Below, one piece after another: positions 1 to 64,000 of a DNA stretch of 64,000 bases. Position 1 is the first letter of the stretch; the number at the start of each line of letters is the position of its first letter. A model generated the notes under the pieces. It was not told the origin of the DNA and did not search any database. It saw only the letters and a program-made list of their open reading frames with translations. The translations under genes were made by a program, and so were the position numbers. The stretch comes from Segnochrobactrum spirostomi (lineage in GTDB: Bacteria > Pseudomonadota > Alphaproteobacteria > Rhizobiales > Segnochrobactraceae): positions 124,001 to 188,000 of the forward strand of contig NZ_VWNA01000001.1 of NCBI RefSeq assembly GCF_009600605.1, read 5' to 3'.

Positions 1-137
1 GCACCCCGGCGCTCCATGCCGAGGCGATCCGTTCGCTCCAGGCCGCCGTCCCCGAGGAGGTGAAGTCCTATTTCGCCTTCGAGGCCGACGGCACCTTCAC
101 CTTCGACACGATGACGCTCGAGGCGGTCGCCGTCTGA
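1..137 (+). CDS. 3' end of an unidentified gene (partial)
   Basis: An open frame enters from the left edge and ends at a TGA at 135-137. It gives about 44 C-terminal residues ending TFDTMTLEAVAV. The start lies outside the window. The piece is too short to identify a family; a methyltransferase-like or other small-molecule enzyme C-terminus is possible, but I cannot support it. It is convergent with mrp, whose stop is 33 bp away. Confidence 0.5.
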   Translation, partial: TPALHAEAIRSLQAAVPEEVKSYFAFEADGTFTFDTMTLEAVAV

Positions 138-169
138 CGGCGACCATCATACGCGCCGGCGTTCGCGTC

Positions 170-1354
170 TCACTCGATGACGATCGCCGGCGCCTTGCGG
201 CCGTGGCCGCGGGCATGCTCGACCTCGGCCCAGGCGGCGCGGGCGACGGCGCGGAACGCCGCAGCATGCGGACCGTCGGGCTCGGCGGCGACGATCGGCG
301 TTCCGGCGTCCGAGCGCTCGCGGATCGGCATCGCCAGCGGAATTTCGCCGAGGAAGGGCACGCCCAGCCGCGTCGCCTCGTCCCGCGCGCCGCCGTGGCC
401 GAAGATATCGGAGCGGCCGCCGCAGTGCGGGCAGATGAAGGTGCTCATGTTCTCGACGATGCCGAGCACCGGCACCTCGACCTTCTGGAACATCGCGAGG
501 CCCTTGCGGGCGTCGAGCAGCGCCAGATCCTGCGGCGTCGAGACAATCACCGCGCCGGTGATCGGGACCTGCTGGGCGAGGCTCAACTGCACGTCGCCGG
601 TGCCGGGCGGCATGTCGATGATCAGCACGTCCAGCGTGCCCCAGGCCACGTCGATCAGCATCTGGCGCAGCGCCGAGACCACCATCGGCCCGCGCCAGAT
701 CATCGGCGTGCCCTCCTCGATGAGGAAGCCGATCGACATGGCTTTGAGCCCGTGAGCGACGAGCGGCACCAGCGTGCGGCCGTTGACGACCTCCGGCCGG
801 CCGCTGAGACCGAGCAGCTTCGGCACCGAGGGACCGTAGATGTCCGCATCGAGGATGCCGACCCGCTTGCCCTCGGCCTGAAGCGCCAGCGCGAGGTTTA
901 CCGCGGTCGTCGACTTGCCGACGCCGCCCTTGCCCGAGGCGACGGCGATCAGCGCGCCGACGCCCGGCACGCCGGCCTTCGGCGCCGGACCGGCGGGCTG
1001 CTGCGCGCCACCCTGCGGACCATGGCTGTGGCCGGGGCCGTGGGCATGGGAATGGCCCGGCCCATGAGAGTGGGCGGCGGCGGGCCGCGGCGCGGCGCCC
1101 GGGCCGCGTTCGGCGGTCAGCGCCACCATGGCCCGCTCGACGCCGGGAATCGCCAGCACCGTCCGCTCGGCGGCGAGGCGCAGCGGCTCGAGATCGCGCG
1201 CGCGGTCGGCCGGAACGGTGATGGAAAAGGCGACCCGGCCATCGGAGACGAAGACGTCCGACACGAGCCCGAGCGAAATGAGGTCGCCGTGCCCGTCCGG
1301 GCCGGGGATCGTCTTCAGGCGGGCGATGACCGCCTCTTTGCTCACGTCAGCCAC
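170..1354 (-). CDS. mrp: Mrp/NBP35-type Fe-S cluster carrier P-loop ATPase
   Basis: Cytosolic ATPase that carries [4Fe-4S] clusters to target apoproteins. About 394 residues. An N-terminal MIP18/DUF59 domain (about residues 1-90) is followed by a histidine-rich linker of HSHGPGH-type repeats (about 105-130), then the ParA-like ATPase domain with the deviant Walker A GKGGVGKST. A C-terminal CPHC pair matches the cluster-bridging CxxC of the family. I chose the GTG at 1354 because GGAG lies just upstream and the product starts MADVSKEAVIARL, like other alphaproteobacterial Mrp proteins; GTG 1345 is an alternative. The His-rich linker is longer than in most relatives and could bind metal, which is inference. 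mobA is divergent, about 200 bp away. Confidence 0.93.
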   Translation of the reverse strand: MADVSKEAVIARLKTIPGPDGHGDLISLGLVSDVFVSDGRVAFSITVPADRARDLEPLRLAAERTVLAIPGVERAMVALTAERGPGAAPRPAAAHSHGPGHSHAHGPGHSHGPQGGAQQPAGPAPKAGVPGVGALIAVASGKGGVGKSTTAVNLALALQAEGKRVGILDADIYGPSVPKLLGLSGRPEVVNGRTLVPLVAHGLKAMSIGFLIEEGTPMIWRGPMVVSALRQMLIDVAWGTLDVLIIDMPPGTGDVQLSLAQQVPITGAVIVSTPQDLALLDARKGLAMFQKVEVPVLGIVENMSTFICPHCGGRSDIFGHGGARDEATRLGVPFLGEIPLAMPIRERSDAGTPIVAAEPDGPHAAAFRAVARAAWAEVEHARGHGRKAPAIVIE

Positions 1355-1552
1355 GTCACTCTCCAGGTTCAGCGGCGTCAACCTAGTGTGCCCGCGCCAT
1401 CTTTCAATCCGGGCGGTGTGGATTGCGCTCGCGGGATCGACAGCGACCGCGTAGTGGGCGACATATGCGCCTCCCCGCGGGCGTCCCGCGCCACCTCCAT
1501 CGAGCAACCCTGCGATGATCCCGGCCCCCTCACCCGATGAAGGACGCTGCCC

Positions 1553-2161
1553 GTGACGATCGCTGGGCTGGTGCTCGCGGGTGGGCTGTCGCGCCGCATG
1601 GGCCGCGACAAGGCGTCGATCGTGCTCGGCGGCGAAACGCTTGCGGCGCGCGGGCTGCGCCGACTGCGTCCCCAGGTCGATCTCCTCGCGCTCAACGCCA
1701 ACGGCCCGGAGGGCGCATTCGGAGAACTCGGCGTGCCGGTCCTCAAAGATCATCATGCCGGCTTCCAGGGCCCGCTCGCGGGCATCGCTGCGGGCCTCGC
1801 GTGGGCACGCACAGCCGGCGCTGCGCAGCTCGCCACCGTGCCGGTCGATTCGCCGTTCGTACCGGAGGACTTCGTGGCCCGCCTCACGGCCGCGGCGCCG
1901 GCGGACCGAATCGCGGTCGCCCGTACGGTGACGGGCCGGCACCCGGTCGCGGCCTTGATCCCGACCGCGCTCGCGGCAGATTTGGAACGCTGGCTCGCGG
2001 CGAATGAGACCCGCCGCGTCAATGCCTGGCTCGGCACGCATCCGATCGTGGAGGTCGATTTCCCGCCACTGGTGATCGAGGGGGAGGACATCGATCCGTT
2101 CATCAACCTGAACACACCCGCCGATCTCGCCGTGGCCGAGCGGCTCGCAGCGATCCGGTGA
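1553..2161 (+). CDS. mobA: Molybdenum cofactor guanylyltransferase MobA
   Basis: Transfers GMP from GTP to molybdopterin, making the guanine dinucleotide form of the cofactor used by DMSO-reductase-family enzymes. 202 residues, normal for MobA. The N-terminal nucleotide-binding signature LAGGLSRRMGRDKA (residues 7-20) is intact and a metal-binding VPVDSPF segment follows near 95. The start is the GTG at 1553; no ATG in this frame precedes the glycine-rich loop. It lies divergent from mrp, and a ModE-like regulator sits some 20 kb away, so molybdenum use is likely in this organism. Confidence 0.92.
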   Translation: MTIAGLVLAGGLSRRMGRDKASIVLGGETLAARGLRRLRPQVDLLALNANGPEGAFGELGVPVLKDHHAGFQGPLAGIAAGLAWARTAGAAQLATVPVDSPFVPEDFVARLTAAAPADRIAVARTVTGRHPVAALIPTALAADLERWLAANETRRVNAWLGTHPIVEVDFPPLVIEGEDIDPFINLNTPADLAVAERLAAIR

Positions 2162-2181
2162 TTCGGGAAATCCTCGTCAGA

Positions 2182-2670
2182 TCATTCGACTGAGCGGGAT
2201 TTCTCGAGCGGGATGTAACCGAGCGGCAGGGCCGTCGTGTACTTGATCTGCTCCATCGCGAAGGTGGTGCTGACGTCGGAAATCTCGATCTTCGAGATCA
2301 GCTTCTTATAGAACGTGTCATAGGCCGCGATGTCCGGCACCACCACCCGGAGGAGATAATCCACCGAGCCGGCCATGCGATAGAATTCAACGACTTCCGG
2401 GAATTCCTGAATGACTTGCGCGAAGCGTGCGAGCCAGTCCTGGGAGTGCTGGCTGGTGACGATCGCGACGAAGGCAGTGACAGGCGCGTTGACCTTCACC
2501 GGGTCGAGCAGCGCGACGCGCCCGGTGATGACCCGATCTTCCTCGAGCTTTTGGATGCGGCGCCAGCAGGGCGTGGTCGACAGTCCGACACGGCGGGCGA
2601 TCTCCGCCACGGGAACCGTGCTGTCCTCCTGGAGGATGGAGAGGATTTTGCGGTCGGTACGATCGATCAT
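2182..2670 (-). CDS. Lrp/AsnC-family transcriptional regulator
   Basis: 162 residues: an N-terminal winged helix (residues 3-60, with VAEIARRVGLSTTPCWRRIQKLEE as recognition region) and a C-terminal RAM/ligand-binding domain (about 65-150). Such proteins act as octameric amino-acid-responsive regulators and often control a neighbouring gene. Here the neighbours are mobA (convergent) and the UDG-like gene on the same strand, with no clear target. The 90 bp upstream of its start (2700-2760) is AT-rich compared with the rest of the window and probably holds its promoter. The specific effector cannot be read from the sequence. Confidence 0.9.
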   Translation of the reverse strand: MIDRTDRKILSILQEDSTVPVAEIARRVGLSTTPCWRRIQKLEEDRVITGRVALLDPVKVNAPVTAFVAIVTSQHSQDWLARFAQVIQEFPEVVEFYRMAGSVDYLLRVVVPDIAAYDTFYKKLISKIEISDVSTTFAMEQIKYTTALPLGYIPLEKSRSVE

Positions 2671-2779
2671 GGGGCGCCCGGAGAATGAATTTCTAATTTC
2701 ATAGCGAGATCACGTGAAAATAGGAAATACATAGATATAATAGACTATGCAAGGGGAATAAGGCTCCTCCCGCTCCGGC

Positions 2780-3379
2780 TTAAAATCCGGCGAGGAGACG
2801 CGCAACGGTTGCGCGCAGATCGGGCAAGAGCTCGGTTTCGAACCAGGGGTGCCGCTTCAGCCAGCCGCTGTTGCGCCAGGAGGGATGCGGCAGCGGGAAG
2901 ACCTGCGGTCGCCCCGGCCGCGCCAGGATCGCGCGCCAATCGGCGACCGTGCTCGTGACGTTGGTGGCGCTGCGGCCGATGTGGAAGCGCTGGGCGTAGC
3001 CGCCGACGGCGACGATCAATTCGAGCTGCGGCATGGCCGCGAAGACGCGCGCCTGCCAGAGCGGTGCGCATTCCGGCCGCGGCGGCAGATCGGACCCCGC
3101 CGCGTCGAGGCCGGGAAAGCAGAACCCCATCGGCACGATGGCGATGCGGCGGGTGTCGTAGAAGGTCTCCGAATCGACGCCGAGCCATGCCCGGAGCCGG
3201 TCGCCGGACGGATCGGTGAACGGCGTGCCGCTCGCATGGACGCGGGTGCCCGGCGCCTGACCCACGATGCAGATCCGCGCCGTCGTCGAAGGCCGCAGAA
3301 CCGGCCGCGGCTCATGCGGCAGCGGCGCTCCGCGCGGCGCGACGGCGCAGACGCGGCAGGCCGTGATATCCCGCACCAA
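2780..3379 (-). CDS. Uracil-DNA glycosylase superfamily protein (5' end uncertain, possible frameshift)
   Basis: Belongs to the uracil-DNA-glycosylase fold. The motif GQAPGTRVHASGTPF (about residues 39-53) and PHPSWRN near the C-terminus correspond to the two active-site loops. 199 residues from the GTG at 3379, with an early CRVC cysteine pair typical of this subgroup. The real start may be the ATG at 3450: reading MTTVFVSP from there joins the rest smoothly (LEVPAPAGDPDGALADLVRDI) if one base is missing from the G5 run at 3427-3431. Whether it excises uracil or has another substrate is not decided by the sequence. Confidence 0.8.
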   Translation of the reverse strand: MVRDITACRVCAVAPRGAPLPHEPRPVLRPSTTARICIVGQAPGTRVHASGTPFTDPSGDRLRAWLGVDSETFYDTRRIAIVPMGFCFPGLDAAGSDLPPRPECAPLWQARVFAAMPQLELIVAVGGYAQRFHIGRSATNVTSTVADWRAILARPGRPQVFPLPHPSWRNSGWLKRHPWFETELLPDLRATVARLLAGF

Positions 3380-3529
3380 GTCCGCCAGCGCGCCGTCGGG
3401 ATCGCCGGCCGGCGCGGGGACCTCGAGGGGGAGACGAAGACGGTGGTCATGCCAGCGATGTAGGCGTCGCCGCGCCGGTTGCCAGCGCAGCGACGCGGAA
3501 AGTCCGCAGCATGAGCGCGGGGATCAGCC

Positions 3530-4561
3530 TCAATGCACCCCGCGCTCGGACACGCCGGCGGAGGAGAACGTCGCCATGCCGGCATGGATGCGCACGGCCG
3601 ACTTCACGATGCCGGCGGCGAGGGCCGCGCCGGTCCCCTCCCCGAGCCTCAGCCCGAGATCGAGCAGCGGCTTCACCCCGAGCCGCTCCAGCACGCGGCG
3701 GTGGCCCGGCTCGACGGAGAGATGGCTGAACAGGCAATGGTCGATGGCGTGGGGATCGATGGCGTGCAGCGCCGCCGCCGCCGCGGTCGTCACGTAGCCG
3801 TCGACGATCACCGGAATGCGCTGATGGCGCGCGGCGAGGATGGCGCCCGCCATCGCCGCGATCTCGCGGCCGCCGACGTGGCGCAGCACCTCGAGGCCGT
3901 CGCGCTCGCCGTCGAGCCGGGCGACCGCCGCCTCGACGGCGGCCCGCTTGCGGGCGAGGCCCTCGTCGTCGACCCCGGTGCCGCGGCCGACCCAATCCTC
4001 GGCGCTGCCGCCATAGAGCGCATAATGGACGGCGGCGGCGACGGTCGTGTTGGCGATGCCCATCTCACCGAGGCAGAGGAGATCGATGCCCCCCGAGATC
4101 GCCTCCATGCCGAAGGCGACGGTGGCGACGAAGCCGGTGCGGTCGAAGGCGTCCGCCACCGTGATGTCCGGCGTCGGCACGTCGAGGGCGAGCTCGAACA
4201 CCTTGAGGCTGATGTCCTCGGCGATGCAGATCTGGTTGATCGCCGCCCCGCCCGCCGCGAAGTTCGCCACCATCTGCTTCGTCACCGAGGCCGGATAGGC
4301 CGAGACGCCCCGTTCGGCGACGCCGTGATTGGCGGCGAACACGGCGACGAGGGGATGGTGGATCGCCGGCGGGGTGCGGCCCTGCCAGGCCGCCAGCCAT
4401 TCGACGATCTCCTCGAGCCGGCCGAGGGAGCCCGCCGGCTTGGTGAGCTCGGCGTCGCGCGCCCGCGCCGCCGCGACCGCGCCGCGGTCCGGCCCCGGCG
4501 CCCCGCGGATCAAAGCGCGCAGGTCGTCGAGCGGATCGGCGGACGGGATCGGGTCGGACAT
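3530..4561 (-). CDS. cobT: Nicotinate-nucleotide:dimethylbenzimidazole phosphoribosyltransferase CobT
   Basis: Makes alpha-ribazole phosphate for the lower ligand of cobalamin. 343 residues, normal for the family. Substrate-loop segments KPAGSLGRLEE (about residue 40) and VFAANHGVAERGVS (about 74-87) are present. The C-terminal LGEGTGAALA holds the glutamate used as general base. The start at 4561 (MSDPIPSADP) was preferred over longer upstream readings because the family begins there. It is divergent from cobS, the next step of nucleotide-loop assembly; the 250-bp region between them presumably holds both promoters. Confidence 0.95.
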   Translation of the reverse strand: MSDPIPSADPLDDLRALIRGAPGPDRGAVAAARARDAELTKPAGSLGRLEEIVEWLAAWQGRTPPAIHHPLVAVFAANHGVAERGVSAYPASVTKQMVANFAAGGAAINQICIAEDISLKVFELALDVPTPDITVADAFDRTGFVATVAFGMEAISGGIDLLCLGEMGIANTTVAAAVHYALYGGSAEDWVGRGTGVDDEGLARKRAAVEAAVARLDGERDGLEVLRHVGGREIAAMAGAILAARHQRIPVIVDGYVTTAAAAALHAIDPHAIDHCLFSHLSVEPGHRRVLERLGVKPLLDLGLRLGEGTGAALAAGIVKSAVRIHAGMATFSSAGVSERGVH

Positions 4562-4811
4562 CGGAGAACCTCGGAGACAAAGGGGCGATGCGGGGCGCTC
4601 GGCGCCCCACCGCGGGGCGGCATCCATAGCCCGAAATCCGCAGGCGGGCCATGCCCGCGGCGCCCGCCGCCGGCCGGACTTGCGTGTCCGCCCCACCGAT
4701 AGCATTTGGCAGCGGAGGGCGGACCGGGCGATAAAGGCGGGGCGCTTCATAAAGGCGGGCGATCATCAGGCGGACGGGGTCTTGAGCGACAGCGATTCTC
4801 ATCCGACAGCG

Positions 4812-5600
4812 ATGGCGCGGCGGCGCATCGCCGAACTCGCGGGCGCGATGCGCTTCTTCTCGCGCCTGCCGGTGCCCCATATCGTCGCCGAGGACGATCC
4901 CGCCGCGCCGCCGTCGATGGCCCGCATGGCCTGGGCGGTGCCGGTCGCCGGCGCGCTCGTCGCGCTGCCGGGCGCCGTGGTGCTGTGGATCGGCCACGCC
5001 CTCGCCCTCCCCGGCCTGCTCGCCGGGGCGCTTGCCGTGCTCGCCCTCGTCGCGACCACCGGCGCGCTCCACGAGGACGGCCTCTCCGACACCCTCGACG
5101 GCTTCGGCGGCGGCCGCACGCGGGAACGCAAGCTCGAGATCATGCGCGACAGCCGCATCGGCGCCTATGGCGCGGCCGGGCTCGTGCTCTCGATCCTGAT
5201 CCGCACCATCTCGCTCGCCGCCTTGGTCGACGCCGCCGGGCCGTGGACGGCGATCGCGGGCCTGCTCGGCGGCCAATCGCTCTCCCGCCTCGCCGCGATC
5301 GGCGTGATGGCGTTGCTGCCGCCGGCCCGGCCGGGCGGCCTCTCCGCCAGCGCCGGCCGTCCCTCCGGCGGCGATTTCGCCAACGCCATCCTGGTCGCCG
5401 CCCTGATGGCGCTCCTCATCCTCGGCCCCGCCTTCGGGCTGCTGGCGCCGCTGATCGGCCTCGTCATCGCGGTCGCCGTCACCCTCGGTATCGCCGGCCT
5501 CGCCGAACGGGAGATCGGCGGACAGACCGGCGACGTCGCCGGCGCCACCCAGCAGGCGGCCGAGATCGCGCTCCTCGTCACCTTCGTGGCAGCGCGGTGA
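4812..5600 (+). CDS. cobS: Adenosylcobinamide-GDP ribazoletransferase CobS
   Basis: Integral membrane enzyme joining alpha-ribazole (or its phosphate) to adenosylcobinamide-GDP in the last stage of B12 synthesis. 262 residues from the ATG at 4812. The signature HEDGLSDTLDGFGGGRTRERK, about 80 residues in, binds metal and substrate, and RIGAYGAAGL follows; several hydrophobic helices fill the rest. A TTG at 4782 would add ten residues and cannot be excluded. The stop overlaps the GTG of the DUF1289 gene (GTGA), so the two genes are probably translationally coupled. Confidence 0.94.
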   Translation: MARRRIAELAGAMRFFSRLPVPHIVAEDDPAAPPSMARMAWAVPVAGALVALPGAVVLWIGHALALPGLLAGALAVLALVATTGALHEDGLSDTLDGFGGGRTRERKLEIMRDSRIGAYGAAGLVLSILIRTISLAALVDAAGPWTAIAGLLGGQSLSRLAAIGVMALLPPARPGGLSASAGRPSGGDFANAILVAALMALLILGPAFGLLAPLIGLVIAVAVTLGIAGLAEREIGGQTGDVAGATQQAAEIALLVTFVAAR

Positions 5601-5863
5601 ACCTGGGAATTTCGCATCGAATCATGGATCTAGCCGACGACCTTGCGATCCCTTCGAGCCCCTGCCGCCGGCTCTGCCGGCTCGACGAGGGCCGTGGCGT
5701 CTGCGTCGGCTGCGGCCGCACGCTCGCCGAGATCGCCGCTTGGGCACGCTTGAGCGAGCGGGAGCGGCGGACGATCATGGCGGGCCTTGCCGCCCGCCTT
5801 GCCGGGCCGTCCGACCGCGCCGCGGACGCGCCACCACCCCCGTCGCGGGAGCACGCCGCATGA
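5597..5863 (+). CDS. DUF1289 small cysteine-rich protein
   Basis: 88 residues from the GTG overlapping the cobS stop; an internal ATG at 5624 would give 79. The conserved core is SPCRRLCRLDEGRGVCVGCGRTLAEIAAW, four cysteines that look like a small metal-binding knuckle. Role unknown in the family. It overlaps cobS upstream and the protease gene downstream (ATGA at 5860), so all three are one transcriptional unit. Confidence 0.85.
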   Translation: MNLGISHRIMDLADDLAIPSSPCRRLCRLDEGRGVCVGCGRTLAEIAAWARLSERERRTIMAGLAARLAGPSDRAADAPPPPSREHAA

Positions 5864-6594
5864 AGGGCCGCGCGCCGTTCCGCTTGATCGTCGCCGCCAT
5901 CCTGGGCCTCATCTGCCTCGGCGCCGTCGTCGCTTTCTTCGTCGGCGGCGGCCCGCCCGCCGCGGACGGCGGGCTGCCGTTCGTCTCGATGGACCGGCGC
6001 TGGCCGAGCGCAGTCGCGCTGATCGCGCTCCTCGCCGTCTTCCTCGTCACGGCGATGGGACCGGGCCGCCGGCTCGGCCGCAGCCTGCGCGATCTCCTCA
6101 CTTGGGTCGCGATCGGCCTCTTCCTGGTGGTTCTCTACGGCTTCCGCTCCGAGCTCGGTTTCGTCGCCCAGCGCACCCTCGCGGTGCTGGTGCCGGGCAT
6201 GGCGGTGACCGATCCGATCTCGGGCAAAGTCTCGATCGCCCGCGGCGCCGGCGGTCATTTCGTCGCCGACGGTAGCGTCGACGGCACGCCGATCACCTTC
6301 GTCGTCGACACCGGCGCGAGCGCCGTCGTCCTCACCGCGCGCGACGCCGCCGCGGCCGGGCTCGACGTCGACGCCCTGCGCTACGACCAGCCGGTAATGA
6401 CGGCGAACGGCGAGGCCCGCGCGGCGGCGGTCGTCCTCGACACGGTCTCGATCGGGGGCATCACGGAGAAGGCGGTGCCGGCGCTCGTCGCCCGCGCCGG
6501 GGCGGTCGAGACGAGCCTGCTCGGCCTCACCTTCCTCAACCGGCTAGGCGGCTACGCCGTCTCCGGCGACGAACTCACCCTCACCCCGCGCTGA
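5860..6594 (+). CDS. Membrane-anchored retroviral-type aspartic protease (TIGR02281 family)
   Basis: 244 residues. Three hydrophobic segments in the first 110 residues anchor it in the membrane, followed by one aspartic-protease half with FVVDTGASAVVLTARDA (about 148-164). DTGAS is the active-site motif of clan AA proteases, which work as dimers when only one copy is present. Substrates in alphaproteobacteria are poorly known. Its last 51 bp overlap the end of convergent dusA. Confidence 0.85.
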   Translation: MKGRAPFRLIVAAILGLICLGAVVAFFVGGGPPAADGGLPFVSMDRRWPSAVALIALLAVFLVTAMGPGRRLGRSLRDLLTWVAIGLFLVVLYGFRSELGFVAQRTLAVLVPGMAVTDPISGKVSIARGAGGHFVADGSVDGTPITFVVDTGASAVVLTARDAAAAGLDVDALRYDQPVMTANGEARAAAVVLDTVSIGGITEKAVPALVARAGAVETSLLGLTFLNRLGGYAVSGDELTLTPR

Positions 6595-7554
6595 GAGGGC
6601 GGCGAGCGCGGCGCGGATCACCTCCGTGCCGGCCCCCGGCTTGTGGGATTCGACGGTGAGGATCTGCCGCCAGCGCCGCGCGCCGGGCCGGCCGGCGAAG
6701 AGGCCGAGGATGTGGCGCGTCATCGCCTGGAGCGGCACGCCCTCGCCGAGCCTCGCCTCGGCATAGGCGAGGAAGTCCTCCACCGCCGCGAAAACGTCGG
6801 TGTCCGCCTCGGCGCCGTAGAAGCGGCGGTCGACGGCGGCGAGCAGCCCCGGATTCTGATAGGCCGCGCGACCGAGCATCACGCCGTCGAGTTCGGCGGC
6901 GAGCGCCTCCGCCGTGTCGAGATCGGCGATGCCGCCGTTGATGCCGATGAAGAGATCGGGCCGCCGCGCCTTGAGCCGGCGCACCCGGTCATAATCGAGC
7001 GGCGGGATGGTGCGGTTCTCCTTGGGGCTCAGCCCCTTGAGCCAGGCTTTTCGAGCATGGACCCAGACCGCGTCGGTGCCGGCGGCCGCGACCGCCTCGA
7101 CGAGCGCATCGAGCGCCGCTTCCGGGTCCTGGTCGTCGATGCCGATCCGGCACTTGACGGTCACCGGCACCTCGACCGCCGCCTTCATCGCCGCGACGCA
7201 GTCGGCGACGAGGGCGGGCTCGGCCATCAGGCAGGCGCCGAAGCGGCCGTCCTGCACCCGGTCGGAGGGGCAGCCGCAATTGAGGTTGATCTCGTCGTAG
7301 CCCCAATCCGCCGCGATCCGCGCGGCCTCGGCCAGCGCCTTCGGCTCGCTGCCGCCGAGCTGCAGTGCGACCGGATGCTCGCTCTGCGAAAAGCCGAGCA
7401 GCCTCTCCCGCGGCCCATGAATGACCGCCTGGGCCGTGACCATCTCCGTATAGAGCAGCGCCCGACGCGTCAGCAGCCGGTGGAACACCCGGCAATGCCG
7501 GTCCGTCCACTCCATCATCGGCGCGACGGAAAATCGGTGCGCGGGGTAAGGCAT
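6544..7554 (-). CDS. dusA: tRNA-dihydrouridine(20/20a) synthase DusA
   Basis: FMN enzyme that reduces uridine 20/20a in the tRNA D-loop. 336 residues from the ATG at 7554 (MPYPAHRFSVAPMMEWTDRH). Motifs: VAPMMEWTD for FMN binding, NLNCGCPSDRVQDGRFGACLM with the catalytic cysteine near residue 95, and KCRIGID. The stop (TAG, 6546-6544) lies inside the end of the convergent protease gene. Its promoter must lie just downstream of the tracrRNA terminator at 7663, so the CRISPR locus was inserted or grew right at its 5' edge. Confidence 0.95.
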   Translation of the reverse strand: MPYPAHRFSVAPMMEWTDRHCRVFHRLLTRRALLYTEMVTAQAVIHGPRERLLGFSQSEHPVALQLGGSEPKALAEAARIAADWGYDEINLNCGCPSDRVQDGRFGACLMAEPALVADCVAAMKAAVEVPVTVKCRIGIDDQDPEAALDALVEAVAAAGTDAVWVHARKAWLKGLSPKENRTIPPLDYDRVRRLKARRPDLFIGINGGIADLDTAEALAAELDGVMLGRAAYQNPGLLAAVDRRFYGAEADTDVFAAVEDFLAYAEARLGEGVPLQAMTRHILGLFAGRPGARRWRQILTVESHKPGAGTEVIRAALAALSARGEGEFVAGDGVAA

Positions 7555-7662
7555 GGCCGCTGAAAGTCTCTCGGTGGGGGATCGCGGTGCGGCGACATCC
7601 CTTAGACGGCGCCACCGATGCTCGTCGAGGCGCCCCTTCAATCCATCCGGCAGAGCCGGAAC

Positions 7663-7688
7663 AAAAAAGGCGGCGCCGGAGCGCCGCC
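7663..7688 (-). terminator. Intrinsic terminator of tracrRNA
   Basis: On the minus strand GGCGGCGC, loop TCCG, GCGCCGCC, then TTTTTT (the plus strand shows AAAAAA at 7663-7668 and the stem arms at 7669-7676 and 7681-7688). Eight G-C pairs with a U tract is a textbook rho-independent signal. It also forms the 3' hairpin normal for tracrRNAs and shields dusA from tracrRNA transcription. Confidence 0.88.
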
Positions 7689-7740
7689 CTTATCTGGTGC
7701 GATCGAGCGCTTGTTAACCGCCGGACCACGATCTCTGTTC
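7663..7740 (-). ncRNA. tracrRNA of the type II-C CRISPR system
   Basis: Predicted from sequence, about 78 nt, minus strand. The plus strand at 7723-7737 reads GGACCACGATCTCTG, identical to the crRNA-sense repeat core, so the minus-strand RNA is a true anti-repeat. Pairing extends through 7718-7722 with one G.U wobble and through part of GTT at 7713-7715. The anti-repeat is followed by a short GCG-CGC hairpin region (7699-7711) and then an intrinsic terminator (7663-7688) with a six-U tract. A promoter sits immediately upstream (7746-7773), giving a start at about 7738-7740. In type II systems tracrRNA pairs with each crRNA repeat and is needed for Cas9 loading. Exact ends are inferred. Confidence 0.85.
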
Positions 7741-7745
7741 GAATA

Positions 7746-7773
7746 AAAATAAGCGAGGCGCCGCTGCCGTCAA
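7746..7773 (-). promoter_or_regulatory. Promoter of tracrRNA
   Basis: On the minus strand TTGACG (7773-7768), 16 nt, TATTTT (7751-7746). This is 5 of 6 and 4 of 6 matches to the sigma-70-type boxes, unusually good for this GC-rich window. It places the start six to eight bases downstream, at the first base of the anti-repeat. Confidence 0.7.
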
Positions 7774-7849
7774 GAGCGTCGTAGCCGAGCGCGATCGTCG
7801 ATACGCGGTGACGCCTAGGGCATTGCCCGAAACAGACGGGTCGCCCTAA

Positions 7850-7866
7850 CCTCCCATAAGGGGAGG
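7850..7866 (+). promoter_or_regulatory. Hairpin covering the cas9 ribosome-binding site
   Basis: CCTCCC (7850-7855), loop ATAAG, GGGAGG (7861-7866): a perfect six-pair hairpin whose right arm is the Shine-Dalgarno sequence of cas9. It could hold cas9 translation low. It lies 4 nt before the ATG at 7871 and 7 nt before the adjacent in-frame ATG at 7874; the latter spacing is more usual. Confidence 0.6.
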
Positions 7867-7870
7867 CTCC

Positions 7871-10800
7871 ATGATGCTACGACTTTACCGCGAAACCTGT
7901 CGTTTCGCCCTCGATGTCGGAACCCACTCGATCGGCTGGTGCGTGCTGCGGCTCGGCCGGAACGGCGAGCCCGACCAGATCCTCGGCCTCGGCACGCGCG
8001 TCTTTTCCGATGGGCGGGAGGCGAAGTCGAACGCGTCCCTCGCCATCGCGCGGCGCGCCGCGCGCGCCATGAGGCGACGGCGCGATCGCTTTCTGCGCCG
8101 CCGCGGGGCCCTGATCCGCGCGCTCAGCGAGGCGGGCCTTTTCCCGTCTGATCCCGCCGACCGAAAGGCGCTCGAAAAACTCGACCCTTACGGCCTGCGG
8201 GCGAAAGCCTTGGACGGCCCCCTCGCCCCGCACGAGATCGGTCGCGCCTTCTTCCACCTCAACCAGCGCCGCGGCTTCCGGTCCAACCGCAAGACCGACC
8301 GGCGGGACGACCAGGAGGCCGGCAAGATCGCCGTCGGCGTCGACCGGCTGCGCGCCGCCATTGCCGAGAGCGGCGCGCACCCTCGGCGAATTCCTGCATT
8401 GGCGCCGCCAGACGGCGCCCGATCCGGCGCGGCCCGAGAAGCACGCGCCCGTCGCGAGCGTGCGCACCCGGCTCCGCCCCGCAACCGCCGACGGCGGGCG
8501 CGGCGCCGAATACGAGTTCTATCCGAGCCGCGATCTCATCGAGGACGAATTTCAGCACCTCTTCGAGGCCCAGGCGGCCTATCACCCGGAGCTGATGACC
8601 GAGGCGGTGCGGGAAAAGCTGCACGAGATCGTATTCTTTCAGCGCCCCTTGCGTGCGCCGCCGGTCGGGCGATGCACGCTCGAGCCGAGCGAGGAGCGTC
8701 TCCCCAAGGCACACCCCCTGTTCCAACGCCGTCGGCTTTTCGAGGACGTCAATGCGCTGCGGGTCATCGCCCCGGACGGCTTCGTGCGCCCCCTCGACCG
8801 CGCGGAGCGCGATCTCGCCGTCCTGAAGCTTCAGGACAAGCGGAAGGTCTCGTTCGAGTCGCTGCGCAAGAGCCTGTGGCTGGCGCCCGGCACACGCTTT
8901 CGCCAGGAGAGCCAAAGTCGCACCGACATCGCCGGCGATGTGATTCGGGCCCAGTTTGCGGACAAGAAGCGGTTTGGCCCCCGGTGGACGACCCTCTCGC
9001 CGGACACCCAATGGGCGATCATCGCGCGGCTGCGCGACGAAGAGGACGAGGAAACCCTCATCGCCTGGCTCGTCGACGCCTGGGCGCTCACCGTGGATCA
9101 GGCCAAGGCCGTGGCCCGTATCGAGCTCCCCGTCGGCTTCGGCCGCTTCGGCCCGACGGCGACGACGGCTCTGATCGAGGAGCTCGAGGCCGACGTCGTC
9201 GTCTACAGCGAGGCCGCAGCGAGGGCGGGCTACCACCACAGCGATTTCCGCTCAGACGACGGCGCCGTCCGCGGTGATGGAGAGCCGCCCGCCCTGCCCT
9301 ATTACGGCGTGCCCCTGGCGCGTCACATCATGCCCGGCACCGGCGACCCGGCGGACGCGGAGGATGTCCGCATCGGCCGCGTCACCAACCCGACCGTCCA
9401 CATCGCCCTCAACCAGATCCGGCGAGTGATCAACCGGCTGATCCGCAGCTTCGGCCTGCCGAAGGACATCGCCGTCGAACTCGCCCGCGATCTCAAATTC
9501 ACCGAGGAGCGGAAGCGCGAGATCAACGCCGAGAACGACCGCAACCGCCGGGCCGCCGAACGGCGCTCCGAAAAGCTCCGCGAGCTCGGCCAGCCGGACA
9601 CCGGCGCCAACCGGGCGATGCTGAAATTGTGGGAAGAGCTCGGCGGCGGCGACGTGATCGACCGGCGCTGCGTCTATTCGGGCCGGCAGATCTCGGCAAG
9701 CATGCTGTTCGACGGCTCGGTGGAGGTCGATCACATCCTGCCGTTCTCGGCGACGCTCGACGATTCCAAGGACAATCTGGTGCTCGTCCTGCGCGAGGCG
9801 AACCGGCTCAAGCGCAAACGCTCGCCCTATGAAGCCCGGCACGACCTCGAGGCCCACTTCGGACCGGACGCCTCGTGGGACGCGATCGCCGCGCGCGCCG
9901 CGAAATTGCCGCCGGGCAAACGCCGCCGCTTCGAGCCCGACGCGCTGGAGACGTTCGAGGCGGAAGGCGGGTTCGCGGCGCGCCAACTCGTCGACACCCA
10001 ATATATCTCGCGCCTTGCGGCGGAATATCTCGGCACCCTCTATCCCGAGAGAGGGGAAGGATCGAACCATGTCTGGGTTCTGCCGGGGCGTCTCACGGAG
10101 TTGATCCGCCGCAAGCTCGGTCTCAACGGCCTGCTTCCCGACGACAATATCGGCGGCGGCGCCTTGCAGGAAAAGAACCGGCTGGACCACCGGCATCACG
10201 CCATCGACGCCTTCGTGATCGGGATCACCGACCGCGCCATGCTGAACCGGATCGCCCGGGACAGCGGCCGCGACGGCGCCGAGGGCCGCGAACGGGTCAT
10301 CGTATCGGACCCGTGGCCCGGCTTCCGCGAGGACCTTTCCTCAGCCCTCGCGCGCACGATCGCCAGCCACCGCCCCGACCACGGCACGACCTCCAAGGCC
10401 GGCTTGCCGAACGGGCGCGATCAGACCGCGGGCCGGCTGCACAACGATACCGCTTACGGCCTCACCGGTCGCGTCCGCGACAACGGTGTCCCGATCGTCG
10501 TCCATCGCATTCCGATCACCAGCATCGAGCCGTCGCACCTCGGCGACGATCCCGATCGGGGCGTTTGCGATCCGGACCTCCGCGAGGCCTTGCGCGCCTT
10601 CACGCTGGAGACCGACCCTAAAGCCTTCCCCGAGAGGCTGCGCCGCTTCGGCGAGTTGGGGCCGCTGCAGTTCCACGGCATCCGCCGGGTCCGGATCGTC
10701 GAGCCGCTGAAGGTCATCCCGATCCGCGACCGCGAGGGGCGGCCCTACAAGGCCTACAAGGGGGACAGCAACGATCGCTATGACGTGTGGGAGGGACCGG

Positions 10801-11183
10801 ACGGACGCTGGCAGGCGGAAGCGGTCTCGATGTTCGAGGCGCACCAGCCGGGCCGGGTTTCGCCGGTCCGCGCCGCCTGCCCGACCGCCCGAAAGGTGCT
10901 TTCGCTCCACCGCGACGACATCGTGGCTCTCGAGATCGACGGTGAGCGGCGGCTCTACCGGGTGGTGAAGTTCTCCGACAAGCAGATCACCCTCGCCCCG
11001 CCCAACGAAGGCGGCCGGCTCAAGGCGCGTGACGGCGATCCGAACGATCCGTTCCGCTACCTCTACGTCTCCGCCTCGTCACTGAAGGCGTCCAAGGCGC
11101 GGCAGGTGCGGGTGGACGAACTCGGGCGCGTGCTCGATCCCGGCTTCCCCGCACGCAAGACGAAGCGGCGAACGAGACGTTGA
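7871..11183 (+). CDS. cas9: Type II-C Cas9 nuclease, reading frame broken near 8378
   Basis: RNA-guided DNA endonuclease. Joined across the frame break it is about 1,104 residues, the size of compact II-C Cas9 proteins. RuvC-I: ALDVGTHSIGW with Asp15. Arginine-rich bridge helix: about 57-80. RuvC-II: PKDIAVELARDLKF, Glu near 537. HNH: EVDHILPFSATLDDSKDNLVL, His near 622. RuvC-III: HHAIDAF, Asp near 780. All catalytic residues are intact. The N-terminal frame (169 residues) stops making sense at GSGCG-rich sequence 8375-8378; the rest continues in the +1 frame from ARTLGEFLHWRR to the TGA at 11183. Two missing bases in the GCGCGC run, or one extra base, would explain it. As written, only fragments are made. 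cas1 follows 7 bp after the stop. Confidence 0.9.
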
Positions 11184-11190
11184 GGCGGCT

Positions 11191-12141
11191 GTGGAGCGGA
11201 TCGTCGACATCGCCACCGACGGGCGGCACCTGTCGGTCCATCGCGGGTTCCTCGTCGTCTCGGAAGGGCGGCAGGAGGTCGGCCGCGTCGCGCTCGACGA
11301 TGTCGCAGCCGTCATCGTCCACGCCCACGGCGTCACCTGGACGACGAACCTCGTCGTGGCGCTCGCCGAGCGCGGATCCGTCCTCGTCGTATGCGGGGCG
11401 AACCACGCCCCGGTCGCGATCTGCCTGCCGATCGAGGGGCACCACGCTCAGAACGCCCATTACCGGGCGCAATGGGAGGCCGGACGCCCGCTTTCGAAGC
11501 AGCTCTGGCGACGCGTCGTCATCGCCAAGATTCAATGGCAGGCCGCCGTGCTCGAAGCCCACGGCCGGGATGCGGCGGCGTTCGGCATGCTGGTACGCCG
11601 GGTCGGATCAGGCGACCCGGAGAATGTCGAAGCCCAGGCAGCACGGCGCTATTGGCCGCTCCTCATGGGGAGCGCGTTCAGGCGCGATCGCGCGGCAGAA
11701 GGCCTCAACGGCCTGCTGAACTACGGCTATACGATCCTTCGAGCCATGGTCTCGCGCGCGATCGTGGCGGCGGGTCTTCACCCGTCGATCGGTATCCACC
11801 ACGCCAATCGCGGAAACGCATTCGCGCTCGCCGACGATCTCGTCGAGCCGTTCCGGCCTCTGGTCGATTCGCTTTCGTTGCGGTTGGCCGAGCGCGGAAT
11901 CGTCGCCCTCACGCCCGACGCGAAGCGCGCTTTCGCCGGCCTTACCGCCCTCGACCTGCCGTCCGAGCGCGGCACGACCCCGGTTTACGTCGCCGCCCAG
12001 AGGCTCGCCCAATCCCTTGCCGACTGTTTCGAGAGCGGTCGGGCAGCCGATCTCGCGCTGCCGGCCACCCCGTCGCCCCTGGAACTCGCCGGGTTGGACG
12101 CCTTGTTGATCGATCCACCCCCCTTGGAGCGGACGACATGA
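11191..12141 (+). CDS. cas1: CRISPR-associated integrase Cas1 (type II)
   Basis: Metal-dependent integrase that, with Cas2, inserts new spacers. 316 residues from the GTG at 11191, seven bases after the cas9 stop. The C-terminal helical domain has the family signatures EGLNGLLNYGYTILRAMVSRA (catalytic Glu) and GIHHANRGNAFALADDLVEPFRPLVD (His and acidic residues), so the metal site looks complete. The N-terminal beta domain is normal. Translation is probably coupled with cas9. The stop is 13 bp before the ATG of cas2. Confidence 0.95.
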   Translation: MERIVDIATDGRHLSVHRGFLVVSEGRQEVGRVALDDVAAVIVHAHGVTWTTNLVVALAERGSVLVVCGANHAPVAICLPIEGHHAQNAHYRAQWEAGRPLSKQLWRRVVIAKIQWQAAVLEAHGRDAAAFGMLVRRVGSGDPENVEAQAARRYWPLLMGSAFRRDRAAEGLNGLLNYGYTILRAMVSRAIVAAGLHPSIGIHHANRGNAFALADDLVEPFRPLVDSLSLRLAERGIVALTPDAKRAFAGLTALDLPSERGTTPVYVAAQRLAQSLADCFESGRAADLALPATPSPLELAGLDALLIDPPPLERTT

Positions 12142-12154
12142 AAGGCGACCGAGC

Positions 12155-12910
12155 ATGAGGGCCGAGAAGAGGGCGGGCTCTCGGCGGGAGATCACGGCCG
12201 ACACCGCGATACCGACGCAACTCAGCGGATACCGTCTGATGTGGATCTTCGTGATGTTCGATCTTCCGGTGGACACCCAGGCGCATCAGCGCGCCGCGAC
12301 GAAGTTCCGCGAATTTCTCTTGGATCAAGGCTTCGAAAAGAGCCAGTTCTCCGTGTACGCTCGCTTCTGCAACGGCAAGGAGCAGTTCGAGACATATATC
12401 AGGCGGGTCGGGGCGAACCTTCCCGAACAAGGAGAGGTTCACGTTCTGAGCTTCACGGACCGGCAATATGAAAACATCATCCGTTTTTCAGGCCAGCGCA
12501 GGCGCAAAGCGCTGCTTTCACAACGCGTTACGCCACGATCGAGGATAGCCGTTCAGAGATCGTGGTCCAGCGGCAACGTAGTCCCGACCTACAACGTGCT
12601 CGTGAAGAGGATAGCCGTTCAGAGATCGTGGTCCAGCGGCAACGGCGCTGGGGCTCAACGATGGCGACAAGGCAGGATAGCCGTTCAGAGATCGTGGTCC
12701 AGCGGCAACTGCGTGGCTCTATCGGTTCTGCATCGATCAAGGATAGCCGTTCAGAGATCGTGGTCCAGCGGCAACCGCTCGTCGCCGGCCTGCGATCGCC
12801 CTATCAGGATAGCCGTTCAGAGATCGTGGTCCAGCGGCAACAAGCGTCGGGCGGTCATCGAGATTGGCGAAAGGATAGCCGTTCAGAGATCGTGGTCCAG
12901 CGCAGCGTGA
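12155..12910 (+). CDS. cas2: Cas2 whose frame has no stop before the CRISPR array
   Basis: Structural partner of Cas1 in spacer integration. The recognisable Cas2 fold starts at about residue 23 (SGYRLMWIFVMFDLPVDT, with the conserved Asp of FDLPV) and runs through QFSVYARFCNGKEQFETYI and LSFTDRQYENIIRFSGQ to about residue 120. No stop follows. The frame enters the first repeat exactly on a codon boundary at 12542 and continues through all six repeats to TGA 12908-12910, giving 251 residues. Each repeat codes RIAVQRSWSSGN and each 30-nt spacer ten more residues, so the tail is five 22-residue units plus an end. Usual II-C Cas2 is about 100-110 residues. Either the original stop was lost when the array abutted the gene, or a base change or indel removed it. 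Confidence 0.9.
   Translation: MRAEKRAGSRREITADTAIPTQLSGYRLMWIFVMFDLPVDTQAHQRAATKFREFLLDQGFEKSQFSVYARFCNGKEQFETYIRRVGANLPEQGEVHVLSFTDRQYENIIRFSGQRRRKALLSQRVTPRSRIAVQRSWSSGNVVPTYNVLVKRIAVQRSWSSGNGAGAQRWRQGRIAVQRSWSSGNCVALSVLHRSRIAVQRSWSSGNRSSPACDRPIRIAVQRSWSSGNKRRAVIEIGERIAVQRSWSSAA
12542..12907 (-). CRISPR. Type II-C CRISPR array, six 36-nt repeats and five 30-nt spacers
   Basis: Repeats begin at 12542, 12608, 12674, 12740, 12806 and 12872; spacers are 12578-12607, 12644-12673, 12710-12739, 12776-12805 and 12842-12871. Repeats 1-5 are identical. Repeat 6 departs from consensus after about 29 bases (at 12901). The crRNA sense is the minus strand, starting GTTGCCGCTGG, because only that orientation pairs with the minus-strand tracrRNA. 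In this sense every repeat ends GGCTATCCT, with TATCCT resembling a -10 box. A start 6-7 bases into the spacer would leave a guide of about 24 nt, as known for Neisseria-type II-C arrays. crRNA transcription is convergent with cas2. No spacer matches another part of this window that I could see. Confidence 0.97.
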
Positions 12911-12921
12911 GCGACGCCGCG

Positions 12922-12945
12922 AAAGGATGCGCGTCTCGATCCTTT
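12922..12945. terminator. Inverted repeat between the array and mazG, possible weak terminator
   Basis: AAAGGAT (12922-12928), a 10-nt loop, ATCCTTT (12939-12945), then CCCC. The perfect seven-base arms and trailing T run (12943-12946) could end cas transcription on the plus strand. The loop is long and the U tract short, so the call is weak. Confidence 0.35.
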
Positions 12946-12997
12946 TCCCCGCCCCTCCCTGCGCGCTAGTCTCGCCGCCTTCGGTGAGGAGTGAGCG

Positions 12998-13876
12998 ATG
13001 ATTCCGGGCAGGCAAATCGGGCGGCTGATCGAGATCATGGCGCGGCTGCGCGATCCGCAGACCGGGTGCCCCTGGGATGTCGAGCAGGACTTCGCCTCGA
13101 TCGCCCCCTACACCGTCGAAGAGGCCCACGAGGTCGCCGAGGCGATCGCGCGCGGCGACATGGACGACCTCAAGGACGAGCTCGGCGATCTCCTGCTCCA
13201 GGTCGTCTTCCACGCCCGCATGGCCGAGGAAGCCGGTCTGTTCGAATTCGGCGACGTGGTCGAGGCGATCACGGCGAAGATGATCCGCCGCCACCCGCAC
13301 GTGTTCGGCTCGTCGGAGGCCCGCAGCCCCGAGCTCGCCCAGGTTCAGTGGGTGGCGATCAAGGCGGAGGAAAAGGCGCTGCGCGCCGCCCGCCGCGCGG
13401 CCCGCGGGTTGCCGGCGGAGCCGAACGGCGGCGTGCTCGCCGGGGTGCCGCCCTCCCTGCCCGCTCTGTCGTCGGCGGTGAAGCTCCAGGAGAAGGCCGC
13501 GACCGTCGGCTTCGACTGGAACGACCCGCGCCTCGTCCTCGCCAAGATCCGCGAGGAATGCGACGAGCTCGAAGCCGAACTCGACCGCGCCGACCGTGCC
13601 GCCGCCGCGGCGGAGCTCGGCGATCTCCTGTTCGCCGTCGCCAACCTCGCCCGGCACCTCAAGACCGATCCCGAAGCGGCGCTGCGCGGTACGAACCAGA
13701 AATTCCGCGACCGCTTCGCCTTCATCGAGGCCGCGCTCGCCGCGCAAGGGCGTCATCCGAAGGACGCCGGCTTGGACGAGATGGAAGCGCTCTGGCAGCG
13801 CGCCAAGACGGAGCGGAAGGCCGACGCGGTGGCGGAGGCGCCGCTCGGCGGGTCTTCAGCCCGCGCGGCCGAATAA
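12998..13876 (+). CDS. mazG: Nucleoside triphosphate pyrophosphohydrolase MazG
   Basis: Hydrolyses NTPs and dNTPs to monophosphates; thought to clear aberrant nucleotides and affect ppGpp levels. 292 residues with two MazG repeats. The first holds RDPQTGCPWDVEQDFASIAPYTVEEAHEVAEAI and DDLKDELGDLLLQVVFHA (metal-binding ExxED-type helices). The second, around 195-245, holds EECDELEAELDRA and AELGDLLFAVANLAR. In many Hyphomicrobiales mazG lies next to hflX; here a hydrolase/CGNR pair separates them and the CRISPR locus lies on the other side. GGAG upstream supports the ATG at 12998. The end overlaps the convergent hydrolase by 21 bp. Confidence 0.95.
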   Translation: MIPGRQIGRLIEIMARLRDPQTGCPWDVEQDFASIAPYTVEEAHEVAEAIARGDMDDLKDELGDLLLQVVFHARMAEEAGLFEFGDVVEAITAKMIRRHPHVFGSSEARSPELAQVQWVAIKAEEKALRAARRAARGLPAEPNGGVLAGVPPSLPALSSAVKLQEKAATVGFDWNDPRLVLAKIREECDELEAELDRADRAAAAAELGDLLFAVANLARHLKTDPEAALRGTNQKFRDRFAFIEAALAAQGRHPKDAGLDEMEALWQRAKTERKADAVAEAPLGGSSARAAE

Positions 13877-14689
13877 GACGTCGCCGAGCACGGCGACGAG
13901 CGCCTCGGGGACATCGTCCTGCACGAGGTGCCCGGCCTCCGGCACGGCCACGAAGTGCCGCGCCCCGAGACGCCGGGCGAGCGTCCGCCCCTGCGCGACG
14001 GGGAGCCAACCGTCCTCGGCGCCCCAGACGACGGTCGCCGGGCAGCGGATCCGATCGAGCAGCGGCTCGAACGCGGCGGTGTGGGACGCATCCATCTGCG
14101 CGATCTGACGGTAAAAGGCGGCCTGCCCCGTCGGCCCCGTCCACGGCGCCGTGTAGAGCGCGAGCGCGTCCGGCGAAAGTGGCCGATGGGCCGCGCCGGC
14201 CAGATAGGCGCCGAGCACCCCGTCGTGGATCGCCGCCGGCAGTCCGGCGAACGCCGCCGCGTGATCGCGGACATGGGCGACGAACGGCGAGCCCCAGGGA
14301 GACAGGGCGACGGCGTCGATCAGCGTGAGCGACCGGAATTGTACGCCGTGAAGGAGATGCGCCCGCAGGCTCGCGGCGCCGCCGAAATCGTGGGCCACCA
14401 CATCGGGCGCCTCGAGCTGCCAATGCGCGACCAGCGCCGCGACGAGGCGCCCCTGCGCGGCGATCGAGACGTCCTGCCCCTCGCCCTTCTCGGACGCTCC
14501 GTAACCTGCGAGGTCGAAGACGTGGACCCGCCGATGCGTCGTGAACCACGGCGCGATGCGACGCCACACCGCGGACGAGAACGGCGTGCCGTGGACGAGC
14601 ACGAGCGGCGGCCCCGAACCCGCTGCGCCCCAGGCGATCGATCGTCCCTCGAACGCGAAGCGTTCCGTCAGCGCCGGCATGGCGGTCAT
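13856..14689 (-). CDS. Alpha/beta-fold hydrolase, haloalkane-dehalogenase/epoxide-hydrolase type
   Basis: 277 residues. The oxyanion-hole loop VHGTPFSSAVW is near residue 33-43 and the nucleophile elbow reads VVAHDFGG, so an aspartate, not serine, sits at the nucleophile position, as in haloalkane dehalogenases and epoxide hydrolases. The acid/His end is GHLVQDDVPEAL (His near 257). Substrate unknown. The start ATG 14689 is followed closely by another at 14679, and either could serve. It is divergent from a CGNR regulator with two inverted repeats between them, which suggests that regulator controls it (inference). Confidence 0.82.
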   Translation of the reverse strand: MTAMPALTERFAFEGRSIAWGAAGSGPPLVLVHGTPFSSAVWRRIAPWFTTHRRVHVFDLAGYGASEKGEGQDVSIAAQGRLVAALVAHWQLEAPDVVAHDFGGAASLRAHLLHGVQFRSLTLIDAVALSPWGSPFVAHVRDHAAAFAGLPAAIHDGVLGAYLAGAAHRPLSPDALALYTAPWTGPTGQAAFYRQIAQMDASHTAAFEPLLDRIRCPATVVWGAEDGWLPVAQGRTLARRLGARHFVAVPEAGHLVQDDVPEALVAVLGDVLFGRAG

Positions 14690-14701
14690 CGTCGTATAAC
14701 C

Positions 14702-14768
14702 CCTATTCTTACAATAGGCGGTTATGTGACATTCGTTACCGCAACCTGTAAAGTGACGTTCACAGGTT
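14702..14768. promoter_or_regulatory. Two inverted repeats in the hydrolase/CGNR divergent promoter region
   Basis: CCTATT-CTTAC-AATAGG (14702-14718) and AACCTGT-12 nt-ACAGGTT (14743-14768) are both perfect and lie in a 96-bp, unusually AT-rich gap between divergent genes. They are good candidates for operators of the adjacent regulator. Confidence 0.55.
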
Positions 14769-14785
14769 AATCGGGCGAATGGGGC

Positions 14786-15433
14786 GTGGAGCCGGCGATG
14801 GAACACGGGCAGTCGGCGGACGGGCGGACGTGGCGGGGGCTCGCCTTCATCGGCGGGGATGCCGCGCTCGATTTCACCAACACCGTCGCCGGCATCACCA
14901 AGGCGCGGGACGACGAGGCCCTGACCGACTTCGACGCCTTCGCCGGTTGGGCGGAGGCGGCCGGCATCCTGGATGCGAACGAGGCGGCGTTGGCGCGCGC
15001 GGAAGCGGCGGCGGCGCCGGGGCCGGCGGTGATCGCGCTGACCCGCGCCCGGTCCGCGCGCGAGGCGCTGCACCGCCTGTTCGGCCGGCTCGCGGCCGGC
15101 GGCGTGCCGACACTGGCCGATCGCGGCGCGTTCGAGACCGAGGCCCAGGAGGCGCGCCGCGCCGGCCGGCTCGCGGTCGATGTCGGGCGGCGATCGGTCC
15201 GGTGGGAGGTGAAGGTCGAGGCGGCGCCGCTCGATGCGGTGCGCCACCGGGTGGCGCTCGCCGCCGAGGCCCTGCTCGTCGGGCCGGAACTCGCCCGCGT
15301 CCGGGAATGCGAGAGCTGTTCGTGGCTGTTCGTCGACCGCTCGAAGAGCGGCCGGCGCCGCTGGTGTTCGATGGCGGCGTGCGGCAACCGCGCCAAGGCG
15401 CGGCGCCATCATCAGCGGGCGGCGGGGCTCTAG
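14786..15433 (+). CDS. CGNR zinc-finger / ABATE-domain regulator
   Basis: 215 residues from the GTG at 14786 (ATG 14798 also possible). The N-terminal ABATE-like domain begins [14 protein letters not shown]. The C-terminal treble-clef finger has [28 protein letters not shown]: CxxC, CxxxC and the CGNR signature, normally DNA-binding. It is divergent from the alpha/beta hydrolase and convergent with hflX (7 bp between stops). Members of this family are often encoded beside the hydrolase or monooxygenase genes they regulate. The ligand is unknown. Confidence 0.85.
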
Positions 15434-15440
15434 AGGCCGC

Positions 15441-17009
15441 TCAGTCGGCGACGTAGCGGCCGGCGCGGGCGCGGAACAGATCGGCCTGCCGCGGCGGAAT
15501 GCGCACCTCGAGGCGGACGCCGTCGTCGGTGTCCTGCCGCCCGATCACCTCGACGGAGCGGTGCAGCCAGGCGATCAGTTCGCCCTCCGTCACCGGCACG
15601 ACGAGGCGGCGCACGGCGCGGCCGACCGAGAGCTCCGCCTCGATGCGGGCGAGCAGGGCGTCGGTCCCCTCGCCCGTCAAGGCGGACACGGCGACCGGAC
15701 CGCCGGCCTCGGCGAGGCTCGTCTGCAGCCTCGCGCGGCGCTCGGGATCGAGCGCGTCGATCTTGTTCCACACCTCGACGACACGGCGCCCGTCGCGGGC
15801 GTCGATGTCGAGGAGATCGAGCGTCGTCGCCACGTCCGCAGCCTGGGCGTCGCTGTCCGGGTGCGAGATGTCGCGCACATGGAGGATCAGATCGGCCGCC
15901 ACGACCTCTTCGAGGGTGGCGCGGAAGGCGGCGACGAGATGGGTCGGCAGGTCCGAGATGAAGCCCACCGTGTCGGACAGGATTGCCTCGCCGCCATGGG
16001 GCAGCTTGATGCGCCGCAGCGTCGGGTCGAGCGTCGCGAACAGGAGATCCTGGGAGAGCACGTCGGCGTCGGTCAGCCGGTTGAACAGCGTCGACTTGCC
16101 GGCGTTGGTGTAGCCGACCAGCGCGACCGTCGGGTGCGGCACCTTCTTGCGGTTGGCGCGGTGCAGGCCACGCGTGCGCTTGACCTCCTCGAGATCCCGC
16201 TCGATGCGGGCGATGCGCTCCTGGATGAGCCGGCGGTCCGCCTCGATCTGGGTTTCGCCCGGGCCGCCGAGGAAGCCGAAGCCGCCGCGCTGGCGCTCGA
16301 GATGGGTCCAGGTGCGGACGAGACGGCTCTTCTGCCATTTCAGGTGGGCGAGCTCGACCTGGAGCGCACCCTCACGGGTGCGCGCCCGCGCGCCGAAGAT
16401 CTCCAGGATGAGGGCGGTGCGGTCGAGCACCTTGGCGCCCCATTCCTTTTCGAGATTGCGCTGCTGCACCGGGGACAAGGCGTGGTCGACGACGACGAGG
16501 TCCGCCTTCTCGGTGGCGACGCGGAGCTTGATCTCCTCGACCTTGCCCTTGCCGAACAGCGTTGCCGGCCGGAGCTGCGACAGGCGCACGATGAAGGCGC
16601 CGACGACGTCGAGATCGATCGCCTCGGTCAGGCCGACGGCTTCGGCAAGCTGCGCCTCGGGCGTGCGGGCAATGTCGCCGGCATCGGTCTCGGACGGGCG
16701 CGCACCGGTGTGGATCGGCACCAGCACGATCGCTTTGGTCCGCGCGCGGCGCCGGTCGTGGCCCTCGGAGGCGTCGTCGTCGTGATCGGTGTCGTCGAGA
16801 TCGTCGGCTTCGAGATCGTCGGCTTCGAACCGGGAATTCTTGGGGTCGCTCGCGGATCGGGTTTCGTTCGCGGGCCGCTCGCTGCGGGACTTGCCACTCA
16901 AATGGGCTGACCTTGTTTCCTCGCCGGCGTCCGGCCGGTGTGCCCCGCCGCTGTTCTTGCGATCACGCGACGCGGGCCACCGGGGCGGCGCGCGTCGCGA
17001 AGATTTCAT
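15441..17009 (-). CDS. hflX: Ribosome-associated GTPase HflX
   Basis: GTPase that splits stalled 70S ribosomes and 100S particles. 522 residues, longer than the usual 430-450 because of an acidic N-terminal extension (about residues 55-90, [19 protein letters not shown]). The HflX domain has [14 protein letters not shown]. The G domain shows GYTNAGKST (P-loop), DTVGFI and NKID. A start further in is possible if the extension is not translated. It follows hfq on the same strand, 88 bp away, as is usual in alphaproteobacteria. Confidence 0.94.
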
Positions 17010-17097
17010 CCTGACAGGATCGGCGCCGGCTGGGAATGCCCGGAGGGAGGCCGGGCGTTCAAGTTCGCCTTACCCGTCTTCGTTCGTGTCGGGGTGC

Positions 17098-17340
17098 TTA
17101 CTTGTCGTCTTCGGCCGGCTCGAACAGCTGGATCGGCTGGTTCGGCATCACGGTCGAGATCGCATGCTTGTAGACGAGCTGGGAATGCCCATCACGCCGA
17201 AGCAGCACACAGAAGTTGTCGAACCAGGTCACCACGCCCTGCAGCTTGACGCCGTTGACGAGAAAGATCGTCAGCGGGGTCTTATGCTTCCGGACATAGT
17301 TGAGGAACGTGTCTTGCAAGTTTTGCGCGCGGTCCGCCAT
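17098..17340 (-). CDS. hfq: RNA chaperone Hfq
   Basis: 80-residue Sm-like protein forming a hexamer that pairs small RNAs with mRNAs. Sm1 is [32 protein letters not shown]; Sm2 contains the [10 protein letters not shown] signature. The start is the ATG at 17340. The ntrYX-dat-hfq-hflX order matches Hyphomicrobiales. The preceding 158 bp (17341-17498) separates it from dat and probably holds its own promoter. Confidence 0.97.
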
Positions 17341-17498
17341 CGTATTTTTCCTTTTATTTTCAACGTGCGACGCCGAACCGAATGGTCTGGGGGCCGGAGG
17401 CCGGAGGGCGGCTTGGGAGGGTTCGCCCGGCTGGCTCGGCGCCACGATTCCGGACTTTATCGCACCTGCGAAAAAAAGTGCCAGAACATTTGTGCGGG

Positions 17499-18362
17499 TC
17501 AGATCGGCGTGTGCTGCGCGTGTTCATGGAAGCCGCCGCGCAACGAAAGCGCGAACGGGCCGGGCCGACCGGCGCCGACCGGCGCATCGTCGATCCGAAC
17601 CACGGGCATCACGATGGTGCTCGCGGCGGTCACGAAAGCCTCACGCGCGGCCTTCGCCTCCGCGACCGTGAACGGCCGCTCCTCGACGCGCAGCCCCGCC
17701 GCCTCGGCCGCCTTGAGGAGCACGGTGCGGGTGATGCCGCGCAGGATGCCGCGCTCGGCCGGCCGCGTCACCAGCGCGCCGTCCGCGGTCACGATCCAGG
17801 CGTTGGTCGAGCCGCCCTCGGTGACGTAGCCGTCGCGATCGACGAGCCAGGCCTCCCGGGCACCCGCTTCGCGAGCCGCCTGCTTGGCGAGCACGTTGGG
17901 CAGAAGCCCGGTCGTCTTGATATCGACGCGGGCCCAGCGCTCGTCGGGACGGGTGATGACGGCGATTCCCTCGTTCGCCGCCGCCTCGCCCTTGCGGCGA
18001 TCGAGGGAGCGGGCGGTGACGACGAGCGCCGGCCGCGGCGCCGGCACGGGGAAATAATGGTCGCGGCGCGCCACGCCGCGCGTCACCTGAATGTAGACGA
18101 GGCCGTCGCGCACCCGGTTCTCCCGGGCGACCTCACGCAGCACGGCGGTCAAAGCGGCGCGCGACATCGGCATCACGATGCGCAGTTCGGACAGCGAGCG
18201 GTCCAGCCGGTCAAGGTGGAGGTCGAGATCGATGATCGCGCGATCGCGGATCTCGCAGACCTCGTAGACGCCGTCGCCGAACTGGTAGCCGCGATCCTCG
18301 ATATGCACGGCCGCGTCCGCGTGGCGGACATAGCGGCCATTGACGTAGGCTAATCTGCTCAT
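17499..18362 (-). CDS. dat: D-amino-acid transaminase (fold type IV PLP enzyme)
   Basis: 287 residues. The start [35 protein letters not shown] is characteristic of D-alanine transaminases. The PLP lysine lies in [16 protein letters not shown], and the phosphate-binding region is [11 protein letters not shown]. It would interconvert D-alanine and D-glutamate for peptidoglycan. It sits between ntrX and hfq, the standard alphaproteobacterial position. The 4-amino-4-deoxychorismate lyase and branched-chain aminotransferase relatives are less likely given the N-terminal motif. Confidence 0.88.
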
Positions 18363-18399
18363 GAGGCCCGATCGGGAACGAGGAAGGCGACGCCGGCCC

Positions 18400-19767
18400 T
18401 CAGCCGACGCCGAGGGATTTCAGCTTGCGATGGAGCGCCGAGCGCTCCATGCCGACGAACTCGGCGGTGCGCGAGATGTTGCCGCCGAAGCGGTTGATCT
18501 GCGCCCGCAGATAATCCCGCTCGAAGGCCTCGCGGGCTTCGCGCAAAGGTAGCCCCATCAGGTGCTCCCCGCCTCCCGCGGACGGCAGCGAGGGCACCAT
18601 GGTGCCGATCTCGGACGGCAGCAGGTCCGCGCTCACCACGGCTTCCGGATCGCCGCGGGTCAGGATCATCAGCCGCTCCACGTTGTTGCGGAGCTGGCGG
18701 ATGTTGCCCGGCCAGTCGTGGGCCTGGAGCACGGCCATGGCATCGTCGCCGATGCGCCGCACCGGCAGGCCCGTCGCCCGGGAGATCTGGTCCATGAAAT
18801 GCTGGACGAGGAGCGGGATGTCTTCGCGCCGCTCGGCGAGCGCCGGCACGCGCAGCGGCACCACGCTGAGGCGGTGGAACAGGTCCTCGCGGAAGCGGCC
18901 CTCGGCGATCTCGAATTCGAGGTCGCGCGCCGTCGAGGACAGGATGCGGACATCGACCTTGACGCGGGTCGCGCCGCCGACGCGGGTGAAGGTCTGCTCG
19001 ACGAGAACGCGGAGGATTTTGCTCTGGGTGTCGCGCGGCATGTCGGCGACTTCGTCGATATAGAACGTGCCGCCATGGGCCTCCTCGAGAGCACCGACCT
19101 TGCGGAGCGCGCCGTTGCCGCCCTCGGTGCCGAACAACTCCTCCTCCATGCGCTCCGGCGTGATCGCCGCGGCATTGAGCACGACGAACGGGCCGTTGGC
19201 CCGGGCGGACAGCGTATGGATCGCGCGGGCGACCATCTCCTTGCCGGCGCCGGACGGCCCGGAGATCATCACGCGGCTGTTGGCGTGGGCGACGCGTTCG
19301 ATCGCCTGACGGAGCTGGTTCATCGCCGTGGAGGTGCCGACGAACTCGCTCGCTTCGCTCATCCGTTCCTTGAGGTCGCGGATCTCGCGGCGCAGCTTCG
19401 AGGCCTCGAGCGCGCGCTCGGCCGCGAGCACGAGCCGGTCGGCCTTGAACGGCTTCTCGATGTAGTCGTAGGCGCCGCGCTTGATGGCGGAGACGGCGGT
19501 CTCGATGTTGCCGTGGCCCGAGATGATGACGACCGGCAGGTCCGGGTGCATCGCGTGGATCGCATCGAGCACGCCGAGGCCGTCGAGCCGACTGCCCTGA
19601 AGCCAGATGTCGAGGATGACGAGCGACGGCCGCCGGTCGCCGATCGCGGCGAGGGCCTGATCGCCGTCGCCGGCGGTGCGGGTTCCGTAGCCCTCGTCGT
19701 CGAGAATGCCGGCGATGAGGTCGCGGATGTCGGCTTCGTCGTCGACGATGAGAATGTCAGAGGCCAT
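18400..19767 (-). CDS. ntrX: Response regulator NtrX
   Basis: 455 residues: receiver domain (MASDILIVDDEADIRDL, phospho-Asp in VILDIW), AAA+ domain (P-loop GPSGAGKEMVARA, Walker B GGTFYIDEVADMP) and a Fis-type HTH at the end (NISRTAEFVGMERSALHRKL). The GAFTGA loop that normally contacts sigma-54 is absent; the position reads EELFGTEGGNGALRKVG. This fits reports that alphaproteobacterial NtrX proteins do not all act as classical sigma-54 activators. The start overlaps the end of ntrY by 11 bp. It acts with NtrY in nitrogen and redox/envelope regulation. Confidence 0.95.
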   Translation of the reverse strand: MASDILIVDDEADIRDLIAGILDDEGYGTRTAGDGDQALAAIGDRRPSLVILDIWLQGSRLDGLGVLDAIHAMHPDLPVVIISGHGNIETAVSAIKRGAYDYIEKPFKADRLVLAAERALEASKLRREIRDLKERMSEASEFVGTSTAMNQLRQAIERVAHANSRVMISGPSGAGKEMVARAIHTLSARANGPFVVLNAAAITPERMEEELFGTEGGNGALRKVGALEEAHGGTFYIDEVADMPRDTQSKILRVLVEQTFTRVGGATRVKVDVRILSSTARDLEFEIAEGRFREDLFHRLSVVPLRVPALAERREDIPLLVQHFMDQISRATGLPVRRIGDDAMAVLQAHDWPGNIRQLRNNVERLMILTRGDPEAVVSADLLPSEIGTMVPSLPSAGGGEHLMGLPLREAREAFERDYLRAQINRFGGNISRTAEFVGMERSALHRKLKSLGVG

Positions 19768-22036
19768 GGTCGTCCCGCGGTTCTCTGGATTGGGGAGGCG
19801 TCGAGGCGGCCGCCCCCGCGGCCGGCTCGTGCGCCCGGATGATCAGACGGATGCAGGCCCCACGCCCGCCCGTCGCGACAGCGGGCGCATCGAGAAGCTC
19901 GATCCGTCCGCCGTGTTCTTCGACGATCTTGCCCACGATCGCGAGACCGAGCCCGGTCCCCTTTTCGCGGGTCGTCATGTAGGGTTCGAGCAGACGCTCG
20001 CGGTTCTCGATCGGCAGGCCCGGCCCGTTGTCGACGACGTCGATGACGAAGCTCTCGCCATCCCGACGGGCCGACACCTCGATCCGGTTGGTCTCGGCGC
20101 GCTTCTCCGGAGGCTGGCCGATGATCGCCTCGACCGCATTCTTCACGACGTTCGCGACCGCCTGGCCGATCAGGCGGGAATCGAAGCGGCCGACGAGCCG
20201 CTCCTCGTCGAATCGCGTCGCGAAGGTCACATCCGGGTGGCCGACACTCTGGAGGAACACCGCCTCGCGGATCGCCTCGGCGAGGTCGCGCTCTTCGAAC
20301 ACCGGCTTCGGCATCCGGGCGAACGAGGAGAACTCGTCCACCATGCGGCCGATGTCGCCGACCTGCCGCACGATGGTATCGACGCACTGGTCGAACACCG
20401 CGCGGTCGTCCTCGACGCGCTTGCCGTAGCGGCGGCGGATGCGCTCGGCCGAAAGCTGGATCGGCGTCAGCGGGTTCTTGATCTCGTGGGCGATGCGGCG
20501 CGCGACGTCGGCCCAGGCGGAGGTGCGCTGCGCCGCGACCAAATCGGTGATGTCGTCGAGGGTGACGACGAGGCCCTGCCGCGTCACGTCGCGCCGACGA
20601 TCGGAGGTCACGCGAACGCTCAGGATGCGCTGGCGGCCGTTGCGGATGATGTCGATCTGCGCCTGCTGCTCCTGGCGCGCCCGCTCGCCGCGCGCGCCCT
20701 CGATGAGTGGGCTGAGCTCGGGCAGAATGTCCTCGATCGGCACATTGGCGAGGTCGGCGTCGCCGACACCGAGGATGGTGCGCGCCGAAGCGTTGGCGAG
20801 CGAGATGCGGCCCGCCTCGTCGATGCCGAGGACGCCCGCGGTGACGCCGGCGAGCACGGCCTCGGTGAAGCGGCGGCGGCGGTCGATCTGGTCGTTGGCG
20901 GCGAGCAACTCGTCGCGCTGGGAGCGCAACTGCGTCGTCATCGTGTTGAAGGTCTGCCCGAGATGGGCGAGGTCGCCGTCGCGCGGCAGCACCGAAACCT
21001 GGGCGTTGAGATTGCCCCGCGAGACCTGGTCTGCGGCCGTGATGAGGCGCCGGATCGGCGAGACGAGCTGATTGGCGAAACCGAAGCCGAGCCAGATCGC
21101 CGCGAGCAGGAGCACGAGGGCGACGCCGACATAAACGAGGGCGAAGGCGACCTGGACGCTGGTGCGGCTGTCGGCGAGCGCCTTGTATTCGAGCGCCGCA
21201 TCGCGGGCGAGGCGCAGATAATCGGTCACCCGCGGGTCCATGGCGCGGGTGACGTAGAGATACATGTCGTCGTAGGCGCGCAGCTTCATCACCACGCCGA
21301 CCTGGTTGGTCTCGCCCGGCGCGATGATGATCGGATCGCCCGCGTCGGCCTTGGCGAAGGCGGCGATCGGCGGCAGCGCGAGCTTCTCGTTGAGGTCGAG
21401 GATGGTGCGGGTGACGACGGTCCCGTCGCGGTGGAGCAGGTAGGCGGCCGGGATCTGCCGAAGCGAGACCTGGGTCTCCATGAAGGTGTCGAACCGGGCC
21501 GGATCGTAATCGTAGATCTGGCGGGCCCTGTCGATGTCGGTCGCCATCGCGATAGCGTCGCCGCGGAGCACACGGGCATGCTCCTGCACATAGGCATTGG
21601 CGACGGCGACCGCGTTGTCGACGATGGTACGGGTGCGCTGCTCGAACCAGCGGTCGAGGCCGCGATCGAGGGTGATCGAGGCGAGCACCGCAACCAGGAT
21701 CGCCGGCATGGCGGCGATAAAGCTGAACAGGGCGACCGTGCGCACGTGGAGCCGCGCGCCGGCCTGGCCCGAATAGCGGGCGATCACCACCTTGCGGACT
21801 TCGAGGGCGATCACGCCGACGAGCCCGAGCACGATGACGCCGTTGACCGCGAGGACCGTCGAGACCACCTCGGCCGTCGGTGCGATCGGCGTCAGCCCGG
21901 TCAGGACCATGAAGGTTCCGGTGACCGTGACGAGCGCGAGCAGCACCAGCACGAGACCCGCGAGCCGCAGGATCGGGGTTCGCTCGCGCCGGGATTGGGT
22001 CGTCTCGGTCCCGTCGATGAACTCGGTTGCCGTCAT
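19757..22036 (-). CDS. ntrY: Sensor histidine kinase NtrY
   Basis: 759 residues from the ATG at 22036. The N-terminal membrane part has several hydrophobic segments flanking a periplasmic region. Then come a HAMP domain (about 330-380), a PAS domain (about 395-500), HisKA with RRIAHEIKNPLTPIQLSAERI (His of AHEIKNP) and a HATPase domain with VDNGPGLP and EKGTGLGLAIV. It partners NtrX. The usual ntrB-ntrC genes are not upstream; a tRNA gene is. The 292 bp before it contain CAATG-ACAA-CATTG (22100-22113), an inverted repeat of unknown relevance. Confidence 0.95.
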   Translation of the reverse strand: MTATEFIDGTETTQSRRERTPILRLAGLVLVLLALVTVTGTFMVLTGLTPIAPTAEVVSTVLAVNGVIVLGLVGVIALEVRKVVIARYSGQAGARLHVRTVALFSFIAAMPAILVAVLASITLDRGLDRWFEQRTRTIVDNAVAVANAYVQEHARVLRGDAIAMATDIDRARQIYDYDPARFDTFMETQVSLRQIPAAYLLHRDGTVVTRTILDLNEKLALPPIAAFAKADAGDPIIIAPGETNQVGVVMKLRAYDDMYLYVTRAMDPRVTDYLRLARDAALEYKALADSRTSVQVAFALVYVGVALVLLLAAIWLGFGFANQLVSPIRRLITAADQVSRGNLNAQVSVLPRDGDLAHLGQTFNTMTTQLRSQRDELLAANDQIDRRRRFTEAVLAGVTAGVLGIDEAGRISLANASARTILGVGDADLANVPIEDILPELSPLIEGARGERARQEQQAQIDIIRNGRQRILSVRVTSDRRRDVTRQGLVVTLDDITDLVAAQRTSAWADVARRIAHEIKNPLTPIQLSAERIRRRYGKRVEDDRAVFDQCVDTIVRQVGDIGRMVDEFSSFARMPKPVFEERDLAEAIREAVFLQSVGHPDVTFATRFDEERLVGRFDSRLIGQAVANVVKNAVEAIIGQPPEKRAETNRIEVSARRDGESFVIDVVDNGPGLPIENRERLLEPYMTTREKGTGLGLAIVGKIVEEHGGRIELLDAPAVATGGRGACIRLIIRAHEPAAGAAASTPPQSREPRDDHGL

Positions 22037-22237
22037 GAAGCCTGCTTGGTGGGATCGTCTGCGATCGGATTGGAGACCGATCCGAATCGGACTGTTACGC
22101 AATGACAACATTGTTGCCAAAATGAGACAGGCGAAAGCCTCGCCCGGCAAAACGCCGCGAGGATTAGAGGCCGCGCACAAGGAGGGGAGGTTATCCACGG
22201 GTCCCTCGCCGGTCCTGCAGGGATCGCGGCCGACCGC

Positions 22238-22266
22238 TTGACAGCCGGGAGAGGCCCCCCTTATAT
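22238..22266 (+). promoter_or_regulatory. Promoter of tRNA-Val
   Basis: TTGACA (22238-22243), exactly 17 nt, TTATAT (22261-22266). A near-consensus sigma-70 promoter placing transcription start at about 22273, some 55 bases before the tRNA. Confidence 0.82.
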
Positions 22267-22328
22267 CGCGGCCTCACCGGACGGCCTCGCCGTCGGGGCA
22301 CCACGGACGCGGATAACGCGCGCCGGAC

Positions 22329-22403
22329 GGGCGGTTAGCTCAGCGGGAGAGCACACGCTTCACACGCGTGGGGTCGCAGGTTCAATCCCTGCACCGCCCA
22401 CCA
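22329..22403 (+). tRNA. tRNA-Val (anticodon CAC)
   Basis: GGGCGGT acceptor arm (22329-22335) pairs with ACCGCCC (22393-22399). The D-arm contains AGCTCAGCGGGAGAGC, the anticodon loop reads TTCACAC with anticodon CAC (valine GUG codons), and the T-arm contains GGTTCAATCC. CCA is encoded (22401-22403). A strong promoter lies upstream. Confidence 0.96.
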
Positions 22404-22469
22404 TCCCACCCAGAAGAAATTTCTGAAATCAGCCAAGCGCTTGCTTGTGTTTCACCGGCGCGGGCGGAG

Positions 22470-22919
22470 TCAGTCTTCGTGCGTCTTGGCGAGCGCATCG
22501 CGCAACTGCGCCGTCGCGCCCGCGCAGGCGGTCGCCGATGCGGTCTCGATTTCGCGATAGGCGGCGAGGACGGAGCGTCCGAGCGGCGACAGCGTGGCGC
22601 CGCCCCCTGCCCGCCCGCCATGCTGCGAGGCGACGAGCGGGTTCGCGAACATCGCGTTCATCTCCTCGACCAGGAGCCAGGCCCGGCGGTAGGACATGCG
22701 CATGATGCGCCCGGCGGCGGCGATGGAGCCGTGCTCGTCGATCAGGGCGAGAAGACGCGCTTTGCCGGGACCGAACGACCCGGCCGCGCCGAAATCGACC
22801 CGGATGGTGAGGTGAGGCGCGCCCTGTCCCACGGGATCGGCATCGCCGCGCCCCGAGGGCGGGCCCATCTTGCGGCGCGCCGTGATCGGCGCCTCTGCAC
22901 CTTCGGTGTGTCCCGGCAC
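22470..22919 (-). CDS. ModE-like winged-helix regulator (DNA-binding domain only)
   Basis: 149 residues. The segment from LTIRVDFG through GPGKARLLALIDEHGSIAAAGRIMRMSYRRAWLLVEEMN to LSPLGRSVLAAYREIE matches the N-terminal winged helix of ModE, which senses molybdate in full-length proteins. The C-terminal Mop domains are absent, so this is the short form common in alphaproteobacteria, whose effector is uncertain. The start is the GTG at 22919; an ATG at 22868 would give a shorter product still covering the helix. mobA elsewhere in the window fits molybdenum metabolism. Confidence 0.85.
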   Translation of the reverse strand: MPGHTEGAEAPITARRKMGPPSGRGDADPVGQGAPHLTIRVDFGAAGSFGPGKARLLALIDEHGSIAAAGRIMRMSYRRAWLLVEEMNAMFANPLVASQHGGRAGGGATLSPLGRSVLAAYREIETASATACAGATAQLRDALAKTHED

Positions 22920-23009
22920 GTCTCTTCTTCTCCGTCCGCCGCCACGACGATCCTCGCCTGTCGGCGGATCGTGGGCAAGCGGTGGGGCGATCGCGCGGGG
23001 GAAGACGCC

Positions 23010-23774
23010 TCAGCCGATGGTGGCGAGACCGGGGAACGTCTCGATCAGCCAGAACGACATCGCGCTCATCTGGCCGGTCAGGAACAGGATGCCGGTGACG
23101 ACGAGGAGCGCGCCCATCGCCTTCTCGACCAGCCCCATGTGGCGGCGGAAGCGCGACATCAGGCGCAGGAACGGCGCCGAGAAGAAGGCCGCGAGCACGA
23201 AGGGAATGCCGAGCCCGAGCGAATAGACGGCGAGCAAAGCGGCGCCGTCCAGGGCGGTCGAGCGACTGCCGGCGACGAACAGGATCGAGCCGAGGACCGG
23301 TCCGATGCACGGCGACCAGCCGAAGGCGAAGGCGAGCCCCATCACGAAGGCGCCGATCGGACCGGCGGGCTTGCGCCGCACCGCGACGCGCGCCTCGCGG
23401 TAGAGCAGTGGGATGCGGAAGAGGCCGAGAAAATGCAGGCCCATGACGAGGATCGCCGCGCCGGCGAGAATTGCGAGCGCGGGCAGATAGCGCGCGAGCA
23501 TCTGGCCGAGCGTCGAGGCAGTCGCGCCGAGCGTCACGAACACCGCCGCGAAGCCGAGCACGAAGGCAACGGCGGCGAACAGCACGCGGACTTGGAGAAC
23601 GCCCTGACGCTGCCGATGCTGCGGGTCGGTATCCTCGATTCGGCCTTGCAGTTCGTCGAGCGAAACGCCCGCCATGAAGCAGAGATAAGGCGGCACCAGC
23701 GGCAGCACGCAGGGCGACACGAACGACAGGATGCCGCCGACGAGGGCCGCCCCCATTCCGACGTCGATCGCCAT
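23010..23774 (-). CDS. ccdA: Cytochrome c biogenesis protein CcdA (thiol:disulfide transporter)
   Basis: 254 residues, six or so membrane helices. It moves reducing equivalents across the inner membrane to keep apocytochrome c cysteines reduced. The two redox cysteines sit in FVSPCVLPLVPPYLCF (residue about 22) and AFGWSPCIGPVLGS (about 155), the CcdA/DsbD-beta arrangement. A hydrophilic loop of about 20 residues follows helix 1. It is on the same strand as the ModE-like gene 90 bp downstream; a functional link is not evident. Confidence 0.93.
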   Translation of the reverse strand: MAIDVGMGAALVGGILSFVSPCVLPLVPPYLCFMAGVSLDELQGRIEDTDPQHRQRQGVLQVRVLFAAVAFVLGFAAVFVTLGATASTLGQMLARYLPALAILAGAAILVMGLHFLGLFRIPLLYREARVAVRRKPAGPIGAFVMGLAFAFGWSPCIGPVLGSILFVAGSRSTALDGAALLAVYSLGLGIPFVLAAFFSAPFLRLMSRFRRHMGLVEKAMGALLVVTGILFLTGQMSAMSFWLIETFPGLATIG

Positions 23775-23887
23775 GGCCGTCCCGCCCCTCTTCGCCCTAT
23801 GCTCGCCCGACGGCGAGGCCGTCCTGCTTAACGCGTCGGCGCGGTGCCGGCCAGAGCGGTACCCGCCTGTTCAGAGCCGCGCTCGTC

Positions 23888-24847
23888 TCAAAGCATCGAG
23901 CGTTCGAGGACGAGCGCCTGCTCCCGCTCATAGCTCCACAACAGCGGCATTTCCTGGCCTTTCGCCTCGGCGAACGCCCGTGAAGCCGCGGCGGCGAGCG
24001 CGTCCTGCCACCCCTCGCTCTCCACCAAGGCGGGCTCGGCCGCGGCAAGGGATTCGGCGGCGCGCTGATGCGCCGCGGTCCAGGGCTCGCCCGCCTCCGC
24101 TGCTGCCGAGGCCGCCGCAGCGATGGCGGCGACGCGGGCGCGCGTGCGGCCGATGCCGTCGCTCACCGCCTCGGCCGTCGGCAGAGTCTCGCCGTGGCCG
24201 GGCACGACGACCGCCGGCCGGAAACCTGCGATGCGCTCCAGGGTCTGGGTCCAGTGCTGGAAATAGGCGTCCCACGCATCGGGGAAGACGTCGTGCGCCA
24301 CGAGGTCGCCGACGAACATCGTCCGCGCATCCGGAAGCCAGACGACCACGTCGCCCAGGGTATGTCCGCGCCCGAGGTGCATCATGCGGATCTCGCGCTG
24401 GCCGAGCCACACCGAGAGCGATGAGCCGAAGGTGGCGCTCGGCCAGACCATCCGCGGCATCGCACCGTCGTGGACGTCGCCACCCCGCCGGCGCTGATCG
24501 CGCTCGCGGCTGGCGCGGCCGCGCTCGAGGATGAGGCCGCGGGTGAGTGCCGAGGCGCTGATCTCGCTGGCGCCGAAGGCCGGCGCGCCGAGCGTCGAAT
24601 CCGCGTGATAGTGGGTGAGGAGAAGCTGGCGCACCGGCCTGTCGGTGATGCGGCGCAGCGCCTCGGCGGTGCGGGCGGAGCGCGCCGGGGTTCCCTGGGC
24701 ATCGATCACCACGACCCCGTCCGGGCCGACGATCACGCCAGTCGTCGCCTCGCCCGGCGACGTGATGGCGAAACAATCGGAGCCGAGCTCCACGATGGCG
24801 ACCGGAGCGTCCGTGACGGTCTCGGCGGCGAGCGCGCTTGCGGCCAT
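23888..24847 (-). CDS. MBL-fold metallo-hydrolase (SoxH-like), exported
   Basis: 319 residues from the ATG at 24847. The first residues (MAASALAAETV) may be a short signal or tail. The metal motif reads THYHADSTLGA rather than THxHxDHxGG: the last histidine of the motif is serine. Further ligands appear in MHLGRGHTLGDVVVWLP and VVVPGHGET. Relatives of this subgroup have HYHAVRVLGA at this place, so a modified site is family-typical, but the enzyme may bind one metal. Substrate unknown. The C-terminal 90 residues are alanine-rich helices. Confidence 0.8.
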   Translation of the reverse strand: MAASALAAETVTDAPVAIVELGSDCFAITSPGEATTGVIVGPDGVVVIDAQGTPARSARTAEALRRITDRPVRQLLLTHYHADSTLGAPAFGASEISASALTRGLILERGRASRERDQRRRGGDVHDGAMPRMVWPSATFGSSLSVWLGQREIRMMHLGRGHTLGDVVVWLPDARTMFVGDLVAHDVFPDAWDAYFQHWTQTLERIAGFRPAVVVPGHGETLPTAEAVSDGIGRTRARVAAIAAAASAAAEAGEPWTAAHQRAAESLAAAEPALVESEGWQDALAAAASRAFAEAKGQEMPLLWSYEREQALVLERSML

Positions 24848-25104
24848 GAAGGGTCTCCTACTCAAGCCAAGGTAGGGACTGCTTATCTTGCGCAATTGTG
24901 ACCAGCATGAGCCGGTTGAGTGACACCGATCGGGCATAAGATGGGCTCGTTCGCCCGCCGGTAACGACGTTGACGATCATCGGTTGTCGACCGCCGCGGC
25001 GCGGATTATCGGTTTGGAGGGGATGGCAAAGGCGCACGATCCGCGTTTCTACGCGCGAGATGCGCGCATATGCCTTCCGGGCGGCTGGCCGATCAGTGGA
25101 GCGT

Positions 25105-26094
25105 ATGGCCATGGCGCGGAAGATGTGGGCGGGATTGGCCGTGGCCGTCGTGGCCTCGCTGGGTGCGGTGTGCCCCAACGCGGCATCGGCCGACGCGTGC
25201 TCCGCCTTGCAGGCCCAAATCAACGCGGCCAACGCGAGCGGAGACCTGCGCCGCGCCGCCGCCCTGTCCGGTCAGATGGCCGCCTGCCATAACCCCAAGG
25301 GGACGCACGCCTCCAAGGGAAAGAAGGTTGCGACCGAGGCCAAGGCGCCGCCCGTCCAGCAGGCCTCTGCCGGAAATCCAATCCAGAACTTCTTCGGGAT
25401 GCTGTTCGGGCAGAAGCCCGCCGAGGCTCCTCAGGCCGAGCCGCCGGCGACGAAGCGCTCCCGCACCACCCAGCGGCGCCCGGAAACGGCGCTCTCGGCG
25501 CCCGTCGGCAGCGGCCCGGCCCACCTCTTGTCGACTAAGAAAGAGAAGGACGAGCCGAAGGAGAGCTTCCGCACGCTCTGCGTGCGCACCTGCGACGGCT
25601 ACTTCTTCCCGATCAGCCCGTCCACCGCCCGGGAGAATTTCGCGCGCGACGCCGAGGCCTGCCACGCTTATTGCCCGGCGTCCGAGGTGAAGCTCTATAT
25701 TCAGCCCGCCGGCCAGCCGTCCGACCCGATGGTGTCCGAAGACGGGCAACCCTACGGGAAGCTTCCCTCGGCCTATCTGTTCCGCACCATCTCGAAGCCG
25801 GGCTGCACCTGTGCTCTGCCGGAGAACGGCGCCTCCGCGACGGCCGCCGAAAAGAACCCGGTCGGGACTCCGGAAGGCGCTGCCCCGCTGGTGCCGGTGG
25901 TGACGATCACACCCGCCAATCTCGACACGGGGACGCCCGCCGCCCCGGTCACCGCCAAGTCCACGACGGCGCCGGCGAGCGCTCCCGCGGCGTCCGCGGC
26001 ACCGGCCGTCGCGTCGCAGCCGGCCACGGCGCCGGCGACTTCGGCACCGCTCAGAATCCGGACAGTCGGGCCGACATATCTGCAGAACCCATAA
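25105..26094 (+). CDS. DUF2865 exported protein
   Basis: 329 residues from ATG 25105 ([10 protein letters not shown]). A signal peptide is followed by [11 protein letters not shown]. The central DUF2865 region is [37 protein letters not shown], with paired cysteines, and a second conserved piece [15 protein letters not shown] follows. The C-terminal 100 residues are a low-complexity Ala/Pro/Thr tail. The function is not known; the family is largely confined to Hyphomicrobiales and presumably works in the periplasm or envelope. The last 44 bp overlap convergent gltX. Confidence 0.88.
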
Positions 26095-27412
26095 GCGGCA
26101 TCAGCCGCGCGAGTTCGGGGCCGGCGTCGCGCCCGGTGATAGCGCGACGCAAGGGACCGAACAGCGCCTTGCCCTTCGCGCCCGTCCGCGCCGTGATTGC
26201 CTGCGTCCAGCCCTTGAAGGTGGTCTGATCCCACGGCTCCGGGGGCAGGAGTTCGCGCGCCGCGGCGAGGACGGCACGCTCGTCCGCAGCCTCGATCGCG
26301 ACCGGCGGAAGCCGTCCCCGCACGACGTCGCGCCAATCCGCAACCTCGCCGAACTGCCCGAGATTGGCGCGCACGGCCTCCCAGAACGCAGGCCCGAGAT
26401 CGGCATCCAGTGCGGCGAGCCGATCCCGCGCGGCCTCGTAAGGCATCCCGTGCAGCAGCCGAGCATTGAGCCCGTCGAGGTCCGACGGATCGAACCGCGC
26501 CGGTGCCCGGGAGATCTTGTCGAACGAGATCCGTTCCGCGAGCTCTTCGAGCGAAGCGACCGGCTCGACGGCCTCCGCAGAGCCGACCAGCACCGCGAGC
26601 GAGGCGATCGCCATCGGCTCGTAACCCGCCTCGCGCAGGCCTTGCAGCGATAGCGTCCCCGTCCGCTTCGACATCGCCGTGCCGTCGGCGAGAATCAGGA
26701 GATTGTGGTGGCCGAAGGCCGGGACGGGCCCGCCGAGCGCTTCGAACAGCGCGATCTGGACGCCCGTGTTGGTGACGTGATCCTCGCCGCGGACGACGTG
26801 GGTGACGCCGAGGTCGATGTCGTCCACGACCGACGGCAGGGTGTAGAGGAACGTCGCGTCCTCGCGCACCAGGACGGGGTCGGACAGGGAGGCGAGATCG
26901 ACGGTCTGCGGTCCCCGCACGAGGTCGTCCCAGGTCACGGTCCGTGACGTGCCGCCCTCGCCCGACGGCAACAGGAAGCGCCAATGGGGCCGCCGCCCCT
27001 CCGCTGCGAGCGCCGCCCGGGCGGCCTCGTCGAGCTTGAAGCCGGCGCGGTCGTAGATCGGCGGCAGGTGGCGGGCGAGCCGCCGCTTGCGCTGCCGCTC
27101 GAGCTCGTCGGGCGTCTCGTAGCAGCCGTAGAGCAGGCCGCGCTCGCGCAGGCTCTGCGCCGCCGCCTCGTGGCGATCCGCGCGGTCGGACTGGCGGACG
27201 ATCAGATCCGGCTCGATGCCGAGCCAGGCGAGATCCTCGACGATGCCGCGGGCAAACGCCTCGGTGGAGCGCTCGCGATCCGTGTCGTCGAGCCGCAGGA
27301 TGAAGCGGCCTCCGGTGCGGCGCGCGAACAGATAATTGAGCAGCGCCGTGCGGGCGTTGCCGAGGTGGAGACGGCCGGTCGGCGACGGGGCGAAGCGGAC
27401 GATGACGCTCAT
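26051..27412 (-). CDS. gltX: Glutamate-tRNA ligase
   Basis: Class I aminoacyl-tRNA synthetase, 453 residues from the ATG at 27412. HIGH-type motif [17 protein letters not shown] at the N-terminus, and AMSKRTG as the KMSKS counterpart near residue 240. Genomes of this order often have two GltX copies, one charging tRNA-Gln as well, so this one's tRNA range is not settled. Its 3' end overlaps that of the DUF2865 gene. Confidence 0.95.
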
Positions 27413-27518
27413 GATCGATCGGGCCTGGTGCGGCGACACGGGTCCCGAACCGGGACGGCGAAAGAGCCGTTCCTGTAGACCGCCGACGGCAGGGCCGCAA
27501 TCGCGGAGCGTCGCCGTC

Positions 27519-28352
27519 TCAGGCCGCCCGGCTCTCCGGCGCCGCCGCCGGGTGGAACAGATAGGCGTCCATCATCAGCGCGCCGAACTGGCCGGAGGTA
27601 TGGACCCGCTCCGCCGAGGCCCCCGCCCCCGCCGCGCCGAGTGCGACGTAGAGGGGGAGCAGGTGCTCGTCGGTCGGGTGATTGCGCGCGGCGTGCGGCG
27701 CCTTGGTGCGGTAGGCCAAGAGGTCGTCGACGGCGTTCTGATCGAGCCGATCCGCGACCCAGGCGCTGAACTCCTCCGCCCACGGCTCGTTGGCGGATTC
27801 GAGGGGGCGCATGCCGCCGCGGCGGCGATCGAACACCTCGTTCAGATTGTGGGTCAGCGAGCCCGAGGCCATCACCAGGATGCCTTCGTCGGCGAGACCC
27901 TGCAGCGCCTGCCCGAGGCGATAATGATAAGCCGCATCCTGGCGCGGCTGGATCGAGAGCTGGACGACGGGAATGTCGGCGTCCGGATAGATCAGCGACA
28001 GCGGCACCCAGGTACCGTGATCGAAGCCGCGATCGATGCCGAGCCGGGCATCGAAGCCCGCGGCCGCGATCTGGCGCCCGATCTTCTCGGCGAGCACCGG
28101 GCTTCCCGGCGCCGGATAGACCATCTCGTAAAGTTCACGCTCGAAGCCACCGAAATCATAGATCATTTCGGGCTTCTCATCGGCGATCACGACCGGGACG
28201 GCCGTGGTGAAATGCGCCGAGACGGAGAGGATCGCCTTCGGCCGCGGGAGGGTCGCGGCGAGCCCCTTCATGAAGCGGCGCGCGGGCGACTCGAACAACG
28301 CCATGTTGGGCGAGCCGTGGGAGACGAAGACAGTCGGGAGCATGTGGGCCAT
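27519..28352 (-). CDS. DODA-type extradiol ring-opening dioxygenase
   Basis: 277 residues from ATG 28352 ([19 protein letters not shown] 28343 is the alternative). The LigB-superfamily fold has metal histidines in [25 protein letters not shown] and a C-terminal [20 protein letters not shown]. Relatives open catechol rings such as 4,5-DOPA; several bacterial members have unknown substrates. An AT-free stretch of about 190 bp separates it from the DAHP synthase terminator upstream. Confidence 0.88.
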
Positions 28353-28496
28353 CCCAAAGCGGGCAAGGGCCGAAGCCGACGCGGCGCGACCCCTCATTCT
28401 GCTGAGACAGCTAATACGTCGGGCGCAGCGGCACTAGAGAAGGCGGCGGATACACTTCGTCTTCCGGCCGCGAACAGCCCCGCTTCCATAACGAAA

Positions 28497-28520
28497 CGGG
28501 CCCGGATCGCTCCGGGCCCG
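28497..28520 (-). terminator. Intrinsic terminator after the DAHP synthase gene
   Basis: Minus strand CGGGCCCGGA, loop GCGA, TCCGGGCCCG, then TTTCGTT. Ten perfect pairs lie 26 bp after the stop of the class II DAHP synthase gene. Confidence 0.78.
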
Positions 28521-28545
28521 CTGATCGTCGAAACGATGTCGAATG

Positions 28546-29994
28546 TCAGACCGCGACCGCCGCGACCGGACGGGCACCCGCCGCCTTCAGCTCGCGCTCG
28601 CGCTTCAGGTTCTCCGCGAGCAGGAACGCGAGTTCCAGCGCCTGCTCCGCATTGAGGCGCGGGTCGCAGTGGGTGTGGTAGCGGTCCGACAGGTTGTCGG
28701 CGCTGATGGCACGGGCACCGCCGGTGCACTCGGTCACGTTGCGGCCGGTCATCTCGATGTGGATGCCGCCCGCGTGGGTGCCTTCGGCGCGGTGGATCGA
28801 GAAGAACGCCTCGACCTCCCGCAGGATCCGATCGAACGGCCGCGTCTTGTAGCCGTTGAGCGAGATCGTGTTGCCGTGCATCGGATCGCTCGACCACACC
28901 ACGACCTTGCCTTCCCGCCTCACCGCGCGGATCAGCTTCGGCAGGTGTTCCTCGACCTTCTCGGCGCCGAAGCGCGCGATCAGGGTGAGGCGGCCGGGCT
29001 CGTTCTCCGGGTTGAGTAGATCGATCAGCCTGAGGAGATTGTCCGGCTCCAGCGACGGGCCGCACTTGAGACCGAGCGGGTTCTTGACCCCGCGGCAGAA
29101 CTCGATGTGGGCATGGTCCGCCTGCCGGGTGCGGTCGCCGACCCACAGCATGTGGCCGGACGTGGCGTACCAGTCGCCGCTCGTGGAATCCACGCGGGTC
29201 AGCGCCTGCTCGTAGCCGAGCAGCAGCGCCTCGTGGCTGGTGTAGAGGTCGGTCGAACGCAACTGCGGCACGGTGTCGGAATCGATGCCACAGGCCCGCA
29301 TGAAGTTCAGCGTTTCCGTGATCCGCTCGGCCAGCGTCTCATAACGGTGGCTCTGCGGGCTGTCCTTCACGAAGCCGAGCATCCACTGATGCACGTTCTC
29401 GAGGTTGGCGTAGCCGCCCTGGGCGAATGCGCGCAGCAGGTTCAGCGTCGCCGCCGACTGGCGGTAGGCCATCTCGAGGCGCTGCGGGTCCGGGATGCGG
29501 CTCGCCGCCGTGAAGGCGGTGTCGTTGATGATGTCGCCGCGATAGACCGGCAGCTCGACCCCGTCGATCGTCTCGGTCGGGTTCGAGCGCGGCTTCGCGA
29601 ACTGGCCGGCGATGCGGCCGACCTTCACCACCGGCTGCGCGGCGGCATAGGTCAGCACCGCCGCCATCTGGAGGAAGACGCGGAAGAAGTCGCGGATGTT
29701 GTCGGCGTGGTGCTCGGCAAAGGACTCGGCGCAATCGCCGCCCTGGAGCAGAAAACCTTCGCCGGCGGCCACGCCGGCGAGCGCCTTCTTGAGCTTGCGG
29801 GCTTCACCTGCAAACACGAGGGGCGGATAGCTGGCGAGGCGGTTCTCCACGGCTGCAAGCGCATCGGCATCCGGATAATCCGGAACCTGCACGATGGGCT
29901 TCGAACGCCAGGACGCCGGGTTCCAGGCTGCGGAACCGGTCGTCGTGCCCCGGGCGGCGAGCCCGGCGCTGGAGGGGGACCTCGTTTCGGTCAT
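28546..29994 (-). CDS. aroG: Class II 3-deoxy-7-phosphoheptulonate (DAHP) synthase
   Basis: First enzyme of the shikimate pathway: condenses PEP with erythrose 4-phosphate. 482 residues from the ATG at 29994. Plant-type (class II) motifs: [15 protein letters not shown] (about 88-102), [30 protein letters not shown] and GGIHIEMTG. The symbol is given loosely, since class II enzymes are named aroG or aroF in different genomes. A strong terminator follows. Confidence 0.94.
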
Positions 29995-30135
29995 GACATC
30001 ACCATGAAGACACCCGTGCCCCAAAAAGGCGCACGGTGAGCGCGCCTTATACACAGGTCGGGCTCGCTTGGCCATGCCCGCCCATATGGGGTGTCGCGCA
30101 CGCGTCCGCACCTCCCTGACCATCGCCTTCGCCGC

Positions 30136-30407
30136 CTAAGGGCGGAAACGAGCGGCATGCAGAACGCGGAAAATCCGTATGGCGTCTTCTCCGACGTCGT
30201 AGACGAGGATGTAGTTTGGGTGGACGACCCATTCCCGCGTGCCACTCACGCGCCCGGGTCGGCCGAGGCCCGGATGGGGAGCGAGCAGCCCAACCTCTCC
30301 GAGAAGAGCTCGTCGAGCGCGAGCGCCGCGGCGGGATTGTCTCTCTCGATATAACGGCGGATCTCGGCGCGATCGGTCTGTGCCAAACGCGTCCAGAGCA
30401 CTCTCAA
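30136..30407 (-). pseudogene. ParE/RelE-family toxin, frameshifted
   Basis: Reading from a TTG at 30407 that overlaps the parD stop (TTGA), the first frame gives VLWTRLAQTDRAEIRRYIERDN and ELFSERLG, a ParE-type N-terminus. At about 30308 the frame slips: the continuation LLAPHPGLGRPGRVSGTREW, then VVHPNYILVYDV and RVLHAARFRP, is in another frame and ends at 30136. One missing base after GGTTGGG would account for it. Intact, the toxin would be about 91 residues. It is decayed, or the sequence has an indel. Confidence 0.8.
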
Positions 30408-30680
30408 GACGGCGAGCCGGACAGCTTGCGGCGCATCTCCGCCCGCCATGCCTCGGCCTCGGCCTCGTCCGCGGAAATCAGATCGCCAGCCTTGGCGGCG
30501 TCGAGCCCAAGCGCCACCTCGCGGCGGAACCACGAGTCGTAGGCTTCGTCTTCTCGCTGCCGCCGAACGACCTCGCGCATGTAATCACGAAGGAGTTGGG
30601 CACCGCTTCGGTCCCTGCTCTTCGCCGCAGGCCGCTTTCAACTCGGGATCGAGACGAAAGGTGAAGGTCGCCTCGGACAC
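30404..30680 (-). pseudogene. ParD-type antitoxin, frameshifted
   Basis: From the GTG at 30680 the product begins VSEATFTFRLDPELKAAC, a ribbon-helix-helix antitoxin start. The frame then slips near 30624, and the remainder (AKSRDRSGAQLLRDYMREVV, then REDEAYDSWFRREV and DEAEAEAWRAEMRRKL) lies in a second frame ending at 30404. Relative to typical ParD, a few residues at the junction are also missing. Both members of the pair being broken argues for real decay, though indel errors remain possible. Confidence 0.78.
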
Positions 30681-30711
30681 GGTCGGGCCTCCTGCGTTAC
30701 CGCGCACCGCG

Positions 30712-30722
30712 TGTGTAACACA
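30712..30722. promoter_or_regulatory. Palindrome upstream of the parDE remnant
   Basis: TGTGT-A-ACACA, perfect, about 32 bp before the parD start. ParD-type proteins repress their own operon by binding short palindromes, so this is a candidate operator left over from the intact module. Confidence 0.45.
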
Positions 30723-30776
30723 TTCCGGCAGCAGGCGCTCGATCCCGCCCAGCGGCGCGGCCCTGCCCCGCCGCCT

Positions 30777-32159
30777 TCAGCCCTCGGCCTTGCGCCAGCG
30801 CTCGGTCACGGTCCGCATCGTCACGAGTTCTTCGGCGGCCGTCGGGTGGAGCGCCATGGTGGTGTCGAAATCGGCCTTGGTGGCGCCGAGGCGCACCGTG
30901 ATGCCGAGGATCTGGGCCATCTCGCCCGCCGACGCGCCGAGGATGTGGGCGCCGAGGACCCGATCGGTCTCGCCGTCGACGATGAGCTTCATGAACATCC
31001 GCTCGTCCCGCCCCGAGAGCGTATGCAGCATCGGGCGGAAGCGCGTCTTGTAGATGTCGAGGGCGGTGAAGCGGGCCTTCGCCTCGGCCTCGGTGAGGCC
31101 GACCGTCCCGATCTCGGGCTGCGAGAACACCGCCGTCGGGATGAGCGCGTGATCGACCACCACCGGCTTGTTGCCGAACACGGTATCGGCGAAGGCGTGG
31201 CCTTCGCGGATCGCGACCGGGGTGAGGTTGACGCGGTCGGTGACGTCGCCGACCGCATAGATCGAGGGCACGCTCGAGCGCGACTGCGCATCGACGATCA
31301 CGGCGCCGTTCGGCGACAGCGCGACGCCGGCCGTCTCCAGCCCGAGGCCGGCGGTGTACGGTCGCCGGCCGATCGCATAGAGGACCTGATCGACCTCCAG
31401 GGTCCGCCCCTGCATGGTCGTCACGGTGAGACCGTCCGCGGTCTTCTCGATCGAGGCGACGTTGTCGCCGCATTCGATGGTGATGCCGCGCTTGGTCATC
31501 TCCTCGTGGAGATAGGTGCGCAGGTCGTCGTCGAACCCGCGCAGGATCTGCTCACCACGATAGAGCAGCGTCGTCTCGGAGCCGAGTCCGTGGAAAATGC
31601 CGGCGAACTCCACGGCGATATAACCGCCGCCGACGACCAGCACCCGCTCGGGCAGCTTTTCGAGGTGGAACGCCTCGTTCGAGGTGATGACGTGCTCGAT
31701 GCCGGGCACCGACGGGTCGAGATAAGGCGCGCCACCGGTCGCGACGAGGATGATCCGCGCAGTGACCGTGCGGCCCTCGGGCTCGAGCCGCACGCTGTTC
31801 GGCCCGGTGACGACGGCGCGCGAACGGATCAGTTCGGCGCCGGCGGCCTCCAGATTGCGCGCGTAGGCGCCCGAAAGGCGCTCGATCTCGCGGTCCTTGT
31901 TGGCGATCAGCGTCGGCCAATCGAAGGAGACGCCGCGGCTCTGCCAGCCGAAGCCGACCGAATCCTCGAACGCGTCCGCGAAATGGGACGCGTAGACGAG
32001 GAGCTTCTTCGGAACGCAGCCGCGGATCACGCAGGTGCCGCCGGGACGATATTCCTCGGCGACAGCCACACGCGCACCATAGCCCGCCGCGATGCGCCCC
32101 GCGCGAACGCCGCCCGACCCCGCGCCGATGACGAAGAGGTCGTAATCGAATTCCGTCAT
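30777..32159 (-). CDS. gor: Glutathione-disulfide reductase
   Basis: FAD and NADPH flavoenzyme reducing GSSG. 460 residues. N-terminal FAD motif VIGAGSGGVRAGRIAA, redox disulfide in GGTCVIRGCVPKKL (about 42-55), NAD(P) motif VVGGGYIAVEFAGIF and a C-terminal dimer-interface histidine in TMALHPTAAEELVTM. The HPTAAEE ending separates Gor from other members. It lies upstream of, and on the same strand as, the decayed toxin pair and may share no regulation with it. Confidence 0.96.
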   Translation of the reverse strand: MTEFDYDLFVIGAGSGGVRAGRIAAGYGARVAVAEEYRPGGTCVIRGCVPKKLLVYASHFADAFEDSVGFGWQSRGVSFDWPTLIANKDREIERLSGAYARNLEAAGAELIRSRAVVTGPNSVRLEPEGRTVTARIILVATGGAPYLDPSVPGIEHVITSNEAFHLEKLPERVLVVGGGYIAVEFAGIFHGLGSETTLLYRGEQILRGFDDDLRTYLHEEMTKRGITIECGDNVASIEKTADGLTVTTMQGRTLEVDQVLYAIGRRPYTAGLGLETAGVALSPNGAVIVDAQSRSSVPSIYAVGDVTDRVNLTPVAIREGHAFADTVFGNKPVVVDHALIPTAVFSQPEIGTVGLTEAEAKARFTALDIYKTRFRPMLHTLSGRDERMFMKLIVDGETDRVLGAHILGASAGEMAQILGITVRLGATKADFDTTMALHPTAAEELVTMRTVTERWRKAEG

Positions 32160-32202
32160 GCCTTGGTCCCGTCCGCCGCGCGCATCGACCTGCGCGTGGA
32201 CC

Positions 32203-32760
32203 TCAGAGCTTGTAGCCGCGCTTCAGCATCTGCTCGCGAACGCGGGTCACCATCTCGGTCGAGATCTGGTCGCCCCACTGCTTCGCCGCGCCGACGGACA
32301 GCGCCAGGATCTCGGCGCTGAGGTCCGAGAGCTTCTTGCCGACCGGCGAGTTGTAGAAGGCCACGATCTGGCGCAGCTCGTCCTCGGAGAAGCGGCGAGC
32401 CCAGATCTTCTCCAGCGTCTCGTCGAGCGCGCGACGCTTCGGGGCGAGGCCGATCGCGACCTCCTGCGTCACTTCCTCGATCTGAGGCGTCAGCGCGGGG
32501 TTCGAGCGGATGAACAGCGTCCGGGTCTGGTCGGCGACGACGGGCAGGATGTTGTCGAAGCCGGTGGCCGACTTGGAAGCATCGATCGCCTGCTGCGCCA
32601 GCGCCAGATGCTCCTTCGTGAAGGTCTCCTGGTCGTCGGCGGTCGGCTGGCCCTGCGTTTTGGTCTGCGCCTCGGCGGCCGGAGCGAAGCCCCAGGCGGC
32701 GCCGAGCACCACGAGCCCCATCGCCAGCGGCGTCAGGCGACGGAACGTCGGGAAGGTCAT
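32203..32760 (-). CDS. DUF2059 exported protein
   Basis: 185 residues. Signal peptide of about 31 residues (LAMGLVVLGAAWGFAPAAEAQT), then a helical DUF2059 domain with WARRFSEDELRQIVAFYNSPVGKKL, the conserved core. Function in the family is unknown and it is probably periplasmic. It lies 44 bp downstream of rpiA on the same strand and may be co-transcribed with rpiA and gor, as in several Hyphomicrobiales. Confidence 0.9.
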   Translation of the reverse strand: MTFPTFRRLTPLAMGLVVLGAAWGFAPAAEAQTKTQGQPTADDQETFTKEHLALAQQAIDASKSATGFDNILPVVADQTRTLFIRSNPALTPQIEEVTQEVAIGLAPKRRALDETLEKIWARRFSEDELRQIVAFYNSPVGKKLSDLSAEILALSVGAAKQWGDQISTEMVTRVREQMLKRGYKL

Positions 32761-32800
32761 GGTCGTCTCCTATCGTTATTCGGACACGGGCGCGAAACTC

Positions 32801-33502
32801 TTACGCCCGAATGATCTCGGTTCCCTCTGGGCGGGCGACGTAGGCGATCGCGGCCATCCGCACGAAAAGACCGTGCTCAACGACGCCGGGAATCGTGTGC
32901 AGTACCTCGCTCAGCCGCTCTGGGTCTGAAATGCGGCCGAATGAGGCGTCGAGAATGAAATGCCCGCCGTCGGTGACGTAAGGACCGCCGTCGGCGCCCT
33001 TGCGCAGGGCGAGCGGGCCGTCGAGCGACAGCGCGCGGGCGGCCGTCTCGATGGCGCGCGTCGTCGCGCCGAGGCCGAACGGCACCACCTCGATCGGCAG
33101 CGGGAAGCGGCCGAGCGTCTCGACGACCTTCGAGGCATCGGCGATGACGACGAAGCGCTTGGCGGCAGAGGCGACGATCTTCTCGCGCAGCAGCGCCCCG
33201 CCGCCGCCCTTGATGAGGGCGAGGCCAGGCCCGATCTCGTCGGCGCCGTCGATGGCGACGTCGAGCTCGGGCGTCTCCTCGAGCGTCGAGAGACGGATGC
33301 CGAGCGACCCGGCGAGGGCCGCCGTACGCTCGGAGGTCGGGACGCCGATGATCTCGAGACCGGCCGCGACCCGCTCGGCGAGCGCATGGATGAAGGCGTT
33401 CGCCGTCGATCCGGTGCCGATGCCGAGCTTCATGCCCGGCTTCACCTCGTCGAGGGCGGCGATCGCCGCCAGCCGCTTCAGATCTTCGCTGTCGTGCGCC
33501 AC
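32801..33502 (-). CDS. rpiA: Ribose-5-phosphate isomerase A
   Basis: Interconverts ribose 5-phosphate and ribulose 5-phosphate. 233 residues. Substrate and catalytic loops: [13 protein letters not shown] (about 26-38), [11 protein letters not shown] with the catalytic aspartates, and [14 protein letters not shown] with the catalytic lysine/glutamate. Its stop is 41 bp before the start of the DUF2059 gene, and gabD ends 8 bp before its start. Confidence 0.96.
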
Positions 33503-33509
33503 GCGCCCC

Positions 33510-34958
33510 TCACCGATCCAGGCCGGACATCAGCATGTATTTGAGATCGACATATTCGTCGATGCCGTGGGTCGAGCCTTCACGGCCGATCCCCGACTGC
33601 TTGACACCGCCGAACGGCGCCACCTCGCTGGAGATCAGGCCGGAATTGATGCCGACCATGCCATATTCGAGACCTTCGGCCACGCGCCAGATGCGGCCGA
33701 CGTCACGGCTGTAGAAATAGGCGGCGAGACCGAACTCGGTCGCGTTCGCGTATTCGATGACCTCGTCTTCCGTCTCGAAGCGGAACAGCGGGGCCACCGG
33801 GCCGAACGTTTCCTCGCGGGCGACCGCCATCTCCTGGGTGACGCCGGTCAGCACGGTCGGTTCGAAGAAGGTGCCGCCGAGGGCATGGCGCTTGCCGCCG
33901 AGCTTGACGGTCGCGCCCTTGGCGAGCGCGTCGGCGACGTGCGATTCGACCTTCTCGATCGCCTCGTCGTTGATGAGCGGGCCCTGCTCGACGCCGGCTT
34001 CGAGGCCGTTGCCGACCTTCATCTTGGCGACGGCTTCCGTGAGCTTCTCGGCGAAGACGTCATAGACGCCGGCCTGAACATAGAGCCGGTTCGCGCAGAC
34101 GCAGGTCTGGCCCATGTTGCGGTACTTCGAGGCGAGCGCGCCCTGCACCGCCGCGTCGAGATCGGCGTCGTCAAACACGATGAACGGCGCATTGCCGCCG
34201 AGTTCGAGGCCGACGCGCTTCACCGTCGACGAGGCCTGCTTCATCAAGAGACGACCGATCTCGGTCGATCCCGTGAAGGTGATCGCGGCGACGTCGGGGT
34301 TCTCGGTCAGCACCTTGCCGATCGCCGGCGGGTTGCCGGTGATGACGTTGAAGACGCCGTCGGGCAGGCCGGCGCGGGCGCCGAGCTCGGCGATCGCAAG
34401 GGCCGTCAGCGGGGTTTCGCCGGCGGGCTTCAGCACGAACGTGCAGCCGACCGCGAGCGCGGGGCCGCACTTGCGGGTGATCATCGCCGCCGGGAAGTTC
34501 CACGGCGTGATCGCGCCGACGACGCCGACCGGCTGGCGGATGCAGACAATGCGGGAATCGGCCCGGAAGGTCGGGATCGTCTCACCGTTCACCCGCTTCG
34601 CTTCCTCGGCGAAGAACTCGATGAAGGACGCGGCATAATCGATCTCGCCGCGGGCCTCGGCGAGCGGCTTGCCCTGCTCGGAGGTCAGGATCAGCGCCAG
34701 ATCTTCCTTGTGCTCGATCATCAGATCGAACCAGCGGCGGAGGATGCGCGACCGCTCCTTGGCGAGCTTGCGCGACCACGTCTTGAAAGCGCGTTTGGCG
34801 GCGGCGACCGCGGCGGTCGCCTCGTCGGCGCCGAGTTCCGGAACGCGGGCGATCACTTCGCCTGTCGCCGGGTTGGTGACCGCGACGGAGGGTTGGCCGA
34901 CCCATTTGCCATCGATGAAGCACTGTTCCTTCAGCAGTCCAGAATCACGGAGCTGCAT
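33510..34958 (-). CDS. gabD: NAD(P)-dependent succinate-semialdehyde dehydrogenase
   Basis: Oxidises succinic semialdehyde to succinate (GABA shunt). 482 residues, aldehyde-dehydrogenase fold. Cofactor loop [12 protein letters not shown], catalytic Glu in [18 protein letters not shown] and catalytic Cys in [14 protein letters not shown], whose extra cysteine two residues on is typical of GabD. C-terminal [21 protein letters not shown]. Substrate is inferred from overall GabD-like motifs. Confidence 0.93.
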
Positions 34959-35393
34959 GATCGATCTCCTTCGGGTCAGCCACTGATGTCCGCGCCGCGC
35001 GGGCGTGCCCCGGCGAAGCCGCGAACGAAACGAGCGGGATAGGGTCGAGTTGGCGTGCCCGCCCCCACGCCGAGTGGGTGCTTACCACGGCCGATGGGGA
35101 CTGGCCAACCGGCAGCAACGCCGCGCATCGAGCAGCCAACGCAAGGACGGCGCGATCACCGTGCCATATCCGAGCGCCGTTCACGGACAGTGGACAGCCT
35201 CGCCGTGGCGCGAAGCCGAGCGTAACGAAGCCGGTTCAGATTGACACGCGCCGACGCCAAAGCAACATTTGGCAATACAAGACCTATGGCAGGCGAAGGC
35301 CATCCGGCCGCTGTTTAGAATACAGTATCAGTATATTTCTCCATCGACTTCTAGCCGCGGGCAAGGGGCGCCGCGGGTAATATGCGGGGGCAT
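34959..35393. other. 435-bp intergenic region, no gene recognised
   Basis: I see no convincing gene or RNA. TTGACA at 35241-35246 is a possible -35 box for the autotransporter, but only weak -10 candidates follow. The part from about 35310 to 35345 is AT-rich and could hold its promoter. The rest is GC-rich and unstructured to the eye. Confidence 0.5.
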
Positions 35394-37376
35394 ATGAAGG
35401 CACGTCTCGGAACCGCAACCGCACTGACGCTCAACGCCTGCGTTGCACTCGCCGGATGCCTCGGTTTGCCTGATGCCGTGCTCGCCCAATCGACGCGCTG
35501 GGATTCGATCATCTCGAATACGAGCTACTACGTCCCGACCCCGATGATGCTGGCCTACGCGGCGACGACCACGTCCCTGGCCAATCCGCTGGCGATCGGC
35601 GACCAGACCCTCTGGTCGCTCGGAACATCGACCAATGGCATCTTCACCGGAACCTCGACCGGCGAACTCGCCATCGGTCCGACGGTCGCGCTCTCGAGCC
35701 AGACCATCCAAGGCACCGTCACGACCGATGGACGGATCACGATGGTGTTCACGTCCCCAGATGGGACGACGACCATCGGCGTGGGGAGCATGGCGAACCG
35801 CGGCGGCATCTACGAGATGGAAATGCAGATGATCACCGGCGATGGCGTGCTGGTGTCGCATTGGGCCTACATGACGCCCTATGACCCCGCGACGTTCACG
35901 CCGCCGGCGCCGCAAGTGGTTGCGAGCAACGCGTCGCCGCAATGGGCCTGGGTCGCCGGCACGCCCTGGCGGATTCTGCGGACCGGCGCGCCGAACGGTG
36001 CGCCGATGGGCAATCTTCTCATCACCAATTATCAGGGCGGATATTTCTGGGGCGTCGCGGCGGACCCCTCCGGCGGCCGATATTCCGTCCTCGGGTCCAT
36101 CACCCCCGAAGGCCGCGTGCTCTTGAACACGCTCCAGAACGGCACCCTCGTCAATCTCTACGGCGCGGTCGAGGGAGATGCATCGGCGGCGGCGATGCTG
36201 CTCGGTCTCTACGATGCCTCGGGCATCTACACGGGCGACATCACCACGCTCACCCTTGTTCAGCCCTATTCCGAGACCACCCAAGCCTACGGCAACACCG
36301 CGGCCTATCAGGCCGCGAACGTGCTCTACGGCATCGCCTCGTCCGTCGACGGCTTGTTCGGCCCGATGGCTCCGGTCATCCAGTCCCTGAACGGCCTCGA
36401 AGGATCGGCGCTCTCGACGGCGATCAGCCAGACCTTGCCAGTGCTCTCCGGCGCGGGCGTCCAGGCGACCTACGCGACGCAGCAGGCCTTTCAGCAGGTC
36501 GTCACCGCGCGTCTCGACGACGCCTATGCCCCGCGCGCCGGGACGCCCCGTAGCAATCTCTGGATTCAGCCGTTCGGCGGATACGCTTCTCAGGGCACCG
36601 AAGACGGCGTGACCGGCTACACCGCGAGCGGCGGCGGGTTCGCCGTCGGCGTCGACACGGCCGTCGGCGCCAACACGGTCCTCGGCCTCACCGGCGCCTA
36701 TTCCTACACCGAGATCGACGGGGCGGCCGATTCGGTGCCGAACACCCTCGACGTGTCGAGCTACCGGTTCGGCCTCTACGGCCTGCACGCCGTCACGCCG
36801 AACCTGCGCGCCGATTTCCTCTTCGACGCCGGCTACATCCGCAATTCGGAGAACCGCTCCATCACCTTCATGGGAAGCTCCGCCTCGGCCGATTATGACG
36901 GCTGGATCGGCCATGCCCATGTCGGCCTGAGCCGGGCCATCGACGTGGCTCCGAAAGTCTCGCTGACCCCGAAGATCGGCCTCGATTATTCCCAGGTCGC
37001 CGCCCTGGGCTACACCGAGACGGGCGCCGGCGCGCTCAATCTGACCGCGGACTATCAGGCCTACCAGAACCTGACGCTGGGCGTCGGTCTCGCGGGGTCT
37101 TATGCGCTGACCGATCGGGTGCGGCTCAACGCCGATGTCGGGGTCGGCTACAACACCTTGGACAATCAGACCCAACTCACGGCGTCCTATGCCGGCGGCG
37201 GACCCTCCTTCGTCACCTACGGCCCCGATCTCTCGCCCTGGACCTATTCGGCCGGAGCGAGCCTGGTCGCGGCGCAATCGGAGGCGGCGAGCTTCAGCGT
37301 CGCCTACGACGTCGAGGCGAGCCCGTCGGGCTTCGTCGGCCAATCCGGATCGCTCCGGTTCAAGATGAAATTCTGA
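35394..37376 (+). CDS. Autotransporter with C-terminal beta-barrel
   Basis: 660 residues from the ATG at 35394, which has a G-rich site just upstream; ATG 35382 would add four residues. A signal peptide of about 33 residues is followed by a passenger of about 350 residues rich in Thr, Ser, Gly and Tyr, beginning WDSIISNTSYYVPTPMMLAYA. From about residue 385 an autotransporter barrel follows (NLWIQPFGGYASQGTEDGV, then alternating beta segments), ending in KMKF; a terminal aromatic residue is the outer-membrane assembly signal. No protease or adhesin motif is recognisable in the passenger, so its job is unknown. Confidence 0.88.
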   Translation: MKARLGTATALTLNACVALAGCLGLPDAVLAQSTRWDSIISNTSYYVPTPMMLAYAATTTSLANPLAIGDQTLWSLGTSTNGIFTGTSTGELAIGPTVALSSQTIQGTVTTDGRITMVFTSPDGTTTIGVGSMANRGGIYEMEMQMITGDGVLVSHWAYMTPYDPATFTPPAPQVVASNASPQWAWVAGTPWRILRTGAPNGAPMGNLLITNYQGGYFWGVAADPSGGRYSVLGSITPEGRVLLNTLQNGTLVNLYGAVEGDASAAAMLLGLYDASGIYTGDITTLTLVQPYSETTQAYGNTAAYQAANVLYGIASSVDGLFGPMAPVIQSLNGLEGSALSTAISQTLPVLSGAGVQATYATQQAFQQVVTARLDDAYAPRAGTPRSNLWIQPFGGYASQGTEDGVTGYTASGGGFAVGVDTAVGANTVLGLTGAYSYTEIDGAADSVPNTLDVSSYRFGLYGLHAVTPNLRADFLFDAGYIRNSENRSITFMGSSASADYDGWIGHAHVGLSRAIDVAPKVSLTPKIGLDYSQVAALGYTETGAGALNLTADYQAYQNLTLGVGLAGSYALTDRVRLNADVGVGYNTLDNQTQLTASYAGGGPSFVTYGPDLSPWTYSAGASLVAAQSEAASFSVAYDVEASPSGFVGQSGSLRFKMKF

Positions 37377-37536
37377 AGCGAAGGCGCGTCAGCCCGGGAG
37401 GGCTCCCGCGGACCCGGCTGCGGTTCACGATGGCCGTGTTCGGCAAAGGGCGCCTTGCACCGTTCCCGGGCCTCGGTTAGGCACGCCCAGCAACGCGCGT
37501 GCGCTCGGTCGCTGCGCCTCAGCCAAGGGACGGACC

Positions 37537-38202
37537 ATGTCGCGCGTCATCGCCTTCGATCTCGACGGAACCCTGGTCGAAACCGCCCCGGATCTCGCCG
37601 CGACGCTCAATCTCGTTCTCGCCGAGGAAGGGCTCGCGCCGATCGACGAGGCGGGCGTGCGCAGCATGGTCGGCCGCGGCGCCCGGGTTCTGATCGCCCG
37701 CGGCCTCGCCGCCCGCGACCACAGCGTCAGCGAGGCGCGGCTCGAGGAGCTGTTCCAGTCCTACCTCGTCCATTACGAAGCCCGGATCGACGCGCTGAGC
37801 CACCCCTTCCCCGGTGTCGCCGACAGCCTCGATCGCTTCGCCGAGGCCGGTTGGACGCTCGCGGTCTGCACCAACAAGCCGGAGAAGCTGTCGAAGCTCC
37901 TGCTCGGCAAGCTCGGTCTGGCCGACCGCTTCTCGGTGATCGCGGGGCCCGACACCTTCGGCGTCTCGAAGCCCGACCCGCAGCACATCCTGCGCACCGT
38001 CGAGGCGGCGGGCGGCACGGCGTCCCACGCCGTGATGGTCGGCGATTCGCATGCCGACGTCGCCGCCGCCAAGGCGGCGGGCGTGCCGGTGATCGGCGTC
38101 ACGTTCGGCTATACCGACCAGCCCGTCGCGAGCTTCGGGCCGGACCGCACGATCGACCATTTCGACGAATTGTGGGACGCCGTCGCGACCCTGCGCGCCT
38201 GA
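37537..38202 (+). CDS. gph: Phosphoglycolate phosphatase (HAD family)
   Basis: 221 residues. HAD motif I FDLDGTLVETAPDLAATLN (catalytic aspartates at about 8 and 10), motif II in VCTNKPEK, motif III lysine SKPDPQHIL and motif IV MVGDSHADVAAAKAAG. The TAPDL start matches Gph, which clears 2-phosphoglycolate, but other HAD-IA substrates cannot be excluded. It is a single-gene unit between the autotransporter and the convergent acyl-CoA dehydrogenase. Confidence 0.88.
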   Translation: MSRVIAFDLDGTLVETAPDLAATLNLVLAEEGLAPIDEAGVRSMVGRGARVLIARGLAARDHSVSEARLEELFQSYLVHYEARIDALSHPFPGVADSLDRFAEAGWTLAVCTNKPEKLSKLLLGKLGLADRFSVIAGPDTFGVSKPDPQHILRTVEAAGGTASHAVMVGDSHADVAAAKAAGVPVIGVTFGYTDQPVASFGPDRTIDHFDELWDAVATLRA

Positions 38203-38248
38203 CGTTCGTCCCACCCTGAACCGAGCGGACGAAGTCCGTGCCGCCGCC

Positions 38249-39892
38249 CTATTGCTGGACGGCGAAATCGACGATCGCAGCGGTGTCGAACCGGCTTTCG
38301 GCAATGCCGTAGGTGGCCCGCCAGCTCCCTGCGAGCCGCCCCGCCACGAAGGCGTCCGCAAGCACCCGCGGTGCGAACTTGTGCAGCGCCGCGGCCGCCC
38401 CGGCGAGTGCGAGTTGCTCCGTCAGGATGCGGCTCGTGCCGGGGTCTGAGACCGCGGCGGCGGCGGCCGAGCGGATGTCGACCACCGAGATCGGCCCATC
38501 CACATCGACGTCGCGCGCGATCTCGGCCAGCGCCGCATTGAGCGCCGCCGGATCGCTCGACACCATCCGCGCGATCTCGAGGCAGAGCAGATTGCCGCCG
38601 CCGCCCCACAGGGCATGGAGCGGCGCGTCGCGATAGAGCCGCGGCAACAGGCCGTCCTCGACACAGCCGTTGCCGCCGACGCACTCCATCGCCTCCTGAA
38701 GGAAGGCCGGCGCCGTCTTGGTGATCCAATATTTCGCGGCGGGCGTCATGATCCGGGCGAACGCCGCCTCGTGGGGGTCCTTGGCGCCCGCGTCGTAGGC
38801 GAGCGCGAGGCGCATCACCAGGGCGGTCGCCGCCAGCGAATCGAGAGCGAGATCAGCGAGCACCCGCAGCATCAGGGGCTCCTCGATCAGGAGCGAGCCG
38901 AACACGCGGCGATGGCGGGCATAGTGGACCGCCTCCACCAGCCCGGCGCGCATCAGGCCGGCCGCGGCGAGCGCGCCGTCGAGGCGAACGAGCGCCGAGA
39001 GCGGCGCCGCGACGGTGATGCCGCGGCCCGGCTCGCCGAGAAGATGGCCGAGCGCGCCGTCGAACGCGATTTCCGCCGTGGCGTTCGCCCGATTGCCGAG
39101 TTTCGCCTTGAGCCGGTCGAGGCGCACGCCGTTCGGCAGACCATCGTCGGTCACCCGCGGCACGAGGAACAGGCTCGGCCCCTGAGGGGTTTGGGCGAGC
39201 ACCACGAAGGCGTCCGCCATCGGGGACGAGACGAACCATTTGTGGCCGTCGAGCCGCCACACGCCCTCCTCCACCGGCTCGGCCCGCGTCGCGACCGCGC
39301 GCAGATCGGTGCCGGCCTCCCGCTCGGCGAAGGCGACGGCAATGGTGACGCCGTGCTTGTCCTCCTTCGCCAGGGGTCGATGGTCGTAACGGCGGGTGCG
39401 GACGAACTTCAGCCAATCCCCCATCACCGGACGGTTGGCGCGCAACGCGGCCACCGCGGCGCTCGTGGTCGACAGCGCGAAGACGTGTCCGCCCTCGGTC
39501 TGGCTCGTCATGTAGAGGGCTGCGGCGCGCACCGCATGGCGATGACCCGCTAGGTCCGAGTCCTCCTCCCAGATCGCGGAATGCAGGCCGTTCTCGACGC
39601 TGCGGCGCATCAAAGCGTGGTAGGCAGGATGGAACTCGACGCTGTCCTGGCGGCGCCCGTAACGGTCGAACGTGTTGAGAACCGGTGCGTTCTCGTTGGC
39701 GAGGCGGGCGAGTTCGAAGGCTTCGGCCGAACCCCAATAAGCGCCGATCCGGCCGAGTTCCCCTTCCACCTCCGAGCCGAGCAGCGTTTCGAGCGCGCCG
39801 ATCAGGATCGGATCGGTCTCGAACAGATTGCGCCCGAACGACGGCGGTGGCTGGTTGATCGCCTCGTAGATGTCGATGGCCTCGCCCGGCAT
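38249..39892 (-). CDS. AidB-like acyl-CoA dehydrogenase family protein
   Basis: 547 residues from the ATG at 39892 (MPGEAIDIYEAINQPPP). The YEAINQPPPSFGRNLFETDP opening, FAEREAGTDLRAV, GHKWFVSSPMADAF and C-terminal ECVGGNGCVEDG are features of the AidB branch of FAD acyl-CoA dehydrogenases. E. coli AidB is induced by alkylation damage and binds DNA; the natural substrate is uncertain. Whether this member acts in DNA protection or fatty/branched acid oxidation is not decidable here. A longer reading to 39985 exists but is unlike the family start. Confidence 0.86.
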   Translation of the reverse strand: MPGEAIDIYEAINQPPPSFGRNLFETDPILIGALETLLGSEVEGELGRIGAYWGSAEAFELARLANENAPVLNTFDRYGRRQDSVEFHPAYHALMRRSVENGLHSAIWEEDSDLAGHRHAVRAAALYMTSQTEGGHVFALSTTSAAVAALRANRPVMGDWLKFVRTRRYDHRPLAKEDKHGVTIAVAFAEREAGTDLRAVATRAEPVEEGVWRLDGHKWFVSSPMADAFVVLAQTPQGPSLFLVPRVTDDGLPNGVRLDRLKAKLGNRANATAEIAFDGALGHLLGEPGRGITVAAPLSALVRLDGALAAAGLMRAGLVEAVHYARHRRVFGSLLIEEPLMLRVLADLALDSLAATALVMRLALAYDAGAKDPHEAAFARIMTPAAKYWITKTAPAFLQEAMECVGGNGCVEDGLLPRLYRDAPLHALWGGGGNLLCLEIARMVSSDPAALNAALAEIARDVDVDGPISVVDIRSAAAAAVSDPGTSRILTEQLALAGAAAALHKFAPRVLADAFVAGRLAGSWRATYGIAESRFDTAAIVDFAVQQ

Positions 39893-40083
39893 GGACGCGA
39901 TGACTCCGGTGAACGATGTCGGCGCGCCGTGGAGCGGCCGGCGATCGGGAACACGTGATGTGATATTCACACGTTTACGCACCATCGCCTTAAGGAATCA
40001 CAGCCGAATGCGGGGATCGCCCCGCCGCGCAGGCCGTCGCCCGCTTGTGCTCGCCGTGCGCATCGCCTAGACGATCGGTCTCG

Positions 40084-41043
40084 ATGATGGACCCCGCGAA
40101 CGCAGCCTCAGGGCTTCCCTTTCCGCACCGGCACCTGCTCGGGATCGAAGGTCTTCGCCCCGAGGAGATCGAGGCGTTGCTGGCGATGGCGGAAGACGCC
40201 GTCGCACTGAACCGGCAGGTCGAGAAGAAGCGCAGCATTCTGCGCGGCCGGACCCAGATCAACCTGTTCTTCGAAGCCTCGACGCGCACGCAATCGTCGT
40301 TCGAGCTCGCCGGCAAGCGGCTCGGCGCCGACGTCATGAACATGTCGGTCGCCTCCTCGTCGGTGAAGAAGGGCGAGACGCTGATCGACACGGCGCAGAC
40401 GCTCAACGCGATGCGACCCGACATCCTCGTCGTCCGCCACCATGCCGCCGGCGCGGTCGCCCTGCTCGCCCGCAAGGTCGGCTGCTCGGTCGTCAATGCC
40501 GGCGACGGCGCCCACGAGCACCCGACCCAGGCCCTGCTCGACGCGCTGACGATCCGCCGCAACAAGGGCCGTATCGCCGGGCTCCGCGTCGCGATCTGCG
40601 GCGACATCCTGCACTCCCGCGTCGCCCGCTCGAACATCCTGCTTCTTTCGGCGCTCGGGGCCGAGGTGCGGGTCGTCGCCCCCTCGACCCTGCTGCCGTC
40701 GGGCATCGACCGGATGGGCGTGCGCGCCTTCACCCGCATGAAGGAAGGCCTCGAGGGCGCCGACATCGTGATGATGCTGCGCCTCCAGCGCGAGCGCATG
40801 GACGGCTCGTTCGTCCCCTCGGTGCGAGAATATTTCCATTATTGGGGCCTCGACGAAGAGAAGCTCGCCTACGCGGCGCCCGACGCTCTCGTCATGCACC
40901 CGGGTCCGATGAACCGCGGCGTCGAGATCGATCCCGCCGTTGCGGACGGGCCGCGCAGCCTCATCGGCGAGCAGGTCGAGATGGGTGTCGCCGTCCGCAT
41001 GGCGGTGCTCGAGGCGCTCTCCGCGCACCTTCCGAATGCCTGA
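40084..41043 (+). CDS. pyrB: Aspartate carbamoyltransferase catalytic subunit
   Basis: First committed pyrimidine step. 319 residues from the first of two adjacent ATGs (40084/40087). Carbamoyl-phosphate loop [35 protein letters not shown] in the aspartate domain, and [11 protein letters not shown] near the end. The stop is 51 bp before pyrC, so the two form an operon; no pyrI is present. Confidence 0.97.
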
Positions 41044-41094
41044 AAAGTCCGCGCGGTGCCCGCCTCGGGGCCGTGCCACGTCGAGGAACATCCG

Positions 41095-42402
41095 GTGAGC
41101 GAAATCCGGCCGATCGTCATCAGGAACGCCCGCATCGTCGATCCCGCCCGCGGCATCGACGGCACGGGCGACGTGGTGGTCAAGGACGGCCGCATCGCCG
41201 CCGCCGATCCCGCTCCCGCCACCTCCGTTCCGGACGGGGCCGAGATCGTCGACGCCCGCGGCTTGGTCGCCGCGCCGGGCCTCGTCGACATGCTGGTCCA
41301 CGCCGGCGAGCCCGGCCACGAGCATCGCGAGACGCTGGCGAGCGCGAGCCTCGCGGCAGCGGCCGGCGGCGTCACCACGATCGTGATCCAGCCGGACACC
41401 GATCCGGTCATCGACGACCCGGCTTTGGTCGACTTCCTGCTGCGCCGCGCCCGCGACACCGCGCGCGTCCGCGTGCTGCCCATGGCGGCGCTGACGAAGG
41501 GCCTCGCCGGCCGCGAGACGACCGAGATCGGCCTCCTCCAGGAAGCCGGCGCGGTCGCCTTCACCAACGGCCGGGCCGCGCTTTCAAGCGCCCGGGTGAT
41601 GCGCCGCGCCCTCACCTACGCACGCGATTTCGGCGCCCTCATCGTCCACAAGCCGGAAGATCCCGAGCTCGTCGGCAGCGGCGTCATGAACGAGGGCGAG
41701 ACGGCGAGCCGTCTCGGGCTTTCCGGCATCCCGCGGGAGGCCGAATTCATCCCGCTCGAACGCGACCTCCGCCTCGTTCGGCTGACGCGCGGCCGTTATC
41801 ACGCGGCGCTCGTGAGCTGCGCCCATTCGGTGGCGGCGCTGCGCGCGGCCAAGGCCGAAGGGCTCGACGTGACCGCGGCGACCTCGGTCGCGCACTTGAC
41901 GCTGAACGAGCTCGACGTCGCGCAGTACCGCACCTTCGTGAAGCTCTCGCCGCCGCTCCGCGACGAGGACGACCGCCGCGCCATCATCGACGCGGTCGCC
42001 GACGGCACGATCGACATCGTGGTCTCGAACCACGATCCGCAGGACGTGGAGATGAAGCGGCATCCGTTTGCCGAGGCCGCGGACGGGGCGATCGGCCTCG
42101 AAACCCTGCTCGCGGGCGGCCTCCGCCTCGTGCACAACGGCGACCTCACCCTGCCGCGTCTCATCGAGGCGATGTCGACCGCACCGGCCAAGCGGCTCGG
42201 CATCGCGGCCGGCACGCTCGCCCCCGGAGCGCCGGCGGATATCGTCCTGTTCGATCCCGGCGCGCCTTGGGTGCTCGCACTCGACGGCATCGTGTCGCGG
42301 TCGAAGAACACGCCCTTCGAGAATGCCCGCTTCCAGGGACGCGTCGTTCGCACTTTGGTTGCAGGAAAAACCGTTCACACCTACTCTCATTCGGCGTCCT
42401 GA
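41095..42402 (+). CDS. pyrC: Dihydroorotase-like protein, probably non-catalytic partner of PyrB
   Basis: 435 residues from the GTG at 41095, which has GAGG upstream. The overall fold and neighbourhood match dihydroorotase, but key positions differ. The DxHxH metal motif reads [13 protein letters not shown] (first His is Leu, substrate Arg is Gly). The catalytic-Asp motif usually TDHAPH reads SNHDPQD (Asp is Asn). This pattern is that of the alphaproteobacterial and pseudomonad dihydroorotase homologues that sit next to pyrB and stabilise ATCase (PyrX/PyrC'). If so, a separate active dihydroorotase should exist elsewhere in the genome. Family assignment is firm; loss of activity is inference. 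Confidence 0.88.
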
Positions 42403-42422
42403 CGGACGCCAAGGACCTCGCG

Positions 42423-43049
42423 ATGTTCGACTGGTCGATCGGTTGGCCCGCCTTCGCCGTGGCTCTCGTCGGCGGCTATATCCTGGGGTCGATTCCGTTC
42501 GGCCTCATCATCACGCGTCTCGCCGGCGTCGGCGACATCCGCGCGATCGGCTCCGGCAATATCGGCGCGACCAACGTGCTGCGCACGGGGCGCAAGTCGC
42601 TTGCCGCCGGAACGCTCGCCGGCGACATGCTGAAGGGGACGGTGGCAGTCATCCTCGCCCGCGAACTCGGCGGCGAGGCGGCGGCGATCGTCGCAGGCAT
42701 CGGTGCCTTCCTCGGCCACCTCTTCCCGGTCTGGCTCGGCTTCAAGGGCGGCAAGGGGGTGGCGACCTTCCTCGGTATCACCCTCGGGCTCGCCTGGCCG
42801 GCAGCGATCTCCTTCGCCGCGATCTGGCTCATCGTCTTCTGGCTGACGCGTTATTCCTCGCTCTCCGCCCTGATCGCCAGCGCCGCGACCCCGCTGGTGT
42901 TCTGGGCCATGGGCTTGCCCGACAATGCCGTCGTCTTCGCCATGCTCGCGGCGATCCTCTGGTGGAAGCATTCGGCGAATATCAGCCGCCTCCTCAACGG
43001 CACCGAGAGCAAGTTCAGCTCCAAGAAGAAAGAGGCTGCGGGGACATGA
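42423..43049 (+). CDS. plsY: Glycerol-3-phosphate acyltransferase PlsY
   Basis: Membrane enzyme making lysophosphatidic acid from acyl-phosphate and glycerol 3-phosphate. 208 residues with five hydrophobic helices. Signature motifs: [27 protein letters not shown] and [13 protein letters not shown]. The stop overlaps the start of dprA (ATGA), and pyrC ends 20 bp upstream, suggesting a pyrB-pyrC-plsY-dprA unit as in other alphaproteobacteria. Confidence 0.96.
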
Positions 43050-44179
43050 CGGGCGGCCGGGCAGGCAGCGGCGTTCGGCTCACCGACGCTCAGCGCCTCG
43101 CCTGGCTTCGCCTGATCCGGTCCGAGAATGTCGGGCCGGCGACCTTCCGCCAACTCGTCAACCATTTCGGCTCGGCCGGCGAGGCGCTCGAAGCCTTGCC
43201 GGAGCTCGCCCGCCGCGGCGGGCGTTCCCGCATCCGTGTCGCGAGCGTTGCGGAGGCCGAGGCAGAACTTGCGTTGGCCCACCGCGTCGGGGCGCGGTTC
43301 GTCGCCCTCGGCGAACCGGATTATCCCGCCGACCTCGCCGCCATCGATGCCCCACCGCCGCTCCTCGCCGTGCGTGGCGGTTCGCAGGTCCTCATCGATC
43401 CCGCCGTCGCCATCGTGGGTTCCCGCAACGCCTCGTCCGCCGGCCGAACGATGGCTGAACGCCTCGCCCGCGGCGTGTCGGCCGCCGGTTTCACCATCGT
43501 GTCCGGGCTCGCGCGCGGGATCGACGGCGCCGCCCACGCGGCGTCCCTAGCGGGTGGCACCGTGGCGGTCCTCGCTGGCGGGCTTGATCATATCTATCCG
43601 CCCGAGAACGAACCGCTCCTTGCGCAAATCCTCGATGCCGGCGGCGTCGCGATCTCGGAGATGCCGTTCGGTTGGGCGCCGCGGGCACACGATTTTCCCC
43701 GGCGCAACAGGCTGATTTCCGGCATGAGCCTCGCCGTCGTGGTGGTCGAGGCCGCCGCGCGGTCGGGGTCGCTGCACACCGCCCGGTTCGCCGCCGAACA
43801 GGGCCGCGAGGTGCTGGCGGTGCCGGGCTCCCCGCTCGATCCGCGCGCTGAGGGCTGCAACTTGCTGCTGCGCGACGGGGCGACGCTGATCCGCCATGCC
43901 GACGACGTCCTCGAAGCGGTGCTGCCGCTCGCCGGCCGGCGGGGGGATCCGAAGGCGATCGAAGAGCCGCCGTCCCCTCCCCAAGAGGCCCCCGCCATGG
44001 TGGACGACGATGCCCGCCGCAGGGTGATCGAAGCGCTGGGTCCGACCCCGACGCCGATCGACGAGATCGTCCGCCACGTTGGGCTGACAGCATCTCAAGT
44101 GCTGATCATCCTCTTGGAACTCGAACTCGCGGGCCGCACAGAGCGTCACGGCGGTGGTCGCGTCTCGCTCCTATATTGA
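43046..44179 (+). CDS. dprA: DNA-processing protein DprA
   Basis: Loads RecA on incoming single-stranded DNA during transformation. 377 residues. SAM-like N-terminal part, then the Rossmann domain with [40 protein letters not shown] and [19 protein letters not shown]-terminal winged helix (about 315-377) follows a Pro/Glu linker. The start overlaps plsY. Natural transformation itself is not shown by one gene. Confidence 0.96.
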
Positions 44180-44285
44180 AGCCTCGATCGGTGGGACCGA
44201 TCCGCCATTGTCGGCCGGCCCATCCCGTGGGAGACCGGACCTCGGCCGATCGGCGCCCCGCCGGATGCCCCCCGCAGAGGCCCGG

Positions 44286-44459
44286 TCAGCGCGAGATCCT
44301 TCGCCGCCCGCGGCCCCGGTCCTCGGCCTGCATCGTGGCTTCCTCCCGAGCCATTTCGAGGAGGTAAGCGAGCATCAACAGGCCGGCCTCCTCGGCCATT
44401 CTGGCGAGTTCGTTGGTGATCTTCGCTGTATAAAGGGCGACCTCCTCGGAGCTCCGCAT
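44286..44459 (-). CDS. Small protein, 57 residues, unknown function
   Basis: ATG at 44459 to TGA at 44286-44288. The product begins MRSSEEVALYTAKITNELA and continues RMAEEAGLLMLAYLLEMARE, an amphipathic helix pair ending in an arginine-rich tail (RGRGRRRISR). GGAG-like purines lie before the start. The codon pattern and helical character make it more than a random frame, and short proteins with YTAKITNELARMAEEAGL-like sequence recur in Hyphomicrobiales. No function is known to me. Nothing else lies between dprA and topA. Confidence 0.72.
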   Translation of the reverse strand: MRSSEEVALYTAKITNELARMAEEAGLLMLAYLLEMAREEATMQAEDRGRGRRRISR

Positions 44460-44763
44460 CGAATCCCACCTACGCCGATTGCCCGCCGCCGATCCGAGGC
44501 TTCGCCGTCAGATTGCAGCCCTCAATACAGCAACTAACACGGGCTCTATGCCATTCTACAACCAACCTTGGGTTGTATCCGCGGTGGCGCGCGTGCCCAA
44601 CCGCAGCCGGCCGGACCGTCCCGATTCTTGTCCTTCGCCGGGACAGCCATTAATTGACAGGGCCGCGCCGATCTCCGATGGTCCACCGCTGACCGGCGGG
44701 CCTCCGCCTCCCTCCGCCCGTTCGGCTCGACCTTGATCTGCGGCGGCTTTTCGTAAGGTACCG
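44460..44763. other. Intergenic region before topA with an inverted repeat
   Basis: 304 bp without a gene. TACAACC (44557-44563), 7 nt, GGTTGTA (44571-44577) is a perfect inverted repeat in the locally AT-rich part, possibly an operator. The topA promoter and that of the small gene on the minus strand should lie here; no box is clear enough to call. Confidence 0.5.
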
Positions 44764-47460
44764 ATGCACGTCGTCATCGTAGAATCGCCCGCTAAGGCGA
44801 AGACGATCAATAAATATCTGGGTCCGGACTATCAGGTTCTGGCGTCGTACGGTCACGTCCGCGACCTGCCCGCGAAGGATGGTTCCGTCCTCCCGGACGA
44901 CGACTTCGCCATGAGCTGGGAGGTCGACGCGAAGTCGCAGAAGCGGCTCGCCGACATTGCCCGTGCCGTGAAGGACGCCGATCGCCTGATCCTGGCGACC
45001 GACCCGGATCGCGAAGGCGAGGCGATCTCCTGGCACGTGCTCCAGGTCTTGAAGGAGAAGCGCGCGCTCAAGTCGCAGCCGGTCGAGCGCGTCGTCTTCA
45101 ACGCCATCACGAAGTCGTCGGTGCTCGACGCGATGGCCCACCCGAGGGCGATCGACGGCCCGCTGGTGGACGCCTATCTCGCCCGCCGCGCCCTCGATTA
45201 TCTCGTCGGTTTCACGCTCTCGCCGGTGCTGTGGCGCAAGCTGCCCGGTGCCCGTTCGGCGGGTCGCGTGCAATCGGTCTCGCTGCGGCTGGTCTGCGAT
45301 CGCGAATCCGAGATCGAGACCTTCGTCACCCAGGAATATTGGTCGATCCTGGTTCGGCTCGCGACGCCGAAGGGCGACGAGTTCGACGCCCGCCTCGCGA
45401 CGCTCGACGGCCGCAAGATCGCCCGCCTCGACGTCACCAACGGCGACGATGCCCGGGCGATCGGCTCGCTTCTCGAAGGCGCCGCCTTCACGGTGACCGG
45501 CATCGAATCGAAGCCGACCCGCCGCAATCCCTATCCGCCGTTCACCACCTCGACCCTTCAGCAGGAGGCGTCCCGCAAGCTCGGGCTCGCCCCGGCGCGC
45601 ACGATGCAGATCGCGCAGCGCCTTTACGAAGGCGTCGATATCGGCGGCGAGACGGTCGGTCTCATCACCTATATGCGAACCGACGGCGTCGACGTGGCGC
45701 CGGAGGCGATCGCCGCGATCCGCCGCGAGATCGCCACCCTTCACGGCGACCGCTACGTGCCGAACGCGCCGCGCCGCTACACCGTCAAGGCGAAGAATGC
45801 GCAGGAAGCCCACGAGGCGATCCGGCCGACCGACGTGTCGCGCCATCCCGACCGGGTGAAGCGCTACCTCGATGCCGAGCAGGCGAAGCTCTATGAACTC
45901 ATCTGGAAGCGTACTGTCGCGAGCCAGATGGAATCCGCCGAGATCGAGCGCACGACCGTCGACATCCTCGCCAAGAACGGCACCCGTCAGGCCGAGCTCA
46001 AGGCGACCGGCTCGGTGGTGCGCTTCGACGGCTTCCTGACGCTCTACCAGGAAGGGCGCGACGACGAGGAAGACGAGGAAGCGCGCCGTCTTCCCGCGAT
46101 GGCGAACGGCGACGCCCTCGCCCGCCGGTCCGTCGTGACCACCCAGCACTTCACCGAGCCGCCGCCGCGCTACACCGAAGCGACCCTCATCAAGAAGATG
46201 GAGGAGCTCGGCATCGGCCGGCCGTCGACCTATTCGGCGACCCTCTCGGTGCTGCGCGATCGCGAATATGTGCGCCTCGACCGCAAGCGACTGATCCCCG
46301 AGGACAAGGGCCGGCTCGTCATCGCCTTCCTCGCCTCCTTCTTCGACCGCTACGTGGAATATGATTTCACCGCGAGCCTCGAAGAGCAGCTCGACAAGAT
46401 CTCCGCCGGCGAGCTCGACTGGCGCGAGGTGCTGCGGCTGTTCTGGAAGGACTTCTCGGCGGCGGTCGGCGAGATCAAGGATCTGCGCGTCTCCGAGGTG
46501 CTCGACACGCTCAACGACGCGCTCGCTCCGCACATCTTCCCGCCCCGGGAGGACGGCGCGGACCCGCGCTCCTGCCCGACCTGCGGCGTCGGCCGCCTGT
46601 CGCTCAAGACCGGTAAGTTCGGTGCCTTCATCGGCTGCTCGAACTATCCGGAATGCCGCTACACCCGCCAGATCGGGACAGCCGAGGGCGACACGGCGGC
46701 GGAAGCGGACGGACCGCGGGTCATCGGCCAGGACCCGGGCACCGGGCTCGACGTGACCCTGCGCAGCGGCCGCTTCGGGCCGTACCTCCAGCTCGGCGAA
46801 GGCGACAAGCCGAAGCGCGCCTCGCTGCCGAAGGGTTGGGAGCCGGCGACGATCGATCTCGAGCGGGCCGTCGCCCTGCTGTCGCTGCCGCGCGAGGTCG
46901 GCGTGCATCCGGAGACGGGCAAGCCGATCACGGCGGGCATCGGGCGCTACGGCCCGTTCGTCAATCACGACGGCGCGTTCGCCAACCTGTCCTCGGCCGA
47001 GGAGGTCTTTTCCGTCGGCATCAACCGCGCAGTCGCGGTGCTCGCCGAGAAGAAGGAGCGCGGCGGCCGCCCCGGTGGCGCCGCCTCCGCCGGCCGCGCG
47101 CTCGGGGATCATCCGGACGGCGGCAGCGTAACCGTCCGCGACGGCCGCTACGGGCCCTATGTGAACCACGGCAAGGTCAACGCCACGCTGCCGCGTGGCA
47201 TGGACCCGGCGGCGATCACCCTCGCCCAGGCGCTCGAGGTGATCGCGGCCAAGGTCGCCAAGGACGGGGACGGCAAGCCTGCACGCCGCGCGCCCGCGAA
47301 GAGCGCCAAGAGCGCGGCGAAGCCCGCCGGCGAGAAGGCACCGGCCAAGAAGGCGGCTCCCAAGGCCGGCACGGCGAAGGCCGGCGCCGCCAAGGCGGCA
47401 GCGAAACCGGCGGCGAAAACGACCACCAAAACGACTGCCCGCAGCAAAGCCGCGGGCTGA
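44764..47460 (+). CDS. topA: DNA topoisomerase I
   Basis: Type IA topoisomerase that relaxes negative supercoils. 898 residues. TOPRIM domain: VVIVESPAKAKTINKYLG and DPDREGEAISWH. Catalytic Tyr in GLITYMRTDGVDV (about residue 303). One clear four-cysteine zinc finger (CPTCGVGRLSLKTGKFGAFIGC and CRY). C-terminal topoisomerase repeats GRYGPFVNHDG and GRYGPYVNHGK follow, then a Lys/Ala-rich tail of about 65 residues that may aid DNA binding. rnr follows 11 bp later, the usual order. Confidence 0.97.
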   Translation: MHVVIVESPAKAKTINKYLGPDYQVLASYGHVRDLPAKDGSVLPDDDFAMSWEVDAKSQKRLADIARAVKDADRLILATDPDREGEAISWHVLQVLKEKRALKSQPVERVVFNAITKSSVLDAMAHPRAIDGPLVDAYLARRALDYLVGFTLSPVLWRKLPGARSAGRVQSVSLRLVCDRESEIETFVTQEYWSILVRLATPKGDEFDARLATLDGRKIARLDVTNGDDARAIGSLLEGAAFTVTGIESKPTRRNPYPPFTTSTLQQEASRKLGLAPARTMQIAQRLYEGVDIGGETVGLITYMRTDGVDVAPEAIAAIRREIATLHGDRYVPNAPRRYTVKAKNAQEAHEAIRPTDVSRHPDRVKRYLDAEQAKLYELIWKRTVASQMESAEIERTTVDILAKNGTRQAELKATGSVVRFDGFLTLYQEGRDDEEDEEARRLPAMANGDALARRSVVTTQHFTEPPPRYTEATLIKKMEELGIGRPSTYSATLSVLRDREYVRLDRKRLIPEDKGRLVIAFLASFFDRYVEYDFTASLEEQLDKISAGELDWREVLRLFWKDFSAAVGEIKDLRVSEVLDTLNDALAPHIFPPREDGADPRSCPTCGVGRLSLKTGKFGAFIGCSNYPECRYTRQIGTAEGDTAAEADGPRVIGQDPGTGLDVTLRSGRFGPYLQLGEGDKPKRASLPKGWEPATIDLERAVALLSLPREVGVHPETGKPITAGIGRYGPFVNHDGAFANLSSAEEVFSVGINRAVAVLAEKKERGGRPGGAASAGRALGDHPDGGSVTVRDGRYGPYVNHGKVNATLPRGMDPAAITLAQALEVIAAKVAKDGDGKPARRAPAKSAKSAAKPAGEKAPAKKAAPKAGTAKAGAAKAAAKPAAKTTTKTTARSKAAG

Positions 47461-47471
47461 GGCGGAGGAAA

Positions 47472-49772
47472 ATGGCCCCGACGCACCACGGAGACCGGGA
47501 AGACGGGGTCCTGCCGTCCCGCAAGGAAATCCTCGCTTATCTGGCCGAGCATCCCGGCGAGGCGGGCAAGCGCGAGCTCGCGCGCGCGTTCGGCATCCGC
47601 GGCGCCGGACGCATCGCCCTGAAGCGGCTCCTTAAGGAACTCGAGGCGGAAGGCATCGTCGAGCGACGGCGCAAGCGGCTCATCAAACCGGGTGACCTGC
47701 CGCCCGTCGCCGTCCTCGCCGTGGTCGGGCGTGATGCCGACGGCGAACTCATCGGTGAACCCGTCGCCTGGGACGCCGACAAGGGGCCCGCTCCGCGCAT
47801 CCCGATCATGGCCGAGCGGCACCGCGCCCGCGCGGTCGTCGGCCCCGCGCCCGGCGTCGGCGACAAGGTGCTCGCGCGCCTCGTCGATCCGCCCGCGGGC
47901 ATGGAGGCGCTGCGCGCCGGCCGCGTCATCAAGGTGATCGACCGCCGCGCCGATGCCGTGCTCGGCGTCGTGCAGATCTCCGTTGAGGGGCGCGGCGCGC
48001 GAATCCTGCCCGTGGACAAGAAACGGGCGCGCGAACTCGAGATCGAGCCCGACGGCCTCGAAGGCGCCGAGGACGGCGATCTCGTCTCCGTCTCCGTCAC
48101 GCGCGTCGGCCGCTACGGCCTGCCGAAGGCGCGGGTGGTGGAGCGCATCGGCTCGATGAAATCCGAGCGCGCGGTCTCGATGATCGCGATCCACACCCAC
48201 GGCATTCCGAACGTGTTTCCGGCCGCGGCGCTGGCGGAAGCCGAGGAGGCGAAGCCGGCCACGCTGAAGGACCGGGAGGACTGGCGGACACTGCCGCTCG
48301 TCACCATCGATCCGCCGGACGCCAAGGATCACGACGATGCGGTCCACGCCGAACCCGATCCGGACCCGGATAACAAAGGTGGTTTCCTCGTCACCGTCGC
48401 GATCGCCGATGTCGCCCATTATGTCCGCCCGCGCTCCGCCCTCGACAAGGAAGCCTTGAAGCGCGGCAATTCGGTCTATTTCCCCGATCACGTCGTGCCG
48501 ATGCTGCCGGAGCGGATCTCGAACGATCTCTGCTCGCTGAAAGAGGCCGTCGACCGCCCCGCCCTCGCGGTGCGCATGGTGTTCGGCCATGACGGCCGCA
48601 AGCGCTCCCACACCTTCCACCGCATCATGATGCGCTCGGCCGCGCGGCTCGCTTATGCCGAGGCGCAGGCGGCGATCGACGGGCGGCCGAGCGAGCGCAC
48701 CGAGATCCTTCTCGATCCGATTCTGCGGCCACTTTGGGACGCGTACGCCTGCCTGAAGCGCGGACGCGACGCCCGCGAGCCCCTCGACCTCGATCTGCCC
48801 GAGCGCAAGATCATCCTCGACCGCAACGGCATGGTGGACCGCGTCTACGTGCCGGAACGCCTCGATGCCCACAAGCTGATCGAGGAGTTCATGATCCAGG
48901 CGAACGTCGCCGCCGCGGAGACGCTCGAAAAGCGCAAGACGGGTCTGCTCTACCGGATCCACGACGCCCCCTCGCTGGAGAAGCTCGAGGCGCTCAGGGA
49001 ATTCCTCTCGACCCTCGACATCAAGCTCGTCAAGGCGGGCAATCTGCGGCCCTCGCAATTCAACCAGATCCTCGCCCGCGTCGTAGGGACGCCCAACGCT
49101 CACCTGGTCAACGAGGTGGTGTTGCGCTCCCAGAGCCAGGCAGAATATTCGCCGGCTAATATCGGGCACTTCGGCCTCAATCTCCGGCGCTATGCCCACT
49201 TCACCTCGCCGATCCGCCGCTACGCCGATCTCGTGGTGCATCGCGGCCTGATCCGGACGCTCGGCTATGGCCCGGACGGGCTGACGGAAGAGCAGGAAGC
49301 GAAGCTCGAGCCGATCGGCGCGGACATTTCCGCGGCCGAGCGGCGGGCGATGGCCGCGGAACGCGAGACCGTCGACCGGCTGATCGCCCTCTGGCTCGCG
49401 GACAAGGTCGGGGCCCGTTTCCACGGCCGCATCGGCGGCGTCACCAAGGCCGGCCTTTTCATCAACCTCGACGAGACCGGTGCCGACGGCTTCGCGCCCG
49501 CGGCGACGCTGGGCCAGGATTATTACCATTATGACGAGGCAAGCCGCGCGCTGATCGGCCGGGCGACCGGCGAGACCTTCCGGCTCGGCGACAATGTCGA
49601 GGTGCGACTCGTCGAAGCGGCGCCCTTTGCCGGCGCACTTCGATTTGAAGTGTTGAGCGATGGCTCCTATCTCAGAGGAACGCGTTCCTCTCCAGACGGA
49701 CGCCGTCCCGGGCGCGTGCCGCCCGCCGGTCGCGCCAAGCCGCGCCGGACGACGAAAAAGGGCTCGCGATGA
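47472..49772 (+). CDS. rnr: Ribonuclease R
   Basis: 3'-to-5' exoribonuclease acting on structured RNA. 766 residues from ATG 47472, with GGAGG just before it. N-terminal helix-turn-helix (about 15-75), cold-shock domain, RNB catalytic domain with VTIDPPDAKDHDDAVHAEP (metal-binding aspartates) and RRYAHFTSPIRRYADLVVHR, then S1 domain ARFHGRIGGVTKAGLFINL and a basic tail. Overlaps the DUF983 gene by ATGA. Confidence 0.96.
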   Translation: MAPTHHGDREDGVLPSRKEILAYLAEHPGEAGKRELARAFGIRGAGRIALKRLLKELEAEGIVERRRKRLIKPGDLPPVAVLAVVGRDADGELIGEPVAWDADKGPAPRIPIMAERHRARAVVGPAPGVGDKVLARLVDPPAGMEALRAGRVIKVIDRRADAVLGVVQISVEGRGARILPVDKKRARELEIEPDGLEGAEDGDLVSVSVTRVGRYGLPKARVVERIGSMKSERAVSMIAIHTHGIPNVFPAAALAEAEEAKPATLKDREDWRTLPLVTIDPPDAKDHDDAVHAEPDPDPDNKGGFLVTVAIADVAHYVRPRSALDKEALKRGNSVYFPDHVVPMLPERISNDLCSLKEAVDRPALAVRMVFGHDGRKRSHTFHRIMMRSAARLAYAEAQAAIDGRPSERTEILLDPILRPLWDAYACLKRGRDAREPLDLDLPERKIILDRNGMVDRVYVPERLDAHKLIEEFMIQANVAAAETLEKRKTGLLYRIHDAPSLEKLEALREFLSTLDIKLVKAGNLRPSQFNQILARVVGTPNAHLVNEVVLRSQSQAEYSPANIGHFGLNLRRYAHFTSPIRRYADLVVHRGLIRTLGYGPDGLTEEQEAKLEPIGADISAAERRAMAAERETVDRLIALWLADKVGARFHGRIGGVTKAGLFINLDETGADGFAPAATLGQDYYHYDEASRALIGRATGETFRLGDNVEVRLVEAAPFAGALRFEVLSDGSYLRGTRSSPDGRRPGRVPPAGRAKPRRTTKKGSR

Positions 49773-50224
49773 GCGAATGGACCAACAAGGCGGCGACCGC
49801 TCCGCAAGGTGCATCTCCGGACGTCATGAAGCCGCCGCGCAATCTCGGTCAGGCCATGCGGCGCGGCGGTCTCGGCCATTGTCCGCAGTGCGGCGTCGGG
49901 CATCTCTTCAGCGGCTATCTCGCCGTCGCCGACCATTGCGAGGTGTGCGGGGAGGTTTTTCACCATCACCGTGCCGACGACGCTCCGCCTTATTTCACCA
50001 TCCTGATCGTCGGCCACATCATCGTCGGCCTGATCCTTTCGGTCGAAGTCGCCTTCGCCCCGCCGCTCTGGGTCCACGCACTGCTCTGGATCCCGCTGAC
50101 GATCCTGATGTCGCTCGCCCTGCTGCGGCCCATCAAGGGCGCGCTCATCGGGCTGCAATGGGCGCTCTACATGCACGGCTTCGATCCGACCGAGCCCGAT
50201 CCGGACGCCGTCGCGAGCTTCTGA
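49769..50224 (+). CDS. DUF983 membrane protein
   Basis: 151 residues. A small zinc-ribbon-like piece GHCPQCGVGHLFSGYLAVADHCEVCGE (CxxC twice) precedes two membrane helices (about 78-100 and 103-125). Role unknown; it is regularly found after rnr in alphaproteobacteria. The start overlaps the rnr stop, so it is translationally coupled. Confidence 0.88.
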   Translation: MSEWTNKAATAPQGASPDVMKPPRNLGQAMRRGGLGHCPQCGVGHLFSGYLAVADHCEVCGEVFHHHRADDAPPYFTILIVGHIIVGLILSVEVAFAPPLWVHALLWIPLTILMSLALLRPIKGALIGLQWALYMHGFDPTEPDPDAVASF

Positions 50225-50477
50225 CCCAATCTGCCCCCCGTACTCGGGTCTCCGCGCGCCCCCATTCAGGGGTGCGCTGCCCTGCTACTGCGTAATCGCT
50301 CAATGATGAGCGTACGCAGCGCTCCGATCCCGTCTTGCCGGACGCGCTAGAATCACGCGAACGATGGGTTCGCGGGATGACCTCGTCTTGGCCGCACGGA
50401 ACCTGCGCGAGGCTAAGCGCTGGACCAGATCGGGTCGATGTAGCGCCCCTCCCCACGCGCTCGACATCCGCCGCCGC

Positions 50478-50525
50478 CTCCTTCTCCCCGCTGGGGAGAA
50501 GGTGCCCGAAGGGCGGATGAGGGGG
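50478..50525 (+). repeat. Palindromic extragenic repeat, copy 1
   Basis: Contains CTTCTCCCC-GCT-GGGGAGAAG followed by GTGCCCGAAGGGCGGATGAG. Repeats of this type (stem of TTCTCCCC with a trailing GGATGAGG) are scattered in many Hyphomicrobiales genomes. Confidence 0.75.
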
Positions 50526-50570
50526 AGCGACCTGCCCGACGACCGGCGCGGACGCTCCGCCGCAAGAAGA

Positions 50571-50621
50571 CCCCTCATCCGGCCCTATCGGGCCACCTTC
50601 TCCCCGCGAGCGGGGCGAAGG
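50571..50621 (-). repeat. Palindromic extragenic repeat, copy 2 (inverted)
   Basis: Begins CCCCTCATCCGGCCCTATCG and continues GGGCCACCTTCTCCCCGCG, the reverse orientation of copy 1, with internal stems GGCCC-TATC-GGGCC and CCCCGC-GA-GCGGGG. Together the copies form a BIME-like pair. Confidence 0.72.
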
Positions 50622-50623
50622 GA

Positions 50624-50687
50624 ACGGCGAGGCCGAGCGAGGGTGGTGACGGCAAGGCCGAGCCAAGGGTGGTCACGGCGAGGCCGA
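50624..50687 (+). repeat. Degenerate tandem repeat, about 2.5 units of 25-26 bp
   Basis: Units start ACGGCGAGGCCGAGCGAGGG (50624), ACGGCAAGGCCGAGCCAAGG (50649) and ACGGCGAGGCCGA (50675). Directly follows palindromic copy 2. Confidence 0.65.
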
Positions 50688-50944
50688 TCCCGAGCTGTGG
50701 GAGCGCCGGAGGTTCATCCTGCGCGGCTGGCACTAGGCCGATCGTCTCTGAGGACGCTTGGCCATCAAGATTTGTCCGGCCCGCGCCCACCCGCCGACTA
50801 TCCTCTACACTGGATCTCTCATCCGAATCGAGTCGATTGGATATAATGATCCGAAGGGCCGCGCCGCCGGCCTGGACGGATACAACACCTTGAGCCGACG
50901 GCGCTTTGCAACCCTCGGCTCTCGGATAAAAGGATCACGCCGTC

Positions 50945-51232
50945 ATGACCGCCATCGTCTCGGTGCATCTGACGATCCGCGGCCGGGTGCAGGGCGTGGG
51001 TTATCGGGAGTGGATGCGCCGCACCGCGACCGCCCTCGGCCTTGCCGGCTGGGTGCGGAACGTCTCCGCCGACCGCTCCGTGGAGGCGGTGATTTCGGGG
51101 CCTGAGGGTGTGGTCGAGGAGATGATCGCGGCGTGCCGCCGCGGGCCGGCCGCCGCCGAGGTCACGGCGGTGGAGCGCCGCCCCGGCGAGGCGGTCGCCG
51201 GCGGCTTCGAGGTGCTGCCGACGCGGGTCTGA
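50945..51232 (+). CDS. acyP: Acylphosphatase
   Basis: 95 residues. Catalytic loop [19 protein letters not shown] (Arg about 23 and the conserved VQGVGYR) and Asn in [18 protein letters not shown]. Hydrolyses carboxyl-phosphate bonds; its cellular role is unclear. Stands alone, convergent with gmk. Confidence 0.93.
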
Positions 51233-51273
51233 GGCGAATCACTAAGCCGGCAAATGAAATTCGATTCGCTGGC

Positions 51274-51939
51274 TTAGAGTTCGGCCTTGATCGACTCGAT
51301 GAGCCGCGCAATTCCGACCTCTGCGCGCGTCCGCTTCAGCCGCTCGGCGCGCAGAATCGCCTTCACCCCGCCGATCGCGCGCTCCAGGTCGTCGTTGACG
51401 ACGACATAGTCGTACTCCACCCAGTGATCGAGCTCCGACTTGGCGTTGACGAGGCGGCGGGCGATGGTCTCCTCGCTGTCCTCGGCGCGGCGGTCGAGCC
51501 GCGCCTTGAGCTCACGGGCCGCCGGCGGCAGCACGAACAGCGTCACCACGTCGTCGGGCATCGCCTTGGCGAGCTGCTGGGTGCCCTGCCAATCGATGTC
51601 GAACACGACGTCGAGGCCCTGTTGCAGCCAGTTTTCGACCGGCTCCTTCGGCGTACCGTAGAAATTGCCGTGCACCTCGGCCCACTCGATGAGCTCGCCG
51701 TGGTCGCGCATCGCCTCGAACTTGTGGACCGGGATGAAGTGATAATGGGTGCCGTCGATCTCGCTCGGCCGGCGCGCCCGCGTCGTCACCGAGACCGAGA
51801 GGCGGATGCGGCCCTGCTCGGCCGGGTCCTGGAGCAGGTTGCGCGTGAGCGTCGATTTGCCGGCCCCCGACGGCGAGGAGAGCACCATCAGAACGCCGCG
51901 GCGGGCGAGCGGGGTCGAGGCGTCGGTCACAATCGTCAC
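51274..51939 (-). CDS. gmk: Guanylate kinase
   Basis: Phosphorylates GMP/dGMP. 221 residues from the GTG at 51939, which overlaps the yicC stop (GTGA). P-loop [14 protein letters not shown]-binding [21 protein letters not shown] and [12 protein letters not shown]. Ends the fab-mltG-yicC-gmk cluster. Confidence 0.96.
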
Positions 51940-52841
51940 TCCAGGTTCTGAACCTGCTCGCGAAGCTGATCGACGGCCGCCTTGAGGTCCAGCCCGATTC
52001 GCGTCAGGTCCACATCGTTCGATTTCGAGCAGAGCGTATTCGCCTCGCGGCCGAATTCCTGGGCGAGGAAGTCGAGCCGCCGTCCGGCCGCCCCACCGGC
52101 CGCGAGGATCTCGCGGGCCTGGGCGACATGGGCCTGAAGGCGGTCGATCTCTTCCTGGATGTCGGCGCGGGTCGCGAGCAGCGCCGCCTCCTGGTGCAGC
52201 CGCTGCTCGTCGAGCGCCGGCTGCTGCTCGAACAGGCGGGCGACATCGGCCGCGAGCCGGGCCCGGATCGCCTCGGGAGTGCGGCCCGGCGCCCGCGTCG
52301 CAGCGGCGGTGAGCGCCTCGATGGTGTCGACATGGCGGGCGAGCGCCGCGGCGACGGAGGCCCCTTCGATCCGGCGCATGGCGACGAGGCCGTCGAGCGC
52401 GGCATCGAACCCGGCGAGTAGCGCCGTCTGAAGGGCCGTGCGGTCCGCCTCGCTCGGCGTCCCCTCGCCCGCCTCGATGACACCGCGGACCGCCATCAGC
52501 GCCTCGGCCGAAGGCAGCGGCCCGCCGACCCGGGCCCGGATCGTCTCGGCGATGGCGAGGACGTCGTCGAGAACCTGCGCGTTGAGGCGGACACGGCCCG
52601 TGGCCGCCCCGGCCTCGAGCTGGAGGCCGATCGTGACGTTGCCGCGGGTGAGCCGCTTGCCGGCCCGCGCCCGCACCTCCGCCTCGAGGCCGTCGAGGCC
52701 CGGCGGCAGCCGCAGGCGCAGATCCAGCGAGCGACCGTTGACGCTGCGCAGCTCCCACGCCCACCCCTGCCCGTGGAAGGTCCCCGCCGTCCGGGCGAAG
52801 CCGGTCATGCTGGCGAGGGTGTCGGAAGCGCGTTGCGTCAT
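51936..52841 (-). CDS. yicC: YicC-family protein (endoribonuclease-like)
   Basis: 301 residues. N-terminal domain begins [32 protein letters not shown]-terminal DUF1732 has [23 protein letters not shown]. Both are signatures of YicC, reported to act in RNA decay. Overlaps gmk by a GTGA, so the pair is coupled. Seventy bases separate it from mltG. Confidence 0.94.
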
Positions 52842-52909
52842 CGTGGGGTCCGGATGCGAGAAGCGCCGCCCGAAGGCGGCGCCAGAAGAAGGAAAGCGGG
52901 GCCGGCCGT

Positions 52910-54076
52910 TCAGTTCGCCGGTGTCGCCGGCTGGACGGATTGCGTCTCGTCGTCGTCAGGCGCGTTGGCCCGGTTCTGCTCGATCTGGCGCCAGCGTGCA
53001 ACGTTGCGATTGTGCTCGTCGAGGCTCGAGGAGAAGACGTGCCCGCCGCTGCCGTCGGCGACGAAATAGAGCGCGTCGGTCTTCGCCGGATGAGCGACCG
53101 CCTCGATCGAGTCCTTGCCGGGATTGCCGATCGGTCCGGGCGGCAGACCCTTGATCTGATAGGTGTTGTAGGGGTTCGGCCGGGTCAGGTCGGTCTTCAG
53201 GATGGTGCGCGCCTGCTTCCACGACGCGCCGCCGAACAGACCGTAGATGATGGTCGGGTCGGACTGCAGCTTCATCCCCTTCTTCAACCGGTTGATGAAC
53301 ACGGCCGCGACCATCGGGCGCTCCTCCGGCTTGCCCGTCTCCTTCTCGACGATCGAGGCGAGAATCACGAGGTCCCGGGAGCTCTCGAGCGGAAGCCCCG
53401 GCTCGCGTCCGGCCCAGGCTTCGGCGAGCAGCTTCGTCTGCGCCTTCTCCATGCGGTCGAGAAGCTGCCGGCGCGGCGTGCCGCGGGTGAAGTTGTAGGT
53501 CTCGGGAAGCAGGCTGCCCTCGGGCGGAATGGAATCGATGGTGCCCATCAGGAAGGCATCGGCGGTCAGCTTGTCGACGACCTGCGCGCTGGTGACGCCT
53601 TCGGGGATCGTCATCGTGCGCTGGATCGAGCGGCCGGCGACGATCTCATCCATCACCTGCGCCATCGTCACGCCGGGGGCGAAGGCGTACTCGCCGGCCT
53701 TCATCTCGCCGGTGGTACGATAGACCTTCGCCGCCGCCTCGAATATCCAGCGGTTGGTGATCACCTTGCCGTCTTCGAGGAGCCCCGCGATGTCGTCGAG
53801 GTTGGAGCCGGGCGGAATCAGGACGGTCGTCGCGGCCGTCAGCGGCCCCGGCGATTCATAGGCGCTCTTGCCCCAATAGACGATGCCACCGACGCCGAGC
53901 GCGATGACGAGCAACGCGGTCAGGATGAAATTCAGAACGAGAACGAGCGGGTTGCGGGCGTGGCGCGAGCGCGGGCGCGGGGCCGACACGGGCTGGATCA
54001 GCTTCTGCGGGCTGCGCGGGGTGCGTCGCCGGCGGGAGCCGGTCGAATCGGAGGTGTCGTTCCCGTTGTCCTTCAT
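52910..54076 (-). CDS. mltG: Endolytic murein transglycosylase MltG
   Basis: 388 residues. Basic cytoplasmic N-terminus, one membrane helix (about 46-68, [23 protein letters not shown]), a LysM-like domain and the YceG catalytic domain with [32 protein letters not shown] (catalytic Glu in ETG). It cleaves nascent glycan strands and sets their length. Here it follows fabF, the common alphaproteobacterial order. Confidence 0.95.
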
Positions 54077-54193
54077 GCGCTCGCCAACCTGTCTCGGGGC
54101 TCTCGGGGCCGCCCGCGTTCGGGACGTCGTGAAGAACGGTCACCGCGCGGGGACCGCGGCGGCGGGCTCGACGGCCCGCCGCGCGCATGCCGG

Positions 54194-55456
54194 TCAGGCG
54201 TCGTAGCGGCGCAGGATCAGCGATGCGTTGGTGCCACCAAAGCCGAACGAATTCGACATAACGGTGTTCACTTCCATCGCCTTGGCCTTATGCGGCACGA
54301 GGTCGATCGAGGTCTCGACGGACGGGTTGTCGAGATTGATGGTCGGCGGCACGATGTTGTCCCGCATGGCGAGGATCGAGAAAATCGCCTCCACCGACCC
54401 GGCCGCCCCGAGGAGGTGGCCGGTCATCGACTTGGTCGAGGAGACCGCCTTGCCCGCCGCCGCATTGCCTAGGAACCGCTCGACCGCGCTGAGCTCGATG
54501 CCGTCACCCATGGTCGAAGTGCCGTGAGTGTTGATGTAGTCGATGTCGCCCGGCATGATTCCGGCGCGCTTCAGCGCCATGTTCATGCAGCGATAGGCGC
54601 CGTCGCCGTCCTCGGACGGGGCGGTGATGTGATAGGCGTCGCCGGAGAGGCCGTAGCCGATCACTTCCGCATAGATCTTGGCGCCGCGGGCCCGCGCATG
54701 CTCGAGCTCCTCGAGCACAACGACACCGGCGCCCTCGCCCATCACGAAACCATCGCGGTCGCGGTCATAGGGGCGCGAGGCGCGGGTCGGCTCGTCGTTG
54801 AAGTTCGTGGAGAGCGCACGGCAAGCCGCGAAGCCGGCGAGCGCGAGGCGACCGATCGGCGATTCGGTACCACCGGCCACCATCACGTCGGCATCGTCGA
54901 GCGCGATGAGGCGCGCGGCGTCGCCGATGGCGTGGGCGCCCGTGGAGCAGGCCGTGACGACGGCGTGGTTCGGCCCCTTGAGGCCGTGCCGGATCGACAC
55001 GTAGCCGGACGCGAGATTGATCAGGCGACCCGGAATGAAGAAGGGCGAAATGCGGCGCGGGCCGCGATCGCGCAGGGTGTGCGCGGCGTCCTCGATGCCA
55101 ATGAGGCCGCCGATGCCCGAGCCGATCAGCACGCCGGAGCGCACCTGCTCGTCATAGGTCTTCGCCTCGAAGCCCGAATCGCGCATCGCCTGTTCGGCGG
55201 CCGCCACGGCATAGACAATGAATTCGTCGACCTTGCGGGCTTCCTTCGGCTCCATCCAATCGTCGGGATTGTAGGTGCCCTCGGAGCCGTCGCCGCGCGG
55301 AATGATGCCGGCAACCTGGCAAGCCAGATCGGACACGTCGAAATGCGTGATGCGCTGGACGCCGCTGCGCCCCTCGATCAGGCGTGACCACGTGACATCG
55401 ACGCCGCAACCGAGCGGCGTCACCATGCCCAGGCCCGTAATGACTACTCGTCTCAT
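54194..55456 (-). CDS. fabF: Beta-ketoacyl-ACP synthase II
   Basis: Elongates fatty acids by condensing malonyl-ACP with acyl-ACP. 420 residues. Catalytic triad: Cys in VVTACSTGAHAIGDA, His in INTHGTSTMGDGIE, His in KSMTGHLLGAAGSVEA. C-terminal SFGFGGTNASLI. Lies 92 bp after acpP. Confidence 0.97.
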   Translation of the reverse strand: MRRVVITGLGMVTPLGCGVDVTWSRLIEGRSGVQRITHFDVSDLACQVAGIIPRGDGSEGTYNPDDWMEPKEARKVDEFIVYAVAAAEQAMRDSGFEAKTYDEQVRSGVLIGSGIGGLIGIEDAAHTLRDRGPRRISPFFIPGRLINLASGYVSIRHGLKGPNHAVVTACSTGAHAIGDAARLIALDDADVMVAGGTESPIGRLALAGFAACRALSTNFNDEPTRASRPYDRDRDGFVMGEGAGVVVLEELEHARARGAKIYAEVIGYGLSGDAYHITAPSEDGDGAYRCMNMALKRAGIMPGDIDYINTHGTSTMGDGIELSAVERFLGNAAAGKAVSSTKSMTGHLLGAAGSVEAIFSILAMRDNIVPPTINLDNPSVETSIDLVPHKAKAMEVNTVMSNSFGFGGTNASLILRRYDA

Positions 55457-55548
55457 GAAGGTCCCGATGCGTCAGTCCGCCGGCCGGACGCTGGCGGCGA
55501 GGCTCGTGCCGAGCCCCGCCTCAACGATCCGCTCAGGTGCGGGCCATC

Positions 55549-55788
55549 TCAGGCCGCAGACGCCTTCTCAAGGAACTTCACGGCGTCACCGACGGTCAGG
55601 ATCGTCTCGGCCGCATCGTCCGGGATCTCGACGCCGAACTCTTCCTCGAAGGCCATCACCAGTTCGACCGTGTCGAGGCTGTCCGCGCCGAGGTCGTCGA
55701 TGAAGCTCGCGTTCTCGGTGACTTTGTCGGCCTCGACACCGAGGTGCTCGATCACGATCTTCTTCACTCGCTCAGCGATGTCGCTCAT
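55549..55788 (-). CDS. acpP: Acyl carrier protein
   Basis: 79 residues, acidic. The 4'-phosphopantetheine attachment Ser is in [22 protein letters not shown]. Carries growing acyl chains between FabD, FabG and FabF, all encoded around it. A 283-bp gap separates it from fabG, so it may have its own strong promoter; I could not pick reliable boxes. Confidence 0.98.
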
Positions 55789-56071
55789 TCTGGACTTCCT
55801 TGATGTTTACACGGAACTTCGTGGAGGATTGTCAGCGACCCGGCTTCACGCATCTCCGTCAAGCCGAGTGCCGTAGAACCGTTCCGCTCGTGAGATTGCA
55901 GCGTCTCGTTCCCGATCTGCTTGGCGATCTCTTTGACCGGACTGCCATTTGCAGCGCACAGCCGAGCCTGGAAACAGACGAACGACGTCCCGACCGGCGG
56001 CGCTTGGTAACATACTTCTCCGGGCATTGCCACAATGGGGAAAGTGGCGGTTCCCCGGGGAAATTCCAAGA

Positions 56072-56809
56072 TCAGACCATGGCCATTCCGCCGTTCACGT
56101 GCAAGGTCTGACCCGTCACATATGCGGCTTCGTCGCTCGCCAGATAGAGCGCGGCGGCGGCGATCTCCTCACCGGTACCGAGTCGTCCCGCCGGCACCGA
56201 AGAGAGGATGGCGGTCTTCTGCTCGTCCTTGAGCACGTCGGTCATCGCCGTCTCGATGAAGCCCGGGGCGATCGTGTTGACAGTGATGCCCCGGCTCGCG
56301 ACCTCGCGTGCGAGCGACTTCGACATGCCGATCATGCCGGCCTTGGCGGCGGCATAATTGCCCTGCCCCGGATTGCCGGTGACGCCGACGACCGAGGTGA
56401 TGCCGATGATGCGGCCATGCCGGCGCTTCATCATGCCGCGCAGGACGGCGCGGGACAGGCGGAACGCCGAGGTGAGGTTCACCTCGAGGACCTGATCCCA
56501 CTCCTCGTCCTTCATGCGCATGAAGAGGTTGTCGCGGGTGATGCCGGCATTGTTGACGAGGATGTCGATCTGGCCGAGCGCTTGCTCGGCCGCCGGCACC
56601 AGGGCGTCGACCTCGGTGCGGTCGCCCAGATTGGCGGTGACGATGTGGGTGCGCTCGCCGAGCTCGGCCGCGACGGCCTCAAGCTTTTCGCGGCGGGTGC
56701 CGGAAAGCGCCACGGTCGCGCCGGCGCCGTGCAGCGCCCGGGCGATCGCCGCGCCGATGCCGCCGCTCGCGCCGGTGATCAGGGCCGTCCGGCCGGTGAG
56801 ATCGAACAT
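56072..56809 (-). CDS. fabG: 3-oxoacyl-ACP reductase FabG
   Basis: NADPH-dependent short-chain reductase of fatty-acid synthesis. 245 residues. Cofactor loop TGASGGIGAAIARAL, NNAGITRDN, catalytic Ser in ITSVVGV and YAAAK as the Tyr-Lys pair. C-terminal GGMAMV is typical of FabG. Starts 21 bp after fabD. Confidence 0.97.
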   Translation of the reverse strand: MFDLTGRTALITGASGGIGAAIARALHGAGATVALSGTRREKLEAVAAELGERTHIVTANLGDRTEVDALVPAAEQALGQIDILVNNAGITRDNLFMRMKDEEWDQVLEVNLTSAFRLSRAVLRGMMKRRHGRIIGITSVVGVTGNPGQGNYAAAKAGMIGMSKSLAREVASRGITVNTIAPGFIETAMTDVLKDEQKTAILSSVPAGRLGTGEEIAAAALYLASDEAAYVTGQTLHVNGGMAMV

Positions 56810-56830
56810 GGGCGATGTCCTTCCCGTTCT

Positions 56831-57772
56831 TCAGCGCCCGAGACGAGCGGCGAGGGCCGCCGCTTCGTCCGGCGTGCCGACATTGGCGGTGGCGGCGTCC
56901 TTGGCGATGCGCTTGGCGAGGCCGCTCAGCACGCTGCCGGCGCCGATCTCGACGAAGACGTCGACACCGTGCTCGGCGAGCCACGCGACGCTCTCGCGCC
57001 AGCGGACCGTGCCGGTGACCTGCTCGGCGAGGCGCCGGCGGATCTCGTCCGGATCGGTGATCGGCGCGACGGTGACGTTGGCGACGAGCGGCACGGCCGG
57101 CGCGCGGACCTCGACCTTGGCGAGGGCCTCGGCCATCACCGCGGCGGCGGGCGCCATCAGCGGGCAGTGGAACGGCGCGCTCACCGGCAGGAGAACGGCG
57201 CGGCGGGCGCCATGGGCTCTGGAGATCGCGACGGCGCGCTCGATCGCGGCGCGATGGCCGGAGATGACGACCTGGCCGGGCGCGTTGTCGTTGGCGGTGG
57301 TGCAGATCTCGCCCTCGGCCGCCTCGGCGGCCACGGCACGGGCGGCGTCGAGATCGAGGCCGAGCAGCGCGGCCATGGCGCCCTCGCCCGCCGGGACAGC
57401 CTTCTGCATGGCCTCGCCGCGCAGGCGTAACAGGCGCGCCGCGTCGGCGAGCCCGAGGCTGCCGGCGGCGACGAGCGCCGAATATTCCCCGAGTGAATGG
57501 CCGGCGACGAACGCCGCGTCGGCGACCCGAACGCCGCGCACCTCGAGGGTGCGCAGCGCGGCGATGCTCACCGCCATCAGGGCGGGCTGCGTGTTCGCCG
57601 TCAGCGTCAGGTCCGCCTCGGGACCTTCGAAGATGATGGTGGAGAGCTTCTCGCCGAGCGCGTCGTCGACTTCCTCGAACACGCGGCGGGCGGCGTCATC
57701 GGCCTCGGCGAGGGCCTTGCCCATGCCGACGCTCTGGCTGCCCTGGCCGGGAAAGGTGAAGGCGATGGTCAT
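56831..57772 (-). CDS. fabD: Malonyl-CoA:ACP transacylase FabD
   Basis: 313 residues from the ATG at 57772. FTFPGQGSQSVGMGK at the N-terminus and the nucleophile elbow VAGHSLGEYSALVAAG. Transfers malonyl groups to ACP. First gene of the fab cluster; the promoter lies in the divergent region shared with rpsF. Confidence 0.96.
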   Translation of the reverse strand: MTIAFTFPGQGSQSVGMGKALAEADDAARRVFEEVDDALGEKLSTIIFEGPEADLTLTANTQPALMAVSIAALRTLEVRGVRVADAAFVAGHSLGEYSALVAAGSLGLADAARLLRLRGEAMQKAVPAGEGAMAALLGLDLDAARAVAAEAAEGEICTTANDNAPGQVVISGHRAAIERAVAISRAHGARRAVLLPVSAPFHCPLMAPAAAVMAEALAKVEVRAPAVPLVANVTVAPITDPDEIRRRLAEQVTGTVRWRESVAWLAEHGVDVFVEIGAGSVLSGLAKRIAKDAATANVGTPDEAAALAARLGR

Positions 57773-58225
57773 GTGGCGCGCCGCGCTCCTCGAATGTCCG
57801 TCCGCCGCCGGAACCCGGCGCGAACCGGGCCGCACAAAGGCGACAAGATGTCCGGAAGTCAAGGGCCGCGCCGCGCACAGGGGGATTCCCGGCAGCGAAA
57901 TTCGGTCTGCGGGGAACGCGCAGATATATAAGTGTGCGTGTCGCCGCCGCGCGCCTCGAGCATCCGAGCCATCCGCGGCGGCGCATTCGGGCGCCCGAAC
58001 GGAATGCGTCCTTGCCTTTCCCGCCGATTCGGGTATCAACACCGCCGCTGCACCGGTCCGGCCGGGGGCTGAACGGAAGGCCGTGTCTTCACGGCGAGGC
58101 AACGAAGAGGTTGCCGCCTTCCCGTGTCTCCGCTCGCGAACACGCAACTTTCTCGACGCCTCTCCTCGGAAGGCTTCGACGAGGCTCCGCGCCGGCCGTG
58201 CGTTGTAGAGGAAAGGCAGAGGTTC
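57773..58225. other. Divergent fabD/rpsF control region
   Basis: 453 bp without a gene. An AT-rich patch with TATATA (57925-57930) probably belongs to a promoter, orientation unclear. From 58075 a structured leader precedes rpsF (listed separately). No conserved small gene seen. Confidence 0.6.
58075..58122 (+). promoter_or_regulatory. Predicted three-way-junction RNA structure in the rpsF leader
   Basis: Outer stem GGAAGG (58075-58080) with CCTTCC (58117-58122) encloses two perfect hairpins: CCGTG-TCTT-CACGG (58081-58094) and GGCAAC-GAAGAG-GTTGCC (58098-58115). It ends about 104 nt before the rpsF start. rpsF leaders in many bacteria bind the S6:S18 complex for autoregulation; whether this structure does so is inference. 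Confidence 0.55.
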
Positions 58226-58672
58226 ATGGCTCTTTACGAGCATGTCTTCCTGGCCCGACAGGATGTGTCGGGTCAGCAGGTTGACGCCCTGATCGAACAG
58301 TTCAAGGGCGTCATCGAACAGAATGGCGGCAAGGTCTCGAAGATCGAGAACTGGGGACTGAAGTCCCTCGCCTACCGCATCAACAAGAATCGCAAGGCGC
58401 ATTATGCGCTGCTGAACATCGACGCTCCCTCGGCCGCCGTGGTCGAGATGGAGCGCCAGATGCGCATCAGCGAAGACGTGCTGCGCTTCCTGACCGTCCG
58501 CGTCGAAGAACTCGAGGACGGCCAGTCGGTCATGCTCCAGAAGCGCGACCGCGACGACCGTCGCCGCCGCGACCGTGACGACCGTGGCTTCGAGGGTGGT
58601 GGCGGCCGTGACCGCGACCGCGACGATCGCCCGCGCCGCCGTCGGGATGACGATTTCGGAGATAACGACTGA
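58226..58672 (+). CDS. rpsF: 30S ribosomal protein S6
   Basis: 148 residues. The S6 domain ([20 protein letters not shown] to about residue 95) is standard. A C-terminal extension of about 45 residues is almost entirely Arg/Asp with a GFEGGGG insert, common in Hyphomicrobiales S6. AAAGGCAGAGG precedes the ATG. The stop overlaps rpsR by one base (TGATG). Confidence 0.97.
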
Positions 58673-58920
58673 TGATCGACGTTGCCCAGTTGCCGACCCG
58701 TCGGCCGTTCTTCCGCCGCCGCAAGACCTGCCCGTTCTCGGGCGCGAATGCGCCGAAGATCGATTACAAGGACGTGAAGCTCCTGCAGCGTTACGTCTCC
58801 GAGCGCGGCAAGATCGTGCCGTCGCGCATCACTGCGGTTTCGCAGAAGAAGCAGCGCGAGCTCGCCCGCGCCATCAAGCGCGCGCGCTTCCTCGGCCTTC
58901 TGCCCTACGTGATCAAGTGA
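58672..58920 (+). CDS. rpsR: 30S ribosomal protein S18
   Basis: 82 residues. [24 protein letters not shown] and the C-terminal [27 protein letters not shown] are typical. It pairs with S6 on the platform of the 30S subunit. Translationally coupled to rpsF. Confidence 0.97.
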
Positions 58921-58949
58921 GATCGGCGGGCGCTCGCGCCCGCCTCGCC

Positions 58950-58979
58950 GCCGGCGGCCGCTCGCGTGCCGCCGGCTTT
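58950..58979 (+). terminator. Partial terminator/attenuator between rpsR and rplI
   Basis: GCCGGCGGC (58950-58958), 9-nt loop, GCCGCCGGC (58968-58976), then TTTC. A second hairpin GGCGGGCG-CTCG-CGCCCGCC lies just before it. The short T run suggests partial termination that tunes rplI level. Confidence 0.55.
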
Positions 58980-59051
58980 CTCGTCTGGGCCCGAAGCGGG
59001 CTCTAACCGCGGCGCCGAAGGCCCTGCGGGACAGACCAAGGAGTGATCCCC

Positions 59052-59630
59052 ATGCAAGTCATCCTGCTCGAGCGCGTCGCCAAGCTCGGCCAGATGGGTG
59101 AAGTCGTGCGCGTGCGCGACGGTTTCGCCCGCAATTTCCTGCTGCCGCAGGGCAAGGCGCTGCGCGCCACGAGCGGCAACCGCGAGCGCTTCGAGCGCGA
59201 GCGCGTGCAGCTCGAGGCCCGCAACCTGGAGCGCCGCACCGAGGCCGAGGCCGTCGGCCAGAAGCTCGACGGCAAGAGCTTCGTCGCGATCCGCCAGGCG
59301 GGCGAGACCGGTCAGCTCTACGGTTCGGTGTCGACCCGCGACATCGCCGTCCTCATCGAGGCCGGCGGATTCTCGATCGAGCGCAACCAGGTTCTCCTGA
59401 ACCATCCGATCAAGACGATCGGCGTGCACAAGGTCGAGATCGCGCTGCACCCCGAAGTCAGCGTCACCGTTCAGCTCAACGTCGCCCGTTCGGCCGACGA
59501 GGCCGAGCGTCAGGCGCGTGGCGAAGACCTCACCCTCCGCAACCAGCGCTTCGAGTTCGAAGAGGACGAGGAAGAGGCGGAAGAGGAAGCCGAGGCCGTC
59601 GAGACCACCGAGGCGGGCGAGCCGGCCTGA
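59052..59630 (+). CDS. rplI: 50S ribosomal protein L9
   Basis: 192 residues from ATG 59052 ([32 protein letters not shown]). The N-domain, long helix and C-domain are in order, with an acidic C-terminal tail ([19 protein letters not shown]) as in related species. The DUF2232 gene often found between rpsR and rplI in this group is absent. A terminator follows. Confidence 0.97.
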
Positions 59631-59657
59631 TCCTTCACAGGCGATTGAACACCGGGA

Positions 59658-59693
59658 ACGGGCGTGTCCTTCTGGCCACGCCCGTTTCTTTTT
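59658..59693 (+). terminator. Intrinsic terminator of the rpsF-rpsR-rplI operon
   Basis: ACGGGCGTG (59658-59666), 10-nt loop, CACGCCCGT (59677-59685), followed by TTCTTTTTG. Nine perfect pairs and a U-rich tail, 28 bp after the rplI stop. Confidence 0.88.
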
Positions 59694-59735
59694 GTTGCGC
59701 CAGTACCTTGAGCTTCCGAGGAGAACGAGCTTAGC

Positions 59736-59751
59736 ATCGGGAAATCCCGAT
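59736..59751. promoter_or_regulatory. Inverted repeat upstream of the cyclopropane synthase gene
   Basis: ATCGGG-AAAT-CCCGAT, perfect, about 50 bp before the cfa start. A plausible operator or leader hairpin; no matching regulator is known from the window. Confidence 0.4.
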
Positions 59752-59801
59752 AACGCTCGTCGTTCGCGTCGTTGCTTCATCGATGCGCCTCGGAGACCGC
59801 C

Positions 59802-61055
59802 ATGAACCGTCTGCTGCACGCGTTCCTGTCCAACCACGTCCGCAAGGGAAATCTGGAGATCGTCTCGCCGGGCGGCGGCGTCGCGAGTTTCGGTGACGGC
59901 AGCGGTCCCCGTGTGCGGATGCGAATCACGGACAAAGCGACCGAACGCAAGATCCTCACGAATCCCGATCTCGCGTTCGGCGAAGCTTACATGGACGGCA
60001 CCGTCGTCTTCGAAGCGGGCCGCATTTACGACTTCCTCGACCTCGTTCTCTCGAACGTGAACACGGCGCTACCATCGCCCATCGCCAAGTTTCTTGCGAA
60101 GTGGCGTGTGTGGACGCGGCGGCTTCGCCAGCGCAACGGACACGCCGCCGCCCGGCGCAACGTCGCCCACCATTACGACCTCGACGGCGCGCTCTACGAT
60201 CTGTTCCTCGATTCCGACCGGCAATATTCCTGCGCCTATTACGAATCGGACCGGGACGACCTCGAATCGGCGCAGCTCGCCAAGAAACGTCACCTCGCCG
60301 CCAAGCTGATGATCGAGCCAGGCATGAAGGTGCTCGACATCGGCTGCGGTTGGGGCGGTCTCGGCCTCTACCTCGCCGACATCTGCGGGGCCGACGTCAC
60401 CGGCGTCACCCTGTCCGAAGAGCAGCACGCGATGGCCAACCGCCGCGCCCAGGATCGCGGCCTCGCCGACCGCGCCCGGTTCATGCTGCAGGACTACCGC
60501 ACGCTCCAAGGCCCCTTCGACCGAATCGTCTCGGTCGGCATGTTCGAGCATGTCGGGGTCGGCCACTTCCCAGAATATTTCGACAAGGTACGCGATCTCC
60601 TGAAGCCCGACGGCGTGATGGTGCTGCACTCGATCGGCCGCTTCGACGGTCCGGGCGACACCAATCCCTGGATCCAGAAATATATCTTCCCCGGCGGCTA
60701 CATCCCGGCCTTGTCCGAGGTCGTCCCGGTGATCGAGCGCGCCGGCATGAAGACGACCGACATCGAGATCCTGCGTCTGCACTATGCCAAGACGCTGCGG
60801 GCGTGGCGCGAGCGGTTCATGGAGCACTGGGACGAGGCGGCCAAGCTCTACGACGAGCGTTTCTGCCGGATGTGGGAGTTCTATCTCGCGGGCTCCGAGA
60901 CGGCCTTCCGCCACCAGGACATGATGAACTTCCAGATTCAGTTCGCGCGACACCAGCATGCCGTGCCGCTGACTCGCGACTACATGTTCGAAGCCGAAGC
61001 GGCGCTGCGCCGCCGTGAGACGGAGCGCCTGCCACTGCGCCTCGCCGGAGAATAG
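59802..61055 (+). CDS. cfa: Cyclopropane-fatty-acyl-phospholipid synthase
   Basis: 417 residues from ATG 59802. SAM-binding motif KVLDIGCGWGGLGLYLAD (about residue 178-195), substrate-side VAHHYDLDGALYDLFLDSDRQYSCAYY and SVGMFEHVGVGHFPEYF. Methylenates unsaturated phospholipid acyl chains. The genome may hold several paralogues, and the C-terminal RHQHAVPLTRDYM is typical of the alphaproteobacterial type. Confidence 0.93.
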   Translation: MNRLLHAFLSNHVRKGNLEIVSPGGGVASFGDGSGPRVRMRITDKATERKILTNPDLAFGEAYMDGTVVFEAGRIYDFLDLVLSNVNTALPSPIAKFLAKWRVWTRRLRQRNGHAAARRNVAHHYDLDGALYDLFLDSDRQYSCAYYESDRDDLESAQLAKKRHLAAKLMIEPGMKVLDIGCGWGGLGLYLADICGADVTGVTLSEEQHAMANRRAQDRGLADRARFMLQDYRTLQGPFDRIVSVGMFEHVGVGHFPEYFDKVRDLLKPDGVMVLHSIGRFDGPGDTNPWIQKYIFPGGYIPALSEVVPVIERAGMKTTDIEILRLHYAKTLRAWRERFMEHWDEAAKLYDERFCRMWEFYLAGSETAFRHQDMMNFQIQFARHQHAVPLTRDYMFEAEAALRRRETERLPLRLAGE

Positions 61056-61186
61056 TCCTCATCCGTCCAAACGCTTCCTATCCGCTGCGCCGACATCACG
61101 CGGTCGCGATGTGCTTGTCATCGGTACCCGCTATGGGGAATGATCCGGCCATGAACGGGCCGAGTCACGGCGCGACTGGAGGCAAT

Positions 61187-62016
61187 ATGAGGCGGTTTGA
61201 CGGGGTACTGAGCCGAGGAGCTCGGCTCATGGGAGCGGCGGCGTTCACGGCGATCGTCAGCATGTCCGCGATCCCCGCGTGGGCGCAGAGCGCGGCTCCG
61301 GCTACGAACGCGCAGCCGGAGAATCCGGCCGCGGCGAACGGGGAACAGCCTATCATCGAGCAGAAGGCGCTCGATCTCCTGAAGGCCATGAGCGCGAAGA
61401 TCGCCGCCGCGAAGTCGTTTTCGGCGAGCATCCGCGACATGCGCGAGATCCCCTCGAGCCAGGGGCAGATGCTGACCTTCTTCTCGAGCGCGAAGTTCGC
61501 GGTCGAGCGCCCGAACAAGATGCGCGCCGATATCGTCAACGACGGCGTCGATACGCTCGCGATCTACGACGGCAAGACGCTGACGATGTTCGACGAGCAG
61601 AAGAACTTCTACGTCAAGGCCGACGCCCCGCCGACTCTCGACGAAATGGTCAAGTTCGCGTCCGAATCGCACGGCATTCATTTCGCGATCGCCGACTTCC
61701 TGTTCTCCGACCCCTATAAGATCTTCAGCGAGGGCCTGACGAACGCCTATGTCGTCGGCCCCACCCGGATCGAAGGTGCGCCGGTGCAGCATCTCGCCTT
61801 CGCGGCGAAGGGGATCGAGTTCGAGCTGTGGCTCGATGATTCGTCGAACCTGCCGCGGCTCTTCACCGTCACCTATCTCGACGCGCCGGGCGTGCCCCAT
61901 TTCCTGGTGCAGTTCACCCGCTGGAGCCCCGACGTGAGCTTCCCGGGGACTTCTTCACCTTCACGCCGCCCAAGGGCGCAGTGGCGATCGATTTCCTGCC
62001 GCCGGAGAAGAAGTGA
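61187..62016 (+). CDS. DUF2092 exported protein, frameshifted near its end
   Basis: Start ATG 61187 with GGAG upstream. Signal peptide (AAFTAIVSMSAIPAWAQS), then a LolA-like DUF2092 fold: KALDLLKAMSAKIAAAKSFS, then KMRADIVNDGVDTLAIYDGKTLTMFDEQKNFY. The reading frame is good to VSFPG at about 61945; there one G is missing from a GGGG run. With five Gs it would read SFPGDFFTFTPPKGAVAIDF and end at TGA 62014-62016, about 276 residues. As written the frame runs on to 62110. Proteins of this group are usually followed, as here, by a small YXY-rich secreted protein. Confidence 0.82.
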
Positions 62017-62045
62017 TGGTCGCCCGAACGCTGGACCGCAAAGGA

Positions 62046-62519
62046 ATGAACAACATGCGCGCTCTCGCTTTCGCCGCCTCGCTCGCGGCGCTCTCGCTGG
62101 CGACGATTGATCCGGCTTCGGCCTGGGTTTCCTACAACCGTTCCGGCTCGTGGACGAGCCCGTCCGGCGCCACCCGCACCTGGAGCGCCAGCGGGACGGC
62201 AGGCGGCGCGCACTACGGCTATGGCTATGGCTATCATCCCTGCTGCGCGTACCACTCCGGCTATTCCGGTGCCGCCGTGGCCGGCGCCGCGGTGGCAGGA
62301 GTCGCGGTGGGTGCGGTCGCCGGAGCCGCCGTCGCGTCGGCGGCGCGGCCGACCACGGTCGTGGTCGCCCCGGCCTACGGCGCGTCCTATGCGGCGCTGC
62401 CGGGCGGCTGCACGATGATCACGCCCTCGGGCGCGACCTATTATGCCTGCGGCGGTGTCTATTACCGGCCCTATTACGGGCCGTCGGGCGTCGTATATCA
62501 GGTCGTCCCGGCGCCCTGA
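62046..62519 (+). CDS. Small exported Gly/Ala/Tyr-rich protein
   Basis: 157 residues from ATG 62046 (ATG 62055 is better spaced from AAGGA and equally likely). Signal peptide RALAFAASLAALSLATIDPASA, then a low-complexity region with HYGYGYGYHPCCAY, an alanine/glycine/valine hydrophobic stretch (AAVAGAAVAGVAVGAVAGAAV) and a cysteine pair (GGCTMITPSGATYYACGG). Function unknown. Follows the DUF2092 gene by 30 bp. Confidence 0.82.
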   Translation: MNNMRALAFAASLAALSLATIDPASAWVSYNRSGSWTSPSGATRTWSASGTAGGAHYGYGYGYHPCCAYHSGYSGAAVAGAAVAGVAVGAVAGAAVASAARPTTVVVAPAYGASYAALPGGCTMITPSGATYYACGGVYYRPYYGPSGVVYQVVPAP

Positions 62520-62548
62520 TCTTCCAGCACACCGAACACTTTGCTCGA

Positions 62549-62580
62549 AGCGCCGCGTTCAGCCGAACGCGGCGCTTTGT
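62549..62580 (+). terminator. Intrinsic terminator after the small exported protein
   Basis: AGCGCCGCGTTC (62549-62560), loop AGCC, GAACGCGGCGCT (62565-62576), then TTTGT. Twelve perfect pairs. Confidence 0.82.
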
Positions 62581-62694
62581 CGTTACGGCCTGCATGACGC
62601 GGGGCATGGTCAGCCCGCCCTCTGATATGCCACAGTGCCCGAGCCGACCGGCCGCCGCCGGCCTGCGATTTCGATCGCACGAGGTCGATGCCCG

Positions 62695-64000
62695 ATGTCC
62701 GTTCTGTCTTCGGACCACCGCCCCCCGCAGCCGCGCGCGTCGACGATCGCGCTGTTCACCCCGAAGCTCGTCACCGCACTCCAGGAAGGCTATTCCCTGG
62801 CGACGTTGCGGGCCGATGCCATCGCCGGCCTCACGGTCGCGATCGTCGCCCTGCCACTCTCCATGGCGATCGCGATAGCGAGCGGCACGACCCCGGACCG
62901 CGGCCTCTTCACGGCGATCGTCGCCGGCTTCCTGATCTCGGCCCTCGGTGGCAGCCGCTTTCAGATCGGCGGACCAACGGCGGCCTTCATCGTCGTCGTC
63001 CACCGCATCGTCGACGTGCACGGCTTCGACGGTCTCGTGCTCGCGACGCTGATCGCCGGCGCCGTGCTCATCGCGATCGGGGCGCTGCGGCTCGGCACCT
63101 ACGTCAAATACATCCCCTATCCCGTCGTGATCGGCTTCACCGCCGGCATCGCGATCTCGATCTTCGTGTCGCAGATCAAGGACTTGCTCGGCCTTACCGT
63201 GCCGCTGCCGGGCGATTTCGTGCCGAAGATCGCGGCGCTCGCCGCCGCGCTGCCGCAGACCAACCCGGCCGCGGTTGCCATCGCGCTTCTGTCGATCGGG
63301 CTCATCGTCGGCCTGCGCAAGGTGCGGCCGAAGTGGCCGGGCTTCCTCATCGCCGTCGTCGCCGCAGCCCTCGTCGCGACGGGGCTCGGGCTCGGCGTCG
63401 CAACCATCGGCAGCGCCTTCGGCGGCGTACCGCGCACCCTGCCCGCCCCGACCCTTCCCGTCTTCAGCCTGGCGAAGGTGACCGCCGTGCTGCCGGATGC
63501 GATGACGATCGCGCTCCTCGCCGCCGTCGAATCGCTGCTCTCGGCCGTCGTCGCCGACGGCATGACGGGACGGCGGCACCGTTCGAACTGCGAGCTCGTG
63601 GCCCAGGGCGTCGCCAACATCGCCTCCGCTCTGTTCGGCGGCATCAGCGCGACCGGGGCCATCGCGCGCACGGCGACCAACATCCGCGCCGGCGGTCGGA
63701 CGCCGGTCTCGGGCATTTTGCATGCGCTGTTCCTGGCGCTCTTCATGCTCGTCGCGGCGCCGCTCCTCTCCTACATCCCGCTTGCTGCGCTCGCCGCCAT
63801 CCTCGCCGTCGTCGCCTGGAACATCGCCGAGATCGAGCATGTCCGCGAGATCCTGACGCGCTCTGCGATCGGCGACCGCATCGTGCTCGCACTCACCCTC
63901 GGCCTCACGGTGTTCGTCGATCTGACGGTCGCGATCGAGGTCGGCGTGGTGCTCGCCGCCTTCCTGTTCATGCACCGCATGGCCCAGGCGGTGGAGGTCT
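62695..64000 (+). CDS. SulP-family inorganic anion transporter (3' end outside the window)
   Basis: 435 residues visible from ATG 62695, no stop before the window end. Many membrane helices; SulP consensus ADAIAGLTVAIVALPLSMAIAIASG near residue 42 and QIGGPTAAFIVVVHRIV. The expected STAS domain would lie beyond the edge. Related proteins carry sulfate, bicarbonate or other anions; specificity is not readable. Confidence 0.92.
   Translation, partial: MSVLSSDHRPPQPRASTIALFTPKLVTALQEGYSLATLRADAIAGLTVAIVALPLSMAIAIASGTTPDRGLFTAIVAGFLISALGGSRFQIGGPTAAFIVVVHRIVDVHGFDGLVLATLIAGAVLIAIGALRLGTYVKYIPYPVVIGFTAGIAISIFVSQIKDLLGLTVPLPGDFVPKIAALAAALPQTNPAAVAIALLSIGLIVGLRKVRPKWPGFLIAVVAAALVATGLGLGVATIGSAFGGVPRTLPAPTLPVFSLAKVTAVLPDAMTIALLAAVESLLSAVVADGMTGRRHRSNCELVAQGVANIASALFGGISATGAIARTATNIRAGGRTPVSGILHALFLALFMLVAAPLLSYIPLAALAAILAVVAWNIAEIEHVREILTRSAIGDRIVLALTLGLTVFVDLTVAIEVGVVLAAFLFMHRMAQAVEV

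Follow-up and report, generated by a model that had tools for sequence, protein, structure and literature searches.

The window, a 64,000-nt stretch of Segnochrobactrum spirostomi contig NZ_VWNA01000001.1 (positions 124,001 to 188,000), very probably carries the tracrRNA gene of a type II-C CRISPR-Cas9 locus with the layout cas9-cas1-cas2-array, which would specify an RNA of 75-77 nt. This identification was reached by computation on sequence, pairing, covariation, position and conservation. The tracrRNA is real, complete and ordinary, one more of a known kind. The gene occupies positions 7773-7663 of the minus strand, opposite to cas9. It opens with TTGACG and TATTTT, set 16 nt apart; 8 nt further on comes the 25-nt anti-repeat, and after that a short hairpin, a linker and a terminator. 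A first-pass annotation of this DNA had described a complete tracrRNA gene opposite to cas9, with a promoter whose start falls at the anti-repeat, one small nexus hairpin and a strong terminator, and each of these parts was recovered. The features of the locus are as follows.

7746-7773, minus strand: predicted tracrRNA promoter, with -35 TTGACG (7773-7768), 16-nt spacer and -10 TATTTT (7751-7746); sigma-70-like match, and spacing in relatives
7713-7737, minus strand: anti-repeat, 25 nt; all 24 nucleotides at the 5' end of the repeat paired, with a single bulged U
7699-7710, minus strand: nexus hairpin, 3-bp GCG/CGC stem and 6-nt loop; stem conserved, with two-sided changes, in 31 of 31 aligned copies
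7692-7698, minus strand: conserved linker ACCAGAT between nexus and terminator (alignments A1 and A5)
7663-7691, minus strand: intrinsic terminator, 11-pair stem (7691-7666), UCCG (UNCG-type) loop and T run; terminator prediction and covariation
7871-8377, plus strand: cas9 N-terminal part, RuvC-I motif at 7913; TIGR01865, 116.7 bits, and tblastn with an intact relative
8373-11183, plus strand: remainder of cas9 in another frame, RuvC-II at 9468, HNH at 9723 and RuvC-III at 10194; profile search and tblastn
11191-12141, plus strand: cas1, type II; TIGR03639, 231.5 bits
12155-12508, plus strand: cas2 (TIGR01573), frame without a stop before the array; profile search
about 12542-12906: CRISPR array of six 36-nt repeats and 30-nt spacers; crRNAs predicted from sequence to be read on the minus strand

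The promoter at 7773-7746 was the sole sigma-70-like match in 7500-8000 (mean of 0.1 in shuffles), and its predicted transcript start at 7739-7738 immediately precedes the first anti-repeat nucleotide at 7737. The anti-repeat sits 134 nt from the cas9 start, which places the tracrRNA beside cas9, and it is followed by both a nexus-like hairpin and a terminator hairpin, as in a tracrRNA. When the tracrRNA was folded alone the anti-repeat partly paired with the nexus region, a result that counts against our reading. At the gathering score Rfam reported only a tRNA in the whole window; the Rfam library does not score this group of tracrRNAs.

The pairing of the anti-repeat with the CRISPR repeats connects the element to the array. 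The motif GGACCACGATCTCTG lies at 7723-7737 on the plus strand and recurs exactly, on the other strand, in all six array repeats, the one at 12872-12906 being degenerate at its outer end. Within the window there were seven matches to GGACCACGATCTCTG with two or fewer mismatches, against 0.21 expected, and elsewhere in the whole genome only two isolated sites were found, each with one mismatch. The first-pass annotation had noted this 15-nt identity, which held; the full anti-repeat is longer, however, at 25 nt (7737-7713). Nucleotides 1-24 from the 5' end of the repeat all pair with it, leaving one extra, bulged U on the tracrRNA side. A co-fold of the 24 nt of repeat with the tracrRNA reached -70.9 kcal/mol, whereas 300 shuffled repeats gave a mean of -43.8 (sd 2.2), and it yielded the expected dual RNA of repeat duplex, 3-bp nexus and terminator. 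The match had also been taken to set the crRNA polarity of the locus, and repeats in crRNA orientation were indeed found on the tracrRNA strand in all 24 loci checked; the array is thus predicted to be read opposite to the cas genes.

Relatives were collected in several steps. The C-terminal Cas9 piece, used as query, gave four loci in named genomes; among 199 related genomes it had matches in 23, one of them the window's own. A first screen gave 25 loci, of which 16, the window among them, share GTTAACAAG at the end of the anti-repeat. These 16 make up alignment A1, from which a covariance model was built with the window's own tracrRNA included; the omitted loci were L011, L012, L025, L048, L051, L054, L057, L059 and L060, and in L011 (Acidobacteriota) the anti-repeat is of a different type. 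A covariance search for relatives, as the annotation had proposed, found the same RNA at both levels: of 397 genomes from the order, 34 had a match scoring at least 47 bits, and of 385 from the class, 24 had one with an E-value of 1e-7 or better, the window's genome being counted in both. Order-level scores below 47 bits showed a gap down to 36 bits, followed by a tail of weak matches. The window's genome gave a single strong match, at 91.2 bits.

Presence of tracrRNA and cas9 in the same 397 genomes was tabulated by hand. We found cas9 in 39 genomes and both genes in 31, and 30 of the 34 genomes with a match show the window's arrangement, with the tracrRNA directly upstream of cas9 and on the other strand. 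In genome G073 the tracrRNA is on a separate contig. Two named plasmid records also carry the tracrRNA upstream of cas9. Eight of the 39 cas9 genomes had no strong tracrRNA match, which counts against our reading; three of them (G010, G067 and G094) have only weak matches of 23-29 bits, beside cas9, and for the remaining five no tracrRNA match was listed beside cas9.

Compensatory change was examined in the repeat:anti-repeat duplex at 20 of 36 loci (19 distinct rows), leaving out five whose anti-repeat carries an indel (L045, L047, L053, L108 and L114) and 11 for which no array of their own was available. Across these loci 94.3% of cells were paired and 14 of the 24 pairs had changed on both sides. 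None of 500 shuffles was as high as the observed covariation, and sliding the partner destroyed the signal. Anti-repeats fitted the repeat of their own locus better than those of other loci: on average 22.7 of the 24 pairs formed with the own repeat and 19.3 with the others, a result equalled in none of 5000 permutations. For the nexus and the terminator we used 31 of the 36 loci, omitting L052, L053, L055, L113 and L114; in this alignment, which was fitted to the structure, 100% of nexus cells and 97.6% of terminator cells were paired. Two of five summary measures for these hairpins (both-side-changed pairs and further pair types) were not above shuffles.

The window RNA measures 75 nt from the start of the anti-repeat to the end of the T run and about 77 nt from the predicted start, slightly below the earlier figure of about 78 nt. 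The same annotation had put just over 20 nt between anti-repeat and terminator; this is correct from the full anti-repeat (7712-7692, 21 nt), whereas from the 15-nt core the distance is 31 nt. Its view that the RNA lies at the short end did not survive comparison with relatives. Among 59 aligned copies the median was 76 nt, with 49 copies at 70-80 nt and ten at 86-94 nt, and what had been called very short is therefore the rule for the group. The window tracrRNA is not unusually short but has a common length for its family. Similar sizes appear in excerpts of published work (PMC7708072, PMC10281378). Nor was a need for special guide design supported, since 75 nt is usual in the family and alphaproteobacterial II-C RNAs of this size have been published. 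The tracrRNAs of 86-94 nt occur at L052, L053 and L055 and at class-level loci such as L121 and L123, some with an additional hairpin; in at least three longer tracrRNAs the extra hairpin lies between nexus and terminator.

By analogy with known II-C systems, the gene may work as follows. A sigma-70-type promoter divergent from cas9 would start the 75-77-nt RNA at the anti-repeat. In each crRNA, nucleotides 1-24 of the repeat would pair with the anti-repeat, leaving one U bulged. The resulting duplex would be trimmed by RNase III, and Cas9 would bind it together with the small nexus and the terminator hairpin. Transcription, RNase III processing and Cas9 binding are all presumed here from those known systems.

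The cas genes follow a type II-C layout, with cas9, cas1 and cas2 consecutive and then the array, and with neither csn2 nor cas4 among those neighbouring open reading frames that were scanned. The cas9 gene switches reading frame at 8373-8377, and all four catalytic motifs are present but split over the two frames; intact relatives have open cas9 frames of about 1,060-1,170 aa. Around the switch, 19 amino-acid-level motifs on both sides are otherwise intact, in that none of the four catalytic ones is missing. The split frame leaves a functional Cas9 partner putative, which counts against our main reading. In cas2 the C-terminal tail and stop common to six of six relatives are missing, and the frame runs into the array. 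Compared with L098, from an intact close relative whose repeat and nexus are nearly identical to those of the window, the window seems to lack about 75 nt between cas2 and the first repeat (12508-12541).

The damage to cas9 and cas2 may be real mutation or assembly error. Taken together, the cas9 frame change and the loss of the cas2 tail indicate that the CRISPR-Cas system may be decaying, and there is somewhat less than an even chance that the tracrRNA gene is a relic, still readable in a strain whose CRISPR-Cas locus is dead and outliving its cas9. Such cases exist among the relatives, where three of 34 genomes have the tracrRNA without a full cas9: two have it beside an N-terminal cas9 remnant and one has no cas9 in 9.5 kb. 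Against decay, promoter, anti-repeat, nexus and terminator are all intact in the window, its match of 91.2 bits is the best of all genomes searched, though to a model built with it, and the cas9 frame change could be an assembly error. A relic would be compatible with the identification of the element as a tracrRNA gene. At L104 (G107) and L111 (G394) the tracrRNA is head-to-head with the truncated start of cas9, and at L101 (G226) it has no cas9 in the 9.5 kb fetched; in these three loci the tracrRNA genes have outlived cas9.

Two other explanations would alter the identity or the extent of the RNA. The element lies upstream of a dusA-like gene (ORF 7641-6544) on the same strand, and might be only the terminator or leader of that gene, with a stray repeat for an anti-repeat. 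We consider this highly improbable: covariation ties the 25-nt anti-repeat to the repeat of its own locus, the RNA accompanies cas9 in 30 of 34 genomes, and between it and the dusA-like gene stands a strong terminator. Scarcely better is the prospect of a longer functional tracrRNA, produced by read-through or from a different start, as in the type II-A long form. Start and end are predictions and the sequence permits alternative starts, but the terminator co-varies and the distance from promoter to anti-repeat is identical, at 36 nt, in the window and five relatives; the DfCas9 products of 72-83 nt reported in excerpts of PMC7708072 also argue for the short form.

The tracrRNA gene and its surroundings resemble those of characterised II-C systems, as far as excerpts of the respective papers describe them. 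The locus of DfCas9 (Defluviimonas sp. 20V17, II-C) likewise has cas9-cas1-cas2, a tracrRNA upstream of the cas genes and an array read in the opposite direction (PMC7708072). Its tracrRNA products of 72-83 nt and its crRNAs with 24 nt of repeat match the prediction for the window (PMC7708072). DfCas9 is expressed and was shown to cleave, whereas the window's cas9 is split between frames; the likeness is by description, not letter by letter (PMC7708072). EHCas9 and SdoCas9 (Sulfitobacter donghicola) belong to II-C clade IX and are alphaproteobacterial like the window (PMC10281378). They have a tracrRNA gene of about 100 bp upstream of cas9, with promoter and terminator, a likeness that again rests on description and not on direction or letters (PMC10281378). 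For EHCas9 a working guide was designed with SdoCas9 as the reference; its tracrRNA part is a 73-nt fragment that has two stem-loops (PMC10281378). On plasmid P2 of Pseudosulfitobacter pseudonitzschiae (CP069018.1, locus L140) a 68.8-bit match lies next to cas9, on its upstream side and on the other strand. The Cas9 of this plasmid is about 42% identical to that of the window. The II-C tracrRNA of Campylobacter jejuni is similarly compact, with forms of about 74 and 62 nt, but belongs to another sequence family (PMC3656092). In excerpted text, the position of the tracrRNA within the locus varies between II-C groups (PMC3936727), and Gasiunas et al. describe clade V guides as the shortest, with two hairpins only (PMC7606464). 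A sequence-letter search did not find the letters of the invariant GTTAACAAGC core in papers.

The promoter itself may bear on how such genes arise. TTGAC lies exactly 36 nt upstream of the anti-repeat in the window and in L042, L043, L098, L099 and L103, and the same six have a TANNNT box 16 nt past the -35 hexamer; TTGAC or TTGAT occurs 36-46 nt upstream in 20 of 36 loci. In L042, L101, L103 and L043 the tracrRNA promoter can be aligned to the CRISPR repeat, taken in crRNA orientation, over 22-33 nt. In a promoter-versus-repeat test four of 27 loci gave P≤0.001, L101 and L103 being compared with the repeat of L102 because the stretches fetched for them contained no array. In a stricter self test only two of 59 loci reached P = 0.001 (L042 and L103), with 0.002 for L101 and 0.025 for L043. 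The single repeat of genome G262, its own, fits the L103 promoter at 26 of 30 positions. Decayed repeats in crRNA orientation, directly upstream of the tracrRNA and coinciding with the promoter, were seen at L042 (4776-4867), L043 (4894-4960), L101 and L103, and L042 has a second, shorter one alongside the first. L118 (G693), from another order, has a possible repeat-derived promoter (P = 0.0035, self test); the stretch fetched for it held no array.

In C. jejuni, according to excerpts of PMC3656092, promoters lie inside the repeats, whose 3' ends contain -10 boxes; of 24 repeats from the present loci, 19 have TANNNT at the end. These observations and the repeat alignments make it fair to propose that the promoters of L042, L101, L103 and L043 were once repeats. 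The same proposal was unsupported for the window (P = 0.086 against its own repeat, P = 0.43 in the self test), whose promoter could be inferred to come from a repeat only through the shared spacing. We tentatively suggest, as a scenario that is rather less probable than not, that the clade's tracrRNA gene is a repurposed crRNA transcription unit made of two inverted CRISPR repeats, the first becoming the promoter and the second, on the opposite strand, the anti-repeat. It is likewise doubtful, if conceivable, that TGGACC of the repeat-borne crRNA promoter was sharpened to TTGACC, in which case four relatives would still show the origin and the window would keep only the spacing. In the excerpts of literature searched, no statement that a tracrRNA promoter derives from a repeat was found.

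Within a widespread group of alphaproteobacterial II-C systems, tracrRNAs of about 75 nt with a single hairpin are normal rather than exceptional. The covariance model and the guide layout, a 24-nt repeat duplex with a bulged U, a nexus and a UNCG terminator, can be reused to annotate such loci. If confirmed, the decayed-repeat promoters of the four relatives would provide a concrete route from an array to a tracrRNA gene together with its promoter.

Follow-up and report, generated by a model that had tools for sequence, protein, structure and literature searches.

The window analysed here is a 64,000-nucleotide stretch of the Segnochrobactrum spirostomi genome. Judged by its sequence, it carries a type II-C CRISPR-Cas locus made up of tracrRNA, cas9, cas1, cas2, and an array. 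The gene content is that of type II-C, with cas9, a type II cas1, and cas2 present and neither csn2 nor cas4; the next gene past the array (12998-13876) is MazG-like by eye, and is neither of these two. The predicted tracrRNA (7650-7745, minus strand) lies upstream of cas9 and comprises an anti-repeat, stem-loops, and an intrinsic terminator. Its reverse complement holds GAACAGAGATCGTGGTCCGGCGG, which matches the repeat and supplies the anti-repeat expected of a type II-C locus, followed by GGCGGCGCTCCGGCGCCGCCTTTTTT. The duplex between tracrRNA and the crRNA repeat is calculated at -48 kcal/mol, and the predicted tracrRNA has no match in Rfam. The cas9 gene (7871-11183, plus strand) is frameshifted at about 8373-8380: TIGR01865 has two matches in different frames, at 7871-8377 (117 bits) and at 8361-11180 (412 bits), and an alignment with the Cas9 of five relatives puts the frame switch at the same place. 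An intact Cas9 reading frame is therefore missing from the window, while the frame is open in all 54 relatives with enough sequence. The frameshift sits at a GCGCGC run (8376). The Cas9 bridge-helix family PF16593 matched neither the window nor the controls. Downstream, cas1 (11191-12141, plus strand) is of type II (TIGR03639 cas1_NMENI, 231 bits; PF01867). The genuine part of cas2 (12155-12508, plus strand) extends to QRRRK, about codon 93 of a 104-codon conserved core. The ferredoxin-like core of the Cas2 family is recognised by TIGR01573 (64 bits) and PF09827 (53 bits), both above their cut-offs, and codons 1-93 are 80-84% identical to the closest relatives. In cas1 and in the cas2 core, silent differences far outnumber amino-acid ones (for cas2, a pS of 0.56-0.79 against a pN of about 0.11), and both still look to be under purifying selection.

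The array and the frame that crosses it

The array (12542-12907) consists of six 36-nt repeats, the last of them decayed, and five 30-nt spacers. The repeats start at 12542, 12608, 12674, 12740, 12806, and 12872, a spacing of 66 nt, and the repeat is identical to that of Xanthobacter agilis L058. Type II repeats start with GTTG. On the minus strand the window's repeat does so as well and pairs with the predicted tracrRNA, which places the crRNAs on this strand, so that any extension of Cas2 through the array would be antisense to them. The sixth repeat (12872-12907) has decayed at its plus-strand 3' end, where GCGCAGCG stands instead of GCGGCAAC. In relatives, decay is often seen in the distal repeat and not in the one adjoining cas2, and by this comparison the decay seen here is ordinary. 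In type II-C arrays new spacers are inserted beside cas2 (PMC6008519), in agreement with the side of entry that a sequence-only reading of the window had expected. Protospacer searches gave nothing convincing in phages (E about 1), only chance-level matches plus an apparent other array in plasmids, and no exact spacer cores in IMG/VR. An array of the same kind that follows cas2 in Methylopila jiangsuensis (L022) has 91 repeats, against six in the window.

The cas2 open reading frame (12155-12910, plus strand) runs for 251 codons from the ATG at 12155 to the TGA at 12908-12910, staying open through all six repeats. Repeat 1 begins on a codon boundary of this frame (12542 is 387 nt from 12155, or 129 x 3), and the translation reads ...FSGQRRRKALLSQRVTPRS-RIAVQRSWSSGN-(10 aa)-..., a pattern that continues through the array with every repeat translated as RIAVQRSWSSGN, the decayed sixth only partly. 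The loss of the cas2 stop codon is thus real in the assembly sequence as given. The sequence-only reading had described a cas2 frame without a stop that crosses the array in codon register. All its checkable details are correct, and its 66-nt unit and 251-residue product were both found again.

The openness of the array is expected by chance and does not go beyond it. The repeat is stop-free in two of the three forward frames, and across the entire array no stop interrupts two of the three plus-strand frames. When the bases of the spacers are shuffled, all five remain open in 22% of trials (a composition probability of 0.22), and the arrays of 45 relatives stay open over five units in 23 of their 135 frames (17%). 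Moreover, 66-nt units make up 1087 of the 1215 units (89%) in the arrays of type II-C relatives. No selection on a tail is needed. The extension of the cas2 frame (12509-12910, plus strand), apparently an accidental read-through, has a GC content of 0.51/0.62/0.68 at the three codon positions, against 0.57/0.35/0.73 in the cas2 core. Genes in the window have their lowest GC at the second codon position, and the extension departs from that pattern.

The normal end of cas2 and the missing segment

Among 150 related genomes, 18 have a Cas2 match (the window's own genome being one of them), giving 19 relative loci. In 18 of the 19, Cas2 ends 104 codons past YRLM, its conserved start, and the tail nearly always resembles (N)PxQLALF. 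Cas2 likewise ends at codon 104, its tail being (N)PxQLALF followed by a stop, in 76 of 80 named alphaproteobacterial loci; of the other four, three carry an in-frame stop early in cas2 and one is truncated where its contig ends. In a class-wide sample Cas2 ends at codon 103 or 104 in 28 of 29 loci; these three sets overlap in part. A leader of 62-72 nt, from the stop to repeat 1, is present in all 69 of the 76 loci in which an array was detected. The sequence-only reading had named a normal Cas2 and an intervening leader in close relatives as evidence against itself. Such relatives exist, and they include the only other genome of the same family with the system (G001, locus L005). In the alignment P98, Q100, and F104 of Cas2 are invariant; all three are missing from the window, whose Cas2 lacks the PxQxxLF tail of type II-C. 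In the class-wide search the window's Cas2 is matched up to position 94 and no further, against about 104 for other full-length matches. Early in-frame cas2 stops beside an array occur at codon 5 (L093 and L139, apparently one genome), codon 7 (L111), and codon 69 (L099), so loss of cas2 is seen elsewhere in the alphaproteobacterial type II-C group, in a few relatives.

A cas2 frame that reaches the array was found in none of the 76 named loci with an intact cas2, none of the 18 relative loci, and none of the 28 class-wide loci. A link between spacer content and the C-terminus of Cas2, which had been suggested from the sequence, finds no support in these counts, and a programmed or selected cas2-array fusion was rejected because no relative has such an arrangement. 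It would take the form of a functional tail, that is, a 22-residue-periodic Cas2 extension encoded by the array and dependent on its spacers, tying array content to the adaptation protein. The frame is truly open and in register, and most units in related arrays are 66 nt long, as this idea would have it. However, chance explains the openness, the composition of the extension is not gene-like, the strand being read is antisense to the crRNAs, and cas9 is broken; in addition, the fusion removes the conserved Cas2 tail needed for Cas1 binding, and the arrangement is confined to the window's genome among the relatives compared. A functional tail is thus extremely improbable.

From YRLM to repeat 1 the window has 312 nt, against 377-387 nt in nearly all relatives, so that about 74 nt are missing: the Cas2 tail with its stop codon and the greater part of the leader. 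The putative junction lies at 12506-12516, with about 71-75 nt lost. On the cas2 side the sequence is recognisable as far as QRRRK. On the other side, the 26 nt before repeat 1 (12516-12541, plus strand) align with the 3' ends of the relatives' leaders, and a right-anchored alignment identifies them as a leader remnant containing the 3' arm of an inverted repeat and the leader-repeat junction (CAACGCGTTACGCCACGATCG). The last five leader bases, GATCG, and the repeat that follows are the same as in X. agilis L058. A deletion would therefore span the end of cas2 and run into the leader while sparing the leader-repeat junction, either as one event or as a few adjacent ones. Since only about 26 of the usual 62-72 nt of leader are left between cas2 and repeat 1, the locus is classed as a degraded member of type II-C. 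The right end of the deletion could instead fall inside an older spacer, with the whole leader gone and 12512-12541 being what is left of that spacer; if the junction lay at 12511, the 30 nt from there to the repeat would indeed be spacer-sized. Yet none of 1298 spacers and none of 500 shuffles equals the mean score with which the last 20-34 nt match the relatives' leaders in the right-anchored alignment, and GATCG adjoins the repeat as it does in Xanthobacter. On this alignment we rejected a leftover spacer in front of repeat 1, which we consider highly unlikely.

In the leaders of the relatives, an inverted repeat occupies the stretch some 5-50 nt ahead of repeat 1, and its distance from that repeat hardly varies (for example in L058, L065, and L039). 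Across 27 relatives, 11 of the 12 pairs formed by its arms show compensatory changes, with pairing in 86% of cells; covariation scores 0.61, whereas shuffles give 0.19 and slid controls at most 0.15. A literature search found no description of this element. It could be a terminator for antisense array transcripts, or a site for the integrase or for a DNA-bending protein. The window has lost the first arm and kept the other, and what is left of its leader folds at -4 kcal/mol, where three relatives give -21 to -35.

The inverted-repeat leader and the GCGCGC run in cas9 are both error-prone sequence, which raises the question of whether an assembly or sequencing error accounts for the two lesions. 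The true genome would then have a normal Cas2 end, a stop, a full leader, and an intact cas9, in keeping with the signs of selection on cas1 and the cas2 core. Against this, the missing stretch of about 74 nt is no one-base slip, the genome assembly is in 4 contigs and 99.5% complete, and the window's other genes look unbroken in a rough frame survey. Such an error is unlikely, though it deserves some weight. The sequences themselves show the missing stretch, the leader remnant that was kept, the cas9 frameshift, and the normal form in relatives; that the lesions are real, and that they entail a loss of function, is what we infer.

Origin of the fused frame and what it means

Unless the assembly is wrong, the frame very probably arose by accident, when a deletion in a type II-C locus undergoing decay let cas2 read through. 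The loss of about 74 nt, in one step or in a few neighbouring ones, would have fused cas2, at about codon 93, with the final 26 nt or so of the leader. Gone with it would be the conserved Cas2 tail and its stop codon, as well as the first of the two arms of the inverted repeat in the leader. Because the join would fall in a stop-free frame of the repeat and the units of 36 + 30 nt keep the phase, the fused frame would enter the array and cross it. The extension is most likely a functionless by-product. The accident of stop loss that had been offered as one possibility from the sequence is thus supported, and a cause for it can now be proposed in this deletion.

The Cas2 C-terminus is essential for Cas1 binding in Streptococcus pyogenes and Escherichia coli, and in structures from Enterococcus faecalis and Streptococcus thermophilus it forms a sheet with Cas1 (PMC12216489). 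The tail lost from the window aligns with this Cas1-binding C-terminus of the studied systems. Since the lost residues correspond to the Cas1-binding strand, a loss of integrase assembly would be expected: the prediction is an impaired Cas1-Cas2 integrase and a frozen array, and the separate frameshift in cas9 suggests that interference is lost too. In the type II-A system of S. thermophilus, 10 bp of leader are enough for integration (PMC6895254), and by analogy integration might be possible with the last 20 nt or so of the leader if Cas1-Cas2 were assembled. Given the intact tracrRNA and the signs of selection on both cas1 and the core of cas2, any decay would be recent, provided that the lesions are real.

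X. agilis L058, X. autotrophicus L065, and Methylopila L039 resemble the window in having the order cas9-cas1-cas2-array, a 36-nt repeat in a 66-nt unit, a crRNA strand opposite to the cas genes, and a decayed distal repeat. They differ from it in three ways: their Cas2 stops at codon 104, the inverted repeat is complete in their leader of about 70 nt, and their cas9 is open. In the type II-C system of Riemerella anatipestifer spacer acquisition has been demonstrated by experiment (PMC6008519), whereas in the window the leader is truncated and Cas2 is altered. The Cas2 core of type II-A integrases (E. faecalis, S. thermophilus, and S. pyogenes) is homologous to that of the window (PDB 5xvn, E = 1.4e-16), but their Cas2 binds Cas1 through a C-terminal strand (PMC12216489), and the window's Cas2 has no corresponding conserved tail.

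Were the array truly translated, each acquired spacer would alter an adaptation protein and a spacer bearing a stop would truncate Cas2. What lies in the window looks to be a CRISPR locus in decay and not a novel type of protein, and as such the long frame carries little biological weight: when a stop codon disappears, a 66-nt unit in phase with the gene is enough to give a long and eye-catching frame by accident, which is a caution for annotation pipelines. For the group as a whole, the comparison reveals a well-conserved Cas2 tail and a covarying leader inverted repeat in alphaproteobacterial type II-C arrays.
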